Under the pieces are notes generated by a model. That model was not told the DNA's origin, searched no databases, and saw only the letters and a program-made list of their open reading frames with translations. The position numbers were made by a program, and so were the translations under genes. From Tunturibacter psychrotolerans (GTDB lineage: Bacteria > Acidobacteriota > Terriglobia > Terriglobales > Acidobacteriaceae), in contig NZ_CP132942.1 of NCBI RefSeq assembly GCF_040359615.1, positions 5,270,001-5,334,000 on the forward strand: a DNA stretch of 64,000 nucleotides, given 5' to 3'. Every line of letters begins with the position of its first letter. Within the stretch, counting starts at the first letter, position 1. Of this stretch, positions 1-64,000 are shown piece after piece.

Positions 1-1466
1 TGGTAGCCGTTGTCCCGCATCGTCACGAACAACGCCGCATTCTCTTCTACAGTGGGATCAGCCGCCATAAACACTTCTTTTGGAACAGGGATTCTCCATT
101 GGTAGTCGGCATAGAGACCATGTTGGTGGCGGAGATTGGATGCGATGCTGAATATCAAGATTGTTCCGAGCACCATTGACCACGCTAGACGACCACGCTT
201 TGCGTTTCTGTTTGGCTCTTGCCTGATCAAAGCCGCATAGGCAAAGACGCATAGCAGGATGATTACGTAGAGTCTTGGCACGCCAAGCAGAGCGAACCAC
301 CCTTCTCCTCGATTATTTGCGCCTCCCGCAAATCCTGCTATTACATAAAGAGAGAGAAGAATTGCAGTCCGGCGGGTTTTTCCATGGCCCTGAAGCGATG
401 CCCATAGCAATGAAACGGGCAAGATGAGAAGAGTGAAGAGGTAGGATGTGGATGACGTCGAAACCGCAAGACTGACTAGTAAGATCGCTGCCCACTCGAG
501 ACGGATGCGGCGTGGAGATCTGTCATCCGGTATCGCGAAGAGGAGGGCTGGTGCCATCAATGCCATCTGCAGGGCGGGATGCAGCGCTGCAAACATCCAT
601 GGAGCATTAATCGCTGGATGCTGGTTTAGCTGCGGCTCATAGATAAAAAGCTTGTGCAGAAGTGACGAGAGAGAGGCCGCCTGCAGGTTGTATGGATCCG
701 AAGCCTCGCCGCGTAGTGCTGATGGCATCACTTGAAGAAGATAAGTGCGATTTAGCTCCCAACCAAAAACATAGATTGAAATAGCTCCGCTCGTTAGAGC
801 GCCTGCTACTCCGCCCGCAAAGGCTTTAAGGTCTCGTTTCCTGAGAAAATAGAACAAATAGAGAATTGGAAAAATTTTTAGGCCTGTTGCAAGTCCAACT
901 ATTATTCCAGCGAAGAAACGCGTCCGACAGACATAGAGCCAGCATGCCAACGTCAATAAGAACAGTAACAAAACATAATATTGCCCGAACAACAAGTTTG
1001 CTCGAAGCGGAAAACTCAATAGAGCTACGAGCGCTAGACGCCGCCAAGGAAATCCGGTCAAACTTCGCAGAATTGATAGGGTTGCTACCAGAAGGCCGAC
1101 GTTCAGGATTAGCCATTGGTGTTTTGCTTTTAATGCGGGCTGCGAGGTGAGTGGATAAATGACAAGAGTTGAGAACGGCGTGAGCGCGCTCATGCCGACG
1201 ATGCGCTGATCTATGTCGCGGTGGTCTTTTTGACGCTGAAACCACACCCAATCGTAGATGCGGGATATATCGTATCTCTCATGCACAAGACTTGCTGTCA
1301 GATAGTAGTTAGGAAAGTCGGTGTTCAGAGTATGCCATGCCTTCGGGAGAGTACGCACTCCCATCTGGGCTGCGAAAAGCACAAGCAAAATCCACTCACA
1401 ATGGAGAACCCATCGGGCAGGCGATTCAAGGGGATGTTCAACTTTGGAGGCTGATGAATATTCCAA
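1..1466 (-). CDS. GT87 (DUF2029) membrane glycosyltransferase, 3' end cut by window edge
   Basis: The minus-strand frame is open from 1466 to the left edge without a stop, giving at least 488 residues, so the C-terminus lies outside. The protein is very hydrophobic with many membrane segments. Near the N-terminus it has the loop TDFPNYYLTASLVHERYD, and further on FGQYYVLLLFLLTLA and GLATGLKIFPILYL, all typical of polyprenol-phosphate-sugar dependent GT-C enzymes of family GT87. The likely role is sugar transfer to a lipid or glycan on the outer face of the inner membrane. I chose TTG at 1466 because GGAG lies 9 nt upstream; the first in-frame ATG, at 1364, would remove most of the first membrane helix. 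It follows the flavin reductase-like gene in the same frame after 78 nt. The sugar substrate cannot be inferred. Confidence 0.85.
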   Translation of the reverse strand, partial: MEYSSASKVEHPLESPARWVLHCEWILLVLFAAQMGVRTLPKAWHTLNTDFPNYYLTASLVHERYDISRIYDWVWFQRQKDHRDIDQRIVGMSALTPFSTLVIYPLTSQPALKAKHQWLILNVGLLVATLSILRSLTGFPWRRLALVALLSFPLRANLLFGQYYVLLLFLLTLACWLYVCRTRFFAGIIVGLATGLKIFPILYLFYFLRKRDLKAFAGGVAGALTSGAISIYVFGWELNRTYLLQVMPSALRGEASDPYNLQAASLSSLLHKLFIYEPQLNQHPAINAPWMFAALHPALQMALMAPALLFAIPDDRSPRRIRLEWAAILLVSLAVSTSSTSYLFTLLILPVSLLWASLQGHGKTRRTAILLSLYVIAGFAGGANNRGEGWFALLGVPRLYVIILLCVFAYAALIRQEPNRNAKRGRLAWSMVLGTILIFSIASNLRHQHGLYADYQWRIPVPKEVFMAADPTVEENAALFVTMRDNGY

Positions 1467-1544
1467 ATCGACGTTCTCCGCATCAACAGATCTTAAGATT
1501 CGGCGTTTATGTTCCTTTTAGAGCCAACCGCCTTAGCCTTGCAT

Positions 1545-2627
1545 TCACCGGTTCAGCTTATCGTCCAGGGGAACCATTTCAATCGGAGCATGGCTAACAG
1601 CGAGTGATCGGTTACGCCCTCGCTTGTTGAACGCATCTCCTGCTAATGAAGTCTGCAACTCTTCGTCTCCCCCTTTGAGTTTGCCTAGTCGCCATGACTG
1701 ATAAAACCCGTGAATAGAGCAGAACTCAAGGCCATCGAAAAATTTATCTTCCCAAATAATTCGCGCTATAAAAAACCTATGACTGCCGATCGCACGGACG
1801 GACTTGATTTCCACCTCCATAACTCGCGGTGCAAATTCAGGGACTGGAATACTAAATGCGGGCGACATCTTTGTTGCGAATGGAAGTTGGCTCCAGTCAA
1901 TTGACTTCTTTGTGTGATTATTTGCGAGTTGATACGCCAAGGCACCTTGAGAGACTGGAAGGCTGCTCAATGCGATACGACCGGCCCGTTCTACGAGTCC
2001 ACCCGCCAGCCTTTCGCCTCTCAAAGCAAACCCCATATATCCGTTACCCAAATTGCCAAGTATGTTCATGGGAAAGATGTTGCCGTCGGCTCTGCTACCT
2101 ACGCTCACAAGCATGATGGGATGAGGACAGATGAAGATCACCATCCCTGCGCGCCTTTCGAGGAAAGTCATCTTTATTCCTTTGGTGTTATCGCGCCTCC
2201 ACTGCCGATATGCGTGAAGCAAATAATGAGCGCAGAGACGCGCTCTTGGCAGACAATAATTTTTTGAATTTCGAGCTTCGAACAAGATGAACTCTGATTC
2301 AGCTTCGGTCACGATCATCTGAGACTTCAGTCCGATCTCTCCTAGCACTCGCTTCTGTCCCGCTCGCTCACAAAACAGCAGTGAGGGCCGGACCAGGTCT
2401 TTTTCGTTTGGTCTTTGTCCCTCATCAAATCCTACGCAGATAGTTAGCGGAGACGCACACACCATAGAATGACGACGAGTTACGTCGCGAGGTGCACCCG
2501 CTCCATGCAGCCACACGGCAATCTCTGTCTGCGGCTCTTCCAGTCCGAGCGTAAACTCCTGAGGAAGTAAGGTATTCCCGAAGGCGATCTTTTTGATCGC
2601 CATGCGGATTTTGTGCACTATCGACAT
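1545..2627 (-). CDS. Flavin reductase-like (FMN-binding split-barrel, DIM6/NTAB type) protein
   Basis: A 360-residue protein. The second half matches the FMN-binding split barrel of flavin reductase-like oxidoreductases: an N-proximal PHPIMLVSVG strand, then GNIFPMNILGNLG, ERAGRIALSS, and SIPVPEFAPRVMEVEI followed by GSHRFFIARI near the end. Such proteins bind FMN and reduce flavin, sometimes as partners of monooxygenases or as electron carriers. The first 150 residues are less familiar but keep the same reading frame. No signal peptide or membrane helix is visible, so it should be cytoplasmic. It is divergent from kynA, across about 330 nt, and lies upstream of the GT87 gene. A link to tryptophan catabolism is possible but only from position. 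Confidence 0.75.
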   Translation of the reverse strand: MSIVHKIRMAIKKIAFGNTLLPQEFTLGLEEPQTEIAVWLHGAGAPRDVTRRHSMVCASPLTICVGFDEGQRPNEKDLVRPSLLFCERAGQKRVLGEIGLKSQMIVTEAESEFILFEARNSKNYCLPRARLCAHYLLHAYRQWRRDNTKGIKMTFLERRAGMVIFICPHPIMLVSVGSRADGNIFPMNILGNLGNGYMGFALRGERLAGGLVERAGRIALSSLPVSQGALAYQLANNHTKKSIDWSQLPFATKMSPAFSIPVPEFAPRVMEVEIKSVRAIGSHRFFIARIIWEDKFFDGLEFCSIHGFYQSWRLGKLKGGDEELQTSLAGDAFNKRGRNRSLAVSHAPIEMVPLDDKLNR

Positions 2628-2963
2628 ACGATTATTCCCGATGAGCGACGCTGTCTTAATTACATGGCATTCCGTGTGTAGAGACGTGGAAGCGTGCTTT
2701 CTACAGAAGATGCCGAAGGCATCGATGGCAGCGCCATCGGTACCATGTTTCCGCGATCTAAATTATCGCCGCGCCTATGGAAGGGTGTGTCACCGAGTAG
2801 TCTTAAGTCTGTCATTAGATTGTCACGCCCAACAAATCCGCGTAAGAGCTGAGGAAGCGCAACCGGATTTGTGGGGCCCACCCTCGCGTCAACGGAATAT
2901 CTTTAGACTCAGTCTGAATCAAATCAGCCGCTGCCCCTGGACTAGTATTCTAGGTAGGTGAAA
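2628..2963. other. Divergent intergenic region, flavin reductase / kynA
   Basis: About 336 nt holding the promoters of two divergent units. Two short ORFs cross it on opposite strands, but neither has a convincing ribosome-binding site or a recognisable product. The only clear signal is the kynA Shine-Dalgarno AGGTAGG at 2952-2958. No operator was recognised. Confidence 0.5.
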
Positions 2964-3818
2964 ATGAAAGACATCAATCAACGCGCCGTCGAGCCAGGCA
3001 TTGTGAGCGACTTTTCCGAGAAACTCAGCTACTCTGGCTACCTCTCTCTTAATGGCCTGCTTGCGCAACAGCGTCCGCTATCGCAGCCTCCCCATCATGA
3101 TGAAATGCTGTTTATCGTCCAGCACCAAGTTTCTGAACTATGGATGAAACTCGTTATTCACGAGCTTTCCGCCGCGATCGACCATATGCGCCACGACAGG
3201 CTCCCTCCCTGCCTTAAGATTTTGTCGCGAGTAAAGCTCATCCAGATGCAATTATTCGAACAATGGGCCGTATTGGAAACGCTTACACCGTCCGAATACA
3301 TGGAGTTTCGCTCCGTTCTTGGAAGTGCCTCGGGATTTCAGTCATACCAGTATCGCAAACTGGAATTTCTGCTCGGCAATAAGAACCTAGATACCATAAA
3401 GGTGTTCGCACACGATGCGGTGATCTACGAGGATCTCAATCGCACACTTGAATCTCCCAGCCTCTACGACGAGTTCTTGCGTTATCTTTCTCGGCGTGGC
3501 TATCGTATTCCGGACGAATGTCGCGAACGAAATTGGTCGGCGCCACATGTTAGGAATGAAGCCCTCGTGGCAGTATTTCGTGATATTTATCGCAACCCTA
3601 AAGAACACTGGGAGGCGTATGAGATGTGTGAAAAGCTGGTGGACGTAGAAGAATACTTCCAACTCTGGCGTTTTCGTCATCTCAAAACGGTTGAGCGCAT
3701 CATTGGTTTTCGTCAGGGTACGGGCGGCTCATCGGGTGTCGGCTTCCTACGTCAGGCTCTTGAGCTTACCTTCTTCCCCGAACTCCTGGCTTCGCGAACC
3801 GAGGCACCGCGAGAATGA
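2964..3818 (+). CDS. kynA: Tryptophan 2,3-dioxygenase
   Basis: Heme enzyme that opens the indole ring of L-tryptophan to give N-formylkynurenine, the first step of the kynurenine pathway, in the cytoplasm. The 284-residue product has the normal family length. It shows SYSGYLSLNGLL, PPHHDEMLFIVQHQVSELWMK, FQSYQYRKLEFLLGNK and the C-terminal block WRFRHLKTVERIIGF followed by GTGGSSGVGFL. H239 in RFRH is the expected proximal heme ligand. An in-frame GTG exists at 2958, but the AGGTAGG Shine-Dalgarno is better spaced for ATG 2964. The stop overlaps the kynU start (ATGA), so the two are translationally coupled. No kynurenine formamidase is present nearby. Confidence 0.95.
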   Translation: MKDINQRAVEPGIVSDFSEKLSYSGYLSLNGLLAQQRPLSQPPHHDEMLFIVQHQVSELWMKLVIHELSAAIDHMRHDRLPPCLKILSRVKLIQMQLFEQWAVLETLTPSEYMEFRSVLGSASGFQSYQYRKLEFLLGNKNLDTIKVFAHDAVIYEDLNRTLESPSLYDEFLRYLSRRGYRIPDECRERNWSAPHVRNEALVAVFRDIYRNPKEHWEAYEMCEKLVDVEEYFQLWRFRHLKTVERIIGFRQGTGGSSGVGFLRQALELTFFPELLASRTEAPRE

Positions 3819-5017
3819 GTCTCGTGCGCGCTGCCGCATTCGTTGGACCCGGTGTTCTCACAGAAGACGATCTGCGCCTTCACGTTTTCCCACTCTTCTC
3901 CAAAACGCTCTCCGCGCCGGGTATTTATCTGGCAAACCACTCCTTGGGCCGGCCGCTCGACCGGACGGAGGATGATCTTTGCGAAGGCTTTCGGCTCTGG
4001 CAGACCAGGCTCGGAGATGCCTGGGACCAGTGGCTCGAAGAGGAGCAAGGGCATCGTTCGCGTCTTGCGCAGCTCATTGGGGCTTCCAGGTTCGATTGCA
4101 TTGTGCCGAAAACCTCGGCGGGACAAGGACTGCGCGCTGTTCTCAATGCTCTTCCGGACGTGCCTCGTGTCGTCTCCACCACAGCAGAGTTCGACTCGAT
4201 CGATGTAATTTTGAAGCAGTATGCGGCAGTAGGCAGAATAAGCGCTCAGTTTGTGTCCTGCGAAACTTCAGATGGCAGTATCGACCTCTCGAATTTGATG
4301 GCGAAGATTCAGGAGGGAGCGGATCTCGTGGTCATCTCTCAGGTGATGTTTATGACTGGGCGGGTGGTGCCCCATCTTGATCTTCTCGCAGAACAGTGCC
4401 ATCAGGCCGGCGCTCGTCTATTCGTCGATGCTTACCATTCTGTCGGAGTCTTTCCGGTCGACGTTACCTCCATGAATGCCGATTTTATGATCGGCGGGAG
4501 CTACAAATACCTCCGTGGAGGCCCTGGGGCGGCTTTCCTGTATGTCTCTCCGGATGCTCTCTCTAGCGGTCTAAAGCCAATCGATATCGGGTGGTTCGCT
4601 AAAGACCATCCCTTTCTCTACGAACGGCCTGATCCGCCACGCTTCGCGGATGGCGGAAGCGCATTCCTCGAATCAACTCCTCCCGTTTTGACGTACTTCC
4701 AGGCTCGCGCGGGCCAGCAGCTCGCTCTCCAGCTGGGCGTCGACCGAATCAGGGAGTACAACCTGGATCGCCTCAGCCGCTTGAAACGATATCTCTCAGA
4801 CTCTGGCGTTGAAGCGGAGGGCGCAGACGAAGGACACGGAGGGTTTTTGACGATAGAAAACCCTGAAGCAGTGTCACTTTCTAAAGCGCTCGAACGCCGC
4901 GGCATCACGACAGACGCGCGCGGCCGATGGCTTAGGCTCTCACCCGATTATCTGACGCCTGATAGTGCTTTACGTGAAGTGGCGGCCACTTTGGCGTCAA
5001 TTCTCACGGTGAGTTAG
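3815..5017 (+). CDS. kynU: Kynureninase
   Basis: PLP enzyme of the aspartate-aminotransferase fold that cleaves kynurenine to anthranilate and alanine. The 400-residue length is typical. Visible signatures are the substrate segment IYLANHSLGRPL, the cofactor aspartate region LFVDAYHSVGVFPVDV, and the Schiff-base motif GGSYKYLRGGPG with K231. The C-terminal small domain contains RGRWLRLSPDYLTPDSALREV. Its ATG overlaps the kynA stop by 4 nt, which makes a two-gene operon. With only kynA and kynU present, the product would be anthranilate if a formamidase is supplied elsewhere. A hairpin directly after the stop probably ends the transcript. Confidence 0.95.
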   Translation: MSLVRAAAFVGPGVLTEDDLRLHVFPLFSKTLSAPGIYLANHSLGRPLDRTEDDLCEGFRLWQTRLGDAWDQWLEEEQGHRSRLAQLIGASRFDCIVPKTSAGQGLRAVLNALPDVPRVVSTTAEFDSIDVILKQYAAVGRISAQFVSCETSDGSIDLSNLMAKIQEGADLVVISQVMFMTGRVVPHLDLLAEQCHQAGARLFVDAYHSVGVFPVDVTSMNADFMIGGSYKYLRGGPGAAFLYVSPDALSSGLKPIDIGWFAKDHPFLYERPDPPRFADGGSAFLESTPPVLTYFQARAGQQLALQLGVDRIREYNLDRLSRLKRYLSDSGVEAEGADEGHGGFLTIENPEAVSLSKALERRGITTDARGRWLRLSPDYLTPDSALREVAATLASILTVS

Positions 5018-5019
5018 GA

Positions 5020-5037
5020 GTACGGCTTGCGCCGTAC
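5020..5037. terminator. Short hairpin between convergent kynU and a small ORF
   Basis: GTACGGC-ttgc-GCCGTAC is a perfect 7-bp stem with a 4-nt loop, starting 3 nt after the kynU stop and ending 7 nt before the stop of the convergent 36-codon ORF. The T-run is weak on both sides, so its efficiency as a bidirectional terminator is uncertain. Confidence 0.5.
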
Positions 5038-5043
5038 CCGTTC

Positions 5044-5154
5044 TTAGTTCATCGGGTTGAACGTCACCAGCACTGTGACGAAGATTACTCCGAAGAGGAT
5101 CACCAGCAGCGGCCACCAGCTATCCAACCAGGACGATTCACTTGACGAACTCAT
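5044..5154 (-). CDS. 36-residue single-pass membrane protein
   Basis: A small ORF on the minus strand. The product has a Ser-rich head (MSSSSESSWLDSWW), one hydrophobic helix of about 20 residues (PLLVILFGVIFVTVLVTF), and a short NPMN tail. An excellent Shine-Dalgarno, AAGGAG, stands 8 nt upstream of the ATG, which together with the clean helix argues for real translation. It is convergent with kynU across a hairpin. The function is unknown. Small single-pass proteins of this type often attach to a larger membrane complex, but no partner is visible next to it. Confidence 0.6.
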   Translation of the reverse strand: MSSSSESSWLDSWWPLLVILFGVIFVTVLVTFNPMN

Positions 5155-5228
5155 CTCAACAATTCTCCTTGACCACCTTCAAATCCTAACTGAGAACCGG
5201 CATATCTCTTAAACGGGGGTTGGTTCAG

Positions 5229-5379
5229 GTACCCCCTCCCCCCCTGGGGATATTTTGCGGGGAAGTCTTTTGAATGCAAGAGGTTAGAGACAAGGAGTGC
5301 CGCTAAAATATTGCATCCATGGGACTTACGCCTAAAATACTTGTTTTGAATCAGTTAGAGCCAGCTTGGCGCCGGCTCT
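5229..5379. repeat. Intergenic C-run / CTAAAATATTG repeat element
   Basis: A structured non-coding block. It starts with TACCCCCTCCCCCCC, followed by GGATATTTTGCGGGG. Then come two direct copies, 29 nt apart, of a unit that begins CTAAAATA and ends in CTTA or GTTA (starting at 5303 and 5332), with GGTTAGAG and AGTTAGAG flanks. It ends in a GC-rich hairpin, AGAGCC...GGCTCT (5357-5379). From memory, similar AAAATATTG repeats are common between genes in Acidobacteriaceae; this is recollection, not a search. Role unknown. Confidence 0.5.
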
Positions 5380-5971
5380 TGTGGTTGAGGGCGACGCGGT
5401 GTGATGTGGTCCTTTCATGGTGTGATCGTGGTTCGTTGTGGACGGGTTAAATGTGGAGGGCTGCCGCAGCTTTCGCCATTGGCAGCCCTTGATTCTGATC
5501 TCTTATTTGATTGTAGCGAACTCGACATAACTCATACGCCAAATTTTGGCGAACATTTTTCTGATTATTTTTGGTCAAAGGGATTGGCGCTGGCTGCACT
5601 GAGATGCCGCCAGCCAATGCAACGTTATGCCCGACACTCGCGACGTTACATTTCACAATTGTCCCGCCACACATTTCGGACGAAGCGAGCTACCCGTTGT
5701 AAGCCAATCCGGCCACCGGAAGCGAAGAGATCTTGAAACTGCACCCGATCCAAGGGGGCGGCAAAATACCTCACCGTCGGAAACTTCGCCCCAGCAGGCC
5801 GGTCGCTCAAACTTGCCGAAAAGACGACTTTTAGGAAGGTACAGCGCTCAGCGAGAGAGGTTGAGCGCCATCTTGGGGCCTCCGGAGTTGGGACAACCCA
5901 ATCTTTCAATTAGGCTGCCAAGAAAGCCGATGAAGACCTGAATCGTTGATGACGATTTGTTCATTCCCAAA
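5380..5971. other. Intergenic, no supported gene
   Basis: About 590 nt with overlapping short ORFs on both strands (for example 5401-5736 plus and 5646-5909 minus). None has a good ribosome-binding site, conserved-looking motifs or membrane helices. I see nothing I can support as a gene here. Confidence 0.45.
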
Positions 5972-7171
5972 TCACAAACAACGCACGATCAGGATTGTTT
6001 GATCGTCTAACTGGGGTCCAAACCCGCGCGCCGCCGCAAGAATCGTTGCCGCCAGCTCGGGTAAAGGGTTCTCGGCGTTAGCCGCGATGACTTGCTTCAG
6101 TCGTTCCACGCCAAATTCTTCTGGGGGTTTGTTGCACACTTCCAGAATCCCGTCCGTTGCAACCACGAGCAGATCGCCCGACGCGACTTCGAGCCTCTGT
6201 CCGTCAAAGCTGGAAACCGGCAGCAGCCCGAGAGGAAACTGGCTCTCTTCCGTGTGGGACAAGGTCCGCTCGCTCGCATGCCACTGCAGAATCGGTGGGC
6301 TCGCCGCCAGCGCATAGAACACGCTGCCGTCCGCTCCCAGCCGGAAGCCGGTGAACGTCGCATACATGTGCGGCTCTTTCACCTCCGGGAGCACCCTGTT
6401 CAGTCGATCCAGCAATACCGGCAGAGTCCGATGCGGCTCGCTTCCCTCCGCATCCAGCAGGGCCGTGCGAGTCGCTGTCTTCAGCATTCCCATCAGAATG
6501 CCGGCGGGGAGCCCATGTCCAGCGATGTCGGCAACATAGGCAATAGCATCACCGTTTGGAAGGAAAATCGCATCGACCAGATCTCCACCCACTTTTTCAC
6601 TGGGATGCGAGACGCCGTAAATCTCAAAGCGCGACGTTCGCAGCTCCAACGGCGGCACCAGCGTCTTTTGGATTCCATGCGCCAGCTCGAGTTCATTGCG
6701 CAAGCGGAACGACTCATTGCCTTCGCGCCGGATATACACAACAAAAAAAACGTAGGAGAGAATGATCACCGACATCATCGCGGTTGCGGCGAAATGGATT
6801 CCCGATTCCGAAGGCACTAGCTTCAGACCGAGGCTGCTTATCATCCAGTTTGCGAGGTGGGTGTTGATCCTCGTAGTGAAGAACTGCAGCACAAGCAGGC
6901 CGACTAGAAACGGCATCGACAGCCGCGATAGCACGATGATCCACAATGCAGCGTTCAGCCCGGCGCAGAGCGCGATGGTAAGCGCGACGACATACGGCAA
7001 CACGCCCCTGTAGATGAGATCGACGTAGAAGCCGACCGCCGAAAACAAGAGGAAATCCGCCGCGATCAACACCCATAGGCGCTTCATCGGCACCGATCGA
7101 AAGTGTATCCATCGGGTCGAGGCTCGCCGGTACCACTCCGAAGTTCGCCGGTACCACTCCTTCTCTGCCAT
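5972..7171 (-). CDS. Membrane-anchored SpoIIE/RsbU-type serine phosphatase
   Basis: A 399-residue PP2C-type phosphatase. The N-terminal half holds several membrane helices (about residues 30-135 and 155-175). A short linker with LRNELELAHGIQKTLVPP then leads into the SpoIIE domain: VGGDLVDAIFLPNGDAIAYVADIAGHGLPAGILMGML carries the metal-binding aspartates, and the end has QLDDQTILIVR. The family dephosphorylates anti-anti-sigma (STAS) proteins in partner-switching or stress circuits. No STAS protein or anti-sigma kinase lies next to it, so its partner is unknown. The N-terminus contains a duplicated EWYRR(T/A)S. A GTG two codons upstream (7177) is an alternative start; neither has a strong Shine-Dalgarno. 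Confidence 0.88.
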   Translation of the reverse strand: MAEKEWYRRTSEWYRRASTRWIHFRSVPMKRLWVLIAADFLLFSAVGFYVDLIYRGVLPYVVALTIALCAGLNAALWIIVLSRLSMPFLVGLLVLQFFTTRINTHLANWMISSLGLKLVPSESGIHFAATAMMSVIILSYVFFVVYIRREGNESFRLRNELELAHGIQKTLVPPLELRTSRFEIYGVSHPSEKVGGDLVDAIFLPNGDAIAYVADIAGHGLPAGILMGMLKTATRTALLDAEGSEPHRTLPVLLDRLNRVLPEVKEPHMYATFTGFRLGADGSVFYALAASPPILQWHASERTLSHTEESQFPLGLLPVSSFDGQRLEVASGDLLVVATDGILEVCNKPPEEFGVERLKQVIAANAENPLPELAATILAAARGFGPQLDDQTILIVRCL

Positions 7172-7641
7172 TGGCACGAACCATATCAGATCAGATGGAG
7201 GGCGCGTTAAGGCAATTCCCGCAAAACGGAGCTAGCGGCAAGTCTCCGCCGCACGCCTTCGGCGCGGATGAGATTTTGGTCAGCTTCGGCGCCTTCGATC
7301 AAAATCGACGGCGGCATAACGTTGGCACGGTGTGGCGGCATCGGAAGCCACTTTTGACAGCCAGGAGACGGTTGGTGCGAAGGCCTATGAGAAAAACAAC
7401 GAAAGGACCGTCGGTATGGGCGGTGAATCGGCCTGGGTGGATGGTGGGCATTGGGTTGAAGTGTTAGCGCCGTTTGGGTGAACTGAGGCCTATGACTGAT
7501 CGAAGGCCAGACGCCTTTTGTTGAATGGATGAACAAATCTGGGTGTGTCGTAGCTGCGTGCCGAAGTGAATGGATAACGCGGCGAGATGCGGCGCCATCG
7601 TATTGGTTGGGTGATTCGGTTCCCAGAAAAGGCAGTGAACA
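7172..7641. other. Intergenic, no supported gene
   Basis: About 470 nt upstream of both the phosphatase (minus) and the His-rich small protein (plus). A 194-codon minus-strand ORF (7207-7791) overlaps it, but it also runs antisense through the His-rich gene, has composition-biased residues and no family resemblance. No clear regulatory motif seen. Confidence 0.4.
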
Positions 7642-7842
7642 ATGGCAAAGCAAGCACATATGGATGCCGCACGGCATCATAACGAAGCAGCAGGACACCA
7701 CCTCAACGCAGCCGAAAAGCACGACATGGGCAACCATGATGAGGCTCACAAACACTCTCAGAAGGCACATGAGTCGTCCACGGCGGCGCATGGCAAGTCA
7801 ACAGATGCTCACACGAAGTCAGCATCGTCGGCTAAGAAATAG
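7642..7842 (+). CDS. Small His/Ala/Lys-rich protein (66 aa)
   Basis: A 66-residue hydrophilic protein rich in His (about one in five), Ala and Lys, with repeats of the type HHNEAAGHHLNAAEKHD and AHESSTAAHGK. It has no signal peptide. An AAAAGG Shine-Dalgarno stands about 9 nt before the ATG and a GC-rich terminator follows, so it is a self-contained gene. Similar small His/Ala-rich proteins are common in soil bacteria and often sit beside DUF892 or other stress genes, as here (DUF892 at 7999). Metal binding or dehydrin-like protection is possible but unproven. Confidence 0.65.
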   Translation: MAKQAHMDAARHHNEAAGHHLNAAEKHDMGNHDEAHKHSQKAHESSTAAHGKSTDAHTKSASSAKK

Positions 7843-7852
7843 CTAATAGCCA

Positions 7853-7882
7853 GAGGGGGCCGCGGTCGTGCCGTAGCCCCCT
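7853..7882 (+). terminator. Rho-independent terminator after the His-rich gene
   Basis: AGGGGGCCGCGG and CCGTAGCCCCCT form a 12-position stem with two mismatches around a short loop, ending 40 nt after the stop at 7842. The following ACTTACTTAATA is only moderately T-rich. Confidence 0.6.
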
Positions 7883-7998
7883 ACTTACTTAATAAACCTT
7901 GTGAGATGGCCAACTTTGAAATGGAACTATGTCTCTCATAGGGTGATTCGCACGTGGCGCGAATGCCGGGAATCTATAGATCAACACAGGAGATTGAC

Positions 7999-8586
7999 AT
8001 GCCACTTAATGACGTTTTGCTGGATGAGTTGCGCGATATGTACAGCGCGGAAAATCAGTTAGTGAAGGCGCTGCCCAAGCTTGCCAAGGGCGCAAAGGAC
8101 GCGAAGTTGAAGGAACTTTTCACGAAGCATTTAGAAGAGACCAAGGGTCAGGTGGAGCGGTTGAAAGAAGTCTTCGGGCATTTGGGCGAAAAGCCGACCG
8201 GCGAGCACTGCAATGGAATGGAGGGCATCGTTGAAGAAGGAAAGGATGCCCTGGAGAAGGATGAGGAGGGAGCGTCATTCGATTGCGGTTTGATCGGTGC
8301 GGCGTTGAGGACGGAACACTACGAGATCGCGGGGTATCAGGCGACGATTGCGATGGCAAAGACGCTCGGGATGCAGGATGTGATCGACCTGCTGACGGAG
8401 AATTTGAATGAAGAGCTGGCGGCGGCGGCGAAGATCACCGAAGCTGCACAGCCGATTCTTTTGGAAAGTTCGCAAGAACCGGAGCATAAGAAGAAGGCTA
8501 TGTCCGCGAAAGAGAAGACGTCGGCGCAGAAGAGCCGCGAAGATGAAAAGGCGGCTGCTCCGGGTTTGCGGAAGAAAGCTTCGTAG
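7999..8586 (+). CDS. DUF892 / YciF-like ferritin-fold stress protein
   Basis: A 195-residue protein with a DUF892 (YciE/YciF) four-helix domain over about residues 1-155. Features include LLDELRDMYSAENQLVKALPKLAK at the start, HLEETKGQVERL, EGGASFDCGLIGAALRTEHYEIAGY-type helix 3 with Glu and His metal-ligand candidates, and LLTENLNEELAAAAKIT. The C-terminal 40 residues are a Lys/Ala/Ser-rich disordered tail. The family is structurally ferritin-like and linked to osmotic or general stress. The frame opens earlier, at 7954, but ATG 7999 has GGAG 8 nt upstream and matches the family start. It lies between a His-rich protein and a DUF1330 gene in a small-stress-protein cluster. Confidence 0.88.
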   Translation: MPLNDVLLDELRDMYSAENQLVKALPKLAKGAKDAKLKELFTKHLEETKGQVERLKEVFGHLGEKPTGEHCNGMEGIVEEGKDALEKDEEGASFDCGLIGAALRTEHYEIAGYQATIAMAKTLGMQDVIDLLTENLNEELAAAAKITEAAQPILLESSQEPEHKKKAMSAKEKTSAQKSREDEKAAAPGLRKKAS

Positions 8587-8849
8587 GTCCACGGCTGAGG
8601 GAACATGACTTTGGGTGGTGGTGGATGAGACGGCGCCGAGAAAGCCGAGCTGGGCTGAGCGTGGCGTTCTGCAGGCATCGTCTCATCCCATCCCCTTTCA
8701 GGGTTTCGGTCGTATGAATGCGGGCAAACACCAGCCGACAGAACAGGGACAGAAACGATTTCACTACCTCTTTACCGATTACGTGGTCTCCGCGCGCCAG
8801 AAGCCGCATCCAATCTCAGCGGATGAAACCGTTCGAGAGAGGGAACGAT

Positions 8850-9143
8850 ATGAAGAAGGGTTATTGGGTGGTTGCGTACAGGACGATTGGTGACGAGGCG
8901 ACGATGAAAAGCTATGTGGCGTTGGCTTCAGCGGCGTTGGGACAGTTTGGGGGGCGTCTGCTGGTGGGCCCTGGGAACGCGGTTACGGCTCTTGAGGCCG
9001 GGTTGAAGCAGCCAACGGTCGTAGTTGAATTCGATAGCTACGAGCAGGCGCTGGCGGCGCACGAGAGCGCGGATTATAAGAAGGCTCTGGTTGCGCTTGG
9101 GTCGAGTGTGGAGAGGGACTTTCGGATTGTTGAAGGAGTGTAG
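8850..9143 (+). CDS. DUF1330 family protein
   Basis: A 97-residue dimeric ferredoxin-like alpha/beta-barrel protein of family DUF1330. It shows the family start KKGYWVVAYRTIGDEATMKSY, the GGRLLV strand, and the end PTVVVEFDSYEQALAAHES followed by DYKKAL. Function unknown in general; related folds are small monooxygenase- or decarboxylase-like enzymes. ATG 8850 has GAGGGA upstream; the longer frame from 8718 adds a stretch with no family character. It is probably a single gene, about 260 nt after DUF892. Confidence 0.88.
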   Translation: MKKGYWVVAYRTIGDEATMKSYVALASAALGQFGGRLLVGPGNAVTALEAGLKQPTVVVEFDSYEQALAAHESADYKKALVALGSSVERDFRIVEGV

Positions 9144-9498
9144 ACCCTTCAGCGAACGCGCACTCGAGGCATTATCGTTTCGTGGTGGGGATGGGCCGGC
9201 CGCCTCGCTGGAGACGTGTCAGAGCCGCGCCTATGGTGCCGGTGGCGAATCGGGTGGTCATCAGTGCGAAGGTGGAGGGCTCTGAAACTGTGGAGTTGTC
9301 GAGAGGTGGTTCCCTTCTCGAATTCAAATGTGATCAGGGTGCGCCAGGTGTTAGTGGGGATTAGGACATCTCTGAGGGATAGAAGCCCTCTCTGTAACCG
9401 GGAATAAACAAACGGTAGGGGTGTTTCTATCTTAACGAGCGCAAAGACGGCACATACAAGTTCGTCGCGCCGCAAATCATTTGGATTGAGGTACTACT
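9144..9498. other. Intergenic; possible ECF-type box
   Basis: About 355 nt. ORFs on both strands lack support. Near 9395 the sequence CGGGAATA occurs, and the same octamer stands upstream of the ECF sigma gene at about 10378. It may be part of a shared promoter, at low confidence. Otherwise nothing recognised. Confidence 0.3.
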
Positions 9499-10290
9499 TT
9501 GACTCCCTATCTGAGTTCAGAAATGGTCGTCGGACGTTTCGGAGTATCTGACGATCATTTTCCGCCACTAGATTCTCGAGGAGAGGAATCTCAGGATTCT
9601 TCACAGTCTACAATATATGAGATATCATGTCTCTTAACCGGCTTCTCCGGCCAGACCTGCCCGGTATCTCCGGTCTCGTTGTTGGCTGCTGAGAGATCCA
9701 TCTGTAGATTGCGCCTGGATCTGATCGAGATGCTCCGCCTCTCGTTACACGCCGTTGACTATGCTACGAAAGGCTATGCTTTGGGCCTCGTTGAATTTGC
9801 ATTGCAATCTTCCAGTGGAAGAAAGAAGCTGGAGTACCTTGGTCAGACGATCATCGCGGCGAGCCACGAGTTGTGCGAAGGAGAACTCGACGATTCACAG
9901 CTGGACTTTGTCGAATCCGCGCGGACAATCTCTGCGGCCCTGTCATCCACATGTCAGCAGGCAAATGAGATTTCTTCGCATACCGTCGCGCTCCTACGCG
10001 GAGGTATACGTCGAAACTCGCGAGAGTTAGCACAGTTGGGTGAGCGCGCAAACCGCCTGTTGCGACTCTGCATTGTGGCATTTATGAAACAGAAGGTTGA
10101 GTACGCCGAGGCCGTTTTGCGCGACATTGACGAGTGGAAACACGGTATTCAGGAAAAACTTTCCGGACCGAACTCCGGCGCGTCGGGGACAAGAGACGCG
10201 CGCGAATGGGCGATCGCGGAAAGCTTGACGCAAATCATGGAGAATCTGCGCCTTATATCGGTAGCGTCCTTATTACCGTATCGCTCTTAG
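9499..10290 (+). CDS. Uncharacterised all-helical protein, weakly PhoU-like
   Basis: A 263-residue protein I do not recognise with certainty. After a polar N-terminal 60 residues it is almost entirely amphipathic helix (from SLLAAERSICRLRLDLIEMLRL to DIDEWKHGIQ). The periodicity and the ELAQLGERANRLLRLCIVAFM segment resemble PhoU-type three-helix bundles. No signal peptide or membrane segment is visible. TTG 9499 is the start, with GAGG 8 nt upstream. The gene precedes the ECF sigma operon in the same direction with a gap of 130 nt and shares a CGGGAATA box upstream, so co-regulation is possible. Confidence 0.55.
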   Translation: MTPYLSSEMVVGRFGVSDDHFPPLDSRGEESQDSSQSTIYEISCLLTGFSGQTCPVSPVSLLAAERSICRLRLDLIEMLRLSLHAVDYATKGYALGLVEFALQSSSGRKKLEYLGQTIIAASHELCEGELDDSQLDFVESARTISAALSSTCQQANEISSHTVALLRGGIRRNSRELAQLGERANRLLRLCIVAFMKQKVEYAEAVLRDIDEWKHGIQEKLSGPNSGASGTRDAREWAIAESLTQIMENLRLISVASLLPYRS

Positions 10291-10420
10291 AATGTTGGCT
10301 TTTTGGCTTTTGCGGCACCGGAGACGAGGAGCGCTCCACACAGGGTGGTCCTGTGTGTGCCCGAGAATTCATTTTTTCGGGAATATTCTCTCAAGTCCGG
10401 TTTTGTAGAGGTAGTGAAAT

Positions 10421-10984
10421 ATGTCTTTGACCCCCGAGGGCTCACCTGTTGTAGAGGCTGCTGCTGGTATCGAACATATCGATGGGCTGTTCAGCTATGC
10501 GCTTGTACTCACTCGTAATCGGAGTGAGGCAGAGGACCTGGTGCAAGAGACTTATGTTCGCGCCATACGGGCGATAGGAAGTCTGCGCACTGGCAGCAAC
10601 GTAAAGGGCTGGTTATTTACCATCTTGCGGAACATTTGGTTCAATCAGTTACGGCAAAGGCGCGCCGCAAAAGTTGTTGCAATGGATGGAGAGGAGAGCG
10701 CTACGGATATTGCAGGGACTGCAAAAGATCCTTATGCGTTCTACGTAAGTAAGATGGAGCATGAGCAAGTGCGCGAAGCAATTCAACGACTGCCAGCGGA
10801 TTTTCGCGAGGTCATCCTGTTGCGCGAGTTCGAGGAGCTTTCCTATCAAGAGATTGCAACGATTTTGGACTGTCCAGCAGGAACGGTAATGTCGCGCCTC
10901 GCAAGGGCGCGCACTAAGCTGCGGAAGTTGCTTTCGACTGCCTTTAAGACCTCCGATTTCGCCAAGAAGGAGGTCATGGAATGA
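10421..10984 (+). CDS. ECF-type RNA polymerase sigma factor
   Basis: A 187-residue extracytoplasmic-function sigma factor. Region 2 contains LFSYALVLTRNRSEAEDLVQETYVRAI and VKGWLFTILRNIWFNQLRQRR. Region 4 contains LPADFREVILLREFEELSYQEIATILDCPAGTVMSRLARARTKLR, with the helix-turn-helix at about residues 140-165. The start ATG has a weak AGAGGTAG site upstream. The gene overlaps the following anti-sigma gene by 4 nt (ATGA), the standard arrangement for a sigma/anti-sigma pair. It probably autoregulates. Confidence 0.93.
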   Translation: MSLTPEGSPVVEAAAGIEHIDGLFSYALVLTRNRSEAEDLVQETYVRAIRAIGSLRTGSNVKGWLFTILRNIWFNQLRQRRAAKVVAMDGEESATDIAGTAKDPYAFYVSKMEHEQVREAIQRLPADFREVILLREFEELSYQEIATILDCPAGTVMSRLARARTKLRKLLSTAFKTSDFAKKEVME

Positions 10985-11859
10985 ACGCTGGCGATGAACA
11001 TACCCATAACGTCTCACTCTATCTCGACAACGAATTAAGAAATCAGGAACTAGAAGACTTTCGCGCTCATCTTGCCGACTGCGCGGACTGTAAAAGTCAG
11101 CTTGAAGAAGAGCAGGCACTTGCGGATCTTCTGCATCGTTCGCGGCCCCTCTACAGAGCGTCGGAGGAGTTGCGTGCTCGTGTCATGGCGACTCAACAAA
11201 TCTCCGCGTCCGAGCATACGCCGGACCGTCTTCGCGGGCGCGTGTTGCGGCTTCTGAAGCATTCCATGGGGGCCAGCGAATTCACGGCGTTCCCGTGGAG
11301 AGCGGTGGCGACGATTGCTTTCGTGTTTGTGTTGGGGATGGCATTCGTTCCAACTATTGCTCGCCATGCGCGTGCTGCCTCCTATGTGGATTCCGCGTTG
11401 ACCACGCACCGTAACTATCTTGATGGCAGACTTCCGCTCGAAATTAAGTCGGAATCTCCAGAAGAGGTAACGGCGTGGTTCGCAGGTAAGGTCCCCTTCG
11501 ACTTCCGACTGCCGACATCTCAATTGTCGCCGAATGACCAACCTGCTTATCGACAGGTTGGAGCAAGGCTGGTGAACTATGGGAGCAGTTACGCAGCCCT
11601 GGTCACGTTTGCGATGAAGAACGACAAGATTAGCCTGCTAATTGCTTCGAGCAAGTCCGCCGAGGCATATGGTGGGGAGGAGATCATCTCACGTGGGCTA
11701 ACCTTCCATTACCACACGAAGGCGGGGTTCAATGTGATTACCTGGACCACTCATGGCCTCACGTATGCTCTGGTCTCATCGCTGCATACTTCTGCGAGCC
11801 GGTCCTGCCTTGTTTGCCATCAGAACATGGCTGACAAAGGTGAGTTTGGCGAACAATGA
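10981..11859 (+). CDS. Transmembrane zinc-finger anti-sigma factor with C-terminal CxxCH motif
   Basis: A 292-residue anti-sigma factor. The cytoplasmic head has the ZAS motif, H30-x3-C34-x2-C37 with an upstream His near residue 9. One membrane helix follows at about residues 102-125 (WRAVATIAFVFVLGMAFVPTIA), then an extracytoplasmic domain of about 165 residues. The last 20 residues hold SCLVCHQ, a CxxCH heme c-attachment motif (C276, C279, H280). Known: ZAS anti-sigmas hold the sigma factor until a signal releases it. Inferred: the periplasmic CxxCH could bind heme c or form a disulfide and sense redox state. The following ApbE and Tat-exported oxidoreductase genes fit a periplasmic redox theme. 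Confidence 0.85.
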   Translation: MNAGDEHTHNVSLYLDNELRNQELEDFRAHLADCADCKSQLEEEQALADLLHRSRPLYRASEELRARVMATQQISASEHTPDRLRGRVLRLLKHSMGASEFTAFPWRAVATIAFVFVLGMAFVPTIARHARAASYVDSALTTHRNYLDGRLPLEIKSESPEEVTAWFAGKVPFDFRLPTSQLSPNDQPAYRQVGARLVNYGSSYAALVTFAMKNDKISLLIASSKSAEAYGGEEIISRGLTFHYHTKAGFNVITWTTHGLTYALVSSLHTSASRSCLVCHQNMADKGEFGEQ

Positions 11860-11941
11860 TTTTGGTGTGATCGGACTTTCGAGGTTCGCTTCATCTCCTC
11901 TAGATGCGTTTTGACAGGTTCCAGGGATATTCTGTTTCTAG

Positions 11942-12982
11942 ATGCCCCGATTGATCCAGATACTACGCGACGCTGCGCTGCTCGTAGCGTTGACTCTTCC
12001 AGGCACAGGCCCTGCGCTTTCGCAACAGGGACCCCTTGTGCTTTTCCGTGACGTTCACCGCGCGATGGGATCGGAGTTCACCATCGATCTGTATGCTCCG
12101 AATCAGGAGACGGCAGACCGGTGGATGCAAATCTCCTTCGAGGAGGTTGATCGTATTGAAGCGCTCCTCAGCAACTATCAGCCGACGAGCGAGCTTTCAC
12201 GTATCAGCCGTGAAGCCGGTACACATCCGGTCACTACCGATCCCGAAACCTTCGACTTTGTGCAGACTGCACTCTCCTGGAGCAGTCGTTCCAATGGAGC
12301 CTTTGACATCACCGTCGGGCCTCTGATGCGCGCATGGGGGTTCTTCTTCAATCACGGACGCATCCCGCCGGAAGAGGAGCTGCTCGCTCTGAAAAAGCAG
12401 ACGGGCTGGAGCAACATCCATCTCGATGCGTCGACCCGCACTGTCTCTTTCATCAATCACTCTTCGATGGAGCTCGATCCCGGTGGCATCGGCAAAGGCT
12501 ACGCAGTTGATCGCGTGGTCGCGCTGTTACGTCAGCAACATGTATCCGCCGCGCTGATTTCGGCGGGAAGCAGTACCATTTACGCGATCAGCGCTCCTCC
12601 TGGATCGCAGGGTTGGCCGGTAAACATTGCCGATCCTGCGCATGCAGGAAGCACACTCAGCACAATTCTCCTTGCGGATACTTCGCTGTCCACGTCCGCC
12701 TGTACGGAAAAATTCTTCATCAAGGACGGCCATCGTTACTGCCATATCCTTGATCCACACACGATGCATCCGGTAGAGAACATGCTACAGACCACGGTTA
12801 TCGCACCTTCCGCCACGGACAGCGACGCCCTATCCACGGCGACGTTCGTCATGGATCCGGACGCGTCAGCGCGTCTGCTGCAATCCTGCCCGCAGACGGA
12901 GGCCGTGATCGTATCAGGCACACCTGACAGTCCGCGCTATCGGCCTATCCACTGGCCAAAACCATTGCACGAAGCAAGATAG
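11942..12982 (+). CDS. apbE: FAD:protein FMN transferase (ApbE)
   Basis: A 346-residue exported flavin transferase that cleaves FAD and attaches FMN covalently to Thr or Ser of target proteins such as RnfG/NqrC-type subunits. It has a Sec signal peptide (LLVALTLPGTGPALSQQ), then family blocks MGSEFTIDLYA, FDITVGPLMRAWGF, SMELDPGGIGKGYAVD (flavin-binding), HILDPHTMHPV and the Mg-site segment ATDSDALSTATFVM. The length matches the family. It lies 82 nt after the anti-sigma gene and 19 nt before the Gfo/Idh gene, so it belongs to that operon. No obvious flavinylation target (FMN-binding domain protein) is encoded beside it. Confidence 0.92.
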   Translation: MPRLIQILRDAALLVALTLPGTGPALSQQGPLVLFRDVHRAMGSEFTIDLYAPNQETADRWMQISFEEVDRIEALLSNYQPTSELSRISREAGTHPVTTDPETFDFVQTALSWSSRSNGAFDITVGPLMRAWGFFFNHGRIPPEEELLALKKQTGWSNIHLDASTRTVSFINHSSMELDPGGIGKGYAVDRVVALLRQQHVSAALISAGSSTIYAISAPPGSQGWPVNIADPAHAGSTLSTILLADTSLSTSACTEKFFIKDGHRYCHILDPHTMHPVENMLQTTVIAPSATDSDALSTATFVMDPDASARLLQSCPQTEAVIVSGTPDSPRYRPIHWPKPLHEAR

Positions 12983-13001
12983 AAAAGAGAGTACTTACAC
13001 G

Positions 13002-14225
13002 ATGATGAACCGACGCCTTTTTGTTCAAGGTCTATCCGCGGCAACACTCGCAGCAAAGTCGATGACTTCCATCGCAGCGATGGAGGTTGCCGATCCAGCT
13101 ACCCCTGCACCCGTTCGCCTCGGAATAATCGGACCGGGAAGTCGAGGCAAAGAGCTGATTCGCAATTTTCTACGCGTACCGGGAGTGACCATCGTCGCGG
13201 CAGCGGATGTATACCCGCCGCGCTTTCAAGAGCTCAACCAACTATGCGGATATACCGTTGCGTCGCACTCCGACTACCGCGCTCTGGTTGACCGCAAAGA
13301 CCTTGACGCTATCGTCGTCGCTACTCCGCTCAGCTTTCATGCGGAACACGTGATCGCGGCGCTGCAAAGTGGACGCCACGTGTACGGCGAGAAGACGATG
13401 GCCTTCACCGTGGCCGAAGTAAATGACGTTGTAAAAAAAGTTGACGCCGGCAAGCAGATCTTTCAGGTGGGTCATCAGTATCGGTACGCGCCCTGGATTC
13501 GTTCCGCCATCGACTACGTACAGCGTGGAGAAATCGGCGATGTGACACATATCTATGGTTACTGGCACCGTAATAGCGATTGGCGCCGGCCCGTGCCTGA
13601 TCCATCTCTCGAACGCCTTATCAACTGGCGCCTCTACAACGAGTATTCCCTCGGGTTGTTGGCCGAGCTGGGTTCGCACCACATAGACATTGCAAACTGG
13701 GTGTTCGGTGAATCAGCGCAAGCTGCGTATGCCACCGGCAGCATCGCCGTCTACCACGATGGCCGCGAGAATGACGATAACGTTCAGGCAGTCCTCAGCT
13801 ACTCCAAGGGCCGACGCTTCGTCTTCAGTTCCCTGACTGACAATGCCGAGGTGGGTAATCAGCTTTGGATCTACGGCACCAAGGGCAGCCTGAATCTCAC
13901 GCTCGAAGACGCGGAGTTTTTTTACGAGCCGAAACGCGCGAGCCAACTCCCGTCAAAGCCTGGCGAGAAGGTGAAGGCCATAACTGCCGGGGCTTCTTAT
14001 CGTCCGGCGGGCGAGATGCCGTACCGTGGTGCTGGCAAACGTCTCGACATTCCCGTCACCGAAGATCCAACGACCACCGCCTGCCGAGCCTTCATCGAAT
14101 GCATCCGTACAGGTCAAAAGCCCGTTGCTGACGCTCATGTCGGAATGCGCTCGGCATTATCGGTTATCACGGCGAATCAATCGCTGAGTGCCAGACGAGA
14201 ACTCGATGTTCCGGCGCCGATTTAA
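13002..14225 (+). CDS. Tat-exported Gfo/Idh/MocA family oxidoreductase
   Basis: A 407-residue protein. The N-terminus MMNRRLFVQGLSAATLAAKSM is a twin-arginine-like signal (NRRLFVQG). The Rossmann motif LGIIGPGSRGKELI follows, then the EKTMAFT segment (equivalent to the EKP lysine motif) and the C-terminal domain with LGSHHIDIANWVFGE. Gfo/Idh/MocA enzymes oxidise or reduce sugars and polyols with tightly bound NAD(P); Tat export implies folding with cofactor before secretion. It is the last gene of the sigma / anti-sigma / apbE run, 19 nt after apbE. The substrate is not predictable. A strongly similar arrangement suggests periplasmic sugar or redox chemistry, by inference. Confidence 0.88.
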   Translation: MMNRRLFVQGLSAATLAAKSMTSIAAMEVADPATPAPVRLGIIGPGSRGKELIRNFLRVPGVTIVAAADVYPPRFQELNQLCGYTVASHSDYRALVDRKDLDAIVVATPLSFHAEHVIAALQSGRHVYGEKTMAFTVAEVNDVVKKVDAGKQIFQVGHQYRYAPWIRSAIDYVQRGEIGDVTHIYGYWHRNSDWRRPVPDPSLERLINWRLYNEYSLGLLAELGSHHIDIANWVFGESAQAAYATGSIAVYHDGRENDDNVQAVLSYSKGRRFVFSSLTDNAEVGNQLWIYGTKGSLNLTLEDAEFFYEPKRASQLPSKPGEKVKAITAGASYRPAGEMPYRGAGKRLDIPVTEDPTTTACRAFIECIRTGQKPVADAHVGMRSALSVITANQSLSARRELDVPAPI

Positions 14226-14596
14226 AAAGTCTGCGGATGCCGTTGAAAGTCAAGGAGTCGCCCATCAATGCGGTCGTTGCGCCGGCATTAGCGGAGGATT
14301 CGAGTGTACGGTTTGGCGTCCCTTCGAGGGCTCGTTTCACCGTCAGGCGCTCAACTTCGAGTAAATATCAGATCAGCGGAAGGAGCTCTATTGCTCCTGG
14401 GAAATCCTATCTATTTGAACTGTCGCCCGCAGGACTCGAGGCCAGGATGGATACGCTACTTACTTTCCTGTAGGGCTCTTCCCTCCCCTCCATGCCGGTT
14501 TAGCCCGGGCTCTCCGTATAGCTGACCACCTAACCGAAAATAACCGAACGCGCAGTTATAGTGCGTCCCCATCGGAGCGTAGTGTAGGATTCCGCA
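14226..14596. other. Intergenic, no supported gene
   Basis: About 370 nt. Two overlapping plus-strand ORFs (14237-14473, 14304-14525) show no family features and no good ribosome-binding site. I see no terminator with a clear T-run and no repeats. Confidence 0.4.
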
Positions 14597-15070
14597 ATGC
14601 GAGAAATGCATTTACGAGTCTTCGCGGTCGCAATCGCGGCGACGTTGTTGCTTGTTCCGGCGTACCCACAGCAAAGTCACTGGTCTTCGGCGGATGATAA
14701 AACCGCGAAATACATCGTTGAGATGGAGCGCAAGTGGGCTGAGGGTGTATGTGTTGATAACGGTGTCGTCGCTGGTCTGCTTGCCGACGACTTCCAAGGC
14801 ACTTCAACGAGCGGTGCGCGCTTCACAAAAGCTGATGAACTGAAGGACGAGAAAGGCGCACGCACCGCTCATGAGTGCGGACTTGATGAGGCTAAAGTGC
14901 GTTTCTTCGGAGACAGTCTTGCCGTTGTCTACGGCAGCGAACATGCTGTCGGCAAAGACAAGTCCCAGCCGAACGTAAAGGTGTGCCAAGTTTGGACTGA
15001 CACGTGGCTAAAGCGCGGCGGTATATGGCAGATCATCGCCTCGCACGATAATCGCGTGGAGTGTAAGTAG
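14597..15070 (+). CDS. Secreted NTF2-like (DUF4440/SnoaL-type) protein
   Basis: A 157-residue protein with a signal peptide (LRVFAVAIAATLLLVPAYPQQ) followed by a cone-shaped NTF2-like domain: IVEMERKWAEGVCVDNGVVAGLLADDFQGTSTSG, then DSLAVVYGSEHA and the C-terminal strands VWTDTWLKRGGIWQIIASHDNRVE. Proteins of this fold bind small ligands or act as isomerases and hydratases; exported ones in Acidobacteriota are mostly uncharacterised. ATG 14597 has AGGA 8 nt upstream. It is convergent with the UPF0182 gene, leaving only 64 nt between stops. Confidence 0.8.
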   Translation: MREMHLRVFAVAIAATLLLVPAYPQQSHWSSADDKTAKYIVEMERKWAEGVCVDNGVVAGLLADDFQGTSTSGARFTKADELKDEKGARTAHECGLDEAKVRFFGDSLAVVYGSEHAVGKDKSQPNVKVCQVWTDTWLKRGGIWQIIASHDNRVECK

Positions 15071-15134
15071 CTAGAGAACGCCTGACCTTTTGTCTGCATT
15101 GGCATGGTCGGTTGGTCGTCGAGCCGGAACAAGT

Positions 15135-17966
15135 TTACTTCCCATGCGCACTTAGTCGGTCCAGCACGCCTTTGAGCGCATCGAGCTTCTGGCCAGCTTC
15201 GCCAAGCTTGCCAGCGGCAGTGAGGCGCTGGTAGTCAGCGAAGTCTTTAGCAGCTTCAAAGATGAGCACGTTGATATCTGTCGAGGGTTGGGCTGTTCCC
15301 TGGGATGCAGGTGCAGATTGTGGTGCCTCGCTCGCGTTCAGCGACGAAACCTCTCCGCCAAAAAGCGATCTCAGGGCTGCTTGGAACGTAGTGCCGTATG
15401 CGAGCTTGTCCTGTAGCGCAAGCACGACCAGCCGCAACTCTGGCATGGGGCTTTGTTGAGCCTGAAGATAGATCGGCTCGGCGTACAAAAGTGCTCGACC
15501 AGACGGAATCACCAGCAGACTTCCGCGCAGAACATGGGACCCTTGTTGATTCCACAGCGTCAATTGTCCTGAGAGTTGCGCGTTCTGATCGATGCGGGCT
15601 TCGATCTGTTGCGGACCATCGATGAGTTTTGTTTTAGGGAAGTCGTAAACTACCGCTGTCCCATAATCTGGGCCGTCGCAGCGGCCGGCGATCCACCCGA
15701 TCAGGTTATTCCGATTGGCAGGCGTGAAGGGGAGAATCTCCACGAACTCTTCGCCTGTGCCTCCCGGCAGTTTCATCAATACGTAGTTGGGCTGCATCAT
15801 CTGAGTCGTCTGCTGACCGTTACTATCGGTCGCAGACTCCGTTGCAACTGTCCAGAGGTCCTCGCGATTGAAGAAGACTGCCGGATTCGTCATGTGGTAG
15901 AGGCCATAGACTTCCGATTGCACTTTGAAGAGGGCTTCCGGGTAGCGTACGTGTCTGCGCAGGTCCGACGGCATGGCAGCGGCGTCTTTGAAAAGGTTCG
16001 GAAAGATACGGCGATAAGATGCAAGGATCGGGTCTTGAGAGTCGAAGACGTAGAGCGTCGTAGCTCCGGTATAAGCGTCGACCACCACCTTGACGCTGTT
16101 TCGCATGTAATTGACTGAACTTTCTCCGAGATTGTAGTGGGTCGAATACGGATAGTTGTTCGATACTGTGAAGGCGTCCATGATCCACGAAAGCCGGCCA
16201 TCGTCGCCCACCACCATATAGGGGTCCTGATCGAAGGTAAGGAACGGTGCCAGCGCCGCAACACGATCGCGGATGTTGCGCCGCATCAGAAGCCGACTCT
16301 GCGAATTGACGTCGTCGCTGAACGGCAACTTCCCGAGATCGCCACGGTCGATGGCTAACATGACCCGTCTCAAGAAGCCGCCCAATATGATGCCGCCATC
16401 GCCTTCATAGGAGGTGAGATTGTTGTTCTGACCCTGCGGATAGTCGAACTCCTGCTGCCGCGTCTTTACGTACACGTCGGTGTCAGTGAGTTCGCCAAAA
16501 TAGATCTGTGGGCGCGTCACGTTGAGACCCTGGACCGTGCTCTGGACAGGCATATTGCTCAGAAACAGTGTTGGCAATCCTTCTGCTGTGAACCCATTGA
16601 CCGGGTTCATCGTCACCCCGTAACCGTGGGTGTAGATCAGCTTTTCGTTAATCCAGTTGCGACTACTTATTGGCAACTTTTCAACGTTGAGTTCTCTTGC
16701 TGCAAGCATTACCTGACGTGTCATGCCATCGATCTTGTATCGATCGATGTCGATGCCAGGAAAGTCGTAGTAGGTGCGGATCTCCTGAACCTGACGCAGC
16801 GTGTCTTGCAAGGCGTGCCAATCCCACAGCCGGATGTTCTGGAGGGTCGGCTGGTTGTTCGCCGCGTCCGCCGCATCGACTGTCGTCTCAGCAGGAAACT
16901 CGCGCTGTGCGAAGCGATTGAGCCCGTACGCCTGACGGGTCATCTCAATATTGTGGGCGATGAAAGGTTCTTCGCGAACGAGCTCATTGGGCTTCACAAT
17001 GAAGTTGCCCACGTACCAGCCGACAATTCCCATGACGCCATAGCAGGCTACGGCAGGAAGGATTGCAGCCACGATCCATCGCCCACGGGAATGCCGAACC
17101 GCGTTGTAGGCCGAAATGAACGCACCGAGAACCAGGGCAGCGCAGACGAGAAGAAGGCCGTAGATCGTTATGTGTGCGTCGGTGTAAGTAATGCCGTCAA
17201 AGATCGTGTGATGTTCAAGCAAGAGCTGAAATCGGTCCACATACACGTTTATCGCGAGGACGAGGAGAAGGAATGCGACCGCAATCGACAGTCCTCGCCA
17301 CGGAGACGGGGCGTAGGTGATCTGCCGCTTGGTTAGAGAACGGGCGCCACTCGTAATGATGAGGAATAGTATCGCTACGGCGCAGATCGCAATCGCCAGC
17401 GTAAGGAGCCAGTTATTGACAAGCTGCCACGCGGGGAGGGTGAACAGAAAGAAATTCAGCGGCTTACCAAAGACCGGATCAGCAACGCTGCCCGTTGTAT
17501 GCGGCGTGTACCAGAACAGCGCCAGTGTCGGCCAGTCCGCCATCATTGCCAACCCCGTCACGCACCCAATGACGACGGAGATGAAAAACGAGATCACGCG
17601 CAGAGCTGGTTGGACTGAAAGGTTTATTGGCTCTCCCGCGATGATAATCGCGTGAGCTCTCGGCAGATCGGCCTCGTGAGACCTTCGAATTGCCGAAAAC
17701 GCACCGTACAGAACCAGCAAAGTGGTCCCCGCAAAAAACACAAAGTCTATGATCTGCAGACTTGCCGATTTCCAGAACACCTCACTATATCCAAGCGACT
17801 GGAACCAGAGAAGGTCAACCCAATAAGACAATCCGATCCGTCCACAGACGAAGATACCCAAAGCTAAAGCAGCCAGTAGAAAGATTCCGCGACGTCCCCA
17901 TGTTGCACTTCGATGCTGCTTCGAATCTATGAAATCCGGCAATTTTCCCTCGTACTCGATCGTCAT
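15135..17966 (-). CDS. UPF0182 (COG1615) large membrane protein
   Basis: A 943-residue protein of family UPF0182. About seven membrane helices lie in the first 340 residues (for example FLLAALALGIFVCGRIGLSYWVDLLWFQSLGY, the family signature WFQSLGY region). A large extracytoplasmic domain follows, with QIYFGELTDTDVYVKTRQQEFDYP, LTFDQDPYMVVGDDGRLSWIMDAFT and the blocks YMRNSVKVVVDAYTGATTLYVFD and RRIFPNLFKDAAAMPSDLRRHVRYPE. The C-terminus has a Ser/Pro/Ala linker and a short helical end. Function is unknown; the family is widespread in Actinobacteria and other soil phyla. Single gene, no Shine-Dalgarno seen before the ATG. Confidence 0.92.
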   Translation of the reverse strand: MTIEYEGKLPDFIDSKQHRSATWGRRGIFLLAALALGIFVCGRIGLSYWVDLLWFQSLGYSEVFWKSASLQIIDFVFFAGTTLLVLYGAFSAIRRSHEADLPRAHAIIIAGEPINLSVQPALRVISFFISVVIGCVTGLAMMADWPTLALFWYTPHTTGSVADPVFGKPLNFFLFTLPAWQLVNNWLLTLAIAICAVAILFLIITSGARSLTKRQITYAPSPWRGLSIAVAFLLLVLAINVYVDRFQLLLEHHTIFDGITYTDAHITIYGLLLVCAALVLGAFISAYNAVRHSRGRWIVAAILPAVACYGVMGIVGWYVGNFIVKPNELVREEPFIAHNIEMTRQAYGLNRFAQREFPAETTVDAADAANNQPTLQNIRLWDWHALQDTLRQVQEIRTYYDFPGIDIDRYKIDGMTRQVMLAARELNVEKLPISSRNWINEKLIYTHGYGVTMNPVNGFTAEGLPTLFLSNMPVQSTVQGLNVTRPQIYFGELTDTDVYVKTRQQEFDYPQGQNNNLTSYEGDGGIILGGFLRRVMLAIDRGDLGKLPFSDDVNSQSRLLMRRNIRDRVAALAPFLTFDQDPYMVVGDDGRLSWIMDAFTVSNNYPYSTHYNLGESSVNYMRNSVKVVVDAYTGATTLYVFDSQDPILASYRRIFPNLFKDAAAMPSDLRRHVRYPEALFKVQSEVYGLYHMTNPAVFFNREDLWTVATESATDSNGQQTTQMMQPNYVLMKLPGGTGEEFVEILPFTPANRNNLIGWIAGRCDGPDYGTAVVYDFPKTKLIDGPQQIEARIDQNAQLSGQLTLWNQQGSHVLRGSLLVIPSGRALLYAEPIYLQAQQSPMPELRLVVLALQDKLAYGTTFQAALRSLFGGEVSSLNASEAPQSAPASQGTAQPSTDINVLIFEAAKDFADYQRLTAAGKLGEAGQKLDALKGVLDRLSAHGK

Positions 17967-18604
17967 TGGACAAACATTCTGATTGTAGGCTTCTTACAAT
18001 TGACAACCACGTGCAAAGCCGTCCCGTCGACACTGTTTGTAGATATCTGTCACTTGCCGCGAGGCCTCTATTTCTTCCAGGCGAGGGTGATGCACCGGCT
18101 CATGGCAGGTCGATACCTGTGCTTAAGGCGCTCAGAGAGAAGGCAGTCGGGAGTCATTTGTCGAACCTTCGACGATGTTGACTCGACGGCCCGCGTGATT
18201 TGCGCATAGCGCGCTGGCGGCCTGCATCGTCAGACAAGAGCGAGCCTGGAACCCCACTGCAGCGGGAACATCAATGTCATAATCTGCTATTAAAACAAGC
18301 GGCGCGTAAAAAAGGCATATCGTTGTCATCAAGAGTTCGCCGCCAAGTGCCCTGAGCCTCCGGGTCGCCTTCGACGAGAGAGTGATCTCGACGATGGCAG
18401 CCACAAGCGAGGCGATTCGTCCACATCGCGGTCTATGCGATCAAACGCCGCGTCGGTGTCCGTGAATTTTCTGCCCAACTTAGCGGCGAATTTAACCGCG
18501 CTAATGGCGATCTGAGTTTATGGGACGCCAGAACGACGAATCCGGGATGCGGCATCTTCGATGTACTGTGCGAAATATCGGCCCGGTGAATGACTCGGGA
18601 TTGA
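17967..18604. other. Intergenic, no recognised gene
   Basis: About 640 nt between the UPF0182 start and the YqgE stop. Short ORFs exist on both strands (17913-18209 plus, 18132-18404 minus, and an open plus frame near 18410-18590), but none carries family motifs or a ribosome-binding site. The stretch may hold a decayed gene; I cannot name it. Confidence 0.35.
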
Positions 18605-19426
18605 TCAAAACATTTCTACTGGCTGGGAGACTTCTACGAAGGGCTCAGTCTTCGCCAATCGCAACTCCGTCTTCTGAATCATCTGCAACCACAAAGAATC
18701 CGGATCGGAGTTGAATATTGTGGCGGCGTCTGCCGGAAAAACGAACCATGCGCCCGATTGCACCTCGGTCCGCAATTGATTTTGCGTCCATCCGGCATAT
18801 CCCAGGTAAACGTGAAAAACGTTAGGGTCAGGCCGGTCCGAAATTGTTTTTTCGAAGAGGCCTTTGTCGGAGATCAAATAAACACCCCCGAATAGGTTCT
18901 CAGCTTTTTCAATCTTGGCCGAGGACTGAAAAAGTGCAACTGCAGCAGAAGGTTCCATAGGACCCCCGATATAGACCGGGTCGGAGCGGTCTTTCGCCGC
19001 TTTGAGATCAAGGACTTTAGAAAGCGGCACATCAGTGCGTCGGTTGAGAAATAGTCCGACTACACCATTTTCATCGTAGTGAACTAGCAGGATTACTGTT
19101 CCAGCGAAATGTGGGTCGCCGAGGCCGCGGCTCGCGACGAGCAACTTGCCAATACCCAAATCTTTGGGGTTCTTGAATTGAATCGGAAGAAATGACGCCG
19201 GCAGCAATTCGCCTTTTCTGGGGGATGTCTTGAGCCATCGGCTTGGCTTGTTTGCCGGCGAGCTACCGTACCAAAGCAATGCCGGAGCGGCAGGCGTAGG
19301 AGCGCGCAACAACGTAGCCGGCTTCGGCACATCAAATTCCGCCTTGTAAACGTTGACCCTTCTGGGCTCCGCCAAGGCAACGATCGCGAACAGCATTGCG
19401 AACAGCGACCCTTTGCGCAGCGACAT
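18605..19426 (-). CDS. YqgE/AlgH family protein with N-terminal signal-like extension
   Basis: A 273-residue protein. The YqgE/AlgH domain covers about residues 88-250: GKLLVASRGLGDPHFAGTVILLVHYDENGVVGLFLNRRT, the VYIGGPMEP turn, and the YLGYAGWTQNQLRTEVQSGAWFV block. Normal YqgE proteins are about 185 residues and cytoplasmic. This one has an additional 85 residues that begin with a hydrophobic stretch (LFAMLFAIVALA) like a signal peptide. Location may therefore be periplasmic, by inference. AAGGA stands 8 nt before the ATG. It diverges from the propeller histidine kinase gene across 450 nt. The family function is unknown; AlgH in Pseudomonas affects alginate regulation. Confidence 0.85.
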   Translation of the reverse strand: MSLRKGSLFAMLFAIVALAEPRRVNVYKAEFDVPKPATLLRAPTPAAPALLWYGSSPANKPSRWLKTSPRKGELLPASFLPIQFKNPKDLGIGKLLVASRGLGDPHFAGTVILLVHYDENGVVGLFLNRRTDVPLSKVLDLKAAKDRSDPVYIGGPMEPSAAVALFQSSAKIEKAENLFGGVYLISDKGLFEKTISDRPDPNVFHVYLGYAGWTQNQLRTEVQSGAWFVFPADAATIFNSDPDSLWLQMIQKTELRLAKTEPFVEVSQPVEMF

Positions 19427-19876
19427 GATCGGTATCCTTTCGAGAGGAGATTATCCGATTTTTCTAGAGGTCTGATCCGAGATTTCTGTTCTCTCGCTTT
19501 CCGATCACTCCGGACCACGAACCTTCTGGCAAGTCAGGACCTCAGCCATCTTCGAGCGCGTCGATAGTAATTCGCGGAAGCTCAATACTGTGGATCGTCA
19601 TAATAGTACCGAACCGCAAGCGGCTCAGGACTTACTCACTTTGAACATGTTGGCTCAGAAAAGGCTACCTCCTGCGATCGTCTTCTCCGCAAACCGAAGA
19701 CTTAAAGGCAGAATACGGCGAAAGACGAGCCGGAAATGCCAGACCCAGTCCCCACCGGCGCGAGGGACTTGTAAGGGATGCCCCGGTCCAAAGGGTGGTG
19801 GATTTCCGGTAAACTCACGTGAGCGCAAGGTTCCAATAGGCCTCGTGTATTTTGAGCCGGGAACAACGAGCCGCAT
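19427..19876. other. Divergent intergenic region, yqgE-like / histidine kinase
   Basis: About 450 nt containing the promoters of two divergent genes. A 96-codon plus ORF (19590-19880) and minus ORFs overlap but look like shadows. No clear operator or repeat. Confidence 0.35.
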
Positions 19877-22800
19877 ATGAAGGAAACCAGCTTCCTGTTC
19901 ACCCCCAAAATTGAATTCTCAAAAATCATCTCTTGGAAAACGCTCATTGTGTTGCTTGGGATGGCATGCAGTGCAATCACAGCCTGGGCCTCGGAGCCCT
20001 CCGGTTTGCTTCGAAATGAAGTGCTGACTACCTGGACGACCGAGCAAGGACTACCGCAGAATTTCGTTACATCTCTTGCGCAGACGTCAGATGGCTTCCT
20101 CTGGGTGGGCACGATGAATGGTCTCGTGCGTTTTGATGGTGTGCATTTCCGCGGGTTCAGCCAGGACGGTCCTCCAGAGTTGCAGGGTTTCATCCGCGCA
20201 CTTGTGAAAGACGGTGGGGATGGGCTCTGGATCGTGACAGCTTCTGGTCTTTTTCATTATGAACGCCACCACTTTGTACCAATTTTCTTCGAGCAGCGAT
20301 CCCGTTATCGGATCGAGACGTTGGCGCGTTCAAACGATGGCGAGCTCTGGCTCTACTTTGAGGATAGGTTGGAGCGCACTCATGCGGACAAGCTGGTAGC
20401 TGCCTCGCTGCCTGACGATGTACACAGGATCAGCGATATGACGGAGAGCAGCGACGGCTCGCTCTGGATCGCGGACCGCGAGAATATCTTCCGTATGCGG
20501 GGGAGAGCCACCGTTGCGAAGTACAAGCTACCGGACTGCCATCTAGTTCATGCAGACCGCTTTGGGGACGTGTGGGCCGGAGATGGCCATCATCTCTTTC
20601 ACTTCGAGGGCACCGGTTTTACGCAGGTCAAAAACCCTGGCCTGGGAAACTTTGTCAGTGTGACGATCGACAGCCATCACCGTCTCTGGATGGCGAGTGG
20701 AGGACTTCACGGGTTGAGTCGCAGGTCAGGAGATGAGCTGGAGACATTGACTGAAGCGGATGGCCTGGCAAGCAACGACGTTCGCACGATTCTCGAAGAT
20801 CGCAACGGAGATTTCTGGCTGGGGACCATTGCGGGTCTTGAGCGTCTGCATCAGGGTATATTCACGAACTATTCCACGCTAGATAAGGTGGCCGGGAACC
20901 GAAGCCAGACAGAGTCGATCTTCGAGCAGAAGGACGGCTCCATCTGGGCCGGGACTTTGGAAGGCGGGGTCATGCGCTGGAAAGCAGGACACTGGCAACG
21001 ATTCGACAAGGCGCAGGGGTTATTGCCAGGACAGGTGCGTGGTTTCATCGAGAACGGAAGCATACCGGCGATCGCAATTTCAGACTACGGGATCTTTGAA
21101 CAGCGTGCTGGCAGATTTACGAAGATGCCATTGATTCCGCACGGATATGTGAGCACACCTGTTATCTCCGGCGATGGAAGTGTATGGTTTCGCATCGACA
21201 ATCGAGGTCTCTTTCGATTGAAGGATGGCAAACTTACCGAGTTAGGGAGCAAGGATGGTCTCAGCGGGACACCACTGTCGTCCTTGACGGTGGATCGCGA
21301 AGGGACTCTGTGGGCCGGAGACGCAACCGGATTGCAACGCTGGAATGGCCAACGGTTCGAGCGAGCGCTTTCAACTAACGAGCCGGTCCACTGCGTCGCG
21401 TGGCCTAAGGGCGGAATAGCTGTCGGCACCCGCAACGGCATATTGCTCCGAAACGGAACGAATGGTGCGGGGCGAATGCTGACACAGAATGAAGGGTTGC
21501 CCGGCAACCTGGTGCTCGACATATTGAGCGATGACCAGAACAACCTTTGGATTGTCACTGCGAGCGCGATTGCCCGCATCACCCGAGAGATGTGGACGGC
21601 TTACGCTGACGGCAGCATTTCTCGAGTTGATCCAGAGATTTTTACGGAGACGGATGGCCTGAGAAGCCGGTATGTTCTTCCTTTGAATCAAATTACTGCC
21701 ATACGGGCGCATGATGGGCGTCTCTGGTTTGCAACTATCAAGGGGCCTGCCGTTATTGACCCGCGCCTGCCGGATGTAAGACCAGCGCAGGCCGTTGTGG
21801 ACAGTATCGTCGTTGACGATCTGCATCACCTAGCTGGCGATCTCACGGTAGGTCCTGGCAGGCATCGCATTACCTTCGCGTATACATCTCCTGCCACCGT
21901 CGCCCCCGAGCAGACACGGTTTCACTATCGCCTTACGGGATGGGATCACGATTGGGTCGATGCAGGCACTTCACGCGAAGTGTCGTACACTGGACTCCCT
22001 CCAGGGCGCTACAGATTCGAAGTTGTCGCCTTCAATCGTGAGGGCGGGTCAAGTAGGCTCCCGGCCCAGGCGCAGATACAGCTGCAGCCGTTCTTCTGGC
22101 AGACGAGATGGTTCCTGCTATTGGCAACCCTCGTTGTTATGGGAGCTGTCGTAGAAATCACCCGGCGATTTACTCGTCGGAGAGCGGAACGACTGAGTCT
22201 CCGTTTTCAGGAACGGGCTGCAGAACGCGAACGAATTGCGCATCAGATTCATGACACAGTAATCCAAGATCTGATTGGGGCCACCTTACAACTTGAACTC
22301 ATTGGATTTGAAGTCACCGATCGTCCTGAGGCATCGCGGGGGATGTTGGTGACTCTGGCAGAACGCATGCGCGAGACGATCGTTCGCAGCCGGAACATGG
22401 TGTCGAACCTGCACTCGACCGCGGTTGCGCAATACAGCCTCGTGGAAGTGCTGCAACACTCGGAAGCCGAGTTTCGATCGGGCCCGTTGCCGATATTCGA
22501 CCTGATTTGCACCGGCGAACCACGCGAGGTACATCCACTGGTTCGCGACGAAGTGTACCGTATCTGCCGCGAGGCACTCGCGAACTCATTTCGTCACGCG
22601 AATGCCGCATATGTATCAGTAGAGGTCCATTTTTTGCCCGATATGCTGGAAGTCGAAATTTCCGATGATGGAAAGGGCATGACAAAAGAGCTGCTGCAGC
22701 ATGGCCGCCCAGGTCACTTTGGGCTGCGTGGGATGCAGGCGCATGCACAGCGGATCGGTGCGACGCTTCTGACGGAGAGTGAGCCAGGACAAGGAACCAA

Positions 22801-22888
22801 CGTTATACTGCGCGTGAAGACCTACAATTCTTTCTGGCGGCGCAATGGCAAACGGAAAATCAGAAGTGGCAATAACACAGCAAGCTGA
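19877..22888 (+). CDS. Propeller-type sensor histidine kinase (Reg_prop, Y_Y_Y, HisKA_3, HATPase)
   Basis: A 1003-residue sensor. The N-terminal signal/helix (about residues 15-38) is followed by two periplasmic seven-blade-type propellers built of Reg_prop repeats such as SDGFLWVGTMNGLVRFDG and GDFWLGTIAGLERLHQG, up to about residue 620. Next comes a Y_Y_Y domain (about 650-715, with FHYRLTGWDHDWVDAG), then a membrane helix near 735-757. The cytoplasmic HisKA_3 domain has ERIAHQIHDTVIQDLIGA, where H in HQIHD is the phospho-acceptor, and the HATPase has EALANSFRHANA and DDGKGM. The family senses poly- or oligosaccharides in Bacteroidetes; in Acidobacteriota the ligand is unknown. The stop overlaps the NarL-type regulator by 44 nt, so they are a cognate pair. 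Confidence 0.92.
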   Translation: MKETSFLFTPKIEFSKIISWKTLIVLLGMACSAITAWASEPSGLLRNEVLTTWTTEQGLPQNFVTSLAQTSDGFLWVGTMNGLVRFDGVHFRGFSQDGPPELQGFIRALVKDGGDGLWIVTASGLFHYERHHFVPIFFEQRSRYRIETLARSNDGELWLYFEDRLERTHADKLVAASLPDDVHRISDMTESSDGSLWIADRENIFRMRGRATVAKYKLPDCHLVHADRFGDVWAGDGHHLFHFEGTGFTQVKNPGLGNFVSVTIDSHHRLWMASGGLHGLSRRSGDELETLTEADGLASNDVRTILEDRNGDFWLGTIAGLERLHQGIFTNYSTLDKVAGNRSQTESIFEQKDGSIWAGTLEGGVMRWKAGHWQRFDKAQGLLPGQVRGFIENGSIPAIAISDYGIFEQRAGRFTKMPLIPHGYVSTPVISGDGSVWFRIDNRGLFRLKDGKLTELGSKDGLSGTPLSSLTVDREGTLWAGDATGLQRWNGQRFERALSTNEPVHCVAWPKGGIAVGTRNGILLRNGTNGAGRMLTQNEGLPGNLVLDILSDDQNNLWIVTASAIARITREMWTAYADGSISRVDPEIFTETDGLRSRYVLPLNQITAIRAHDGRLWFATIKGPAVIDPRLPDVRPAQAVVDSIVVDDLHHLAGDLTVGPGRHRITFAYTSPATVAPEQTRFHYRLTGWDHDWVDAGTSREVSYTGLPPGRYRFEVVAFNREGGSSRLPAQAQIQLQPFFWQTRWFLLLATLVVMGAVVEITRRFTRRRAERLSLRFQERAAERERIAHQIHDTVIQDLIGATLQLELIGFEVTDRPEASRGMLVTLAERMRETIVRSRNMVSNLHSTAVAQYSLVEVLQHSEAEFRSGPLPIFDLICTGEPREVHPLVRDEVYRICREALANSFRHANAAYVSVEVHFLPDMLEVEISDDGKGMTKELLQHGRPGHFGLRGMQAHAQRIGATLLTESEPGQGTNVILRVKTYNSFWRRNGKRKIRSGNNTAS

Positions 22889-23507
22889 GAGCGCTCCAAT
22901 CCGCGTACTTATCGTGGACGATCATCCCATGGTGCGGGAGGGACTTGCGGGCGTGCTGGAGCGGCAAAATATGAGGATCGTTGGCCTAGCCGCCACAGGA
23001 AAGCAAGCAGTCGAGATGTATTCGGACTGCCGTCCAGACGTAATGTTGCTCGATCTGCGCTTGCCGGACCAGAGTGGATTTGACGTTGTGCGCATCGTGC
23101 TTGGTACCGACCCGCAGGCACGCATCATCATTCTGAGTTCGGCGCAAGGAGATGCTTCGATCTATAACGCGATCAGCTTGGGCGTGCGCGGATACCTGCT
23201 GAAGGGCATTGATGGCACCACCTTGGGAAACCAGGTGCGTCACGTCGTGGCAGGTGGCAGTTGCCTATCGCCTGAGACCGCAGAGAAGCTTACGCAATAC
23301 ATCGGATCGCAAAAACTCAGCGACCGCGAGATTGAAGTCCTCGGTCTTATTTCGAAGGGTAAGAGTAACAAGGAAATTGCCGATCTCATATTCGTCACCG
23401 AAAACACAGTCAAGATGCATGTGAAGAAGATCCTCTTGAAGCTTCAGGCCAACGACCGCACCCAGGCCGTAGTGATTGCCATTCAGCGCGGCCTCCTCGA
23501 CGCCTAA
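22845..23507 (+). CDS. NarL/FixJ-type response regulator
   Basis: A 220-residue regulator. The receiver domain begins IRVLIVDDHPMVREGL, with phospho-acceptor D in DVMLLDLRLPDQSG, and has ILSSAQGD and LLKGIDG (conserved Lys). The LuxR-type DNA-binding domain follows: LSDREIEVLGLISKGKSNKEIADLIFVTENTVKMHVKKI. It overlaps the propeller kinase gene by 44 nt in another frame and is its natural partner. The 9-nt pyrimidine repeat and the sedolisin gene follow downstream; regulation of that protease is possible but only suggested by position. Confidence 0.92.
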   Translation: MANGKSEVAITQQAESAPIRVLIVDDHPMVREGLAGVLERQNMRIVGLAATGKQAVEMYSDCRPDVMLLDLRLPDQSGFDVVRIVLGTDPQARIIILSSAQGDASIYNAISLGVRGYLLKGIDGTTLGNQVRHVVAGGSCLSPETAEKLTQYIGSQKLSDREIEVLGLISKGKSNKEIADLIFVTENTVKMHVKKILLKLQANDRTQAVVIAIQRGLLDA

Positions 23508-23810
23508 TCCACATACCCGTTCGGGTAGTTCAAAAACTATCCTTCTGAGTTCTGTTCCCGCCTCGCTCGAGAGTGTTAAGCTTTCGCCAACTTAATCATG
23601 GGCGTTTGATCTTCTCGCTTACCCCTCTTACTCCTCCTACCCTTCTTGCCCCTCTTGCCCCTTTTGTCCCTCTTGCCCTGTCGCCAAATTCCGAGTCCCT
23701 GATTCTGCTATCGCCGAGAAGAATGAGCACTCGAGGATAAGGATTTTATCCCGAGCTATCTCATTGCCCGTTGTCCCAACTTTAATTCAGTCAATTTGTA
23801 TGGAGGATGC
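23508..23810. repeat. Intergenic region with a 9-nt period pyrimidine repeat (7 units, 23622-23684)
   Basis: Between the response regulator and the sedolisin gene. From 23622 to 23684, seven units of 9 nt follow each other, consensus CCCCTCTTG (for example CCCTTCTTG, CCCCTCTTG, TCCCTCTTG). The tract is almost pure pyrimidine on the plus strand. No ORF explains it. The sedolisin Shine-Dalgarno GGAGG is at 23802-23806. Possible roles are a replication-slippage tract, a leader structure or a protein-binding array. Confidence 0.7.
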
Positions 23811-25871
23811 ATGAAATTTCAAAAACTTTGTAAGGGCGCAGCGACCGGTGCTCTAATTTCGCTCGCAACAATGTCATCCGCCTACGCCCAAGTGGCAGAA
23901 AATAACGTGTCAAGCGGCATTCGTTATTCGACTGACCTAGGCCCTGTGAATCCGTCTACGGAAATCAACCTCACGGTGCACCTTAAGCTCCCCAAGAAGG
24001 CTGAATTCGACAAGGCTGTCGAAGCGTTGTACGACCCTACCTCCCCGACGTTCCATAAGTGGATGACCGACGCCGATCTGAAGACCTACGGGCCAACTGA
24101 TGCGCAGATCGCAATTGTTCGTAAGGAGTTGGAAAAGCAGGGGCTGACGATTTTGTCTACGGACACAAACGGCTTCACCATTCGTGTGCGCGGCGCTGCC
24201 TCAAATGTTGCTCAAGCATTCAATACTCAGATTAACCAATATCGGCATAACGGAAAGGTATTCCGTGCAAATGTTCAGAATGCGCAACTGAGCGGCGAGG
24301 CTGGACAGTACGTCTCCACCGTTGCGGGTCTGGAAAGTCATCAGGCGCATCCGCTTGTTTCGCGCGCTGTTGATCCAAAAACGAAACAGTTCTATCCCTC
24401 AACGGAGGTAACCAGCTCTACCGCCTCAGCTCTTTCAAAGAACCTAAGGGGCCTGATGACCGATCAGTGTTTATCCGCTCCCACAGCCTATAATTTCCAG
24501 TCTGGCACACCTGCAACCAACGGTGTTTACTTCGGAAACGTCTACATGCAGGGAAATCAGCTTCTTCTAATTTCATGCGACTACACCGCCGCAAGCCTGC
24601 AGGACGCGTATGGACTGACGGCTGCATATCAAAAGGGGCTCGACGGGACCGGTCAAACAATCGTTCTTGTGGAAGCCTATGGGGACACCACGATCGAGAA
24701 AGATGCCAACGTCTTCAGCGAGATCATGGGCCTGCCCACGCTTACCTCGTCGAACTTCAAAATCGTTTATCCGGAAGGTCAACCGGCCGATCCTAATGCG
24801 GGTGTCTTAACCGGCTGGAACACGGAGATTGCACTCGATGTCGATTGGGCTCATGCGATGGCTCCCGGCGCCAAAATTGTAGTTGTCGTCACAACGGGTC
24901 AGGACAGCGAAGATTTTCAGGATGCCATTCGGTACGTCGTCTCGCACAAACTTGGCAACTCTGTTTCAAATAGCTACGAGATTGACACGGACCTCATTGC
25001 CGGCTCTCTCGAACAAAAATCGTGGGACCAGACTCTCGAAGTTGCAACGGCCAAGGGTATCTCAGTCAACTTCTCGACAGGCGATAGTGGAGATGAAGGA
25101 CTGGGCACACCGGTTGGTGCCGCGGGCGTACCCTCCGTTTCACCTCATGCAACCGCGGTCGGTGGAACCAGTATTCTTAACCAGGTTGGCAGCTCAACAG
25201 GAAAAATCACGACTGGCTGGGGCTCCGTCGGCAACTACCTCATGCGCGGTGGAGTTGTGCAGGATCCACCGGCCGGGAACAGCTTCTTTGTAGCTGGTTC
25301 CGGAGGCGGGGAAAGCATCTTTTTTGCCAAGCCCTCATGGCAGAAAGCTCTTCCGGGGACAGGCCGGCAAACTCCTGATGTCTCTGCGCTCGCTGATCCT
25401 TACACCGGAGTGCCTATCGCTCTTTCAGATCAATTCGGCGCAGTGTTTTTGCAGTATGGCTACGGTGGCACGAGTCTAGCGAGCCCAATTTTTTCTGCTT
25501 TCTGGGCGATAGCGAATCAGAAAGCCGGCAAACCGCTCGGGCAGGCAGCACCAGCGATTGCAGCGCTGCCGAAGGGCGACATCCAGGATGTTCTACCAAC
25601 AACACCAAGCACTGTGACAAATCCTGCCGGGGTCGTGTTTGATCAGAATGGTTCTACCTACTACTCAGCAGCCGATCTCTTTAGCGGAGCTCTGGAGACC
25701 AGTACTGGATTCACTAGCGCGATTTGGCCTTTTGTAGGGGGCGACACCTGGGCTGTCATTGGCTTCGGTATCGATACCTCTCTTACGGTCACACCCGGAT
25801 GGGACAATGTGACGGGATATGGCACTCCAAACGGACTTACCTTCATCAATGCGGTGGCCGCCGAGAAGTAA
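23811..25871 (+). CDS. Secreted sedolisin-family (S53) serine-carboxyl peptidase
   Basis: A 686-residue acid protease precursor. It has a signal peptide ending at SSAYAQ, then a pro-kumamolisin activation domain (about residues 40-180, LTVHLKLPKKAEFDKAVEAL and FHKWMT). The catalytic domain shows E339 and D343 in TEIALDVDW, the oxyanion region FSTGDSGDEG and the nucleophile S555 in GGTSLASPIF. The C-terminal calcium site lies around TPGWDNVTGYGTPNG. Sedolisins degrade proteins at low pH outside the cell, which suits acidic-soil bacteria. The frame opens earlier, but ATG 23811 follows GGAGG by 4 nt and gives the signal peptide. A strong terminator follows. Confidence 0.93.
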   Translation: MKFQKLCKGAATGALISLATMSSAYAQVAENNVSSGIRYSTDLGPVNPSTEINLTVHLKLPKKAEFDKAVEALYDPTSPTFHKWMTDADLKTYGPTDAQIAIVRKELEKQGLTILSTDTNGFTIRVRGAASNVAQAFNTQINQYRHNGKVFRANVQNAQLSGEAGQYVSTVAGLESHQAHPLVSRAVDPKTKQFYPSTEVTSSTASALSKNLRGLMTDQCLSAPTAYNFQSGTPATNGVYFGNVYMQGNQLLLISCDYTAASLQDAYGLTAAYQKGLDGTGQTIVLVEAYGDTTIEKDANVFSEIMGLPTLTSSNFKIVYPEGQPADPNAGVLTGWNTEIALDVDWAHAMAPGAKIVVVVTTGQDSEDFQDAIRYVVSHKLGNSVSNSYEIDTDLIAGSLEQKSWDQTLEVATAKGISVNFSTGDSGDEGLGTPVGAAGVPSVSPHATAVGGTSILNQVGSSTGKITTGWGSVGNYLMRGGVVQDPPAGNSFFVAGSGGGESIFFAKPSWQKALPGTGRQTPDVSALADPYTGVPIALSDQFGAVFLQYGYGGTSLASPIFSAFWAIANQKAGKPLGQAAPAIAALPKGDIQDVLPTTPSTVTNPAGVVFDQNGSTYYSAADLFSGALETSTGFTSAIWPFVGGDTWAVIGFGIDTSLTVTPGWDNVTGYGTPNGLTFINAVAAEK

Positions 25872-25895
25872 CGCCGCATGATAGTAGGGTATGAG

Positions 25896-25937
25896 AAGGG
25901 CGGACCGGAGTGCTTTTCCGGGCCGCCCTTGTTTATT
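25896..25937 (+). terminator. Strong rho-independent terminator after the sedolisin gene
   Basis: AAGGGCGGACCGGA pairs with TCCGGGCCGCCCTT (one mismatch) around a short loop, followed by GTTTATT. It begins 25 nt after the stop codon at 25871. Confidence 0.85.
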
Positions 25938-26321
25938 AGTTCGCTACGGAGATAAAGCGCCGTTCGCCATTGTGTGTATGACAACCACACGATCCTTCTG
26001 ATCTAACTTGAATCACTTTCAGTGGAAGTGTTGTCGGCTTCTCGGACAAGTGGTTCCTGTAGTTCCTTGAAAACGGGTTATCGGCGACAAACTTCTCGCA
26101 AACCAGCCCAGCAACTGCTCCTGAGCTCGTGTCCGATCTCGGTGAGTGCTAAATCGCCAATGCACTTGTCGAGGGCGTCGATTGGTACCGATAAGTCGGC
26201 TTACGTAGAGTGGTCGTCACATGACGAGGAACGGGCCAGGTCGTAACTGTGGTCGCTGGTCGGGGGACAGTGTGGGGTATGTACCCGGTTCCCGAAATCT
26301 GCTATACACGCAGTTACATCC
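25938..26321. other. Intergenic, promoter region of the DUF3857 gene
   Basis: About 385 nt. One short plus ORF (26022-26246) has no support. No repeats or clear operators were seen; it presumably holds the promoter of the 26322 gene. Confidence 0.35.
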
Positions 26322-29300
26322 ATGAAACTCCGTCCGATTGTGTTGTCCGCTGCCCTAATTGCCACTCTGCCGCTGCCGTCCCATACTCAAACTCCGGCGT
26401 CCTCCGTAGACCCGTACCGCGACGAGCCGTTTGTCTTTGAGCGGTACGACACCATTACAACAATGAAGGCCGACGGCACCGGAGACATAGTGCAGCACCT
26501 GATCGTGCGCATTCAGTCCGACGGCGTGGCGCGGCAGTTCAGCGTGTTGAATCTGTCTTACGCTTCAGCAAATTCGACCGCGACGATGGAATTCGTGCGC
26601 GTGCATAAACCGGACGGCAGCACGGTAAACACGCCAGTCGACGACGCCATGGAGATGCCGGCAGAAGTAACCCGCGAAGCGCCGATGTACTCGGACGTGA
26701 GAGAGAAACACCTCCCCGTGCGTAGTCTTGCGTCGGGCGACCGGCTCGAATATCAGTTCCACACAGTCCTTACCAAGGCGCAAGCGCCGGGACAATTCTG
26801 GGGGGCGGAGCATTTCCTGGTGCAGGGTGGCGTAGTTCTGGAACAGAGCCTAACGCTTGCCGTGCCGGAAAATACCTACGTGCAGGTTTGGAGCCCGAAC
26901 CACAAGACGACGCCGGTGACGCGCGACGGAATGCATGTGTGGACGTGGACCTCGTCGCAGATCAAGGCCAGCGCGCGCGACGAGACCGGCAAGATGACCG
27001 TGGCCGAGGTGAAGGATCCGGACGAGGACGCCGACGGACGCAAGCTGCCCAGCGTGGCATGGACCACCTTCCATAGCTGGGCTGAGGTTGGCGACTGGTA
27101 CCGCGGTCTGGCAGAGCAGCGCCTCCAGCCTACCGCCAGCGTGCGAGCCAAAGCCGATGAGCTGACCAAAAATGCGAAGACACCTCAGGAACAGGCAGAG
27201 GCGCTCTATCGCTTCGTTGCGACGCAGATCCGCTACATCTCGCTCTCGTTCGGTGTTGGCCGCTTCCAGCCGCATACACCCGACGAAGTGCTGGACCACG
27301 GCTACGGCGATTGCAAAGACAAGGACACTCTGTTGGAGAGCCTGCTGCGCGCGAAAGGGATGACCACGGCGCCCGTGCTGATCGGGGCGGGGATTGCGCC
27401 GGTAACGGATGTGCCATCACCCGCGGTCTTCAACCACGCCATCACGACAGTCGAATTGCCTGACGCAGCCGGCAAGCCGGAGCGAGTCTGGCTTGATTCC
27501 ACCGCTGAGGTCGCACCCTTTCGCGTGCTCATGCCTGTCATCCGCGACCAGCAGGCGCTCGTCATCCCGGATAAGGCTCCGGCCGCACTTGAGAAGACTC
27601 CGGCTAAGCCGCCCTATGCCTATCACGAAGACTTTGTCGCCGAGGGCACGCTGAACAGTGACGGCCTGCTGAAGAGCCACATGGTATTGACCGCGAGATC
27701 TGACAATGAGCTGGAGTTGCGCTCCATGATGCAGCGGCTATCACCCGCTCAATGGGACGACGCGATGCAGTACCTCTCGGGGGCAATGGGGTTTGGCGGT
27801 AAGGTGAGCGGCACGGACATGCGCCAGACCGGCGCAGCTGCGCCGGTGAAAATCAGCTACGATTACAGCCGCGAGAAGTATGCTGGGTGGGAGAACAATC
27901 AATCGTTGCCTCTCTTCCCTACCGTTGAACTCACTCTTGTGAGCGAAGAGAAGGCACCCGAACACGATATCGACCTTGGCGCACCGCGTACCGCTGAGGC
28001 TCACAGTACCATGGCCCTTCCCGCGGGCTATCGTGCAGAGCTGCCCGACGCAGTTCATGTCTCCCGGGAGTTCGCAACCTACGACAAGACATATCGCTTT
28101 GTCGACGGGAAGGTCATCGCGGATCGCAAGCTGGTCGTCAAGGTGCACAAGCTGCCGCGTGACCGATGGAAAGACTACCTCGCCTTTCAGAAAGCAACTC
28201 TGGTGAACGATGGGGAGCCTTACCTGCGGCTCATTCCGCCCGATCAGCTCACGATCAGCAAGGAGAGCGCGAAGAGCACAGCCACCGCACCGGTCAAAGA
28301 GACAACGCCCGCAGCCGAGCCCTCGAACCCCTCTGACACGCGACAGCAGTTGATAGAGATCACTGCGATGCTGCAGCGAAGAGATCTGGGCGGAGCCCGC
28401 AGCCGCCTCGAAGCTTTACGCAAGAGTTCGCCGGATGCGCCTTACGTCCTGGGTATGCTTGGGGTCGTCAAGGCGAGTGACGGGGATCTTGACTCCGGCG
28501 CTCGCGATGTGGAAGCGGAGATGAAGGCACATCCCGATGACGATCCCTGGATGGTTCTCGGACTGGCCCAGGAATACAGCAACAAGCAGCGTTACAGCGA
28601 TGCTGAGGGATTGCTGAACAGATACGGCGGTAGCAGCGAACGGGCTCAGCAGATGCGAGTCTATGTGTTTGGCAAACAGGGCGACTACACGCATGCGCTC
28701 GGAGTTCTGCGCGATCTGCAGGCGCGCCAGCCTGAAGACCGCGCGGTGGCCACGCAGGTGGCAAGCACGCTGTACGAACTACATCGCAACGAAGAAGCCG
28801 CCATGTCCGCGAAGAAGGCGATGGACGGTAGCGATGATCCGGATGTCATCAACAATAACGTCTACGTGCTGTCGGAGACGAAGATCGATCTGCCGTTCGC
28901 GGAGACGCAGTCGCGGCGTTCGGTCGATCTGCTGGAAAAGGCGACGGCCTCACACGTTTTGGAAGAAGCGAATACGAAGGCCTTTGCCGATTCGGCTAAC
29001 CTCACAGCCTCGTGGGACACGCTGGGCTACATTCTGCTGCTGGAGAGCAAACCGAAGGAGGCCGAGCCGTACCTGCGCGCGGCATGGTTCTCACAGCAAA
29101 ACGTAATCGTCGGCAATCACCTGGCGCAGGCCTTCGAGGGTCTGGACCGCAGTGCAGATGCGCTATGGATGTACCGGCTTGCAAAGCAGACGGAGCATGC
29201 GGCCGATGCGAAGCAGGACTTTGCCGAAGTGGCTGCGGCCATTGCGCGCCTTGAGAAGGCCGGGGTCAAGGCGGCCAGCGACGAGCACTTTGCAACGTCG

Positions 29301-29597
29301 ATGCAGGACTTTCGCAGCTACCACGTGAAGAATGGCGCGGGTGCGGAGGGTGGCGGCACGGTACGTCTCCAGTTGGACGCCGATGGTATCGCGGCAGCTA
29401 TGCTCGTCTCCGGTGATGCAAAACTGAAGCCCCTGCTGGACGAGGCGAAGTCGCTGCCACTGCCCGGCGCGGAGCCAGCCGGATCGTCTGCGCGTGTGCT
29501 GCGCGATGCGGTTGTGTACTGCGGTAAGAAGAGCTCGACCTGCGATTTGGTGTTTATGCTCAACTCTGGTATCGCAGTGGAAGGCGCGTCAGAGTAG
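26322..29597 (+). CDS. Exported DUF3857 / transglutaminase-like / TPR protein
   Basis: A 1091-residue protein with a signal peptide (MKLRPIVLSAALIATLPLPSHTQ). Residues about 40-240 form a DUF3857 domain (SVLNLSYASANSTATMEFVRVHKPDGS). A transglutaminase-like core follows at about 280-400, with Cys in YGDCKDKDTLLESLL, His in FNHAITTVEL and Asp in VWLDSTAE, so the Cys-His-Asp triad is intact. The later part (from about 680) consists of TPR-like helices, such as DARSRLEALRKSSPDAPYVLGMLGVVKAS. Similar proteins are common in Acidobacteriota and Bacteroidetes; the role is thought to be periplasmic protein crosslinking or processing, but it is unproven. No Shine-Dalgarno is clear before the ATG. Single gene. 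Confidence 0.85.
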   Translation: MKLRPIVLSAALIATLPLPSHTQTPASSVDPYRDEPFVFERYDTITTMKADGTGDIVQHLIVRIQSDGVARQFSVLNLSYASANSTATMEFVRVHKPDGSTVNTPVDDAMEMPAEVTREAPMYSDVREKHLPVRSLASGDRLEYQFHTVLTKAQAPGQFWGAEHFLVQGGVVLEQSLTLAVPENTYVQVWSPNHKTTPVTRDGMHVWTWTSSQIKASARDETGKMTVAEVKDPDEDADGRKLPSVAWTTFHSWAEVGDWYRGLAEQRLQPTASVRAKADELTKNAKTPQEQAEALYRFVATQIRYISLSFGVGRFQPHTPDEVLDHGYGDCKDKDTLLESLLRAKGMTTAPVLIGAGIAPVTDVPSPAVFNHAITTVELPDAAGKPERVWLDSTAEVAPFRVLMPVIRDQQALVIPDKAPAALEKTPAKPPYAYHEDFVAEGTLNSDGLLKSHMVLTARSDNELELRSMMQRLSPAQWDDAMQYLSGAMGFGGKVSGTDMRQTGAAAPVKISYDYSREKYAGWENNQSLPLFPTVELTLVSEEKAPEHDIDLGAPRTAEAHSTMALPAGYRAELPDAVHVSREFATYDKTYRFVDGKVIADRKLVVKVHKLPRDRWKDYLAFQKATLVNDGEPYLRLIPPDQLTISKESAKSTATAPVKETTPAAEPSNPSDTRQQLIEITAMLQRRDLGGARSRLEALRKSSPDAPYVLGMLGVVKASDGDLDSGARDVEAEMKAHPDDDPWMVLGLAQEYSNKQRYSDAEGLLNRYGGSSERAQQMRVYVFGKQGDYTHALGVLRDLQARQPEDRAVATQVASTLYELHRNEEAAMSAKKAMDGSDDPDVINNNVYVLSETKIDLPFAETQSRRSVDLLEKATASHVLEEANTKAFADSANLTASWDTLGYILLLESKPKEAEPYLRAAWFSQQNVIVGNHLAQAFEGLDRSADALWMYRLAKQTEHAADAKQDFAEVAAAIARLEKAGVKAASDEHFATSMQDFRSYHVKNGAGAEGGGTVRLQLDADGIAAAMLVSGDAKLKPLLDEAKSLPLPGAEPAGSSARVLRDAVVYCGKKSSTCDLVFMLNSGIAVEGASE

Positions 29598-29846
29598 ATT
29601 CGCCACGTGCTTTCATGTCGTCGTGGTTCCTTCGTGGAAACTTGGCCCTGACGCCGTGTGGCTCCAGGTGACGAGTCGGCGTCGATTGCGGCAGGCATGT
29701 CTCCGCTAGACCTGGGTACTGACCTCTTCGCGTTTCAGGTCCCTCATTCCAGCCCTTCTCATCTGCCTTCTTATTCTGATGTGCCTAGTAACCGAACTCA
29801 CATTTCCTGGCAGTCCTGAAAAAGAGGTCCACTCGTGAGCGAAATT

Positions 29847-30740
29847 TTATGGCTGCACGAGCCTTGCTTTGACTTTGTGGAGAGCCTCCGCTGCCCAGGA
29901 TTGTAGAGACTCCTGCCCGTCTGGGGGACCGTGATCCGATGCAATCTCCTGGAGAGGTACTAATGCCGCTCTTGTACCGTGTTCCCCAAGGGCACCTGCC
30001 GCGTTCTGCCGCTTCCATAAGGGTGCTGACGCATCAAGCAAAACCGAGATGACAACTGGCTCAAGGCTCGATTGTCCCTCAAACAACATCGCCACTGCGA
30101 GGTCTCTTTGAAGAGGAACGGAAACGCGTGAGGACAACCTCAAACATTCGGCTATTCCTTCCTGAGCGCCAAGATAGCCCATCAAGTAATCGATGTAGCT
30201 GAGGTCGCGGCTGCCGAACTGGATAAAAGCTCCCTCAAGCTCACGAACAACAATAGCTTGCACTGTTTGTGAACCTTCGCCGGAGGGGAGATCAGGTGCT
30301 GGGTCCGCGAGATGAATAGCAGTAGCGTATATCGGGACAGTTACCTCATATTGATCGGAATCTTTTGTAGGCTTGAGAAAGAGCAGATTACGCCCCTCGC
30401 TCACGAAACCCGTTGGGGGTCCGCTGTATCCATACCCGCCAGAAATGTTTTTAAGAGCCACGATGTCAAAACCGAGAACGCGAACTTCCGCATTGGCGGA
30501 GAGTCGTCCCTTGAGACATCTCTCGATGATGACTTGTGTTGCAAGTTCGTCACGGTCGCTTCCGTCTATCTGCTGAACACGGCCCGTCCGACCAGGAGAG
30601 GCTGCGTGCCCTACACAGACCAGATCCGAGGCATCCGAGCGTTGTTGGATGCTCCGCATATATTGCGCAGGAAGATAGTTGGGCGCAGCGATCGCCAGCA
30701 AGCTCGCGAACACTCCAGTCGCAACTCGCGTGAAATTCAT
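29847..30740 (-). CDS. Exported hypothetical protein with HEAT-like C-terminus
   Basis: A 297-residue protein not assigned to a family. The N-terminus MNFTRVATGVFASLLAIAAPNYLPAQ is a signal peptide, which is why I start at ATG 30740 rather than at the TTG 42 nt upstream. The middle is a beta-rich domain (LATQVIIERCLKGRLSANAEVRVLGFD). The last 100 residues look like HEAT-type helical pairs: LEPVVISVLLDASAPLWKRQNAAGALGEHGTRAALVPLQEIA. No clear Shine-Dalgarno. Single gene, convergent with the DUF3857 gene at 250 nt. Confidence 0.65.
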   Translation of the reverse strand: MNFTRVATGVFASLLAIAAPNYLPAQYMRSIQQRSDASDLVCVGHAASPGRTGRVQQIDGSDRDELATQVIIERCLKGRLSANAEVRVLGFDIVALKNISGGYGYSGPPTGFVSEGRNLLFLKPTKDSDQYEVTVPIYATAIHLADPAPDLPSGEGSQTVQAIVVRELEGAFIQFGSRDLSYIDYLMGYLGAQEGIAECLRLSSRVSVPLQRDLAVAMLFEGQSSLEPVVISVLLDASAPLWKRQNAAGALGEHGTRAALVPLQEIASDHGPPDGQESLQSWAAEALHKVKARLVQP

Positions 30741-31174
30741 ATTGAATTCGACACCGCTGAACACGATTAAGTTTCCAATCAATCCCTGAAAGCGGGGTTA
30801 TCGGCAACTTCAACCGAACTTGCCGACAAGCGGACTTCAGAGATCTCCAGTGAACAGAAACCCGTGACCTTTCACAGGGCCACGGGTCTCTGAGTCACGA
30901 TTGCGAGACTAAAGAATCCAGACTAGAAAGCCTCACCGAAACGAATCAGCATGTAGCGTCACCATTCGAGTAGGAGAGCAACTGCTGGCTAGCGGGAACA
31001 GAGAAAGGCCAGTTCAACTCCTAGCCGAATGTTGAAAACGCGGTACTGCTCCGTACCAGCCCGACGCGACGGTATTGACTATGACCGATCAAAGCGTCCT
31101 GCGGTCCTAATCATCGCGGCGCGTGGGAGGACGATATTGCTTGGCTGGGTCGAAAGAAACTTGCATTCATTCCG
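30741..31174. other. Intergenic region with hairpin; 5' side of the lectin-like gene
   Basis: About 430 nt. ACCCGTG...CACGGGT (30860-30887) forms a stem of 7 or more bp without a T-run. The open frame of the downstream gene extends back to a stop at 31082 without an ATG, so part of this stretch may be its coding 5' end. Otherwise nothing recognised. Confidence 0.4.
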
Positions 31175-32845
31175 TTGTCTCGGACAGACATTCAGCCTCC
31201 GGACGTCATACCGCCCGACTGGTCCGATCAGATCATGCAACGGCTGTTTTACGACCCGCCGACAAACTCGACAACCGGCGCACCGATCGCCGGCGTCGAC
31301 CGGTCCGTCCGCGCCTACTTCCACACCGTATCTTCCGGACTGGCGGATTTCGACGTCATCGTGCTCCCTGCGCAAACCATCGCGGGACAGAACGTTCTAC
31401 CCGACGCTCTTGAAGCGACGATGGGCGCCCAACTGAGATCCGAGGGCTTTGTCGGCGCGGCGATCGTGATGCTGGGTGGGCCGGGCGGCGGTTCGACCGC
31501 TCAGCTTTCGAACTTTGCCTGGTCTCGTTTTTGCATGTCGGATAATCTCGGCAACTGGGTGGGTGAACTCCTGCACCAGACGAACCTGTGCGATCTTCCC
31601 GACCTGTTCGATTTTGCCGGAGACTATCCGTCCGGCGATAACATGGGTCCCTTTGACCAGGAGGCTGGCTATGAAGCCACCCACATCTCGGCATGGACGA
31701 AACGCGCTGTGGGATGGCTGGACCCTTCGACTGTTGCGATGCACCCCGGCGGAGTTGCTACCTATACGCTGCAGTCGGCCAGCCTTATCCAACCGCCCCC
31801 TTCCGGGAGAGTAGCCGCTATCCAGATCGGCGCTGCGGTGCCTTACCTAATGGTTGAAGCACGCCTGCGGGCCGACCAGTTCGACATCAACATTCCCAAC
31901 GAAGGCGCTATCGTCTACCGCGTCCAGACATCAGACCCGCTGGGGAATGCGCAGAACAACGCCGCGCCTCTTGCCCTGCTCACGAAAACCGCTCTCCCCG
32001 CAGGACAGTCATTCACGACAGACGGCGTTACGATCAATGTTGGCGGCGCCGTGCTGGGGGGTGCCTTCTCCGTCCAGGTCGAGACCATCGCGAGTGGGCA
32101 GTTGCTGTCCTACGGGGATGCCGGCACTGCGGGGAATGTTTCCGACCCGGTGGTCGTCGGCTTCGGCGGATGGCTGGCCTTTCAGTTTCTCTTCGCCGGC
32201 AAAGATGTGTCAGGCAACAACCGCATCTATGCGGTCAACCAGAGCGGGCAGTTGCTGTCCTACGGGGATGCCGGAACCCTGGGGAATGTTTCGGATCCGG
32301 CGATCGTCGGATTCGGCGGATGGCAGGCTTTCCAGTTCCTCTTCGCGGGCAAAGATGTGCGAGGCAACAATCGCATCTATGCGGTCAACCAGAGCGGGCA
32401 GCTGCTGTCCTACGGGGATGCCGGAACTCCAGGGAATGTCTCGGACCCGGTGATCGTCGGCCTCGGTGGATGGCAGGGCTTCAAGTTTCTCTTCGCTGGC
32501 GCGAATGTGTCCGGCGAAAACCGGATCTACGCGGTCAACCAAGCCGGGCAGTTGCTGTCCTACGGGGATGCCGGAACTCCGGGGAATGTTTCGGATCCGA
32601 TGATCGTAGGCCTCGGTGGATGGCAGGACTTTCAGTTTCTGTTCGCCGGCAAAGATGTGTCCGGTAACAACCGCATTTATGCGGTCAACCAGAGCGGACA
32701 GTTACTGTCTTACGGTGACGCCGGAACTCCGGGGAATGTTTCGGCTCCGGTGATCGTCGGCTTTGGTGGATGGCAGGCTTTCAAGTTTCTCTTCGCTGGC
32801 GCTAATCTGTCCGGCGGTAACCGCATCTACGCTGTGGTTTCCTAG
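31175..32845 (+). CDS. M6-like (degenerate) protein fused to a five-blade tachylectin-type beta-propeller
   Basis: A 556-residue protein. The N-terminal 300 residues resemble immune-inhibitor-A-type (M6) proteins: DRSVRAYFHTVSSGLADFDVIVLP, then WVGELLHQTNLCDLPDLFDF and YEATHISAWTKRAVGWLDP. The expected HExxH zinc motif reads GELLH, so the first His is lost and peptidase activity is doubtful. The C-terminal 250 residues are five nearly identical 50-residue repeats (GQLLSYGDAGTPGNVSDP ... GGWQAF(K/Q)FLFAG ... NRIYAV), like the five blades of tachylectin-2, which bind GlcNAc/GalNAc. No signal peptide is seen. TTG 31175 is the only usual start codon, and family-like sequence begins upstream of it, so the N-terminus may be truncated or frameshifted. 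Confidence 0.7.
   Translation: MSRTDIQPPDVIPPDWSDQIMQRLFYDPPTNSTTGAPIAGVDRSVRAYFHTVSSGLADFDVIVLPAQTIAGQNVLPDALEATMGAQLRSEGFVGAAIVMLGGPGGGSTAQLSNFAWSRFCMSDNLGNWVGELLHQTNLCDLPDLFDFAGDYPSGDNMGPFDQEAGYEATHISAWTKRAVGWLDPSTVAMHPGGVATYTLQSASLIQPPPSGRVAAIQIGAAVPYLMVEARLRADQFDINIPNEGAIVYRVQTSDPLGNAQNNAAPLALLTKTALPAGQSFTTDGVTINVGGAVLGGAFSVQVETIASGQLLSYGDAGTAGNVSDPVVVGFGGWLAFQFLFAGKDVSGNNRIYAVNQSGQLLSYGDAGTLGNVSDPAIVGFGGWQAFQFLFAGKDVRGNNRIYAVNQSGQLLSYGDAGTPGNVSDPVIVGLGGWQGFKFLFAGANVSGENRIYAVNQAGQLLSYGDAGTPGNVSDPMIVGLGGWQDFQFLFAGKDVSGNNRIYAVNQSGQLLSYGDAGTPGNVSAPVIVGFGGWQAFKFLFAGANLSGGNRIYAVVS
32095..32844 (+). repeat. Five tandem 150-bp coding repeats
   Basis: GTTGCTGTCC-type anchors recur at 32101, 32251, 32401, 32551 and 32701, exactly 150 nt apart. 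Each unit encodes one 50-residue propeller blade. High nucleotide identity between units shows recent amplification or gene conversion. Confidence 0.9.
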
Positions 32846-32904
32846 CTGGCACTTTGCGCCCGATTGACCTGCTACGTCGGACTAATCTATTGCCCGACTC
32901 ATAC

Positions 32905-32946
32905 GGTTTCATCGCATGAGTGGGCTTTCGAGCGAAGCTCGAACCG
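32905..32946. repeat. REP-like palindromic element, copy 1
   Basis: GTTTCATCGCATGAGTGGGC followed by TTTCGAGcgaagCTCGAA and CCG. It matches copies at 34602-34644 and, in the stem, 35628-35688. It lies between the lectin-like gene and the cupin gene, convergent stops on either side. Confidence 0.6.
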
Positions 32947-33000
32947 ACACGAAAGTGGTCGCTGACCCGGACGAATCAGCGGTCCTTTTGAAACACAAAA

Positions 33001-34050
33001 CTACTTCGGAAGTATCGTAAGAGCTGTCTGAGGAGCGGACCGTATAACTGACAGCGGCAGCTTGGTATGAGTTGTAGCCAAGTTATCCGGCAGCGCAGCT
33101 ATCCACGCGTTCATCGAGACATCAATGAACTGAGGAGCAGCTAACATCTCAAGAAAGACCAGGTCTTCTGTCCCCGTATTCTCGACGTAATGGGTAGCCA
33201 TAATTGGCACGAAGCCTACATCGTTCGCAGAAAAATCCATGGTCCGCGCTGCAGCTCCAGTGGTGGCGATCGTCATGCGCCCTTTGCCATGAATGTAGTA
33301 CTGCCACTCGTCAGAGTGGGGATGCCAATGAACCTCCCTCAGTCCACCTGGCTTCAGCGTTACCTGCGCGGCGCACAGCTTCTTGGCTACCGGAAACTTA
33401 TCGACATCGACGATCTTGACGCTACCTCCGGCCCTCACAGGATCCGGGCGCTGCTCACTGAGCTTGTACGTATATTTGTTCACCGTCTCGAGCTTATCGC
33501 CCAAAGCTCGCTTCTGCTCTTCAAGCGACGGCGGTTGGGTTCCCTCAAAGATATAAAGTTGCGTCTGCGGCAGCATGTTGAAGCTCTCGCGCGACCAGCC
33601 CATGTTCTTCTGAATCACCTCCGGCGGAAGGTGAACCAGCGACTCCGAGATGAGGAACGTATCTGCCTCCGAGAATGCGCCGTCGTTGAACACCAGCAGA
33701 AACTCCGTGCCCTGCGGTCCGATTGCCTGCAGCGAATGCGGAAATCCGGCCGGAAAATACCAAAGATCGCCAGGCCCGACGTCATCGATATAGAGCTTGC
33801 CGTCCGGTTGCAGAATTGTGATGCGCGTCGTCCCGATAAGTACGATCGCCCACTCATCCGACGTGTGCCAATGCAATTCACGAAGCGAATTCGCAGTGAG
33901 GCGCATACTGACCCCGGCAATGCTCTTGCTGGTAGGCAACTCGCGGACCGTCACCTGATCCGTCCAGCCACCGTTTTGCACTCTGCGTGAAGCGAGATCG
34001 AAGGAGTACCAGATCGGGCCCATATTCCCGTGGTCGGTAAAAGGTGGCAT
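33001..34050 (-). CDS. Bicupin oxalate decarboxylase, separated from its Tat signal by an in-frame stop
   Basis: A 349-residue two-cupin Mn enzyme of the oxalate decarboxylase family (oxalate to formate and CO2). Cupin 1 shows RELHWHTSDEWAIVL and FPAGFPHSLQ; cupin 2 shows REVHWHPHSDEWQYYIHGKGRMT and a THYVEN block, so each site has three His and one Glu. Reading upstream in the same frame there are no other stops except one TAG at 34108-34110. Beyond it lies a Tat signal peptide with a good Shine-Dalgarno. ATG 34050 has no convincing ribosome-binding site. In this sequence the enzyme is either unexpressed, made as a cytosolic form, or dependent on TAG readthrough. Convergent with the lectin-like gene. 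Confidence 0.85.
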   Translation of the reverse strand: MPPFTDHGNMGPIWYSFDLASRRVQNGGWTDQVTVRELPTSKSIAGVSMRLTANSLRELHWHTSDEWAIVLIGTTRITILQPDGKLYIDDVGPGDLWYFPAGFPHSLQAIGPQGTEFLLVFNDGAFSEADTFLISESLVHLPPEVIQKNMGWSRESFNMLPQTQLYIFEGTQPPSLEEQKRALGDKLETVNKYTYKLSEQRPDPVRAGGSVKIVDVDKFPVAKKLCAAQVTLKPGGLREVHWHPHSDEWQYYIHGKGRMTIATTGAAARTMDFSANDVGFVPIMATHYVENTGTEDLVFLEMLAAPQFIDVSMNAWIAALPDNLATTHTKLPLSVIRSAPQTALTILPK

Positions 34051-34107
34051 ATGGGAGTTGGGATTCTCGTCAATCAGTGGTTGATTTGCCGGCCCAGGGT
34101 CGCTGGC

Positions 34108-34296
34108 CTAATCGCCCTGACGCCCTGCTAGTAGTTCCTCACGCGTCTGCGCTGTAGCAGTCAGTGTCGCCACTCCTGCTCCCGCTAAAGCCGCCGTTGT
34201 CATAAAGGCACGACGCGATACGTGTGCAATGGGGTCGAAGGTGTTCTCAGTCGAGGCGGGCGAATCGGTTGGAATCAGTTCGGTCTTTGCGTTCAT
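34108..34296 (-). pseudogene. Tat signal peptide fragment of the oxalate decarboxylase (amber-terminated)
   Basis: 62 codons from an ATG with AAGGAG 6 nt upstream. The product ends HVSRRAFMTTAALAGAGVATLTATAQTREELLAGRQGD, a twin-arginine signal (SRRAFM) and processing region. TAG at 34108-34110 ends it. The same frame continues ASDPGPANQPLIDENPNSH straight into the bicupin at 34050. Family members have one continuous ORF here, so this is one gene broken by a single nonsense codon. Confidence 0.75.
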
Positions 34297-34763
34297 CTCT
34301 TCTCCTTGCTCTCGTAGTCGGTGAAGCGGCCGACAGCTGGCGAGTATCGCAAGCTCCGAGGGCGGGCCGAAGCATCAAAATCCGGGAGACGTGGATACCT
34401 TGCTGGTGTGTACTCAGGCCGGCCGTCACTAGCTTCGCTAGAAATGAGTTTTACGTTTGTTTTTTTTGCGTCAGTGACGCTTGTGACGACAACCGCAGTG
34501 TTCCTCAAGACACGCGATACCACACGCCCCACAAGAGATACGAACAGATCACCCTTTCGAGGGGGTACTTATCTCCCACTCAATCTCGGTGCCCATTAGG
34601 GGAGTTTCATCGCATGAGTGGGCATTCGAGTAAAGCTCGAACCGCTTTCCCTCACCCTCAGAACCAACGTCCTCCTCCGCCTGCACCAAAACGACTGTGC
34701 TAAATTTCTAGATCTCCACACAAAGGGCTCCGGGCCACGACATGAAGTTTGTCAGGAGGTCCC
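34297..34763. other. Divergent region, cupin / 34764 gene, with REP-like copy 2
   Basis: About 470 nt. It holds the AAGGAG ribosome-binding site of the cupin gene at its left edge and AGGAGG (34754-34759) for the plus gene at its right edge. REP-like copy 2 is at 34602-34644. A perfect small palindrome GCGTCAGTGACGC lies near 34475. No gene supported. Confidence 0.4.
34602..34644. repeat. REP-like palindromic element, copy 2
   Basis: GAGTTTCATCGCATGAGTGG followed by GCATTCGAGtaaagCTCGAACCG, nearly identical to copy 1 at 32905 (a few substitutions over 40 nt). Confidence 0.6.
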
Positions 34764-35612
34764 ATGAAACGACGCACCTTTCTGCTTGCGACTCTGTTCC
34801 TTTTAATTCTCCCAGCAACATGGAGCCAGCAGCTTGGCAAAAGGATCACCAACAAAGATGTCATCGACATGGTGGGCCTCGGCCTCTCCGACGACATCAT
34901 CATCGCTAAAATTCGCTCCGCCGCTGCGGGAGGAACCCTGCAGTTCGACACTAGCGTCGATGGCCTCAAGGAACTCAAGGCCGCCAAGGTCTCTGACGAA
35001 GTGATCAAGGTGATGATTAATCCCGCTCCCCCCGCTGCCCCAGTCGTCGTCGCCGCCACTCCCATCTCGAACGACCCTGGCCTCCCACCCCCGGAGGTTG
35101 GCGTCTACTGGAAGAACAGCAACGCATTCGTTCTCATCGAGGGACAGGCAATCAGCCAGGCAAAGGTCGGCGGCAAGGCCGGCAGCATGTTTACCTACGG
35201 CATGCGCAACGAACATTGGGACGCCTACCTGAACGGCCCGCAATCGAAGAACGTCATCAATGACCGGCAGCCCGTCTTCTTTCTCTACGTCCCTGATGGT
35301 GCCAGCGCATCCGACTTCGTCCTGATCATCCTCGAAAAGAAAGGGAACCGCAGGGAATTTCAGATAGGAAGCTTCGGCGGTATCACTGGCGGCAAATCAG
35401 GCGTCAAGCGGGACAAGGAGGTCGCCTTCACCGCGGAGCACGCAGGAATCAGGACCTACAAGATCAAGCTCGACGCAGCCATCAAGCCAGGAGAATACGC
35501 CTTCTTCATGGGCACAGGCCAGCAGGCAACCATGGCCGGGGGTTCCACAGGAGGAGCCAGGTCGGGTGGCGCCGCCGCCGGAAGGGTCTACGATTTCAGA
35601 ATTCCGGAGTGA
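34764..35612 (+). CDS. Exported hypothetical protein with Gly-rich end
   Basis: A 282-residue protein with a clear signal peptide (KRRTFLLATLFLLILPATWSQQ). Residues about 30-80 contain ITNKDVIDMVGLGLSDDIIIAKI and DGLKELKAAKVSDEVIKVMI, a helical repeat I have seen in many acidobacterial secreted proteins. A beta-rich domain follows, and the end is GGSTGGARSGGAAAGRVYDFRI. ATG 34764 follows AGGAGG by 4 nt; the TTG 15 nt upstream is not needed. The function is unknown. A palindrome with perfect 14-bp arms follows the stop and may be its terminator. Confidence 0.7.
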   Translation: MKRRTFLLATLFLLILPATWSQQLGKRITNKDVIDMVGLGLSDDIIIAKIRSAAAGGTLQFDTSVDGLKELKAAKVSDEVIKVMINPAPPAAPVVVAATPISNDPGLPPPEVGVYWKNSNAFVLIEGQAISQAKVGGKAGSMFTYGMRNEHWDAYLNGPQSKNVINDRQPVFFLYVPDGASASDFVLIILEKKGNRREFQIGSFGGITGGKSGVKRDKEVAFTAEHAGIRTYKIKLDAAIKPGEYAFFMGTGQQATMAGGSTGGARSGGAAAGRVYDFRIPE

Positions 35613-35627
35613 CCCGGGAACTCTTGC

Positions 35628-35688
35628 CGGGTGCCCCATATCTCGATTCTGAAGTGTGGGCCTTCGAGCAAAGCTCGAAGGCCCACAT
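35628..35688. repeat. REP-like palindromic element, copy 3 (possible terminator)
   Basis: Inverted repeat TGTGGGCCTTCGAG-caaag-CTCGAAGGCCCACA at 35655-35687, perfect over 14 bp, preceded by CGGGTGCCCCATATCTCGAT. The CTCGAA core with AAAG loop is shared with copies 1 and 2. It stands 42 nt after a stop, so it could also end transcription, but there is no T-run. Confidence 0.65.
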
Positions 35689-35984
35689 CCTGAACCAGCC
35701 AGCGCTCGTTCCCAAAAATAAATTCAGAATCCGTGTCACATCTTTCATCGCCACAAACGGTGACTGCTTAATCACCACATCCACCACGCAAAAACACCAC
35801 AACCACACCACAAAACCACCACATCAAAACACTCCAATTTCTCAAAAACCAATAGGTTGAGATTGGCTTGACGCAGTTGCGTCAGACGCATAATTGATAT
35901 AAGCACTATGCATTGGACTTATAGCTCGTGCGGTCGTCATATGGGTCACAGGCGCTGCGGAAAGCGGCCGCAAAGGAGAATGTC
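35689..35984. other. Intergenic, AC-rich low-complexity tract
   Basis: About 295 nt. From about 35765 to 35850 the plus strand is almost only A and C, with repeated CCACCACA and ACCACAAC words. No gene. The Shine-Dalgarno AAAGGAGAA of the following pseudogene is at its right edge. Confidence 0.5.
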
Positions 35985-36633
35985 ATGGCAAAGATTGCAA
36001 TCGTAACGGGAGCGTCACGCGGGATCGGCAGAGAGATTGCCAAGCGCTTGGCGAAGGATGGCTTTTCAGTCGTCGTCAACTGCGCGTCAACCGTGCGGCG
36101 CTGCCGATACTTCGCAAGCAAGGCATCGGCCTCGTTCTTTGGATCGGAAGCACCAGCACTCGCGGTGGCACGCCTCCGTATCTTGCACCGTACTTTGCGG
36201 CTAAGGCCGGTATGGACGCGCTTGCCGTGAGCTATGCGGGAGAACTTGCTCGTTGGAACATCGAGACTTCCATCATCGTTCCCGGCGCCTACACTTCGGG
36301 CACAAATCACTTTGCCCATGCGGGCCATCCGGAAGACCAGGCACGGCTAGCTGAGTATGAAAATGGGCCGACAACAGGACTCGACAGGGAGATCATGACC
36401 GGCTTACAGAGTGTTTCGCCTGCTGGCGCCGATGTGATCGAGGTCGCGAAAGCAGTTGTGCAGGTGGTAGACCTGCCTTTTGGCACTCGCCCTTCCGCGT
36501 ACATATCGACTCCGCGGATGACGGCGCTCACGTCGTCAACGCCGTTGCCGACCGGATTCGCGTGGAGTTCTTTCACAACATCGGCCTAAAGGATTTGCTA
36601 AAGCCGTCCAGCGCATCGAGCAGCAAATCTTGA
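35985..36633 (+). pseudogene. Short-chain dehydrogenase (SDR) with internal deletion and frameshift
   Basis: The first 30 codons from ATG 35985 (AAAGGAG 4 nt upstream) encode a clean SDR start with the cofactor motif GASRGIG and the end of strand 2 (FSVVVN). The reading then jumps, in another frame, to the active-site half: LPILRKQGIGLVLWIGSTSTRGG and YFAAKAGMDALAVSYAGEL, with the Y-x3-K motif, and PGAYTSGTNHFAHAG. About 90 codons are missing. The junction lies between two GTCAAC words 5 nt apart (near 36075-36090). A second shift near 36488 (one C lost) leads to the natural end, DGAHVVNAVADRIRVEFFHNIGL, with stop at 36631. The product cannot be functional. Confidence 0.75.
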
Positions 36634-36768
36634 GCGGAAAGCCAACTGGTTTGGGCACGAGCAGCCGGGACCAATTGCAGGATATGGCTAGCCACAACCA
36701 TCTGAAAGCTTCGCACTTTTTCAAGGGAGCAGTTGTGGCTGGATCGTCTGCATCGGCAGGAGGAACAA

Positions 36769-37077
36769 ATGTCATATCGCTACAGAATCACGATTGAAAC
36801 ACTCGGCTCTCGGACCTCGCATGGCGAGGATGAGGCGAGTTTGCAGTTCTGCACCGACAATCACGACAACTTACTTGAGATTGTGGAGGCAATTCGATCG
36901 AAACGCCTGCTCGACAAGGACAAGTCTGCATCGTTGGCGATCGGCCTCAAACTTTTCAGCGAGGTCATTCTTGAAATGAGAAAAAACCAGATGTTCGCAC
37001 CGCTTGTGCTTCCGATTCGCAACTTCATTGAGCAACTGAAGCGTGTGAAGGTCGAAGACAGAACTGGCAGGCCCTAA
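36769..37077 (+). CDS. DUF3861 family protein
   Basis: A 102-residue protein of family DUF3861: YRYRITIETLG, ASLQFCTDNHDNLLEIVEAIRS, KSASLAIGLKLFSEVILEMRKNQMFAPL and a C-terminal FIEQLKRVK helix. The function is unknown. ATG 36769 has CAGGAGG 5 nt upstream; the frame is open 36 nt further up without a better start. It stands between the SDR wreck and the integrase remnant, an accessory neighbourhood, but its own frame is intact. Confidence 0.88.
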   Translation: MSYRYRITIETLGSRTSHGEDEASLQFCTDNHDNLLEIVEAIRSKRLLDKDKSASLAIGLKLFSEVILEMRKNQMFAPLVLPIRNFIEQLKRVKVEDRTGRP

Positions 37078-37309
37078 CCGTGCTGCTCGTGGCTGACAAA
37101 AAGAACAGTTATACAAGTATTAAATTGCATCGACGGCAGAAAAGGCCTTTCTAACCATCTGCCGGTACCTCTATTGTGACCTTAGCACGACAGACGTTGA
37201 GACGATGCCAATGCTCGTCAGCCACAACCGTGGCCTGACTATCGGCATCTGGGCAATGTGCAAGCTACGTAGCAAATCTCAAACGGGGTATATGCATAAG
37301 CCTTCTCCG

Positions 37310-37600
37310 TCCGATTTCTTAAGAAGTAACGCGCTTGCTCGCGAGTGAGCCAGTTTCCCGCTCGCGAGCCGAGTTGCTTGACGCCCTGACTCGTCGAATC
37401 CCAGCAGCAAGTTCCGGAGTCAACAGGCCTGAATCCGCCGCTTCGTAGGCGAACCGCCTCACCGCGGCGAGTCTCTGATTGATCGTTCCTGCGGCCAATC
37501 CGAACGCCTCTAAGTGGAGTCGAAACCGCAGAACGACGGTTCGATTCAATGCCAATCTCGCTTCGGAACAATACCAGGTGATGATTGCTCCATTGCGAAC
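37310..37600 (-). pseudogene. Tyrosine recombinase (integrase) remnant, N-terminal part, frameshifted
   Basis: Minus-strand frame with LALNRTVVLRFRLHLEAFGLAAGTINQRLAAVRRFAYEAADSGLLTPELAAGIRRVR, the core-binding (SAM-like) domain of phage-type integrases. After about 37390 the match continues in another frame, GVKQLGSRAGNWLTREQARYFL, then stops. The catalytic domain (R-H-R-Y) is absent. It marks the site of an old mobile element. Confidence 0.7.
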
Positions 37601-37615
37601 CTATAGTTGCGTCTT

Positions 37616-37944
37616 GAGCGTGGGGAACTCAGGCTATTCAATACTGAGGATTTTGCGTGATCGAGACCCGGCAGGCGTAGACGATCTTTCGGGAAGCCGG
37701 CTTCTTGATCCTTTTGGGCATACGAGCGGCCTCCTGCGCCGCAGACATGCCCAACACTTTATGCGGTCTTACGCGCCAAAACATATGGGGCTCAATGAGT
37801 GCAAAGGTGATTTTGCGTCATTTAAGAAACTAGAACCTAATGAGCACCACGCGAGCGAAAAGTCGATTCATCCTCATAAGTGCGTCCCACTATCGTGGCG
37901 GTTCCTCTATATCCATACGATTTTTTTGAACGTCGTGACTGGTG
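37616..37944. other. Intergenic, no supported gene
   Basis: About 330 nt between the integrase remnant and the fusion-protein stop. A long plus ORF (37479-38339) runs through and continues antisense to the fusion gene; it has no family features. No attachment-site repeat was found by eye. Confidence 0.35.
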
Positions 37945-40900
37945 CTATGTGGCTACTGAGGCAAGAGTCTCGGTCTCAATCTCCAAGTTGTTCTTGGCCG
38001 ATTGGATGTTTAATCCGTTCGCACTACTCTGGCAAACTGTCGCCTTCCTCTTCAACATCGTCCATAGGGTACGGTAGATCTTCTCAACTGCTGGCCGGCG
38101 ATAGTCCCAGCGCGGATCCTTCTCCGGAACCAGCACTGCCATCGTCGCATTCGCTTCAAACAGCAGAACCTCTCCTTTTTCACTCAGTCCGAAGTCGATC
38201 CCGCCGTAGTCAAGGCGAAGCGTCTCCTGAATTTGCTGCAGGGCCGCCATGGCACATTCGCCCAGAACCCCGCGTATGTCTGTCAGGAAATCAGCATCCT
38301 CCGCCCGATGCTCGGGAAAATCGGCCATATCGGCGCTGAAGTAATGGATCTTCCAGTCGCCGGAGATGGCAACGTGCAGCGGATAGATTTGTCCGTCGAT
38401 CATCATCACGCGGTATTTGCGCGATTTACCATCGGCCCCACGTGCGTCGAGGTACTGAATCACGAACAGGTCGTCTCCCGGAAGCTCACTCACCGCAGCC
38501 GGCAACTCCTCGAGCGTTTCAACCCGTATGAAGTTCTCCCCACCGTGAAAGCCTGGCGTGCGCAAGAGAAGGGGAAAGCGAAAGTCGAGCGAAGCCAGCG
38601 TCGCTGCGGCTTGTGGAGCCAAAAGCTGCTCTCGCGAGAGAGTTCTGGTCCGCGCCGTCACCACACCCGGGACATCAGACAGACGTTGAGCGATCTCGCA
38701 CCGCCCCGTCGCCAACACAAACTCCGGGTGATTTATTACCGGAGCGTCGGTGTGCGCCACCACGGAAAGTGCGCCGGCCAAGGCCGCTGCCGCTCCATCA
38801 GCCTCTCCAATCGCGTTGACCACCAGTTGATGAGGAGGCAGAACCGTCTTTGGATCATAAAATTCAGTTGTAATCAGAATGCGTTGGAACGCACGGTCGC
38901 TCAGAAAATCGTCTGTGCGGATGTTGCCTCCAGTTGTCGAGACCAGCTCTAAAACCGTGATCGGTGGCTGCTCCCCGCGATACGGCGTAATCACGACGCA
39001 GCGATTCTGGAACGCCTTGTTGCGGTGCCAAGTGGCGCGCTCGGGATCTCCAAGTTGATCGAGTATGAAGCACAGGCCCGCGTGAGCGGGACGATAGTTC
39101 TGATCGACCCGCAGCGCCTGTTCGAATTGTTCGCGCGCGGCTTCGCGTTCTCCGTTCTTGAAGAGGAGATTTCCCAGGTTTGCCCGGCAAGACGGACGAT
39201 CGGGGTGGTAGCCCACCGCCAGCTCATAGAGACGCCGGGCCTCGGGAATTTCGCGCGACTTCAGAAGCAGATTCCCCAAGTTGTTCAGCGCGCCGAGGTG
39301 CGACGGTTCGTGATCAAGCAGGTCTCGATATGCGTCGCGAGCCTCCTGCAGGTGGCCCGTCTGTTCCAGGAAGCAAGCTCGTTGAAACATAAGCGTAATC
39401 GACTCGGGTTCGACTGAAAGACGCGCCTCCACATGCTGCAACGCCACCTGCATGCCGGTGTGCTGCCGCGCCTCCGGAGTCTCTTCCATCTCGAGCGCCC
39501 CAGCCCGTGGGCTTTGCTCGTTCTGCAGCGCTCGTCCCAAGGCCAAGGTCTCGGTAAGAAGGGTTCGTATTTCACTACGACTCGTGCGATGGTTCACAAT
39601 CGCCGCACGTATCGCCAACGCGCCCTTCATTCTAGTTGTCGAAGGTGCCACACTGCCGCACTCTTGCAAATTAACGACAATCTGCGCGTTGATGCGGTCC
39701 GAATCCTCGGTTCGATAACGAAAGCACACGATGTTTAATTCCACCGGAGCCAGTAGTTCAAGCTCCGCTCTTTCGGCGATGAGGCTTTCGAGATAACTTG
39801 CTAGCTCGCAGGTTTGAGAGATCACCGCGCCCAGCGTTTGGATTCCGTGAACCTTCAGTGTGAACCAGGTTTTCAATGCGTGGAAGCCGCGTGAGAGATC
39901 GGGTCCGAAGTCGCAGGGCCACGGCGCACCCGCAGCCAGACCGCGCACCTCGCGCTTCAGGTACGCAGGCGACGACTCGAAAGACTGCTGATGAAGCTGC
40001 CCGTCTCGCACCAGGATAAAGCCGGCGTCGTAGGGGACGTGTCCCCATTTGTGAAAGTCAAAAGCAAGCGAGTCCGCGCGTTCGATTCCTCGAAGGCGCG
40101 GCGCAATGTCGGCAGCCAGCATCCCCAGCGCACCGTAAGCTCCGTCCACATGAAACCATAACTTCTCACGTTGACAGAGATCGGCCAACGCGGCAAGATC
40201 ATCGATCGCCCCAGTGTCCACCGTACCGGCGCTCCCAACTACCAGGAAGGGGGTGAAGCCATCTCGGCGGTCGTTGTGAATCGCCTGCTGGAGAGCTTCA
40301 ACGTCAATCCGATGACGGCTGTCTGTCGCGATCTTCCGCAACGCATCGCTTCCCACACCGGCGATATCCATCGCCTTGGCAATGCACCCATGCACGGCAG
40401 AGGAGCCATATGCGGCTAAACGCCTGGAGTTGGCAGCGACGCCATCTCTGCGCACCTGAAAACCTAGCTCTGTGTCCCGGGCGATGACCACCGCGATCAG
40501 GTTCGCCATCGAGGTCCCAGTGACGAAGAGCCCTGTCGCTCCCTCGGGAAATCCGAAGATCTCGCGCACCCAGTTCACAACCTGGCGTTCGACCTCAACG
40601 GGGGCGTGATCGCGACCGCCAAGGTTAGCGTTTAGGCCAGCAGCCAGCATCTCCGCCAGCATCCCCACCGGTGTCCCTCCGCCATGCACCCACCCCATAA
40701 AGCCCGGGTGGACGTTTCCTGCTGCGAAGGGCACAATATGCTGCATAAACTCTTCATGCACTCGGTCAAGATCCATCGGGAGAACAGGAACGCCCTTGCG
40801 AAACCAGGTCCGGACGGCCGTCGGGATAGGTTGCCATACAGGACGTTTACGAACGTTCTCGAGGTAGTCGACCATGTCATCCAGCATCTCGTGCGCCTGC

Positions 40901-40995
40901 CTGCGAAATACTTTCCAGTTCGAAGGGTCCAGCGTTATCGGCGCATCCGCTGCTGAATCTATACTCTGGTTTTCTGTACCCATTACTTGCGACAT
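37945..40995 (-). CDS. Fusion: PLP-dependent group II decarboxylase - TPR - ATP-grasp ligase
   Basis: A 1016-residue protein with three parts. Residues about 1-490 are a group II (aromatic amino acid/glutamate type) decarboxylase: GGRDHAPVEVERQVVNWVREIFGFP, TGTSMANLIAVV, VGSAGTVDTGAIDD, FHVDGAYG, and FDFHKWGHVPYDAG with Schiff-base K316. Residues about 510-655 are TPR repeats (GALNNLGNLLLKSREIPEARRLYELAV). Residues about 665-980 are an ATP-grasp domain of glutathione-synthetase/RimK type: NHPEFVLATGRCEIAQRLSDVP, LLLRTPGFHGGENF, KYRVMMIDGQIYPLHVAISGDWK and the Mg site GGIDFGL...LLFEANATM. ATG 40995 has AGGAG 6 nt upstream and no frame break occurs. Inferred reaction: amine formation, then ATP-dependent ligation. 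Substrates unknown. Confidence 0.88.
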   Translation of the reverse strand: MSQVMGTENQSIDSAADAPITLDPSNWKVFRRQAHEMLDDMVDYLENVRKRPVWQPIPTAVRTWFRKGVPVLPMDLDRVHEEFMQHIVPFAAGNVHPGFMGWVHGGGTPVGMLAEMLAAGLNANLGGRDHAPVEVERQVVNWVREIFGFPEGATGLFVTGTSMANLIAVVIARDTELGFQVRRDGVAANSRRLAAYGSSAVHGCIAKAMDIAGVGSDALRKIATDSRHRIDVEALQQAIHNDRRDGFTPFLVVGSAGTVDTGAIDDLAALADLCQREKLWFHVDGAYGALGMLAADIAPRLRGIERADSLAFDFHKWGHVPYDAGFILVRDGQLHQQSFESSPAYLKREVRGLAAGAPWPCDFGPDLSRGFHALKTWFTLKVHGIQTLGAVISQTCELASYLESLIAERAELELLAPVELNIVCFRYRTEDSDRINAQIVVNLQECGSVAPSTTRMKGALAIRAAIVNHRTSRSEIRTLLTETLALGRALQNEQSPRAGALEMEETPEARQHTGMQVALQHVEARLSVEPESITLMFQRACFLEQTGHLQEARDAYRDLLDHEPSHLGALNNLGNLLLKSREIPEARRLYELAVGYHPDRPSCRANLGNLLFKNGEREAAREQFEQALRVDQNYRPAHAGLCFILDQLGDPERATWHRNKAFQNRCVVITPYRGEQPPITVLELVSTTGGNIRTDDFLSDRAFQRILITTEFYDPKTVLPPHQLVVNAIGEADGAAAALAGALSVVAHTDAPVINHPEFVLATGRCEIAQRLSDVPGVVTARTRTLSREQLLAPQAAATLASLDFRFPLLLRTPGFHGGENFIRVETLEELPAAVSELPGDDLFVIQYLDARGADGKSRKYRVMMIDGQIYPLHVAISGDWKIHYFSADMADFPEHRAEDADFLTDIRGVLGECAMAALQQIQETLRLDYGGIDFGLSEKGEVLLFEANATMAVLVPEKDPRWDYRRPAVEKIYRTLWTMLKRKATVCQSSANGLNIQSAKNNLEIETETLASVAT

Positions 40996-41122
40996 CCAGT
41001 CTCCTGCGGGGATCTATCTTCCCGCTGTGAGCTGAAACTCAGCACGTCCGTAACCAAAGAGAACAGGTATTTTGATAGAGAGATTAGTAAATCCTCATCC
41101 AGGTGCTGTTTGGCTTTCGTGA

Positions 41123-42061
41123 TCAACTACCTTGTGGAATGAAACCCGGGCTGCCGGTACTCACCACTTCATTGAACCGCTGTCTAGTTTGAATTCGATT
41201 GATTTCATCAAACGCGTCTTCAGGAAGGGCGGAAATGTTGAAATTCTCCCGAACGCGAGCCGCATTCGTGGTCTTGACCAGTAGAGTCGTACCACGTTGC
41301 ACAGCCCAGGCCAGAAGCACTTGTGCCGGCGTCTTTCCAATTCGTGCGGCGATTGCCAAGATAACTGGATCCTCAAGCACCCCGGGCTTTATTCCATGAC
41401 CCAACGGCGCGCCGGCCAAAAAAACAATGTTCTTCTTGTTGCAAAACTCCAGAAGCTCCGTTTGCGGCAGGTACGGATGTGCTTCGACCTGGATCACAGC
41501 CGGCTTGATTCTGGCCGACTCGTAGATGGGCAAAAGCACCTCGAAGGTCACGTCAGACAGTCCGATAGCCCGACACTTGCCGTGGTCCACAAGACTCTCC
41601 ATCGCCCTCCAAGTGTCCAGCAGAGTGACGCTGCGGTCGTAGATGACATTGCCACTTTGATCTCGCGGATCGAACTCGTCCCCTGGTTGAAAAGCAAATG
41701 GGGTGTGAATGAGATAGAGATCAAGGTAGCTCAACTTTAGCCTGTCAAGACTGGCCTCGAAAGCCGGCTCCACGCGCTCGGGACGATGATTGGTATTCCA
41801 CAACTTAGTGGTAACAAAGATGTCTTCGCGCCCAATTCCTCCAGCAGCAAGTCCCGCCTGCAACGCCTCGCCTACCTCGCGCTCGTTCCGGTATCGCTCC
41901 GCGCAATCGAAGTGTCGAAATCCCACATCCAGAGCGTCTCTGGTCGCAGATGTCGTCAAGGTGACATCGTGAATCAGGGTGCCGAAACCGAGGACAGGCA
42001 TTTCGCCAACTCCGTGGCTAAGCGGCATTCTCGCGTTCCGAAAATCAGAAGATTCGGCCAT
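41123..42061 (-). CDS. Aldo/keto reductase
   Basis: A 312-residue NADPH-dependent (alpha/beta)8 reductase. It shows MPVLGFGTLIHDV, the active-site D-x4-Y in HFDCAERYRNE, TTKLWNTNHRPERV with the catalytic Lys, LDLYLIHTPFAFQPG with His, and the coenzyme segment LLVKTTNAARVRENFN. These are AKR family features; the substrate is an unknown aldehyde or ketone. GAGGGA stands 5 nt before the ATG. It lies 80 nt downstream of the carbonic anhydrase gene on the same strand and 127 nt upstream of the fusion gene, so the three could be co-transcribed, though the spacing is loose. Confidence 0.92.
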   Translation of the reverse strand: MAESSDFRNARMPLSHGVGEMPVLGFGTLIHDVTLTTSATRDALDVGFRHFDCAERYRNEREVGEALQAGLAAGGIGREDIFVTTKLWNTNHRPERVEPAFEASLDRLKLSYLDLYLIHTPFAFQPGDEFDPRDQSGNVIYDRSVTLLDTWRAMESLVDHGKCRAIGLSDVTFEVLLPIYESARIKPAVIQVEAHPYLPQTELLEFCNKKNIVFLAGAPLGHGIKPGVLEDPVILAIAARIGKTPAQVLLAWAVQRGTTLLVKTTNAARVRENFNISALPEDAFDEINRIQTRQRFNEVVSTGSPGFIPQGS

Positions 42062-42141
42062 GATGGTCCCTCGACACTTCTAGCTGCCGGTGTGAAGCCA
42101 CTTGGAAGCACCGTCGAGCGCTACCCGAAGCTTCGTGATGA

Positions 42142-42654
42142 CTATTTGCCGTCCTTCGGCGTTACTTCGCTCAGCCCGCCTGTAGACAAATCATAAACAA
42201 ATCCACGAATCACTACGCTCGAAGGAATCCATGGGTGCGACCTGAGTTTGAGTACTTGTTTCTGTGTCGCCAGATTCACGTCAGTGTAACAGTGGAATTT
42301 ATCTGGAGCTACTGCCCACACGCCGCATTGTGTGTGGATATGGTTCTCGAACTCTTCCTCCGAAAACATTGTCATCCCGCAGCCGGTGTGTCCGACGACC
42401 ATGATCTCTCGCACGCCCAGAACGTGAATCGAAAACATGAGAGACCGCACAACATCTATCGTTGCTGCCGTCCCGACGTTTCGAATCACATCCGCATCGG
42501 CAGGCTTGATGTCAAACCATTCCAGCAACTGGTTCAGGCGGGGATCCATACATGTGAGAATTGCGATCTTCGGAGCTGGTTTGTTCGCCAGCGATGGATC
42601 ATGGTGCGCTGCACTCTGGCGGTTTGCGGTAATCGCGTGTTCGATCAAGCTCAT
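42142..42654 (-). CDS. Beta-class carbonic anhydrase
   Basis: A 170-residue zinc enzyme that interconverts CO2 and bicarbonate in the cytoplasm. Zinc ligands are C35 (TCMDPR, with D37-R39 dyad), H89 and C92 (VVGHTGCGM). RNVGTAATIDVVRSL is conserved. The length fits the short type II beta subfamily. AAGGAG stands 7 nt before the ATG. A 36-bp palindrome (42876-42911) lies 222 nt upstream and may control it. It precedes the aldo/keto reductase and the decarboxylase fusion on the same strand; hydration of CO2 released by the decarboxylase is an attractive but unproven link. Confidence 0.92.
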   Translation of the reverse strand: MSLIEHAITANRQSAAHHDPSLANKPAPKIAILTCMDPRLNQLLEWFDIKPADADVIRNVGTAATIDVVRSLMFSIHVLGVREIMVVGHTGCGMTMFSEEEFENHIHTQCGVWAVAPDKFHCYTDVNLATQKQVLKLRSHPWIPSSVVIRGFVYDLSTGGLSEVTPKDGK

Positions 42655-42875
42655 TTCGATTCTCCTTTATAGCGCCGCAACTCCTGGATTGGGTTTGCGA
42701 AGTCGCGTGGTTTGATGTTGTTAATGGGGAACCAATCCTTTCGTACGGACTCCGCGTCTTTTGTCATGTTGCGGAGAAGATGGCGTTCTCAAGGCCCGGT
42801 AGCGTTGACCAGTCTCACGCGACCTTGGTCCCAAGACTGATGTGTTGATTAGGCCAGAGGAACAGAGTTGCAACC

Positions 42876-42911
42876 ATTAGACGAAGGTATTGATCGATAC
42901 CTTTGTCTAAT
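42876..42911. promoter_or_regulatory. Large palindrome, ACGAAGGTAT-type dyad 1
   Basis: ATTAGACGAAGGTAT - tgatcg - ATACCTTTGTCTAAT: 15-bp arms with one mismatch. It lies 222 nt upstream of the carbonic anhydrase start. Related half-sites are at 44936 and 46175. Candidate binding site for a dimeric regulator such as the FixJ-type protein at 46312; this is inference. Confidence 0.6.
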
Positions 42912-43262
42912 CGGTGTTCCTGCGGCCCTATGTGCTACCGGCGCGGTTCTCACATGACGCACTGTCGAGCCCATTTTCGAGGTTCAACGCAGGCGTGAGC
43001 CACTTTACCCACGCTAAAAGAACGATTGAGTCCACTGGGGTTGGCCAAGATACTATTGCTTGCGACAATCGCCGAACAGGGCCAGCCTTCCGAAATGCGC
43101 AACATGTTCCGATGAGTCGCGTGCGATCTTTGCCGACAAACCCGATGCCGCTCAGATTCGCTTCGCGAGAATTTCCTAGAGCTAAAGCTGACGAGCACAG
43201 AGCATCATGTAAGTCAGACAGAGCTTTCACTGACGTAGCCGCTCTCCTAGCCTCTCCTCAAG
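42912..43262. other. Intergenic, no supported gene
   Basis: About 350 nt between the dyad and the sigma-factor stop. ORFs on both strands (42914-43294 plus, 42928-43230 minus) show no family features. An anti-sigma gene would be expected after an ECF sigma gene, but none is recognised here. Confidence 0.35.
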
Positions 43263-43958
43263 TTACCCTTGCTTGTGCTGTCGGCTTACTCTGACCGTGT
43301 GCATCCTGTTGCTAACTTCTGGCGACCGTGCCGGGTCCAGCCGCGCACGCGCCCGGGAGATCCTGGATTTTGCGGCGGCTTCGGATATATGAAGTGCCTG
43401 AGCGATCTCCCTGGCTGAACAGTCATCCATCATCTGCAGCTCAATGACCTGACGAAGCAGAGGTTGAAGCTTTCTGATGGATCGAAGCAGATGAGCGTAC
43501 CTCTGACGGTGAACGCAAATATGCTCGGGGGTCGGGCCAGTATCTTTGAGTTCAAAATCAAGAAAGTCTTCTGTTTCATGCGGATGGTCGAAGGAGACCT
43601 CAGAGCGCATGCGGCGTTTGCGAAGGATCATCAGCGCGGAATTGATCCCAATCCTGGTGACCCAGGTAGAAAAGCTCGCTCTTTCTTCGAAGGTGTGCAA
43701 CGCCTTATAAGCTCGCAGAAACGTATCCTGCAGAGCATCCTCAGCGTCTTCGCGGTTTTTGGTAATGGTCAACAGTTTTCGATAGACTCGTTGCGCATAG
43801 ATTTCCCTGAGTTCGGCAAATGCCGCGGCAGATCCCGATCGTGCGGCCGTAACTAGTTGCACAATTCCTAAGGGCTCCATGTGGCGCGGAGCGGCCTTAG
43901 TCGCGAGTTCTTTATCGGCGAAATTATCGTGCGGTGTTAGTACCATCAGCACTCCCAT
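43263..43958 (-). CDS. ECF/sigma-70 family RNA polymerase sigma factor (second)
   Basis: A 231-residue sigma factor. Region 2: EIYAQRVYRKLLTITKNREDAEDALQDTFLRAYKALHTFEERASFSTWVTRIGINSALMILRKRR. Region 4: IRKLQPLLRQVIELQMMDDCSAREIAQALHISEAAAKSRISRARARL. The N-terminal 35 residues and the C-terminal 25 are extensions. ATG 43958 has AAGGAG 9 nt upstream. No cognate anti-sigma gene is adjacent, so activity may be controlled by expression, or the partner lies elsewhere. It follows the enoyl-CoA hydratase gene by 72 nt in the same direction. Confidence 0.9.
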   Translation of the reverse strand: MGVLMVLTPHDNFADKELATKAAPRHMEPLGIVQLVTAARSGSAAAFAELREIYAQRVYRKLLTITKNREDAEDALQDTFLRAYKALHTFEERASFSTWVTRIGINSALMILRKRRMRSEVSFDHPHETEDFLDFELKDTGPTPEHICVHRQRYAHLLRSIRKLQPLLRQVIELQMMDDCSAREIAQALHISEAAAKSRISRARARLDPARSPEVSNRMHTVRVSRQHKQG

Positions 43959-44030
43959 TTGTAATTCTCCTTGTCTTTCGCTTCGGGCTTCCGATGAGAG
44001 TTAGGTGACAGAAGACGATTTCGTCGCAGC

Positions 44031-44888
44031 TTAACGCTGGGCTTCTGCCGCGTTACCGAGCAACCCGACGTAGTGTCCAAGCCGCGTTTCCACATCGCCG
44101 GGTACATGAAAGCCTTGCTCAAACAGAGCACGGAGTCTTTTCTGGGTCGCAGGTCGCCCGAGTGACGTCGTGAACGCCTCCCACTCTGGAACAATTTCCG
44201 CGTCCGAGGGCAGGCTATTCAGGTCGACCATTCGCTTCGTCTCTGCAATTGCTTGTTTGTCGAAAGATGAGATTCTTTCGGCAAGAGCATCGACAAACGC
44301 ATCCAGTTGGTTGTCCGGCAGTGAACGGTTGACATAGCCATACAACTCAGCAAGGTCGCCGTTGACGTCGTCGGCGCCTAACAACACTTCTAATGCCCTG
44401 CCGCGGCCGATCAATCGTGGTAGTCGTGCCATAGGGCCGCCCCCGGGAACCAAACCTGCCCCGACCTCCCACTGCGAGAGAATCGCTTTCTCTCGACTGG
44501 CAAAGCGCATATCGCTAGCGAGAGCGAGTTCACTCCCTACGCCGGTGGCACGCCCGCGGATAGATGCAATCGAAACAACAGACGCGCGACTTAGCCTGGC
44601 GAGCATGTCAGGTAGCGCCTGCAGACCAGTTCGTCCCACCGGGAATTTAGCCGACTCCTCTGGCTTTGCCAGGAAGTCATAGTGAGTTAGAAAAAAGCCA
44701 TCCACAGCGCTGTCAAAGACGACAACCCGGACTCGATCGTCGGTTTCGAGCTTCGACACGATTGCTTCCAGTTGTGGAATATGAGCTGGACCAAATATGT
44801 TGATAGGCGGGAGGTCAAGCGTGACCCTCCAATATGCATCAGAATGCTGGAGTAGCCGTATTTCCCCTTCGTTGCGTGTGTTGATCAT
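44031..44888 (-). CDS. Enoyl-CoA hydratase/isomerase family protein
   Basis: A 285-residue crotonase-fold protein. It has WRVTLDLPPINIFGPAHIPQLEAIV, then SIASIRGRATGVGSELALASDMRFAS (oxyanion hole 1 and 2 region) and the WEVGAGLVPGGGPMARLPRLIGRGRALEVLLG block. The C-terminal helix region is typical. The catalytic Glu residues of true hydratases are not obvious at the usual place, so the reaction is unclear. ATG 44888 follows GGAGG by 5 nt; the frame is open to a TTG 18 nt upstream. A related dyad (44936-44963) lies about 48 nt upstream. Confidence 0.85.
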   Translation of the reverse strand: MINTRNEGEIRLLQHSDAYWRVTLDLPPINIFGPAHIPQLEAIVSKLETDDRVRVVVFDSAVDGFFLTHYDFLAKPEESAKFPVGRTGLQALPDMLARLSRASVVSIASIRGRATGVGSELALASDMRFASREKAILSQWEVGAGLVPGGGPMARLPRLIGRGRALEVLLGADDVNGDLAELYGYVNRSLPDNQLDAFVDALAERISSFDKQAIAETKRMVDLNSLPSDAEIVPEWEAFTTSLGRPATQKRLRALFEQGFHVPGDVETRLGHYVGLLGNAAEAQR

Positions 44889-44935
44889 CTTTTCCTCCGG
44901 TTTCAATTAAGCCGGGAGCGTTAGGTAAAGACAAT

Positions 44936-44963
44936 TGGACGATGGTATCGGGGATACTTTGGT
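44936..44963. promoter_or_regulatory. ACGATGGTAT-type dyad 2, upstream of the enoyl-CoA hydratase gene
   Basis: TTGGACGATGGTATCGGGGA followed by TACTTTGG. It matches dyad 1 (TTAGACGAAGGTAT...GATACCTTTG) at most positions, including GACGA-GGTAT and the GATAC-TTTG arm. It lies about 48 nt upstream of the ATG, where an activator would sit. Short gap of 370 nt around it (44907-45276) holds no supported gene. Confidence 0.5.
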
Positions 44964-45276
44964 ATGTGGGGTGTCCTCTTTAAATCAATCGGTGTCTCGT
45001 CGACTTTGCGCGACGGAGAGAACATTGAAGACGCTGACAATCGCGCGTGCTGGCTCTTTTTGTTAGTGCAACGCCCTCTCCAATATCTTCAGTCAAGAGG
45101 AGACGGGGTTCCCTGAGCTTTGGCGATTGCATCGATGGGCCAATTTCCAATTGCCTTTCCAACATCGGGGTCGAGCGTGAGGTTCAATCGAGCTCGCCGC
45201 TCAAGATAAAACGCCAGGTCCAACAACGAAATACACAAACCCACCTCGGTGTACCGCTGCTGATCTTTTTCGTCTT

Positions 45277-45873
45277 TTACTTTACGAGCAGGAATGCGCG
45301 CAAATCCGGCAGAAGCGTTCGAATGCTCCGATTCACCAGGCTCTCATGCGGCTTTTTCGGGAACGATTCGAAAGAATACAGGTCAGCGAGATCTCGCAGC
45401 TTGTCGAAATTCAGGCTGATCTTCGAACTCTCCGCAGTCAATAGCTGATTCGCTTCTTGAGGAGACTCAGCCGGGATCGCCTTGAAGTTCGCTACGCTGC
45501 GCAGAGTTCCCAAAAGTAGAGCGCGAACGGATGCACCGGAGGTCTGTGCCCAGAGATGATCAAACACAAGCCACATTGCTACAATTCCCAGTAGAACAAC
45601 CAGAACCGCGTCGCGAGCGGGCACAAGGGAGGTATTGATCGTGAACCTGTTGAAGTTCACCAGACTGTAGGACAGGATAATCTGAAGGCCGATGAAGGTT
45701 ATCCGTGGTCCTGAAGTCGCCACCCAGGCGACACACGCGTATAACAGAGCGTACTCCGCGATAGTGTTTAGCTGAGGAAGGATGAACGCTTCGGTTCCCC
45801 ATCTGATTACGCCTGCCCCCACAATAAAGCCCGCGAACCGGAGACTCTGTCTCTGCCGGCCCGCGCCTGTCAA
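45277..45873 (-). pseudogene. Truncated FUSC/MdtO-type membrane transporter (C-terminal part only)
   Basis: 198 codons with four membrane helices (about residues 12-110: FAGFIVGAGVIRWGTEAFILP, LLYACVAWVATSGPRITFIGLQIILSYSLVNF, ARDAVLVVLLGIVAMWLVFDHLW) and a cytoplasmic helical tail. This matches the second membrane half of fusaric-acid/aromatic-acid efflux proteins, normally about 700 residues. There is no good start: the frame begins at TTG 45873 without a Shine-Dalgarno, and the missing N-terminal 450 residues are not found upstream. Most likely a 5'-deleted remnant. Confidence 0.6.
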
Positions 45874-46311
45874 ACGACGAGCAAGATCGACGTCGCAGCA
45901 AGACCCATCACCCTGCGCTCATATAGAATACGTAGCAAACTAGAGCAGAGAATTTCTATATCAGCCGCGGAAAAAACCCACCGCCGATGCCGATAAAACA
46001 AACTAGACCCACACGTCTCAGCGCACGCCCCTATTCTTCGTCCGTGATACTCCAGAGATCAGAGAGATCTTGTATTCGGCTGAAGAATAAATGGAAAAAC
46101 GATCTTCGCCCAGAGTAATTTTTTGATCGTTAGTCGACGGTTGTGATCACACAGAAATCCCAAAAAAAATCTACTAGACGAAGGTATTGGCGATACCGAG
46201 GTATCGCCAAGGCAACCCGAGATAGCTTAGTCGTCGGACAGGCCTGAGGCCGTTGGCCAGCATGCCCATATCACGCCAAAATAATCGTCAAGCTATACAA
46301 AATGACTTTCG
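45874..46311. other. Intergenic region with dyad 3
   Basis: About 440 nt between the FUSC remnant and the FixJ-type regulator stop. Apart from the dyad at 46175-46210 I see nothing to support. Confidence 0.4.
46175..46210. promoter_or_regulatory. ACGAAGGTAT-type dyad 3 with perfect 11-bp inverted repeat
   Basis: CTAGACGAAGGTAT precedes TTGGCGATACC-ga-GGTATCGCCAA (46187-46210), an inverted repeat with 11-bp arms and a 2-nt spacer. The left part is identical to dyad 1 over TAGACGAAGGTATTG. It lies about 300 nt upstream of the FUSC remnant and just after the FixJ-type gene. Confidence 0.6.
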
Positions 46312-47091
46312 CTAAGTTGCATTCGGAGCAGCGTTGAGAAGTACGCCGGTGAGGGTGGTCGCAGAATGATCACCGTGGAGCCGAGGAAGATCTTTCATTC
46401 TCGAAAGTCCAAGTTTGGCGGACATCTTTATTAGATCTGCGAAAGAGTCGGCGTGCATCTTCTGCATTACTTGGCCACGGTGAGCTTTCACCGTGATTTC
46501 ACTAATGCCGAGTTCGCCGCCGATCTGCTTATTTAGCAACCCGGAAGACACCAACGCCATAACCTGTCTTTCGCGAGGAGAAAGAGAGGCATAACTTCTC
46601 TGAAGGGCTTGTTTCTGCGCCTCTTTCGCGAGAACAAAACCGCTCCGTGCAAGAGCCTCCCGGACAGCGCTCAAGAGTTCGTTGTCACGGAAAGGCTTCG
46701 TGAGGAATTCGACAGCTCCTGCTTTCATGGCTTCTACGGCGGTAGGTACGTCGCCTTCGGCGCTGAGAAAGATGGTCGGGATGTAAGGGCGTTCTATCGC
46801 TGTACGCTTCTGCAGTTCGAGGCCGCTTACACCTGGAAGAGATACGTCGAGTAACAGGCAGCTGGGAACAGCTCCCAGAGGATAGGCGAGGAACTCTTCG
46901 CCCGACGTAAACGACTCCGAGTGCCAGCCTTCGCTTCGTACCAACCGCTCCAGGGATTCTCGGAGGGCTATGTTCGGGTCGACTATGAAGACGACCGGGG
47001 TGTCCCGTGATGGTTCTGTGCACCCGAATCGATGACTGGCGTACGAGCTTGTCCTGCTTACTAAGTGAGATCCCGTGAGAATGAAACCCAT
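46312..47091 (-). CDS. FixJ-family two-component response regulator
   Basis: A 259-residue regulator. The receiver (about residues 32-150) has VVFIVDPNIALRESLERLV, phospho-acceptor D in CLLLDVSLPGVSGLEL, and FLSAEGDVPTAVEAMKAGAVEFLTKPF. The second acidic residue of the usual DD pair is replaced by P or N (IVDPN), which may weaken Mg binding. The LuxR-type HTH is LSPRERQVMALVSSGLLNKQIGGELGISEITVKAHRGQVMQKM. The N-terminal 30 residues and a 45-residue C-terminal tail are extra. AGGAG stands 6 nt before the ATG. No partner kinase is adjacent. Three dyads nearby are candidate targets. Confidence 0.9.
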   Translation of the reverse strand: MGFILTGSHLVSRTSSYASHRFGCTEPSRDTPVVFIVDPNIALRESLERLVRSEGWHSESFTSGEEFLAYPLGAVPSCLLLDVSLPGVSGLELQKRTAIERPYIPTIFLSAEGDVPTAVEAMKAGAVEFLTKPFRDNELLSAVREALARSGFVLAKEAQKQALQRSYASLSPRERQVMALVSSGLLNKQIGGELGISEITVKAHRGQVMQKMHADSFADLIKMSAKLGLSRMKDLPRLHGDHSATTLTGVLLNAAPNAT

Positions 47092-47211
47092 ATCGGACTC
47101 CTAACGTTCCCCGCGATTCGTTCTGAAGATGTTGTCTATGAGAGTCGTGGATGGATGCTCACAATAGACCCTTTCTCGGTTGAAGGTGTGCTTAGTTTTC
47201 TTTGGTGAGAT

Positions 47212-47541
47212 CTAAGCTGAACGGGTGGTTTTCGCCGGCATGTTTGCCAGCTCTTTGCGAAACTCACTCGGAGTGAGTCCAACTACTCTCCGAAATACCT
47301 TTGTAAAGTGTTCCTGGGTTCTAAACCCAATAAGCCTACTAACCTCCGCAATGCTCAAGCTGTCATCTTTTAGGTGAATCTTCGCGCGCTCGATTCTGAC
47401 TCGCAGAACATACTGGTGCGGACTAAGTCCTGTCTCCTTCGTAAACAATGTTGCAAGATGATGCGGCGTCACTTCGGCGACTCTGGCCATAGCCGCCAAA
47501 CTGATGTTTCCACTTGCGTTAGCGTGGATATAGTCGATCAC
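47212..47541 (-). CDS. AraC-type DNA-binding domain only (short or truncated)
   Basis: 109 codons from GTG 47541 that encode only the two helix-turn-helix motifs of an AraC regulator: NISLAAMARVAEVTPHHLATLFTKETGLSPHQYVLRVRIERAK and SIAEVSRLIGFRTQEHFTKVFRRVVGLTPSEFRKEL. An in-frame stop lies about 40 nt upstream, and no N-terminal sensor domain is found, so it is either a genuine minimal regulator or a 5'-truncated gene. No clear ribosome-binding site. It is divergent from the full-length AraC gene at 47738. Confidence 0.65.
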   Translation of the reverse strand: MIDYIHANASGNISLAAMARVAEVTPHHLATLFTKETGLSPHQYVLRVRIERAKIHLKDDSLSIAEVSRLIGFRTQEHFTKVFRRVVGLTPSEFRKELANMPAKTTRSA

Positions 47542-47737
47542 TCGGGTGCAAACTTCCTTAGTAATATGGGCCCCTTTCGTTTACAGCTCTGCCGAATGAG
47601 GACACCGTATCGCGAAAAGATTGGTCAAATGTTCCGGCGTTGGTCAATTCTTCCGATTTAATCGGTCAAAAAAACCGATCCACGTGAAACAGCGGTATTC
47701 TCTTCTTGCAGATCTTCCGTGTGGCGAGGTACGACCA

Positions 47738-48652
47738 ATGGCCAACTCTGGGGTGCTTCCTGTCGATGCTGTAGAAGTGATGAAGGGCAGCTGCGCGTTG
47801 TGCCCCTTCCCTACTCGCTCGTCAATCACAAGCAAGGGCGCCGGTTGGAAAGGGATTGCCATGGAGTCGTTCAGCGACATCCCGGGCGTCGCCATTCCGG
47901 ATCATGAGCACCCAACCCATTTTGTCAACCTTCTGACACAAGGTGAAATCAAGGCTCAGTGGACTACAGAAGGACGGAGCCATACTGCAACGAACAGTCC
48001 CGGCACCATCTATCTTTTGCCGGCAGGCACTCGTGACAGGCTGACCTGGTCAGGTCCGACCACCCGGGTCGTTTTGGTCATGGAGCCGGGGTTCCTCTCG
48101 CGCTCACTGGAGCACACTGCACATCTCGATGAGATCGACCTGACGACGCACTGGAATCTTCGTGATCGTCATATCCAGTCACTGATGCTCGCTATGCATG
48201 CCGATCTGGAAGATGGTTCGCCCGCCGGCCCACTGTATGGGGAGTCTCTTGGTTTGACGCTTGGCCTCTATCTCATTCGGCGCTATTCGACTCGAAGTAG
48301 AAGCAATAGCCTCCAACTCACCGGCGGAATGCCAACAGCTCGTCTGAATCGAGTTCTTGATTTTATTAACCAGAACTTTGCCCAGGATCTGCGTCTATGG
48401 GAGCTTGCAGAGTTAGCGGGAATGAGTCCTCATTACTTCTGTGAGTTATTCAAGGCGAGTACAGGACTGACTGCCTATCAATATGTCTTGCAGTGCCGAA
48501 TCGAACGTGCGAAAAGATGTCTTCGCAATCCACAACTTAGCGTCGGCGATGCGGGCGTTGCGGCTGGCTTCTCCGACCAAAGTCATTTCACAAAGGTCTT
48601 TCGCCGGAAGGTTGGGGTCACGCCCATGAAGTACCGTAGTCAGGCTGGATAA
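47738..48652 (+). CDS. AraC family transcriptional regulator
   Basis: A 304-residue regulator. The N-terminal half is a cupin-like sensor (DIPGVAIPDHEHPTHFVNLLTQGEIK, PGTIYLLPAGTRDRLTWSG). The C-terminal 100 residues carry two HTH motifs: LRLWELAELAGMSPHYFCELFKASTGLTAYQYVLQCRIERAK and SVGDAGVAAGFSDQSHFTKVFRRKVGVTPMKYR. ATG 47738 has GAGG 8 nt upstream; the open frame extends back to 47621 without family features. The target is unknown. Its HTH region is similar to that of the divergent short AraC gene, suggesting duplication. Confidence 0.9.
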   Translation: MANSGVLPVDAVEVMKGSCALCPFPTRSSITSKGAGWKGIAMESFSDIPGVAIPDHEHPTHFVNLLTQGEIKAQWTTEGRSHTATNSPGTIYLLPAGTRDRLTWSGPTTRVVLVMEPGFLSRSLEHTAHLDEIDLTTHWNLRDRHIQSLMLAMHADLEDGSPAGPLYGESLGLTLGLYLIRRYSTRSRSNSLQLTGGMPTARLNRVLDFINQNFAQDLRLWELAELAGMSPHYFCELFKASTGLTAYQYVLQCRIERAKRCLRNPQLSVGDAGVAAGFSDQSHFTKVFRRKVGVTPMKYRSQAG

Positions 48653-49022
48653 GTCATCCATCATCTTTGTGATTGGAGTTCTTTGAGCTCTGAATAGCAT
48701 TAGTCCAATACGCGCAGAACGACCGGGGCCCTGGACGCCGCCGCCGTTCATGCGTTGGCACTTCATGGCTGAAGAAAGTCGACTGGCGACGGTATATCAG
48801 AACATGCCCGCCTCAGTCGACGTGCTGGGGACACACGGTCCCCCCTACGGCATCCTCGATCCCGAACCTCCGCCTCTTCACAAGTCCACGAACTGGTAAC
48901 CCTCCTCGAAGAATCGGGATAGACTTGAAGCCCTAGACGGAGGGTGCAACCTATCTGGGCAGGTAAGCGGCTCTGTTCAATAAGCTCTCCAGGGTCTATT
49001 TCGCAAGGCACGGAGGACCTAA
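48653..49022 (+). pseudogene. Gap with metallophosphoesterase remnant (48750-48899)
   Basis: In a plus frame from ATG 48750 the sequence reads MRWHFMAEESRLATVYQNMP, then ASVDVLGTHGPPYGILDPE and a stop at 48899. The block VDVLxTHGPPYGILD is the late GHxH-type signature region of calcineurin-like phosphoesterases. The upstream catalytic parts are missing. Probably a 50-residue fossil. Identity is from pattern memory. The rest of the gap up to the GGAGG of the next gene holds nothing recognised. Confidence 0.4.
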
Positions 49023-49517
49023 ATGAGTAATCGCATGAGTGTTTTATCGCGTCGACTTGGGCGCTTCGCGGGCGGCTTCTCATTCGCAACCGTCGCCTTC
49101 TTCTCAATCGGGTTGTATGCCGCCGCCAACACCAAAGGCCAAATAGTATTCCTCTTCGCTGGCCTTGTTTTGGTATGCCTCTTCGCCAGCTTCGTTTTGT
49201 GGCTGGCGCACGGCTTCGCATGGGCGATGATCTCAGAGAAGCCCTCAGAGGAGAAAAAGCCTGCAGAGGCATTGAAACCTGCGGACCCGCTGAAGCCTGC
49301 AGAGGCGATGAAACCCGCGGAGCCGATCAAAGCAGCAGAGTCGGTGAAACCAGCAGAGGCGGTGAAGCCAGCAGAGGCGATGAGACCAGCAGAGGCGATG
49401 AGACCAGCAGAAGCGAAGAGAGCTGCGGCGGCGAAGAACCCTGCGGAGGAGAACGTGATCGTCTCAGAGGATCCTCCCGACGCGAAATACACCATCACCG
49501 GGAGGCGCGTCTACTGA
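49023..49517 (+). CDS. Two-helix membrane protein with KPAEA hexapeptide repeats
   Basis: A 164-residue protein. Two membrane helices (about residues 15-35 and 40-65: FATVAFFSIGLYAAAN, IVFLFAGLVLVCLFASFVLWLAHGFAWAM) are followed by about 60 residues of a regular hexapeptide repeat, (K/R)PAEA(M/V/L), and a short tail VSEDPPDAKYTITGRRVY. GGAGG stands 6 nt before the ATG. The repeat is probably an extended, positively and negatively charged spacer. A minus-strand ORF mirrors the repeat (Ser/Ala/Gly-rich) and is rejected. Function unknown. Confidence 0.6.
   Translation: MSNRMSVLSRRLGRFAGGFSFATVAFFSIGLYAAANTKGQIVFLFAGLVLVCLFASFVLWLAHGFAWAMISEKPSEEKKPAEALKPADPLKPAEAMKPAEPIKAAESVKPAEAVKPAEAMRPAEAMRPAEAKRAAAAKNPAEENVIVSEDPPDAKYTITGRRVY
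49261..49440 (+). repeat. Ten tandem 18-bp coding repeats
   Basis: Consensus CCAGCAGAGGCGATGAAA, ten units in register from 49261 to 49440. Two neighbouring units (about 49369-49404) are identical, so the array is prone to slippage and length variation. Confidence 0.85.
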
Positions 49518-49858
49518 CCCTGGAGAGCCTGTCAAACTGCCCTGCAATTGCGGAGGCTCTGCACGAACGAGAGTGAGCCGATGTGGCGCGCCCTGCGATT
49601 GTTCTCCGTCAAAGATAACAATTGCGACGAGAAATCGCGAACTATATAGCGAGCAACAACCGGCATCCGGACGTAACCACGAAATGTCCGTATTGCCGAC
49701 AACTCAGGAGTTGGGTGTAAGGTGCCTCCTGCGAATGTCCGAATAGCCGGTTTTACGTCCAAGTGAATAACTTCCGCTTTGCCCGTCGTCCGCCGCCCGG
49801 AATCTCGGGTTGACCCTCCGGAATCTTTTAAGAAACACCATGCCCCCCGTGAGGAGCA
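49518..49858. other. Intergenic, no supported gene
   Basis: About 340 nt. The minus ORF 49532-49867 has no family features. No terminator or repeat is evident. Confidence 0.35.
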
Positions 49859-49978
49859 ATGAAACAAGTCCTCACAGAAGTGGAGCCCATTTACTTTCTC
49901 GATTCAAAGGCTGCTGAGCTTCTCAAGGAAGAGCGCGAGTGGTTATCCCCGTGCCAGCCGAACAGGAGGGTGTTATGA
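49859..49978 (+). CDS. Mini-ORF, 39 residues
   Basis: 39 codons beginning MKQVLTEVEPIYFLDSKAAE and ending in CQPNRRVL. GAGGAG stands 2-3 nt before the ATG, which is closer than ideal. Its stop overlaps the start of the next mini-ORF (ATGA), an arrangement typical of coupled translation. No known family. It may be a true small gene or a chance pair. Confidence 0.35.
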   Translation: MKQVLTEVEPIYFLDSKAAELLKEEREWLSPCQPNRRVL

Positions 49979-50103
49979 CCGTCAACAGGCCAACGCTTCG
50001 CTCCCACGCGGGCTGCCTTGAAACTGTGCAGGACGCGCTGACCTTACTTCTGACGGCGACGAGTATGCAAGCTGACCCTGTCAATCGGAGGATTCAACGA
50101 TAA
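49975..50103 (+). CDS. Mini-ORF, 42 residues, coupled to the previous one
   Basis: 42 codons (MTVNRPTLRSHAGCLETVQD at the start). GGAGG within the end of the previous ORF stands 6 nt before this ATG. Its stop overlaps the presumed start of the next, decayed gene, and a second GGAGG sits inside its 3' end. No recognised family. Confidence 0.3.
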   Translation: MTVNRPTLRSHAGCLETVQDALTLLLTATSMQADPVNRRIQR

Positions 50104-50461
50104 AAAATAAAGCGCTGGTTCTGCTACTCATTTTGCCTTTTCTTGCACCTGGCTGACGTATGAGAATACTTGCGGACAGGCGATTTATGTAACGCTCGTC
50201 TCCAATGCAGACACTAAGGTGGGAGCGCTCGAACTTGACCCAGGTGGACATAGTGGCCCGGGCTTGAGTGCGAATAAGGTAAGGGCTATCCGAGGTGTAG
50301 AAGTCTACGCTTGTCCGTCTGGCTACTATGCCGTTAATACCCCGACAATCGGATTTGTACGAGGGCTGTGCCTCTCTACGGGTGCAAGCAGAGTTGATTC
50401 TCCGGACTATGTCGTCTCCAACTCGGAGTCGGAGAGTCCAAAGCGTCTCAGATCTTCATGA
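50100..50461 (+). pseudogene. Decayed small exported protein (signal peptide and mature part out of frame)
   Basis: After GGAGG at 50086-50090, a frame opening with ATA (not ATG) encodes KNKALVLLLILPFLAPG, a clear signal peptide, then stops at TGA. In another frame the sequence continues WLTYENTCGQAIYVTLVSN, then DPGGHSGPGLSANKVRAIRG and a normal stop at 50461, reading like a small secreted mature domain. One indel and one start-codon change would restore a single gene of about 120 residues. No family recognised. Confidence 0.35.
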
Positions 50462-50970
50462 CCAGCCCAATGTTCGGATTGCCGGCCATCGACGAATTGC
50501 GAGGCATCTACGACCTCAGCATCAACGTTCGGGAACTATGCTGGCCGGGATCCCATTGTGACGCGATAAGGTGGCCAAAACTTGCATGGAGACCTAAACC
50601 CTGGATGGACGGGAATGCAATGAGAACTTGCCGATGACACTGACTTAGGGGATTTACACTGACGAGATGAATTCAGGCGACAGTTTAGCCCACGAAATCG
50701 AGGGATCGAAGGAGTTGGCGCGAGTTGGTGATTCAGTCGCTGCACTCGAGCCTCCACGTCTCTTCACCAAGGGGGTGAATGCGAAACAACGCCATTGTTG
50801 GCTGAATCCTCGCCAACAGTAGTCTGACTTCATCAACAGCTACCTACGACACCGGCGAAGGCGGTTATCCAAACATTCGGCGCGTGGTGTTTGCCGCCGC
50901 GATTCTCTTGCGCCGTTAATCTGCTACACTCACTTTCCATTAGTCGAGAATTCGCAAATAAGGTGTCGAT
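50462..50970. other. Intergenic, no supported gene
   Basis: About 510 nt before the DyP operon. A plus ORF of 51 codons near 50667 and minus ORFs lack support. The region must contain the DyP operon promoter, but I could not place a box with confidence. Confidence 0.35.
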
Positions 50971-51408
50971 ATGAACATAGTTCAAAGTCCGCTCACGCTG
51001 ATTATGACCATCAAGTCACCTGACGATTTTGCTCAGTTGAGTGGCTTGCTCACCAAGATTCAGAGTGCCCCTCCGGAACAGAATCCAATCTGGGTTGCCC
51101 TGACAAAACTGAAGACCGTGCATTTTGCCAGATTCGTCTTTCTCGCGAACAACACCCAGTTAGCGGTCATCACGACGTATGACGGGGACTTCGATAAGTA
51201 CATCAATGACTTTATAGATACGATCGGAGACGTCTTCAATGCTCTGCTCGCGCATATGCAAGGCGCGCCCCCTCTGCCCGTGCAGCAGAATCGGGATGCT
51301 TTTCTGGCCTATGTAAAGCAGAATGACCTTCGGGGGCTCGATCCGTTCTACAGCGCGTATCCTCAGGCTTCTGTCGTGACAATCCTCGACGCGCTCAATC
51401 AGGGCTGA
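50971..51408 (+). CDS. Uncharacterised protein encoded upstream of DyP peroxidase
   Basis: A 145-residue cytoplasmic alpha/beta protein. It starts MNIVQSPLTLIMTIKSPDDF and has a central FARFVFLANNTQLAVITTYDGDFDKYINDFIDTIGDVFNALLAHM segment, and an end YVKQNDLRGLDPFYSAYPQASVVTILDAL. The FARFVFL...LAVITTYDG pattern suggests a ferredoxin-like dimeric fold, the fold of DyP itself. I do not recognise a named family. It lies 4 nt upstream of the DyP gene, so the two are certainly co-transcribed and probably work together. Confidence 0.7.
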   Translation: MNIVQSPLTLIMTIKSPDDFAQLSGLLTKIQSAPPEQNPIWVALTKLKTVHFARFVFLANNTQLAVITTYDGDFDKYINDFIDTIGDVFNALLAHMQGAPPLPVQQNRDAFLAYVKQNDLRGLDPFYSAYPQASVVTILDALNQG

Positions 51409-51412
51409 CTTT

Positions 51413-52756
51413 ATGGTGCCACTGGATGATGTTCAGGGCTTGATCCTGCGGAGCTATGGCATGGATTGCGCCGCATTCTTGTTGCTGCGCGTGCAGGAGC
51501 CAGCGGGTGCACGTCGAACCCTCGGGAGTCTTTCTGTAACCGCGGGTACACTCTGGCAGGAGAAGCCCGCTTTCTGCGTGAACGTCGCCCTCACTATTCA
51601 GGGCCTCGCAGCGCTGAACGTTTCGCCAGCTTCTCTCAACTCTTTTCCCCAAGACTTCGCAGCGGGCGCCTTCAGCCGTTGTGCGGAGGTCGGTGACATC
51701 GGACCCTGCTCTGCTGAGAACTGGAACTACGGACTCGGTCAACCTGGACTGCACGCGCTCGTTCTCCTCTTCGCTCAAAGCCCTGACGTCCGTGACGCCC
51801 AGACGGCCCTGCTTCGACAAACCCTGATCTCAGGTGGTGCGTGGTCGGAGGTCGCAACGCTTCCTGGCGATGTCCTCCCAGGAAGTGTTGCCCACTTCGG
51901 GTATCGAGACGGCTTTTCCCAGCCGACGGTCGATTGCGGCATCGAGAATCCATTTCCCGACAAGCAGCCTGTTGCGCCGGCAGGTGAGTTCCTCCTCGGC
52001 TACCCCAGCCAGTTTGACCAGTTCAGCTATCCAGTTCCCCTACCGGACGAACTGGGCCGCAACGGAAGCTTCATGGTGCTGCGAATATTGGAGCAGGATT
52101 GCGCCGCCTTCGACGCACTGCTGAACCAATCGAAGGAGCGTTACGGCATAGATGGAGAACTTCTGGCGGCAAAGATCATGGGTCGCTGGCGCAACGGAAC
52201 GCCGCTGAGTATTTCGCCCAGCTCCGATTCGCCGGTCCCGCCATTGGCAACCTCGGACTTGAATCGATACGATTATGTCCCGTCGGATGCCGTTCCCGAT
52301 GCCTTCAATGATCGCCGAGGCTTGCGCTGTCCAATCGGCGCTCACATGCGCCGCGCCAATCCGCGGGGGTCAACGATTGCCGGAGATGGCGGTTCGCGGC
52401 ATCGCATCGTCCGCCGCGGTATTCCCTACGGCTCGCCTTACGATCCATCGAATCCGAACGATGGCATCAAGCGCGGACTTCTCGGCCTCTTTATTGGGGT
52501 GAGCATTAAAGACCAGTTTGAGTTCCTTATGTCCGAATGGATGAACGGAAGCACCTTTGCTCCCGGCATCTACGGCACGACTGATCCAATTCTGGGAAAC
52601 TCTGCCGAGGGGGAAAACACATTTGTCATTCCTCGTGACAATTCCACGCCCCTCGTCATCTCGCATTTCCCTCGCCTTGTCACCACTCGCGGCTCCGCCT
52701 ACACTTTCCTGCCCAGCATTACTGGCCTGCGTTTCATCGCGAATCTTCCATCATGA
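51413..52756 (+). CDS. DyP-type heme peroxidase
   Basis: A 447-residue dye-decolorizing peroxidase that uses H2O2 to oxidise aromatic substrates. Signatures: the distal GxxDG motif in FGYRDGFSQP (D166), the proximal heme His H311 in CPIGAHMRRANPR, and the distal Arg region HRIVRRGIPYG. The length fits the long class of DyPs. There is no signal peptide or C-terminal encapsulin targeting tail that I can recognise. It starts 4 nt after the 145-residue protein. Cargo loading by that small protein, or electron transfer, is possible but unsupported. Confidence 0.93.
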   Translation: MVPLDDVQGLILRSYGMDCAAFLLLRVQEPAGARRTLGSLSVTAGTLWQEKPAFCVNVALTIQGLAALNVSPASLNSFPQDFAAGAFSRCAEVGDIGPCSAENWNYGLGQPGLHALVLLFAQSPDVRDAQTALLRQTLISGGAWSEVATLPGDVLPGSVAHFGYRDGFSQPTVDCGIENPFPDKQPVAPAGEFLLGYPSQFDQFSYPVPLPDELGRNGSFMVLRILEQDCAAFDALLNQSKERYGIDGELLAAKIMGRWRNGTPLSISPSSDSPVPPLATSDLNRYDYVPSDAVPDAFNDRRGLRCPIGAHMRRANPRGSTIAGDGGSRHRIVRRGIPYGSPYDPSNPNDGIKRGLLGLFIGVSIKDQFEFLMSEWMNGSTFAPGIYGTTDPILGNSAEGENTFVIPRDNSTPLVISHFPRLVTTRGSAYTFLPSITGLRFIANLPS

Positions 52757-52985
52757 AGACTGCCAGGACATACGAAGAACCATTTCTGCACAGACGCCGG
52801 CGACGTCAGAACGCATATGCTCGCCAGCGATGTTGGATTTCTCGGCCCTACCATACCGAACCAGCAGCAGAGTACACAGATCAGAGTCAGATCTGAAGCA
52901 TTTAGCCCTTTCATGCACATCATTGTTGCGATACGCCAGCCGACTCCGATTGTCAGAATGCCAGACGATCGCTGCGTTCGCTGAC

Positions 52986-53008
52986 CGTCAGTGTCGGATA
53001 TCGGTCGC
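52986..53008 (+). promoter_or_regulatory. Upstream activator site C for the sigma-54 regulon
   Basis: 23-bp site CGTCAGTGTCGGATATCGG + TCGC. It shares 20/23 bases with site A (55568-55590, minus) and 18/23 with site B (58573-58595, minus). It ends 108 nt before the -24 GG of the promoter at 53116 and reads toward that gene. It is a candidate enhancer for the activator at 58925. It lies in the 52757-53143 gap, which holds no gene. Confidence 0.75.
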
Positions 53009-53115
53009 AATTTTGTCACACCAAAGCTTGACTTCCGCCATCGACCCGTGCCATAACTCACTCGGGAAGAGCCGCTTAGACCATGAGTTCGTACTCAAAC
53101 CAACGCCAACCTCTG

Positions 53116-53131
53116 TGGCACGCCGGTTGCA
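53116..53131 (+). promoter_or_regulatory. Sigma-54 (-24/-12) promoter of the RclA-like flavoprotein gene
   Basis: TGGCACGCCGGTTGCA fits the consensus TGGCAC-N5-TTGCA exactly, with GG at 53117-53118, GC at 53129-53130 and the required 10 nt between. The implied transcript start is near 53141, only about 3 nt before ATG 53144, so the mRNA may be nearly leaderless or translation starts further in. Confidence 0.8.
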
Positions 53132-53143
53132 CAGCTTCGTGAC

Positions 53144-54594
53144 ATGGACTTACGTGAAAACAAGGATTTTCCGTCAAACAGCGCAACGCACGGTCTCGCT
53201 TTGGATGAATATGACCTTGTCATTCTGGGCGACGGGACCGGAGCGACGCTCGCCGCATGGACATTCGCGGGTCAAGGACAGCGCGTTGCGGTAATAGAGC
53301 GAAAGTACATAGGTGGCTCTTGCCCGAACATTGCCTGTCTCCCCAGCAAGAACATTGTTCAGAGTGCGAGGGTTGCGTCCTACTTGCGTAGAGGGAAAGA
53401 GTTCGGCTCCATGACGGATACCTTCCACATCGACATGCCGGCGGTGCGGGACCGGAAGCGCGCGATGGTGTCGGGATTAAATGATATGTATCTCGAGAAC
53501 TTCAGGCAGACTGGGGCCGAGTTCATTCTTGGATCAGGACGCTTTATGGGACCGAAAGCTCTGGAGGTAACGCTTGAAGACGGGACTACTCGCCGACTCC
53601 GCGGGACCAATGTGATTGTTAGCACGGGCACGCGGGCTGCTTCGAAACCAATTCCGGGACTATCTGATGCACAACCACTGACACACATCGAGGCACTCGA
53701 ACTGGATGTGGTCCCACGGCACCTCATCGTGCTGGGCGCAGGCTTTGTTGGACTGGAACTGTCGCAGGCGATGAGCCGGTTCGGTAGCAAGGTTACGGCA
53801 TTGATCGAAATGACCGCTTGCTCCACCTGGAAGATGATGATGTGACCAGTGGTCTTGCCAGTTTGTTCACGCACGAAGGCATTGAGACAGTTCTGAATGC
53901 AAAAGTGAAGCATATCTCTGGTAGATCCGGCACTGCGGTGACGGTTGTTGTCGACCAAGGGGGAAGAGAAAAGACTCTCGTGGGCACCCACCTGCTTGTG
54001 GCGGCAGGGCGACGTCCAAACACAGAAAATATAGGACTCGAGTTGGCAGGGGTCGAGTTGGATGAGCGCGGTTACGTCAAGGTGAACGGACGGCTTGAGA
54101 CGACCGCGCCAGGCGTCTGGGCTATCGGCGAGGTTGCCGGAACCCCTAAGTTCACACATGTCAGTGTTGACGACTTCCGCGTCGTCCGCGACAATCTTGC
54201 AGGCGGCAATCACGTTACAACATGTCGACTAATCCCCTACACCCTTTTCACAGATCCCGAACTCGCGCGAATCGGTCTGACGGAGAAGGAAGCCAAAGGG
54301 CAAAACATAGCCTATCGCTTGTTCAAAATCCCAATGGAGCGAGTGCTGCGAGCCCACACTCTCTCCGAGACACGCGGATTTTTTAAAGCGTTGGTAGGGC
54401 TCGACAATGATCTCATTCTTGGCTTCACCGCGTTCGCTGTTGATGGCGGCGAGATTATGGCGTCGGTCCAGACTGCGATGATAGCCGGCCTCCCTTACAC
54501 CGCACTCCGCGATGCCATCTGGGCCCACCCAACGCTTGTCGAGGGACTGACTCCCTTGTTCTCGTCTGCTCCATCCCTATCGACAGCCTCATAA
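53144..54594 (+). pseudogene. Pyridine nucleotide-disulfide oxidoreductase (mercuric reductase/RclA-like), frameshifted
   Basis: An FAD/NAD(P) flavoprotein of about 480 residues split over two frames. Frame 1 (to stop 53845) has YDLVILGDGTGATLAAW, the redox-active disulfide C60-x4-C65 in GGSCPNIACLPSKN, and the second Rossmann motif VLGAGFVGLELSQ. Frame 2, after about 53812, continues LLHLEDDDVTSGLASLF, AAGRRPNTENIGL, the FAD-binding WAIGEVAGTPKFTH and the interface domain ending GLPYTALRDAIWAHPTLVEGL. The shift falls inside one conserved strand-turn (VTALIE / RNDRLLH), so a single small indel breaks a normal gene. SVDDFRVVRDNL resembles E. coli RclA. Driven by a sigma-54 promoter; convergent with the DUF417 gene. 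Confidence 0.8.
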
Positions 54595-54858
54595 GGTGCA
54601 GGGACGGTCGTCATCAGAACCTATATGCCGTCCATATCTTTGCGTCCGTTCAGAAGCTATTAGGCTTTGCAGCTCTCTATGGATTTAGGGGGGAGCGACC
54701 CAGCCGAGTCCGATCTGTTGAATTCACCATGGCCTAATCAGTTTTATTCGAGCGGACGATTCCATCTCTTCAGTTTGGCTCACCTTCGCTGGGATAAAAG
54801 CACTGGTGCTCCGAAATGCGGGCCGGACTTTTTGCCAAGGTCGCGTCTGCTTTGATGA

Positions 54859-55386
54859 TCAGTTTTTGTTTTCTGCCAGAATGGCTTTTCTCCCGAAATA
54901 GCTGATTAGATAAAGAGACGCTCCAAGAGATATGACATCTTTGAAGAGAAACAAGCCCAAGAAGCTCATATACTTCATTCCGTGAACCACAGTTATCGTG
55001 CCCGGTGTTGTGATGATCATTGTGCTGGTCGTAAAGAACATCAGCGTCGCGACGAAGCCGCCTACGATACCTGCTTTAGGCTTTATATAGCCAGTCACAA
55101 ACAATATCGCGGCAAGCCACTCGGTAAGACCGATCAAATCGGAACCGAGATATGGCCCGAATAATTTGAAGTGCCAGCTGATCAGCGGACTATTAGAAAC
55201 CAGGGGAACTATGCCATCCGCTCCTGGAGCAGTCATTTTATAAGTTCCGGCCCAGAAGAGCATGACGATCAAGCCGATGCTGATGACCAGGAAAGGAATA
55301 TTACGATCATCTATCCATGTAGCCAATTCAGTTAGTTTGTTCTTTGGTTGCCCATGAGAAACCACGCTCTGTTCCAGTGTGTTCAT
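54859..55386 (-). CDS. DUF417 (YkgB/RclC-like) membrane protein
   Basis: A 175-residue inner-membrane protein with four helices. The family blocks are LIVMLFWAGTYKMTAPGADGIVPLVSNSPLISW and VGGFVATLMFFTTSTMIITTPGT, as in E. coli RclC/YkgB of the reactive-chlorine resistance operon. It is convergent with the RclA-like flavoprotein gene (265 nt between stops), and both have their own sigma-54 promoter with the same upstream site. Known: in E. coli rclABC, RclA is a cupric/flavin reductase and RclC a membrane protein of unknown biochemistry. Inferred: a similar protective role here. Confidence 0.88.
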   Translation of the reverse strand: MNTLEQSVVSHGQPKNKLTELATWIDDRNIPFLVISIGLIVMLFWAGTYKMTAPGADGIVPLVSNSPLISWHFKLFGPYLGSDLIGLTEWLAAILFVTGYIKPKAGIVGGFVATLMFFTTSTMIITTPGTITVVHGMKYMSFLGLFLFKDVISLGASLYLISYFGRKAILAENKN

Positions 55387-55444
55387 CTTTTGTATCCTTC
55401 CGTCGCTTTCGTAAATTCGTACGTGACGTAATCAGTTGCTAAGT

Positions 55445-55461
55445 TGCAATCAAGACGCCAA
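55445..55461 (-). promoter_or_regulatory. Sigma-54 promoter of the DUF417 gene
   Basis: Read on the minus strand: TTGGCGTCTTGATTGCA, with GG at 55459-55458 and GC at 55447-55446 (10 nt between). It matches TTGGCAC-N5-TTGCA except in two bases. The implied start is near 55434, giving a leader of about 48 nt. Confidence 0.8.
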
Positions 55462-55567
55462 CCACTGCCGGCCCTTCCTGTGTGGCAGGTGGTCGAGCTA
55501 AATAGGTTCTGCTCTGCAGAATCGATAGGAAATTTCGCTACATCGTCAGTCTCCGGCAGATGAAGTT

Positions 55568-55590
55568 GCGATGGATGTCCGACACTGACG
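55568..55590 (-). promoter_or_regulatory. Upstream activator site A for the sigma-54 regulon
   Basis: Minus strand CGTCAGTGTCGGACATCC + ATCGC, 20/23 identical to site C. It ends 108 nt before the -24 GG at 55459 and points toward the DUF417 gene. The surrounding gap 55387-55752 holds no supported gene; the 71-codon ORF 55538-55753 is rejected because it crosses this site and lacks any family character. Confidence 0.75.
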
Positions 55591-55752
55591 AATGTTTGTC
55601 ACACGGTGCGTCACAGTGCGAGGCCAGTACGGCACTCACGACGACCTTTGCATGTGGTGATAGCCTGCGCGCTCTTAGAGTTGCCGCATCCTCCATATAA
55701 AGGCCGGCAAAGTATTTGGGTTTAGCGAGTCGAAGACTTTGACCTTCCTGCA

Positions 55753-56526
55753 CTAGATGCCTTTGGTTTCACCACCGTCCATGCGTACGGAGGTGCCTGT
55801 CATCCACTTGGCTGGTGACACCATGTAGGCCATCAAGTCAGCGATTTCTTCTGGTGTTCCATAGCGAGCTATGCCCGCCTTTTCAGGAAACTGCTTCGTG
55901 GCCTCTTCAACGCTCATGCCGTGCTCCGGAGCCCAGTGTTCCATGAAGGAGCGGCGACGACCTGTCATGACTGCGCCCGGAACTACGCTGTTGACTTGAA
56001 CTCCATCTTTAATGCCTTGTTCTGCGAAGGCCTTCGCCAGCGCAATGATGGCGGCGTTGATGGTCGCTACGGCTGCGAAACCTGGCTTCGGATCCAGGGC
56101 CGCGCTTCCAGAGATTAAAACGACGGAGCCGCTCGAGGCTTTGAGTGCATCCCAGGCTTGTACAGTGAGGCGGCGTGCACCGTGAAGCTTGAGTGCCATG
56201 CCGTCGTCCCACTGTGCATCCGTCATCTCGAACAGATCAATCTGCGGTACCGCACCGGCGATGTTAACCAGGGCGTCGATTCTGCCAAAGCGATCGAGGA
56301 CGCCTTTGACGATGACCTCAGCCGCCTGGGGCTCGCGCAGATCGAGCGCGTAGATCAGTGACTCCGCATCGACCGAGTTGACGGCGGATGCAGTTTTCTC
56401 CAATTCGTCCTTATTCCTGGCTACGAGTATGACTGCGGAGAAGTCGCGCGCCAGCCGGATTGCGGTTGCCCGACCGATCCCCTGGCTCGCACCGGTGACA
56501 ATGGCGACAGATTTCATAACGGTCAT
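55753..56526 (-). CDS. SDR-family oxidoreductase lacking the canonical Y-x3-K
   Basis: A 257-residue short-chain dehydrogenase/reductase. The cofactor site is intact (IVTGASQGIGRATAI, LVNIAGAV, SVVLISGSAA). The active-site helix, however, reads GFAAVATINAAIIALAKAFAEQG where Y-x3-K is expected, so Tyr and Lys appear replaced (by V and N). The end has MTGTSVRMDGG. The family reduces or oxidises carbonyl groups; this one may have altered or no redox chemistry. AAGGG stands 8 nt before the ATG. It is the last gene of the sigma-54-driven hydrolase-hydrolase-SDR operon, 56 nt after the Tat hydrolase. Confidence 0.85.
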   Translation of the reverse strand: MTVMKSVAIVTGASQGIGRATAIRLARDFSAVILVARNKDELEKTASAVNSVDAESLIYALDLREPQAAEVIVKGVLDRFGRIDALVNIAGAVPQIDLFEMTDAQWDDGMALKLHGARRLTVQAWDALKASSGSVVLISGSAALDPKPGFAAVATINAAIIALAKAFAEQGIKDGVQVNSVVPGAVMTGRRRSFMEHWAPEHGMSVEEATKQFPEKAGIARYGTPEEIADLMAYMVSPAKWMTGTSVRMDGGETKGI

Positions 56527-56581
56527 ATGATTGCCCTTTCGATCTGCTTAGATCCGGGGTGAAACTCGTTACGGTGAAACG

Positions 56582-57418
56582 CTATCGTGAGAGGGTTTGA
56601 CGCGCGGCTTCAAGGACCACGCCGATAACGACTTGCGGGTCTGAATACATAGGCGTGTGGTCCACACGATGCGACCGAATCGTTGCGCCCATACGATCCG
56701 CCATGAAGCGCTGGGTTTTCGGGGGGATCATGCGATCCTCCTCCGCGATCAAAAACCACGACGGTTTTGATTTCCACAGCGGCACTGGCGCCTGCTCTTG
56801 AATGCACTGAACCCCAAGTGGCCGTTGCACAGCCGCTGCAATTTTTGCTTGGTCTGCAGAGGCCTTATGCGCAACCGCCCGGCGAAATCCATCGTCCGGC
56901 ATCCATATAAGACCATGGGAATCGGGAGACATCTTCGGCGCTTCGGGAGAATTTGGGTTGAGATAGAACACCTTGGCTACGGTTTCGCCCTCATCCGGCG
57001 CGAGCGCCGAGATATAGACCAGAGACTTGACTCGGTCTTCCCGTACAGCGGCGATCACTGCTCCAGAATAGGCATGCCCCACCAGAATGACCGGGCCGCT
57101 CGTCCGTTCCAGCACCTGACTCAAAGCGGTAGCGTCGTTGGTTAGGGACGTGAGCGGAATCGGCGCACAGATGACTTGAAGACCACGCTGTTCCAAAGGC
57201 AGAATGATGTTGCTCCAACACGAACCGTCGGCCCACGCAGCATGCACCAAAATTATCGTTGAGTTCCGAGGAAATTCACTCACCGCGGAAGCCTGCGCCT
57301 GCGAACTCGCAGCGGCTTGTGTCGTGTTTTGTGCTTGCACAACTTCGCTGAAAGAGCCCTTGAGCAAAACCCCCAGAGATGTGGCTGTGAGAGCACCTAA
57401 AAAGCTACGACGTTCCAT
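56582..57418 (-). CDS. Exported alpha/beta hydrolase with Ala at the nucleophile position
   Basis: A 278-residue protein with a Tat-like signal (MERRSFLGALTATSLGVLLK, cleavage after VVQAQ). The hydrolase fold shows NSTIILVHAAWADGSCW, the elbow ILVGHAYSGAVIAAV, and late WFLIAEEDRMIPPKTQRFMADRMG and HRVDHTPMYSDP with the catalytic His. In related esterases the elbow is GHSYGG; here it is GHAYSG, so the usual serine nucleophile is Ala. ATG 57418 is 6 nt after AGGAGG; ATG 57421 is an alternative. Its start lies 17 nt from the upstream hydrolase stop, so it is in that operon. Confidence 0.85.
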   Translation of the reverse strand: MERRSFLGALTATSLGVLLKGSFSEVVQAQNTTQAAASSQAQASAVSEFPRNSTIILVHAAWADGSCWSNIILPLEQRGLQVICAPIPLTSLTNDATALSQVLERTSGPVILVGHAYSGAVIAAVREDRVKSLVYISALAPDEGETVAKVFYLNPNSPEAPKMSPDSHGLIWMPDDGFRRAVAHKASADQAKIAAAVQRPLGVQCIQEQAPVPLWKSKPSWFLIAEEDRMIPPKTQRFMADRMGATIRSHRVDHTPMYSDPQVVIGVVLEAARQTLSR

Positions 57419-57434
57419 CATTTTCCTCCTGGTT

Positions 57435-58346
57435 TTATTTACTTGTTCGGCCAGACACGCCGGCATCCTGGAGAAACTCCTTCATGGAGAAAGCTATATC
57501 TACCACGTGAGTCTCTATGGCGAAGTGACCGGTATCCAGGAACTGGACCTTCGCATTTGGCAGATCATTACGGAACGCCTCAGCTCCTGCCGGAATGAAG
57601 AATGGGTCGTTCTGACCCCAGATCGCCAGCAAAGGCGGCTTCGATTTGCGGAAATAGTCCTGAAACCGCGGGTAAAGCTTCACGTTCGATGCGTAGTCCA
57701 GGAACAAGTCGAGCTGGATCTCTTTGTTTCCCGGTCGTTCGAGCAACGCGGCATCCAAGGTGTACGACTCAGGCGTCACGCTTTCCGGATTCGCTACTCC
57801 GTGCGTGTACTGCCAACGAGTTCCTTGGAAGTTCAGGATGTTTTGACGGATCACGTCCCTGTTTTCTTTGGTCGGCTCAGACCAGTATTTTCTGATGGGT
57901 GCCCACGCGTCGCCGAGGCCTTCTTCATAGGCATTGCCATTCTGTGAGACGATCGCAGTGATCCGTTCGGGGCGGCTCATCGCCAGACGGAAGCCTGTGG
58001 GAGCACCGTAATCAAACACGTATATCGCGTAGCGCTCTAAACCGAGAGCATCTGTGAACGCCTCCAATGCGCGTGCCAGCGCGTCGAACGAGTAGGCATA
58101 GGCTCGTGTCTCAGGCACTCTCGTGAATCCGAAACCGGGCAGGTCCGGTGCGATCACTCGGAACTGGTCTGAGAGGCGTGGAATAAGCTCGCGAAACATG
58201 AAGGACGACGTCGGAAATCCGTGCAGCAGGAGCACAACCGGTGCATTTGGGTCGCCGGCTGTCCGATAGAAAACTTCAATTCCATCTGCTTCAATGGTAT
58301 GAACGGATGTCACCGGTATCGCGAACTTAGCAAGGACAGTACACAT
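57435..58346 (-). CDS. Alpha/beta hydrolase, haloalkane-dehalogenase/epoxide-hydrolase type
   Basis: A 303-residue cytoplasmic hydrolase. The oxyanion loop is LLLHGFPTSSFMFRELIPRL. The elbow YVFDYGAPTGFRLA carries an Asp nucleophile as in dehalogenases and epoxide hydrolases. An acid in IWGQNDPFFIPAGAEAF and the catalytic His in FLDTGHFAIETH complete the triad. The cap domain is also present. ATG 58346 follows GAGG by 4 nt and fits the sigma-54 transcript start near 58440; the frame is open up to 58427. It is the first gene of the operon. Substrates may be halogenated or epoxide compounds, which would suit a reactive-electrophile response; this is inference. Confidence 0.9.
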   Translation of the reverse strand: MCTVLAKFAIPVTSVHTIEADGIEVFYRTAGDPNAPVVLLLHGFPTSSFMFRELIPRLSDQFRVIAPDLPGFGFTRVPETRAYAYSFDALARALEAFTDALGLERYAIYVFDYGAPTGFRLAMSRPERITAIVSQNGNAYEEGLGDAWAPIRKYWSEPTKENRDVIRQNILNFQGTRWQYTHGVANPESVTPESYTLDAALLERPGNKEIQLDLFLDYASNVKLYPRFQDYFRKSKPPLLAIWGQNDPFFIPAGAEAFRNDLPNAKVQFLDTGHFAIETHVVDIAFSMKEFLQDAGVSGRTSK

Positions 58347-58450
58347 AAAGCCTCTTCTCTCTCTGGTCTGGTTGATCGTGGACGAGTCTCTGTCGGTCTC
58401 CGCTTTGATTGGGGTTCTCTGGAACAACCGAGTGCCCGCAGATGTGTTAA

Positions 58451-58467
58451 TGCAGGCGTAAGGCCAA
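58451..58467 (-). promoter_or_regulatory. Sigma-54 promoter of the hydrolase-hydrolase-SDR operon
   Basis: Minus strand TTGGCCTTACGCCTGCA: GG at 58465-58464, GC at 58453-58452, 10 nt between. It matches TTGGCAC-N5-TTGCA less well than the other two but with the correct geometry. The implied start near 58440 leaves a leader of about 94 nt to ATG 58346. Confidence 0.7.
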
Positions 58468-58572
58468 ACCTAGAACTCACGATCCACGTCGGGGCACGCA
58501 GCTAAATCCCTAAGCTCCTGCAGGATAGGTAAGGGGAACGCGAAAAGATATCTGTCGCTCGCTGACCAAGAC

Positions 58573-58595
58573 GTGACGAATATCCAACAGTGACG
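58573..58595 (-). promoter_or_regulatory. Upstream activator site B for the sigma-54 regulon
   Basis: Minus strand CGTCACTGTTGGATATTC + GTCAC. It matches site C at 18/23 and ends 107 nt before the -24 GG at 58465. It lies between the operon and the end of the activator gene. The rest of the 58347-58924 gap holds no supported gene. Confidence 0.7.
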
Positions 58596-58924
58596 AAAGT
58601 TAGTCGCGAGATTTATCGCGCCAGCAGCACGGGTCGTAACGATCACGGCGCGATCTGCGCTCGAGGAGTTTGCTGTGCAGGGTGAATGTTCAACTTCACC
58701 AGAGGACGATCAGCGACCGCAATCCCCCCAGAGAACCTGCCTCCGAACTGAGTGGTGGCGTCAAGAGCATGCGTACCAGGCACACTGGATCTTTGGCTTT
58801 CGAGCATGCTTGGAGGGCTCTTGGCTGATGGCGTCTTTAGCGCTCAAGAGGATTCGGCACAACCAGATTGATGGCACCGATGTCTTCAGACCTGACGAAC
58901 CGAACTCTCGACGGCGTTCTCTCA

Positions 58925-61048
58925 TTAGGAAGAAACGGGACGCACGATACGATGCTTCCGCATCTTGTAAACAAGAGAGGTGCGCTTCATCCCCAACCGC
59001 TCGGCCGCTCCGTTTCTGCCGCCTACGACCCAATCGCTGGCCTCGAGCGCACAGAGGATGTGATCTCGCTCTACTTCTTCAAGACCTGTCATGGGCGTGT
59101 TCGATTGCCTTGCGGCGGTGAAAGGCTCAAGTTCGGACGTGGGTGCTCGCAAAATAGTGTGAGGAGAAAGGATGACGGCGCGCTCGATAAAGTTCTGCAA
59201 TTCGCGGACGTTTCCCGGCCAGCTATATCGCACGAGCGCATCCATCGTCTCCGCAGGGATCGTGTCGATCCTCTTGTTCATGCGTCGTGCGTACAGGTCT
59301 GTGAAGTGCAAGACCAGTTTCGGGATATCTTTTGTACGTTGCCGCAAGGTGGGGACATGGATCGGGAATACTTTTAGCCGATAGTAGAGGTCCTCACGGA
59401 ACGTCGCCTGCTTTACCATCACGGTCAAATCCCGATGGGTCGCCGCAACAAGCCGGACGTCAACCTTGTGAGTCCGGTTGCTCCCGAGCCTTTCAAACTC
59501 CTGCTCTTGCAGGACTCGGAGCAGTTTTGCTTGCAGTTCCAGAGGAATGTCGCCGACTTCATCCAAAAAGAGTGTTCCCTTGTGAGCGAGTTCGAAGCGC
59601 CCCGTCTTCTGTGCAACGGCCCCGGTAAATGCCCCTTTCTCGTGACCGAACAGCTCACTCTCAAGGAGCCCAAGCGGAATTGCAGCGCAGTTCAACTTAA
59701 CAAACGCACGATCCCGGCGGCTGCTCAGATTGTGAATAGCCCGGGCAATCAGTTCCTTGCCGGTACCCGTCTCGCCCTGAATTAACACGCTCGAATCTGT
59801 CGGCGCCACAACGGCCACCAGATGTAGAGCGCTCTTCAAGGCGGGGCTCTCACCGACGATTGACCCAAACTCGGCCCGGATCTCTTCTTCTAGATACAGC
59901 CTCTGTTTAGCTTCTTTGTCTCGATCCTTTGTCGCCTTTTCGTACTCCAACGTGTTCTCAACTGCAATCGCTATCTGACAGGCCACCTGCTCAAGTAAGA
60001 CGACGTCGTCTTGCTCAAAAGGATGGTTCGAACGTCTAGAGAGCATTAGAACGCCAACTACGCGATCACGGCTTAAAAGCGGAAGATAACACCCCACGCT
60101 GAGGGCTTCCTCAATTACGTGCTTGTAAAGAAGCTGGCCGTTAGGATTCCCATAAATTTCAGGATCCCCGCAGACCTGTTCGAAGCTATCGATCCGGATG
60201 CTCTTGCCCTCACGTAATACCTGACCTGAGATCGAACCATTCATCGGGACCAGGGATCCCTCGCGGAAAGGCCCTCTCGCGTCTGGGTTGTACAAGTTGT
60301 TGACGCGTAACTCGCCGCTTTCGGAATCGGGTAGCAACAAGGCGGACACGTCACATTGCATTGTCTTGAATAGATTCGTCGAAAGCGCCTCAACCACTTG
60401 CCGGAGGTCCAGCCTGGATGTCACGCTGCTTGTGATTTCCAGAAGCAATCGCAGACGATCGCGTTCATACCGTAACTTTTCTTCATTCAAGTGACGCTCA
60501 ATCGCAATTCCGGCGATATGACTGGCGCTCTCGATCAAGTGCAGATCGGCGGCGTCAGGGCTCCGCGGTTCACGATAATGAATGGCGAACGTCCCAAGGA
60601 CTTGACCTTCGTTCGTAAACAACGGCTTCGACCACACTGCTCGGATTCCAAAAGGTAAGAGCCGATGACGATAATGATCCCAGACCGGATCAGTGAGAAC
60701 GTCGTTTACATAGACCGGCGCCTTGCGATAGACGGCTGTGCCACAGGATCCACCCCTTGGACCGATCGCCATCGATCCTGCGCCAGAGATGAACCCTGGG
60801 AGACCGGGTGCCGCTGCACAATAGAGTTGCTTTCCGTCCTCGTGGGGAAGCCAGATGGTGCACAACGTCCCATCGCCCGAAGATTCAACTAGTTGGGCAA
60901 TAATTGTAAGCACCTCAGCCAAAGGAGCTCCAGTGAGGATTAGCCGCAGAGTATTGAGCACCGATTCGGAGGAAAGCAAACCTGACGCGGTATGCGCGTC
61001 TTCGGTGCTCAAGTTCAGCTTCGAGCAAGATTGTGTTAAAGACTCCAT
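58925..61048 (-). CDS. Sigma-54-dependent activator (GAF-GAF-AAA+-Fis HTH, FhlA-like)
   Basis: A 707-residue enhancer-binding protein. Two GAF sensor domains (about residues 30-190 and 195-375) are followed by a helical linker and the AAA+ domain, with Walker A GETGTGKEL, the sigma-54-contact loop EKGAFTGAVAQ, Walker B GTLFLDEVGD and the R-finger region FREDLYYRL. A Fis-type HTH ends the protein (ILCALEASDWVVGGRNGAAERLGMKRTSLVYKMRKH). Without a receiver domain, it should be switched by ligand or redox signals to the GAF domains, as in FhlA. It is located upstream of and on the same strand as the hydrolase operon. Three matched sites and sigma-54 promoters nearby define its probable regulon. 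Confidence 0.93.
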   Translation of the reverse strand: MESLTQSCSKLNLSTEDAHTASGLLSSESVLNTLRLILTGAPLAEVLTIIAQLVESSGDGTLCTIWLPHEDGKQLYCAAAPGLPGFISGAGSMAIGPRGGSCGTAVYRKAPVYVNDVLTDPVWDHYRHRLLPFGIRAVWSKPLFTNEGQVLGTFAIHYREPRSPDAADLHLIESASHIAGIAIERHLNEEKLRYERDRLRLLLEITSSVTSRLDLRQVVEALSTNLFKTMQCDVSALLLPDSESGELRVNNLYNPDARGPFREGSLVPMNGSISGQVLREGKSIRIDSFEQVCGDPEIYGNPNGQLLYKHVIEEALSVGCYLPLLSRDRVVGVLMLSRRSNHPFEQDDVVLLEQVACQIAIAVENTLEYEKATKDRDKEAKQRLYLEEEIRAEFGSIVGESPALKSALHLVAVVAPTDSSVLIQGETGTGKELIARAIHNLSSRRDRAFVKLNCAAIPLGLLESELFGHEKGAFTGAVAQKTGRFELAHKGTLFLDEVGDIPLELQAKLLRVLQEQEFERLGSNRTHKVDVRLVAATHRDLTVMVKQATFREDLYYRLKVFPIHVPTLRQRTKDIPKLVLHFTDLYARRMNKRIDTIPAETMDALVRYSWPGNVRELQNFIERAVILSPHTILRAPTSELEPFTAARQSNTPMTGLEEVERDHILCALEASDWVVGGRNGAAERLGMKRTSLVYKMRKHRIVRPVSS

Positions 61049-61423
61049 CGGTTCTCATTTTCTCAACGACTCCGCCGGGAGAGCGTAGGACTAAATTGTA
61101 GTCCGAGTTTGACGCAACACTTGTCCGTGAAGAACAAGATGGGGATGGGCGCTTGTCCTACAAACTCTTCGGCTCATTCCCCGAGAACTCATCCGGCGCG
61201 ATCTTCAGAACAACTCTAGCCGCGGAACCGAAATGGAACGCTCCGTATGTACCCCCTTGCGCCTGAAGTGACGCGATTGATGGTTAACAAGGTCTACACC
61301 GACCTCCTCCATTGACTTGCTCGCGCCGGCTGGGCCGTGAATTGGTTTGAGCCGGTGACCGATCTTCAGTACAACGGCGACAAGTGAGACCTGCTGGAAA
61401 CCCGAAGTTAAGAGAGCTGAAGC
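61049..61423. other. Intergenic debris, no recognised gene
   Basis: About 375 nt. Open pieces interrupted by stops, such as YPLAPEVTRLMVNKVYTDLL and ARAGWAVNWFEPVTDLQYNG on the plus strand (about 61240-61385), look like decayed coding DNA, but I cannot assign a family. Confidence 0.35.
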
Positions 61424-61691
61424 ATGGTGCTTGGACACAGAACAGACTCCAGAAAATCGCATCGAGCGACGATATGCATATTGCTCCACTCTGAGACGAT
61501 GGCGTGACATATGGAACTCCCACCTGGATATGGTCCGTCTTCGTTGATGAAAACCTCTATGTGAGGGCCTACAACGGGACGGGTTCGCGTTGGTACAACG
61601 CTGCCTTGAGCAGAAGGTAGGTCAGATCACCGCGGCGGGAAAAACAACGGATGTCAGCTTTGAACTAGTAGAGGGAGCAATGAACGCATAA
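61424..61691 (+). pseudogene. DUF2255 family remnant with stop and frameshift
   Basis: One frame reads QKIASSDDMHIAPL-stop-DDGVTYGTPTWIWSVFVDE, then NLYVRAYNGTGSRWYNAALS and a stop; a shifted frame continues VGQITAAGKTTDVSFELVEGA. Together these are the DUF2255 family pattern (HISPFRxDG, YGTPTWIW, VRxYNGxxSRWYxAA, AGRI). The TGA replaces an expected Arg (CGA). The end at 61691 is abrupt. Confidence 0.6.
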
Positions 61692-61947
61692 CGAGCAGCC
61701 CGGATTCAATTGGAGTGAACCCCAGCCCCACTTGATAAAGCTGAGGCAGAAGGAATGGTCCCCCAATTCGGAGCTTAGTGAAAAAGCTGCTGCTCACGAC
61801 GGCTCTAAATGTACGGATAGTAAATAGCTTGAGCTGTAACAGAGGAAATGTGAGGCTTTTAGCATGAACTCCGTAATCGGCAAGCAGGAACGTAGATGGC
61901 ACCAACAAGCCGGACATCTCTCGAGCGCTCAGACTGACGCCCACCAT
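61690..61947 (-). pseudogene. MFS (DHA2-type) transporter fragment
   Basis: A minus-strand segment with PLLQLKLFTIRTFRAVVSSSFFTKLRIGGPFLLPQLYQVGLGFTPIESGLLVM, typical of the mid-region of 14-helix DHA2 efflux proteins (normally 460 residues or more). Both ends are missing: it abuts the DUF2255 remnant at 61690, and no N-terminal half lies beyond 61947. Clear gene fossil. Confidence 0.65.
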
Positions 61948-62090
61948 AGAATCACAGCCACCATCCTTTATCGAAGAAGCCGGCTATTCTTTCGATATCG
62001 ATCAATATCGACGTGGTAGTCGCAATCGTATGTCGATGGACGTAGACTCATCTTGACGGTCCGGGCTCCGATTCAACAGGAGAAACCGAA

Positions 62091-63824
62091 ATGGAGGCAG
62101 ATGAATCCACAACCGCCCGAAGGCCCCAGGGAGAAATAGCAGGGAGCCAGCCGACATCCGCAGAACCCAAATATCACCCCGCCCTCTCAACCGCTGGTAA
62201 GGCCATTGGGCTCTATCAGTTGCTGCAATTGATCGGTGAGGGTGGGATGGGAGAGGTCTGGCTTGCAGAGCAGAAGCAGTCCGTCCGACGCCGTGTTTCT
62301 GTCAAGCTAATCAAGGCCGGCATGGACACGCGAGAAGTGATTGCCCGCTTCGAGTCTGAGCGCCAGGCACTTGCGTTGATGAGTCACCCGTCGATCGCTA
62401 AGGTCTTCGACGCTGGCTCAACTGTCGATGGCCGCCCCTATTTCGTGATGGAATATGTGGCTGGCTTGCCGATTAACGCTTATTGCGATCGGCACAAGCT
62501 CAATATTCGGCAGCGGCTCCGACTATTTCTTGCTGTATGCGACGGAGTCCAACATGCTCATCAGAAAGCCATCATTCACCGTGATTTGAAGCCCTCGAAC
62601 ATACTGGTTTCTGAAGGAGAGAGCAACCCGATCCCCCACATCATTGACTTTGGCGTGGCCAAAGCCACTGCCCAGCATCTGAATGCCGGAACGATGTACA
62701 CCCAGATCGGCACGCTGATTGGTACCGTGGGCTATATCAGTCCCGAGCAGGCCGATTCTCGCGGGGAGGACATCGATACGCGAAGTGATGTCTATTCGCT
62801 TGGCGTAGTGCTTTACGAGTTGCTTAGTGGTACTTTGCCTTTCGATTTTCGAAAGCTGGCCTACGATGAAGTACTGCGGCGCTTACGCGATGAGGATGCA
62901 CCGAATCCGAGCGGCCGACTTCTAACGGAGAGTGAAGATTCACAAGCAATCGCAAAGAATCGCGGTGTGGACCCGCAATCTCTGATCGGCTTGTTGAGTG
63001 GAGATCTTGATGCCATCGCCCTACGAGATCTCGAAAAGGACCGGTCACGCCGCTACTCCACCCCGATGGAACTGGCTGCCGACATCCGTAGGTACCTCGA
63101 CAACGAGCCAGTTCTGGCGCGTGCGCCTAGTGCTATCTACCGAGCGCACAAATACATCCGCCGCCGCAGACTACGTGTCACGCTGGTGAGTTTGTCAGTA
63201 CTTCTGGGTATAGTCTTTGCGATAGCCCAAGCGATTGAGCTTAGGAGCATCCGACGCGAACGCGACCGGGCTGACCGAATCACAGAGTTCCTGACAAACA
63301 TGTTTAAGGTCTCTGCTCCGAGCGAAGCGCGTGGCAACACCGTAACAGCGCGGGAGATCCTCGACAGGTCGTCAAATGAGATCGAGAGAGATCTGGATCG
63401 CGATCCCGCGGTTCGTTCCCAGCTGATGCTGGTTATGGCCAAGACCTACGAAAACCTCGGCCTCTTTTCGCGAGCGCACGCATTGATGGAACGTATTTTG
63501 CAGGACCGGGTAAGAACACTGGGGGCCGATAACCCGAAGACATTGGAGGCAAAGTCCCAGATGGCATGGATACTCTATCTCGATGGGCATGATGCCGAGG
63601 CCGAAGGCTTGATCCGGTCAACGATCGATACTCAAAGCCGCATCCTTGGTGCCGAAAATCCCTCGACCCTCGAATCCAGGGATCGCCTCGCACGGATCCT
63701 GCTCCGGCAAGCGCACTATGCCCAGGTGGAAAAACTTGAACGGGAGTCGATCGATATCAGCAATCGGCGTCAAGGCCCGGAAAATCCGCACTGCGATTTA
63801 TGGATGGGCTGGCCAATGCATTGA
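62091..63824 (+). CDS. Membrane-anchored Ser/Thr protein kinase with TPR tail, frameshifted at the end
   Basis: A Pkn-type kinase. The catalytic domain (about residues 40-300) has GEGGMGEVWLAEQ, the Lys in VSVKLIKAGMDTREVI, HRDLKPSNIL, DFGVAKA, GTVGYISPEQ and SDVYSLGVVLYELLSG. A membrane helix follows at about 360-385 (LRVTLVSLSVLLGIVFAIAQAIEL), then an extracytoplasmic TPR region of the Kinesin-light-chain type (LGADNPKTLEAKSQMAWILY). At about 63790 the TPR pattern shifts to another frame and the present frame ends 34 nt later, at 63824. ATG 62091 has AGGAGA 8 nt upstream. Kinase activity could survive; the tail is truncated in this sequence. Confidence 0.88.
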   Translation: MEADESTTARRPQGEIAGSQPTSAEPKYHPALSTAGKAIGLYQLLQLIGEGGMGEVWLAEQKQSVRRRVSVKLIKAGMDTREVIARFESERQALALMSHPSIAKVFDAGSTVDGRPYFVMEYVAGLPINAYCDRHKLNIRQRLRLFLAVCDGVQHAHQKAIIHRDLKPSNILVSEGESNPIPHIIDFGVAKATAQHLNAGTMYTQIGTLIGTVGYISPEQADSRGEDIDTRSDVYSLGVVLYELLSGTLPFDFRKLAYDEVLRRLRDEDAPNPSGRLLTESEDSQAIAKNRGVDPQSLIGLLSGDLDAIALRDLEKDRSRRYSTPMELAADIRRYLDNEPVLARAPSAIYRAHKYIRRRRLRVTLVSLSVLLGIVFAIAQAIELRSIRRERDRADRITEFLTNMFKVSAPSEARGNTVTAREILDRSSNEIERDLDRDPAVRSQLMLVMAKTYENLGLFSRAHALMERILQDRVRTLGADNPKTLEAKSQMAWILYLDGHDAEAEGLIRSTIDTQSRILGAENPSTLESRDRLARILLRQAHYAQVEKLERESIDISNRRQGPENPHCDLWMGWPMH

Positions 63825-64000
63825 ACGGCGAAAATCGCTTTGCAGAAGCCGAAGCGGAGTATCGCCAATTGCTCGATGGGGAGCGCCGCAACCTGGGCGC
63901 AGACCATCCCGATACTTTGGCAACCGTTCACGATCTCGCCACCGTGTTTCTGGATCAGGGCAACTATGAGGAAGCCGAGAAGCTGTACCGGGAAAATCTT
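63791..64000 (+). pseudogene. Out-of-frame continuation of the kinase TPR tail (runs off the window)
   Basis: From 63791 the next frame reads LRFMDGLANALNGENRFAEAEAEYRQLLDGERRNLGADHPDTL, then ATVHDLATVFLDQGNYEEAEKLYRENL, in exact TPR register with the end of the kinase frame (GPENPH). It is open at the right edge. So one indel near 63790 separates it from the kinase. Confidence 0.75.

Follow-up and report, generated by a model that had tools for sequence, protein, structure and literature searches.

Sequence comparison points to a conserved sigma-54 circuit that very probably operates in Tunturibacter psychrotolerans, in which one activator protein would bind upstream elements of about 57 bp and activate three sigma-54-dependent units, all encoded in the 64,000-nucleotide stretch analyzed here (the window; Table 1). 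The GAF-GAF-AAA+-Fis protein would bind the element, in which two GAC-N8-GTC dyads are central, as several Fis-type dimers, and the bound activator would loop to sigma-54 RNA polymerase at a -24/-12 promoter that lies at a distance of about 115 nt; for some targets in relatives, the contact may be made one helical turn closer. The units activated in this genome would be the RclA-like gene, the RclC-like gene, and the HYD1-HYD2-SDR operon. Comparative genomics establishes the site, its coupling to a promoter, the presence of two spacing classes, and the fact that site and activator occur together; binding, looping and activation are what we infer.

Table 1. Features of the predicted circuit, in window coordinates
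Feature	Position	Strand	Remarks
UAS 1	52962..53019	+	16-mer 52986-53001; 40-bp core 52976-53015
-24/-12 promoter, RclA-like gene	53115..53131	+	GTGGCACGCCGGTTGCA; top -24/-12 score of the window
RclA-like FAD disulfide reductase	53144..54594	+	CPNIAC redox pair; broken frame
RclC-like membrane protein (DUF417)	54859..55386	-	Pfam 79.6 bits, above the cut-off of 27
-24/-12 promoter, RclC-like gene	55445..55461	-	TTGGCGTCTTGATTGCA
UAS 2	55557..55614	-	16-mer 55590-55575; core 55561-55600
SDR oxidoreductase, operon gene 3	55753..56526	-	Pfam
HYD2, second alpha/beta hydrolase	56582..57466	-	GHAYSG at nucleophile elbow; RRSFLGA twin-arginine-like leader
HYD1, alpha/beta hydrolase, haloalkane dehalogenase/epoxide hydrolase type	57435..58427	-	Asp nucleophile, FDYGAP
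-24/-12 promoter, hydrolase operon	58451..58467	-	TTGGCCTTACGCCTGCA
UAS 3	58562..58619	-	16-mer 58595-58580; 40-bp core 58566-58605
Activator, 707 aa	58925..61048	-	GAF 42-184, GAF about 204-370, AAA+ sigma-54 interaction domain 397-564, Fis-type HTH 656-699 (Pfam)

All three window sites have a GG-N10-GC element downstream, as a sigma-54-dependent promoter requires, and the 16-mer pattern given in an earlier note on this DNA is present at each without a mismatch, in the orientation of its promoter. The distance from the end of the 16-mer to the GG is 115 nt for UAS 1 and UAS 2 and 114 nt for UAS 3, identical to the gaps of 108, 108 and 107 nt that the note had counted from where its 23-bp site ends. 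Allowing up to 3 mismatches, the pattern has five matches in the window, namely the three exact UAS, which with their promoters all lie within 6 kb, and two with 3 mismatches. In the whole genome (5.64 Mb) only two further places match with at most 1 mismatch, and no -24/-12 element scoring at least 9 is found in the 260 nt that follow either of them. The 16-mer with 3 mismatches was rejected as a genome-wide search; it is uninformative because it finds 198 places versus 165 for the reversed control, so that 0-1 mismatch or a 40-bp profile is needed. With that profile, and 150 of 2559 first-look candidates scored, the three window sites are the sole strong matches in the genome (E values of 3.7e-8, 1.2e-6 and 9.8e-6), followed by two of the same UAS places on the opposite strand (E 0.04 and 0.35) and then by a match with E 1.13. 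Outside the sites the three UAS regions are unalike (ungapped spacer identity of 26-31%), which rules out a duplicated block. A sigma-70 promoter scan found 6 promoters versus 4.2 expected, and a phage-family search with the two ORFs upstream gave no match.

In the element, outer half-sites accompany two GAC-N8-GTC dyads that lie 17 bp from each other (consensus GACnnnnnnnCCGTCAGTGnCGGnnATCCGTC), and the 16-mer joins the right half of one dyad to the left half of the next; the conserved stretch is wider than the 23-bp site of the earlier note. The window copies have imperfect outer half-sites, UAS 1 being without the left GAC and UAS 2 without the right GTCA. In held-out genomes, columns 40-42, which lie outside the model, show 85-92% conservation. 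The spacer was searched for a conserved bending-protein site, and only a weak A/T tract was seen.

Promoters judged alone were rejected as evidence, since equal-scoring -24/-12-like places are common in the window: 72 GG-N10-GC places score at least 9 of 13, and the hydrolase promoter itself scores only 9. The non-random feature is rather the constant position of the promoter downstream of the sites, which is far from chance. Among 60 sites outside the training set, 55 have a -24/-12 element at 95-125 nt, compared with 2.0% of random positions that have any such element at this distance; the other 5 are without a promoter by the rule used, as are 2 of the 7 main sites at the class loci (L305 and L308). 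Measured from the end of the 16-mer, the promoters lie at either about 101-106 or 112-122 nt, two classes that differ by roughly one helical turn. The same division appears in 17 genomes without any training site, where 47 of 52 sites have a promoter, at offsets of 103-106 or 113-119 and none at 107-111. The spacing that had been described as fixed at 107-108 nt thus holds in the window, but it is not a single value across relatives, which use two.

Activator and site also occur together across genomes. For the family, 398 genomes contain the activator in 26 cases, a strong site in 25, and both in 23; for the class, the corresponding numbers among 299 genomes are 15, 15 and 13. Several families of the class share the sites, the spacing and the target genes, so that the conservation beside orthologous genes on which the earlier proposal was staked, that the activator drives the three units through these sites, is found, and comparative genomics supports the predicted control. 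The 25 training sites of the profile come from genomes of which about ten were also searched later, and the limit for a strong site (E<=1e-3) was chosen after the match list had been inspected; the Fisher value for co-occurrence therefore overstates independence, because of this overlap of training and search, shared inheritance beside the activator, and the post hoc E limit. As for specificity, the matrix finds nothing scoring at least 20 across 1.29 Mb from 84 other loci, and a set of 20 column-permuted matrices finds 1 match in total. Some sites are distant from the activator gene, which argues for action in trans.

The mismatches between activator and site among genomes are largely resolved. 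Fragments or short copies of the activator are present in G307 and G496, and in G183, G142 and G590 the sites are weaker and followed by a promoter, at 116, 114 and 114, respectively. G072 has the site and the operon, and its closest homolog is short and has no GAF domains, so GAF sensing is not universal. G613 has the activator and no site scoring at least 14 in 12 kb, G217 has a weak site without a promoter, and G168 has a weak profile match and no activator; the DNA searched contains no site for L107 (a Nitrospirae MAG; activator 65% over the C-terminal half) or for L042, L046 and L054 (activators 54-57%).

Two other explanations of the sites bear on these comparisons. The sites might be functionless relics or repeats, conserved through relatedness of the locus only, as might be thought from the many that share one syntenic place behind the activator gene; we regard this as hardly credible, given that the 40-bp cores are 82-93% identical to those of the relative L211 and the spacers 61-68% (random gapped sequence, 58%), with UAS 3 at 93% in its core and 67% in its spacer, that conservation falls to background immediately beyond the element, and that the sites recur upstream of different genes in the same phase to the promoter. 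Alternatively, another enhancer-binding protein of the genome could bind the sites and the neighboring activator regulate something else. There is no shortage of candidates, with 19-56 first-look sigma-54 activator candidates per genome in the 26 positive genomes, but we consider this very improbable: the presence of the site tracks this ortholog over the 398 and 299 genomes, distant sites included, and G072 and G307, where no full-length copy turned up, retain a homolog that shares the AAA+-HTH part.

The protein predicted to act at these sites has the features of an enhancer-binding protein. Its AAA+ domain matches PF00158 at 247 bits (cut-off 20.2) and contains a GAFTGA loop whose columns G472-A477 are invariant in 30 orthologs, the C-terminal Fis-type HTH matches PF02954 at 35.7 bits (cut-off 22), and the genome has a sigma-54 gene (rpoN; PF04552, 198.1 bits). 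Cys63, Cys77 and Cys102 are likewise invariant in the alignment of 30 distinct orthologs. PDB relatives of GAF1, sought for a sensor ligand, yielded one insignificant match (E 0.068), and the NCBIfam NorR equivalog scores 359.3 bits, below its cut-off of 476.

Downstream of UAS 1 there is, as had been proposed, a gene for an RclA-like flavoprotein, but here its frame is broken into halves at 53144-53845 and 53818-54594; the relative L211 has an intact ortholog of 483 aa. Neither reaches the cut-off of the NCBIfam RclA equivalog (740 bits), the intact ortholog scoring 337.5 and the window halves 88.9 and 225.3 bits, and the RclC-like protein scores 60.3 bits against the NCBIfam RclC equivalog (cut-off 275). 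The ORF of HYD1 opens at 58427, with the likely ATG, read by eye, at 58346. HYD1 was rejected as a marker of the regulon since close homologs occur without the site, at 16 loci of other genomes and 3 in its own. The targets that recur are the Asp-nucleophile hydrolase, the second hydrolase, the SDR, and RclC-like, RclA-like, EgtB-like and DM13 proteins; over 34 genomes or loci, EgtB-like proteins are counted 13 times, RclC 11, RclA 10 and DM13 10. Glyoxalase and MOSC-reductase proteins are also among the targets. The cut-off of EgtB TIGR03440 (360) is exceeded by one scanned member, a protein of L210 (528.9 bits); no EgtB was found in the units of the window, and it is known from relatives only.

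The EgtB-family, RclA/RclC-like, glyoxalase and MOSC-reductase proteins among the targets suggest, as the most likely purpose, an inducible defense against reactive oxidants or electrophiles, for which the cysteine-bearing GAF1 would be the candidate sensor; we advance this tentatively, as a little short of an even chance. Counting against this role are the scores of RclA and RclC below their equivalog cut-offs and the HYD1 homologs without a site. The circuit could also be real but metabolic, with an organic substrate that is sensed by the regulator and broken down by the hydrolases, the SDR and the redox proteins, and with the rcl-like genes in an accessory role. Substrate sensing is common among GAF activators of aromatic or acetoin catabolism, HYD1 belongs to the haloalkane dehalogenase/epoxide hydrolase type and has a conserved Asp nucleophile, and genes for a Zn-alcohol dehydrogenase, a luciferase-like monooxygenase with a flavin reductase, an isochorismatase and lactonase-like proteins lie near or behind sites in single relatives. 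We nevertheless find this reading possible rather than probable, as the recurrent targets counted above are redox or protective genes and the scanned clusters include, aquaporins in 5 aside, just one small-molecule transporter, an MFS protein behind sites in 2 genomes. A bolder extension of the defense reading, which we hold to be on the doubtful side, is that Acidobacteria might have placed an rcl-type oxidant/electrophile defense (RclA-like, RclC-like, ergothioneine synthase, dehalogenase-like hydrolase) under sigma-54 and not under an AraC-type RclR, with GAF1 as a direct cysteine sensor (Cys63, Cys77, Cys102) and a multi-dyad enhancer read in two helical registers. If the defense role is true, it would link sigma-54 to oxidant or electrophile defense as a counterpart of the RclR system.

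Our analysis provides a predicted binding site and target list for a regulator family that carries another name in databases: among the best 120 of 5323 activator homologs, every source name shown is 'formate hydrogenlyase transcriptional activator', one with a second name too. A sigma-54 circuit is also put forward for Acidobacteriota, and its site, both of its spacings and the short variants lacking GAF domains can be tested directly. The label FhlA-like applied to the activator is apt for the GAF-GAF-AAA+-Fis domain order shared with FhlA, the enteric formate hydrogenlyase activator, and for the nearest named family, the FhlA equivalog being the nearest NCBIfam model, but the score of 509.4 bits is below the equivalog cut-off of 830 and the site is of another type. 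In two Klebsiella records, the protein annotated as FhlA shares 38-39% identity with the activator over 96-97%. FhlA-type sites, as given in PMC6615313, are inverted repeats in which 10-12 bp separate TGT from ACA (TGT-N10-12-ACA), unlike the GAC-N8-GTC dyads of the window. No formate hydrogenlyase gene, the target of FhlA, is present among the classified clusters behind 86 sites, single-occurrence clusters falling mostly outside the classification.

RclR belongs to the AraC family. The likeness to the Escherichia coli RclR-rclABC system rests on RclA and RclC, as an RclA-like disulfide reductase and an RclC-like DUF417 protein are also among the targets here; in E. coli, rclABC is induced via RclR by HOSCN, according to the part of PMC12096828 that bears on it, whereas here a sigma-54 activator would control the rcl-like genes, and none of the 10 neighboring ORFs scanned is AraC-like. 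Beyond the rcl set are HYD1-HYD2-SDR in this genome and EgtB-like proteins in relatives. Related genes do occur beside an AraC protein and without the site on two plasmids, from Acidisarcina (L215; RclA-like, RclC-like and HYD1) and Pseudomonas (L213; RclC-like and HYD1), and for both AraC proteins the best NCBIfam model is RclR, at a score below its cut-off.

Among the open-licence PMC matches listed, none describes this regulon in its title or the opening of its abstract, and none shows such a regulon for Acidobacteriota; 'acidobacteri' has 0 occurrences in the main text of PMC12316311. The predicted regulon is new; its kind is already known. As described in the relevant part of PMC6615313, comparative genomics has defined sigma-54 regulons of Clostridiales by an orthologous activator group, a UAS motif and -24/-12 promoters; the circuit presented here follows the same logic in a different phylum and with a different activator group, and its element differs from those UAS motifs, among the 39 of that study, that are quoted there.

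A tight association of upstream site, promoter and activator gene is evident from the comparison of this locus with its relatives. The three 16-nt sites and their -24/-12 promoters lie in the window as the earlier note described. The activator, a predicted sigma-54 enhancer-binding protein (GAF-GAF-AAA+-Fis, with GAFTGA), is encoded upstream of an operon for two alpha/beta hydrolases (HYD1, with an Asp nucleophile, and HYD2) and an SDR on the same strand, followed on that strand by an RclC-like gene, which the RclA-like gene faces; the genome has an rpoN gene. A genome-wide search with a 25-site profile (150 of 2559 first-look candidates scored) gave the three window sites as the only strong matches, which confines the regulon's strong part to about 6 kb. 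The relative G210 (locus L211; activator 79% identical) keeps the three-site layout and adds a histidine kinase gene.

Coordinates of features in the window and of the RclA-like copy in L211
Feature	Position	Strand	Remark
ORF directly upstream of RclA-like unit	51413-52756		447 aa; weak DyP peroxidase similarity (25.9 bits vs cut-off 27.5)
-24 GG to ATG, RclA-like gene	53117-53144		27 nt
RclA-like gene	53144-54594		frame broken near 53800, split over two frames
HYD2	56582-57466	-	twin-arginine-like leader
Activator gene	58925-61048	-	707 aa
RclA-like gene, L211	9308-10759	-	483 aa, intact

The 16-mer of the earlier note is real, but it is the middle of a longer element and not the whole site. 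A 40-column matrix that preceded the profile, with 18 seed sites taken from the window and its orthologous loci, finds a site in 15 of the 16 loci with an activator match of at least 60% (L031-L041, L043, L044, L050 and L057); its scan gave none in the sixteenth, L107, nor in L042, L046 and L054 (activator 54-57%). The seven non-seed sites recovered (L031, L033, L035, L038, L050 and extra ones in L032 and L040) have a -24/-12 sequence 113-117 nt away, two of these promoters scoring just 8. Compared with itself, the matrix matches best as reverse complement centred on column 16 (columns 1-31), and in direct orientation at a shift of 17, which indicates two GAC-N8-GTC dyads around a central CCGTCA-G-TGnCGG. 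Beyond the model, GTCA is conserved at columns 39-42 (85-92% for the bases at 40-42 in 52 sites of held-out genomes, columns numbered from 0) and GCGAC more weakly upstream, followed by background.

The coupling of motif and promoter recurs in related genomes. The fetched loci hold 86 distinct sites with a matrix score of at least 20; 26 contain a training sequence and the other 60 are new. A -24/-12 promoter (score at least 9) lies 95-125 nt downstream of 55 of these 60, as against 2.0% of random positions in the same loci, and the five new sites without one by this rule are in G217, G345, G202, G215 and G236. In 17 genomes free of training sites a promoter follows 47 of 52 sites, always at 103-106 or 113-119 nt and never at 107-111 nt. 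The earlier note's spacing of 107-108 nt, equal to 114-115 nt when counted from the end of the 16-mer, holds for the window but is not a single value: relatives show two groups, about 11 bp apart, which would fit an activator that has to approach the polymerase from one face of the helix. Among class loci fetched later, the same rule finds a promoter at five of seven main sites, one of the five being a training site. No matrix match of at least 20 occurs in 84 other loci (1.29 Mb), a control informative on the negative side only, its 48 positive loci being positive by definition; 20 column-permuted matrices gave one match altogether. The spacers of 76 sites share a partly conserved T pair, located at roughly -41/-40 relative to the -24 GG and preceded by an A-rich stretch.

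Activator and site also co-occur. Among 398 genomes of the family, 26 have the activator (E<=1e-200), 25 the site (profile E<=1e-3) and 23 both (Fisher p = 6e-32); the 1e-3 limit was fixed after the list had been inspected, the profile at E<=0.1 matching 96 genomes, weakly past 1e-3. About ten training genomes are included, stricter-filter runs scored 16 candidates per genome, and sites adjacent to the activator gene are inherited with it. Sites far from the gene meet part of this caveat: G119 has one some 634 kb away from its activator gene on a single contig, G141 has one at 88 kb plus two on other large contigs, and G384, G236 and G040 have further sites on large contigs that do not carry the gene; in five drafts (G118, G160, G280, G546, G552) sites lie on contigs other than the activator's, which does not itself prove distance. 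Of the family genomes with the activator only, G142 has a weaker site whose promoter is at 114 nt, G183 another whose promoter is at 116 nt, and G217 a weak site without one. Those with the site only are G168 (best locus matrix score 7.8), an exception in the class set as well, and G307, where two pieces from the C-terminal part of the activator occur, one truncated at a contig start and the other with a 358-aa open frame. In the class (299 genomes) the counts are 15, 15 and 13; further exceptions are G496 (activator fragments at contig ends), G590 (weaker site, promoter at 114 nt) and G613 (no site within 12 kb). G072 carries site and promoter together with a HYD1-ADH-HYD2-SDR-RclC set; the nearest activator homolog, a 391-aa open frame (L267) elsewhere in that genome, is 81% identical over 330 aa, and the second closest 53% identical. 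Like the short copy in G307 (L209), this frame lacks GAF domains.

Against L211, identity over the 40-bp cores of the three sites is 93, 88 and 82%, compared with 67, 61 and 68% in the spacers, 57-66% over the upstream 100 nt and 71-80% over the 45 nt past the promoter; the level for random gapped alignments is 58%.

Targets were taken as same-strand ORFs in a short-gap run behind a site, with cluster names resting on one or few scanned members each and single-occurrence clusters mostly unscanned. Of 34 genomes or loci with sites, 28 have the HYD1 cluster (which includes a distant further hydrolase), 22 HYD2, 18 SDR, 13 EgtB-like, 11 RclC-like, 10 each RclA-like and DM13, six each a MOSC-reductase and an ECF sigma factor cluster (named by its scanned member), five each aquaporin and TMEM175, four each glyoxalase, DUF427 and aldolase, and three a histidine kinase. 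No ORF was called behind five of the 86 sites, including that of the window's RclA-like unit, where the frame is broken. The ECF-cluster genes (L187, L194, L196, L201, L205 and L210) suggest a sigma-54 to ECF cascade in six genomes.

Counting per entry, with a gene downstream of two sites entered for each, the HYD1 nucleophile motif FDYG is present in 36 of 42 entries above 200 aa and was not found in six; GHAY of HYD2, in which Ala takes the place usually held by Ser, is present in 24 of 31 and was not found in seven. Alignments likewise place Ala in the window's HYD2 where related alpha/beta hydrolases have the nucleophile Ser; the 233-aa L211 form is missing the leader. HYD1 has 294 sequence relatives in the PDB, and each of the best 60 is a haloalkane dehalogenase or a construct containing one (inferred for constructs named otherwise). 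HYD1 has a match in 54 of 200 genomes; no site was found at its homologs in 16 fetched loci of activator-less genomes, nor at three further copies in T. psychrotolerans.

The site and promoter of the RclA-like gene are intact, and its broken frame is either an assembly error or decay; the genome also has an intact paralog (53% identical). CPNIAC occurs in 14 of 15 RclA-like entries, again with a gene behind two sites counted twice. The ATG falls at about +2/+3 of the predicted start, and the same distance from the GG is seen in L211 and L198, not in L180; either the mRNA is leaderless or the start codon is further on.

Activators of this family assemble into rings at enhancers; GAFTGA makes the contact with sigma-54, and ATP drives promoter opening. 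The comparison shows site and promoter, the phase between them and their link to this activator; the protein would bind the upstream sites, be brought to the promoter by DNA looping, and activate it. Its signal is, as a best guess, an oxidant or electrophile, because Cys63, Cys77 and Cys102 of the first GAF domain are kept in 30 of 30 distinct orthologs and the targets include EgtB-like, RclA/RclC-like and glyoxalase genes. It stays a guess because RclA and RclC fall below equivalog cut-offs and the dehalogenase-like hydrolases would also suit a catabolic role. Cys320 of the second GAF domain is common to six of seven paralogs.

Judged from sequence, this is a real, conserved sigma-54 regulon with a predicted enhancer of its own, known in kind and new in content; no regulon with this gene set and site is described among the matches listed in searches of open-licence PMC literature, in line with the earlier note. 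The label 'FhlA-like' suits the domain order, but the protein falls short of the curated FhlA cut-off and differs in site type, and on both counts is not FhlA itself despite database names: of the best 120 of 5323 homologs, all source names shown read 'formate hydrogenlyase transcriptional activator', in one case beside another name, against the evidence here. In E. coli, rclABC is under RclR control (PMC12096828). Plasmid pACPOL4 of Acidisarcina polymorpha carries a related set (RclA-like 53-56%, RclC-like 28%, HYD1 63%) that, unlike the present one, lacks this site and adjoins an AraC protein, whose best NCBIfam model is RclR (71.7 bits vs cut-off 400). The most interesting reading of these two comparisons is thus that a similar defence set has changed its controller.
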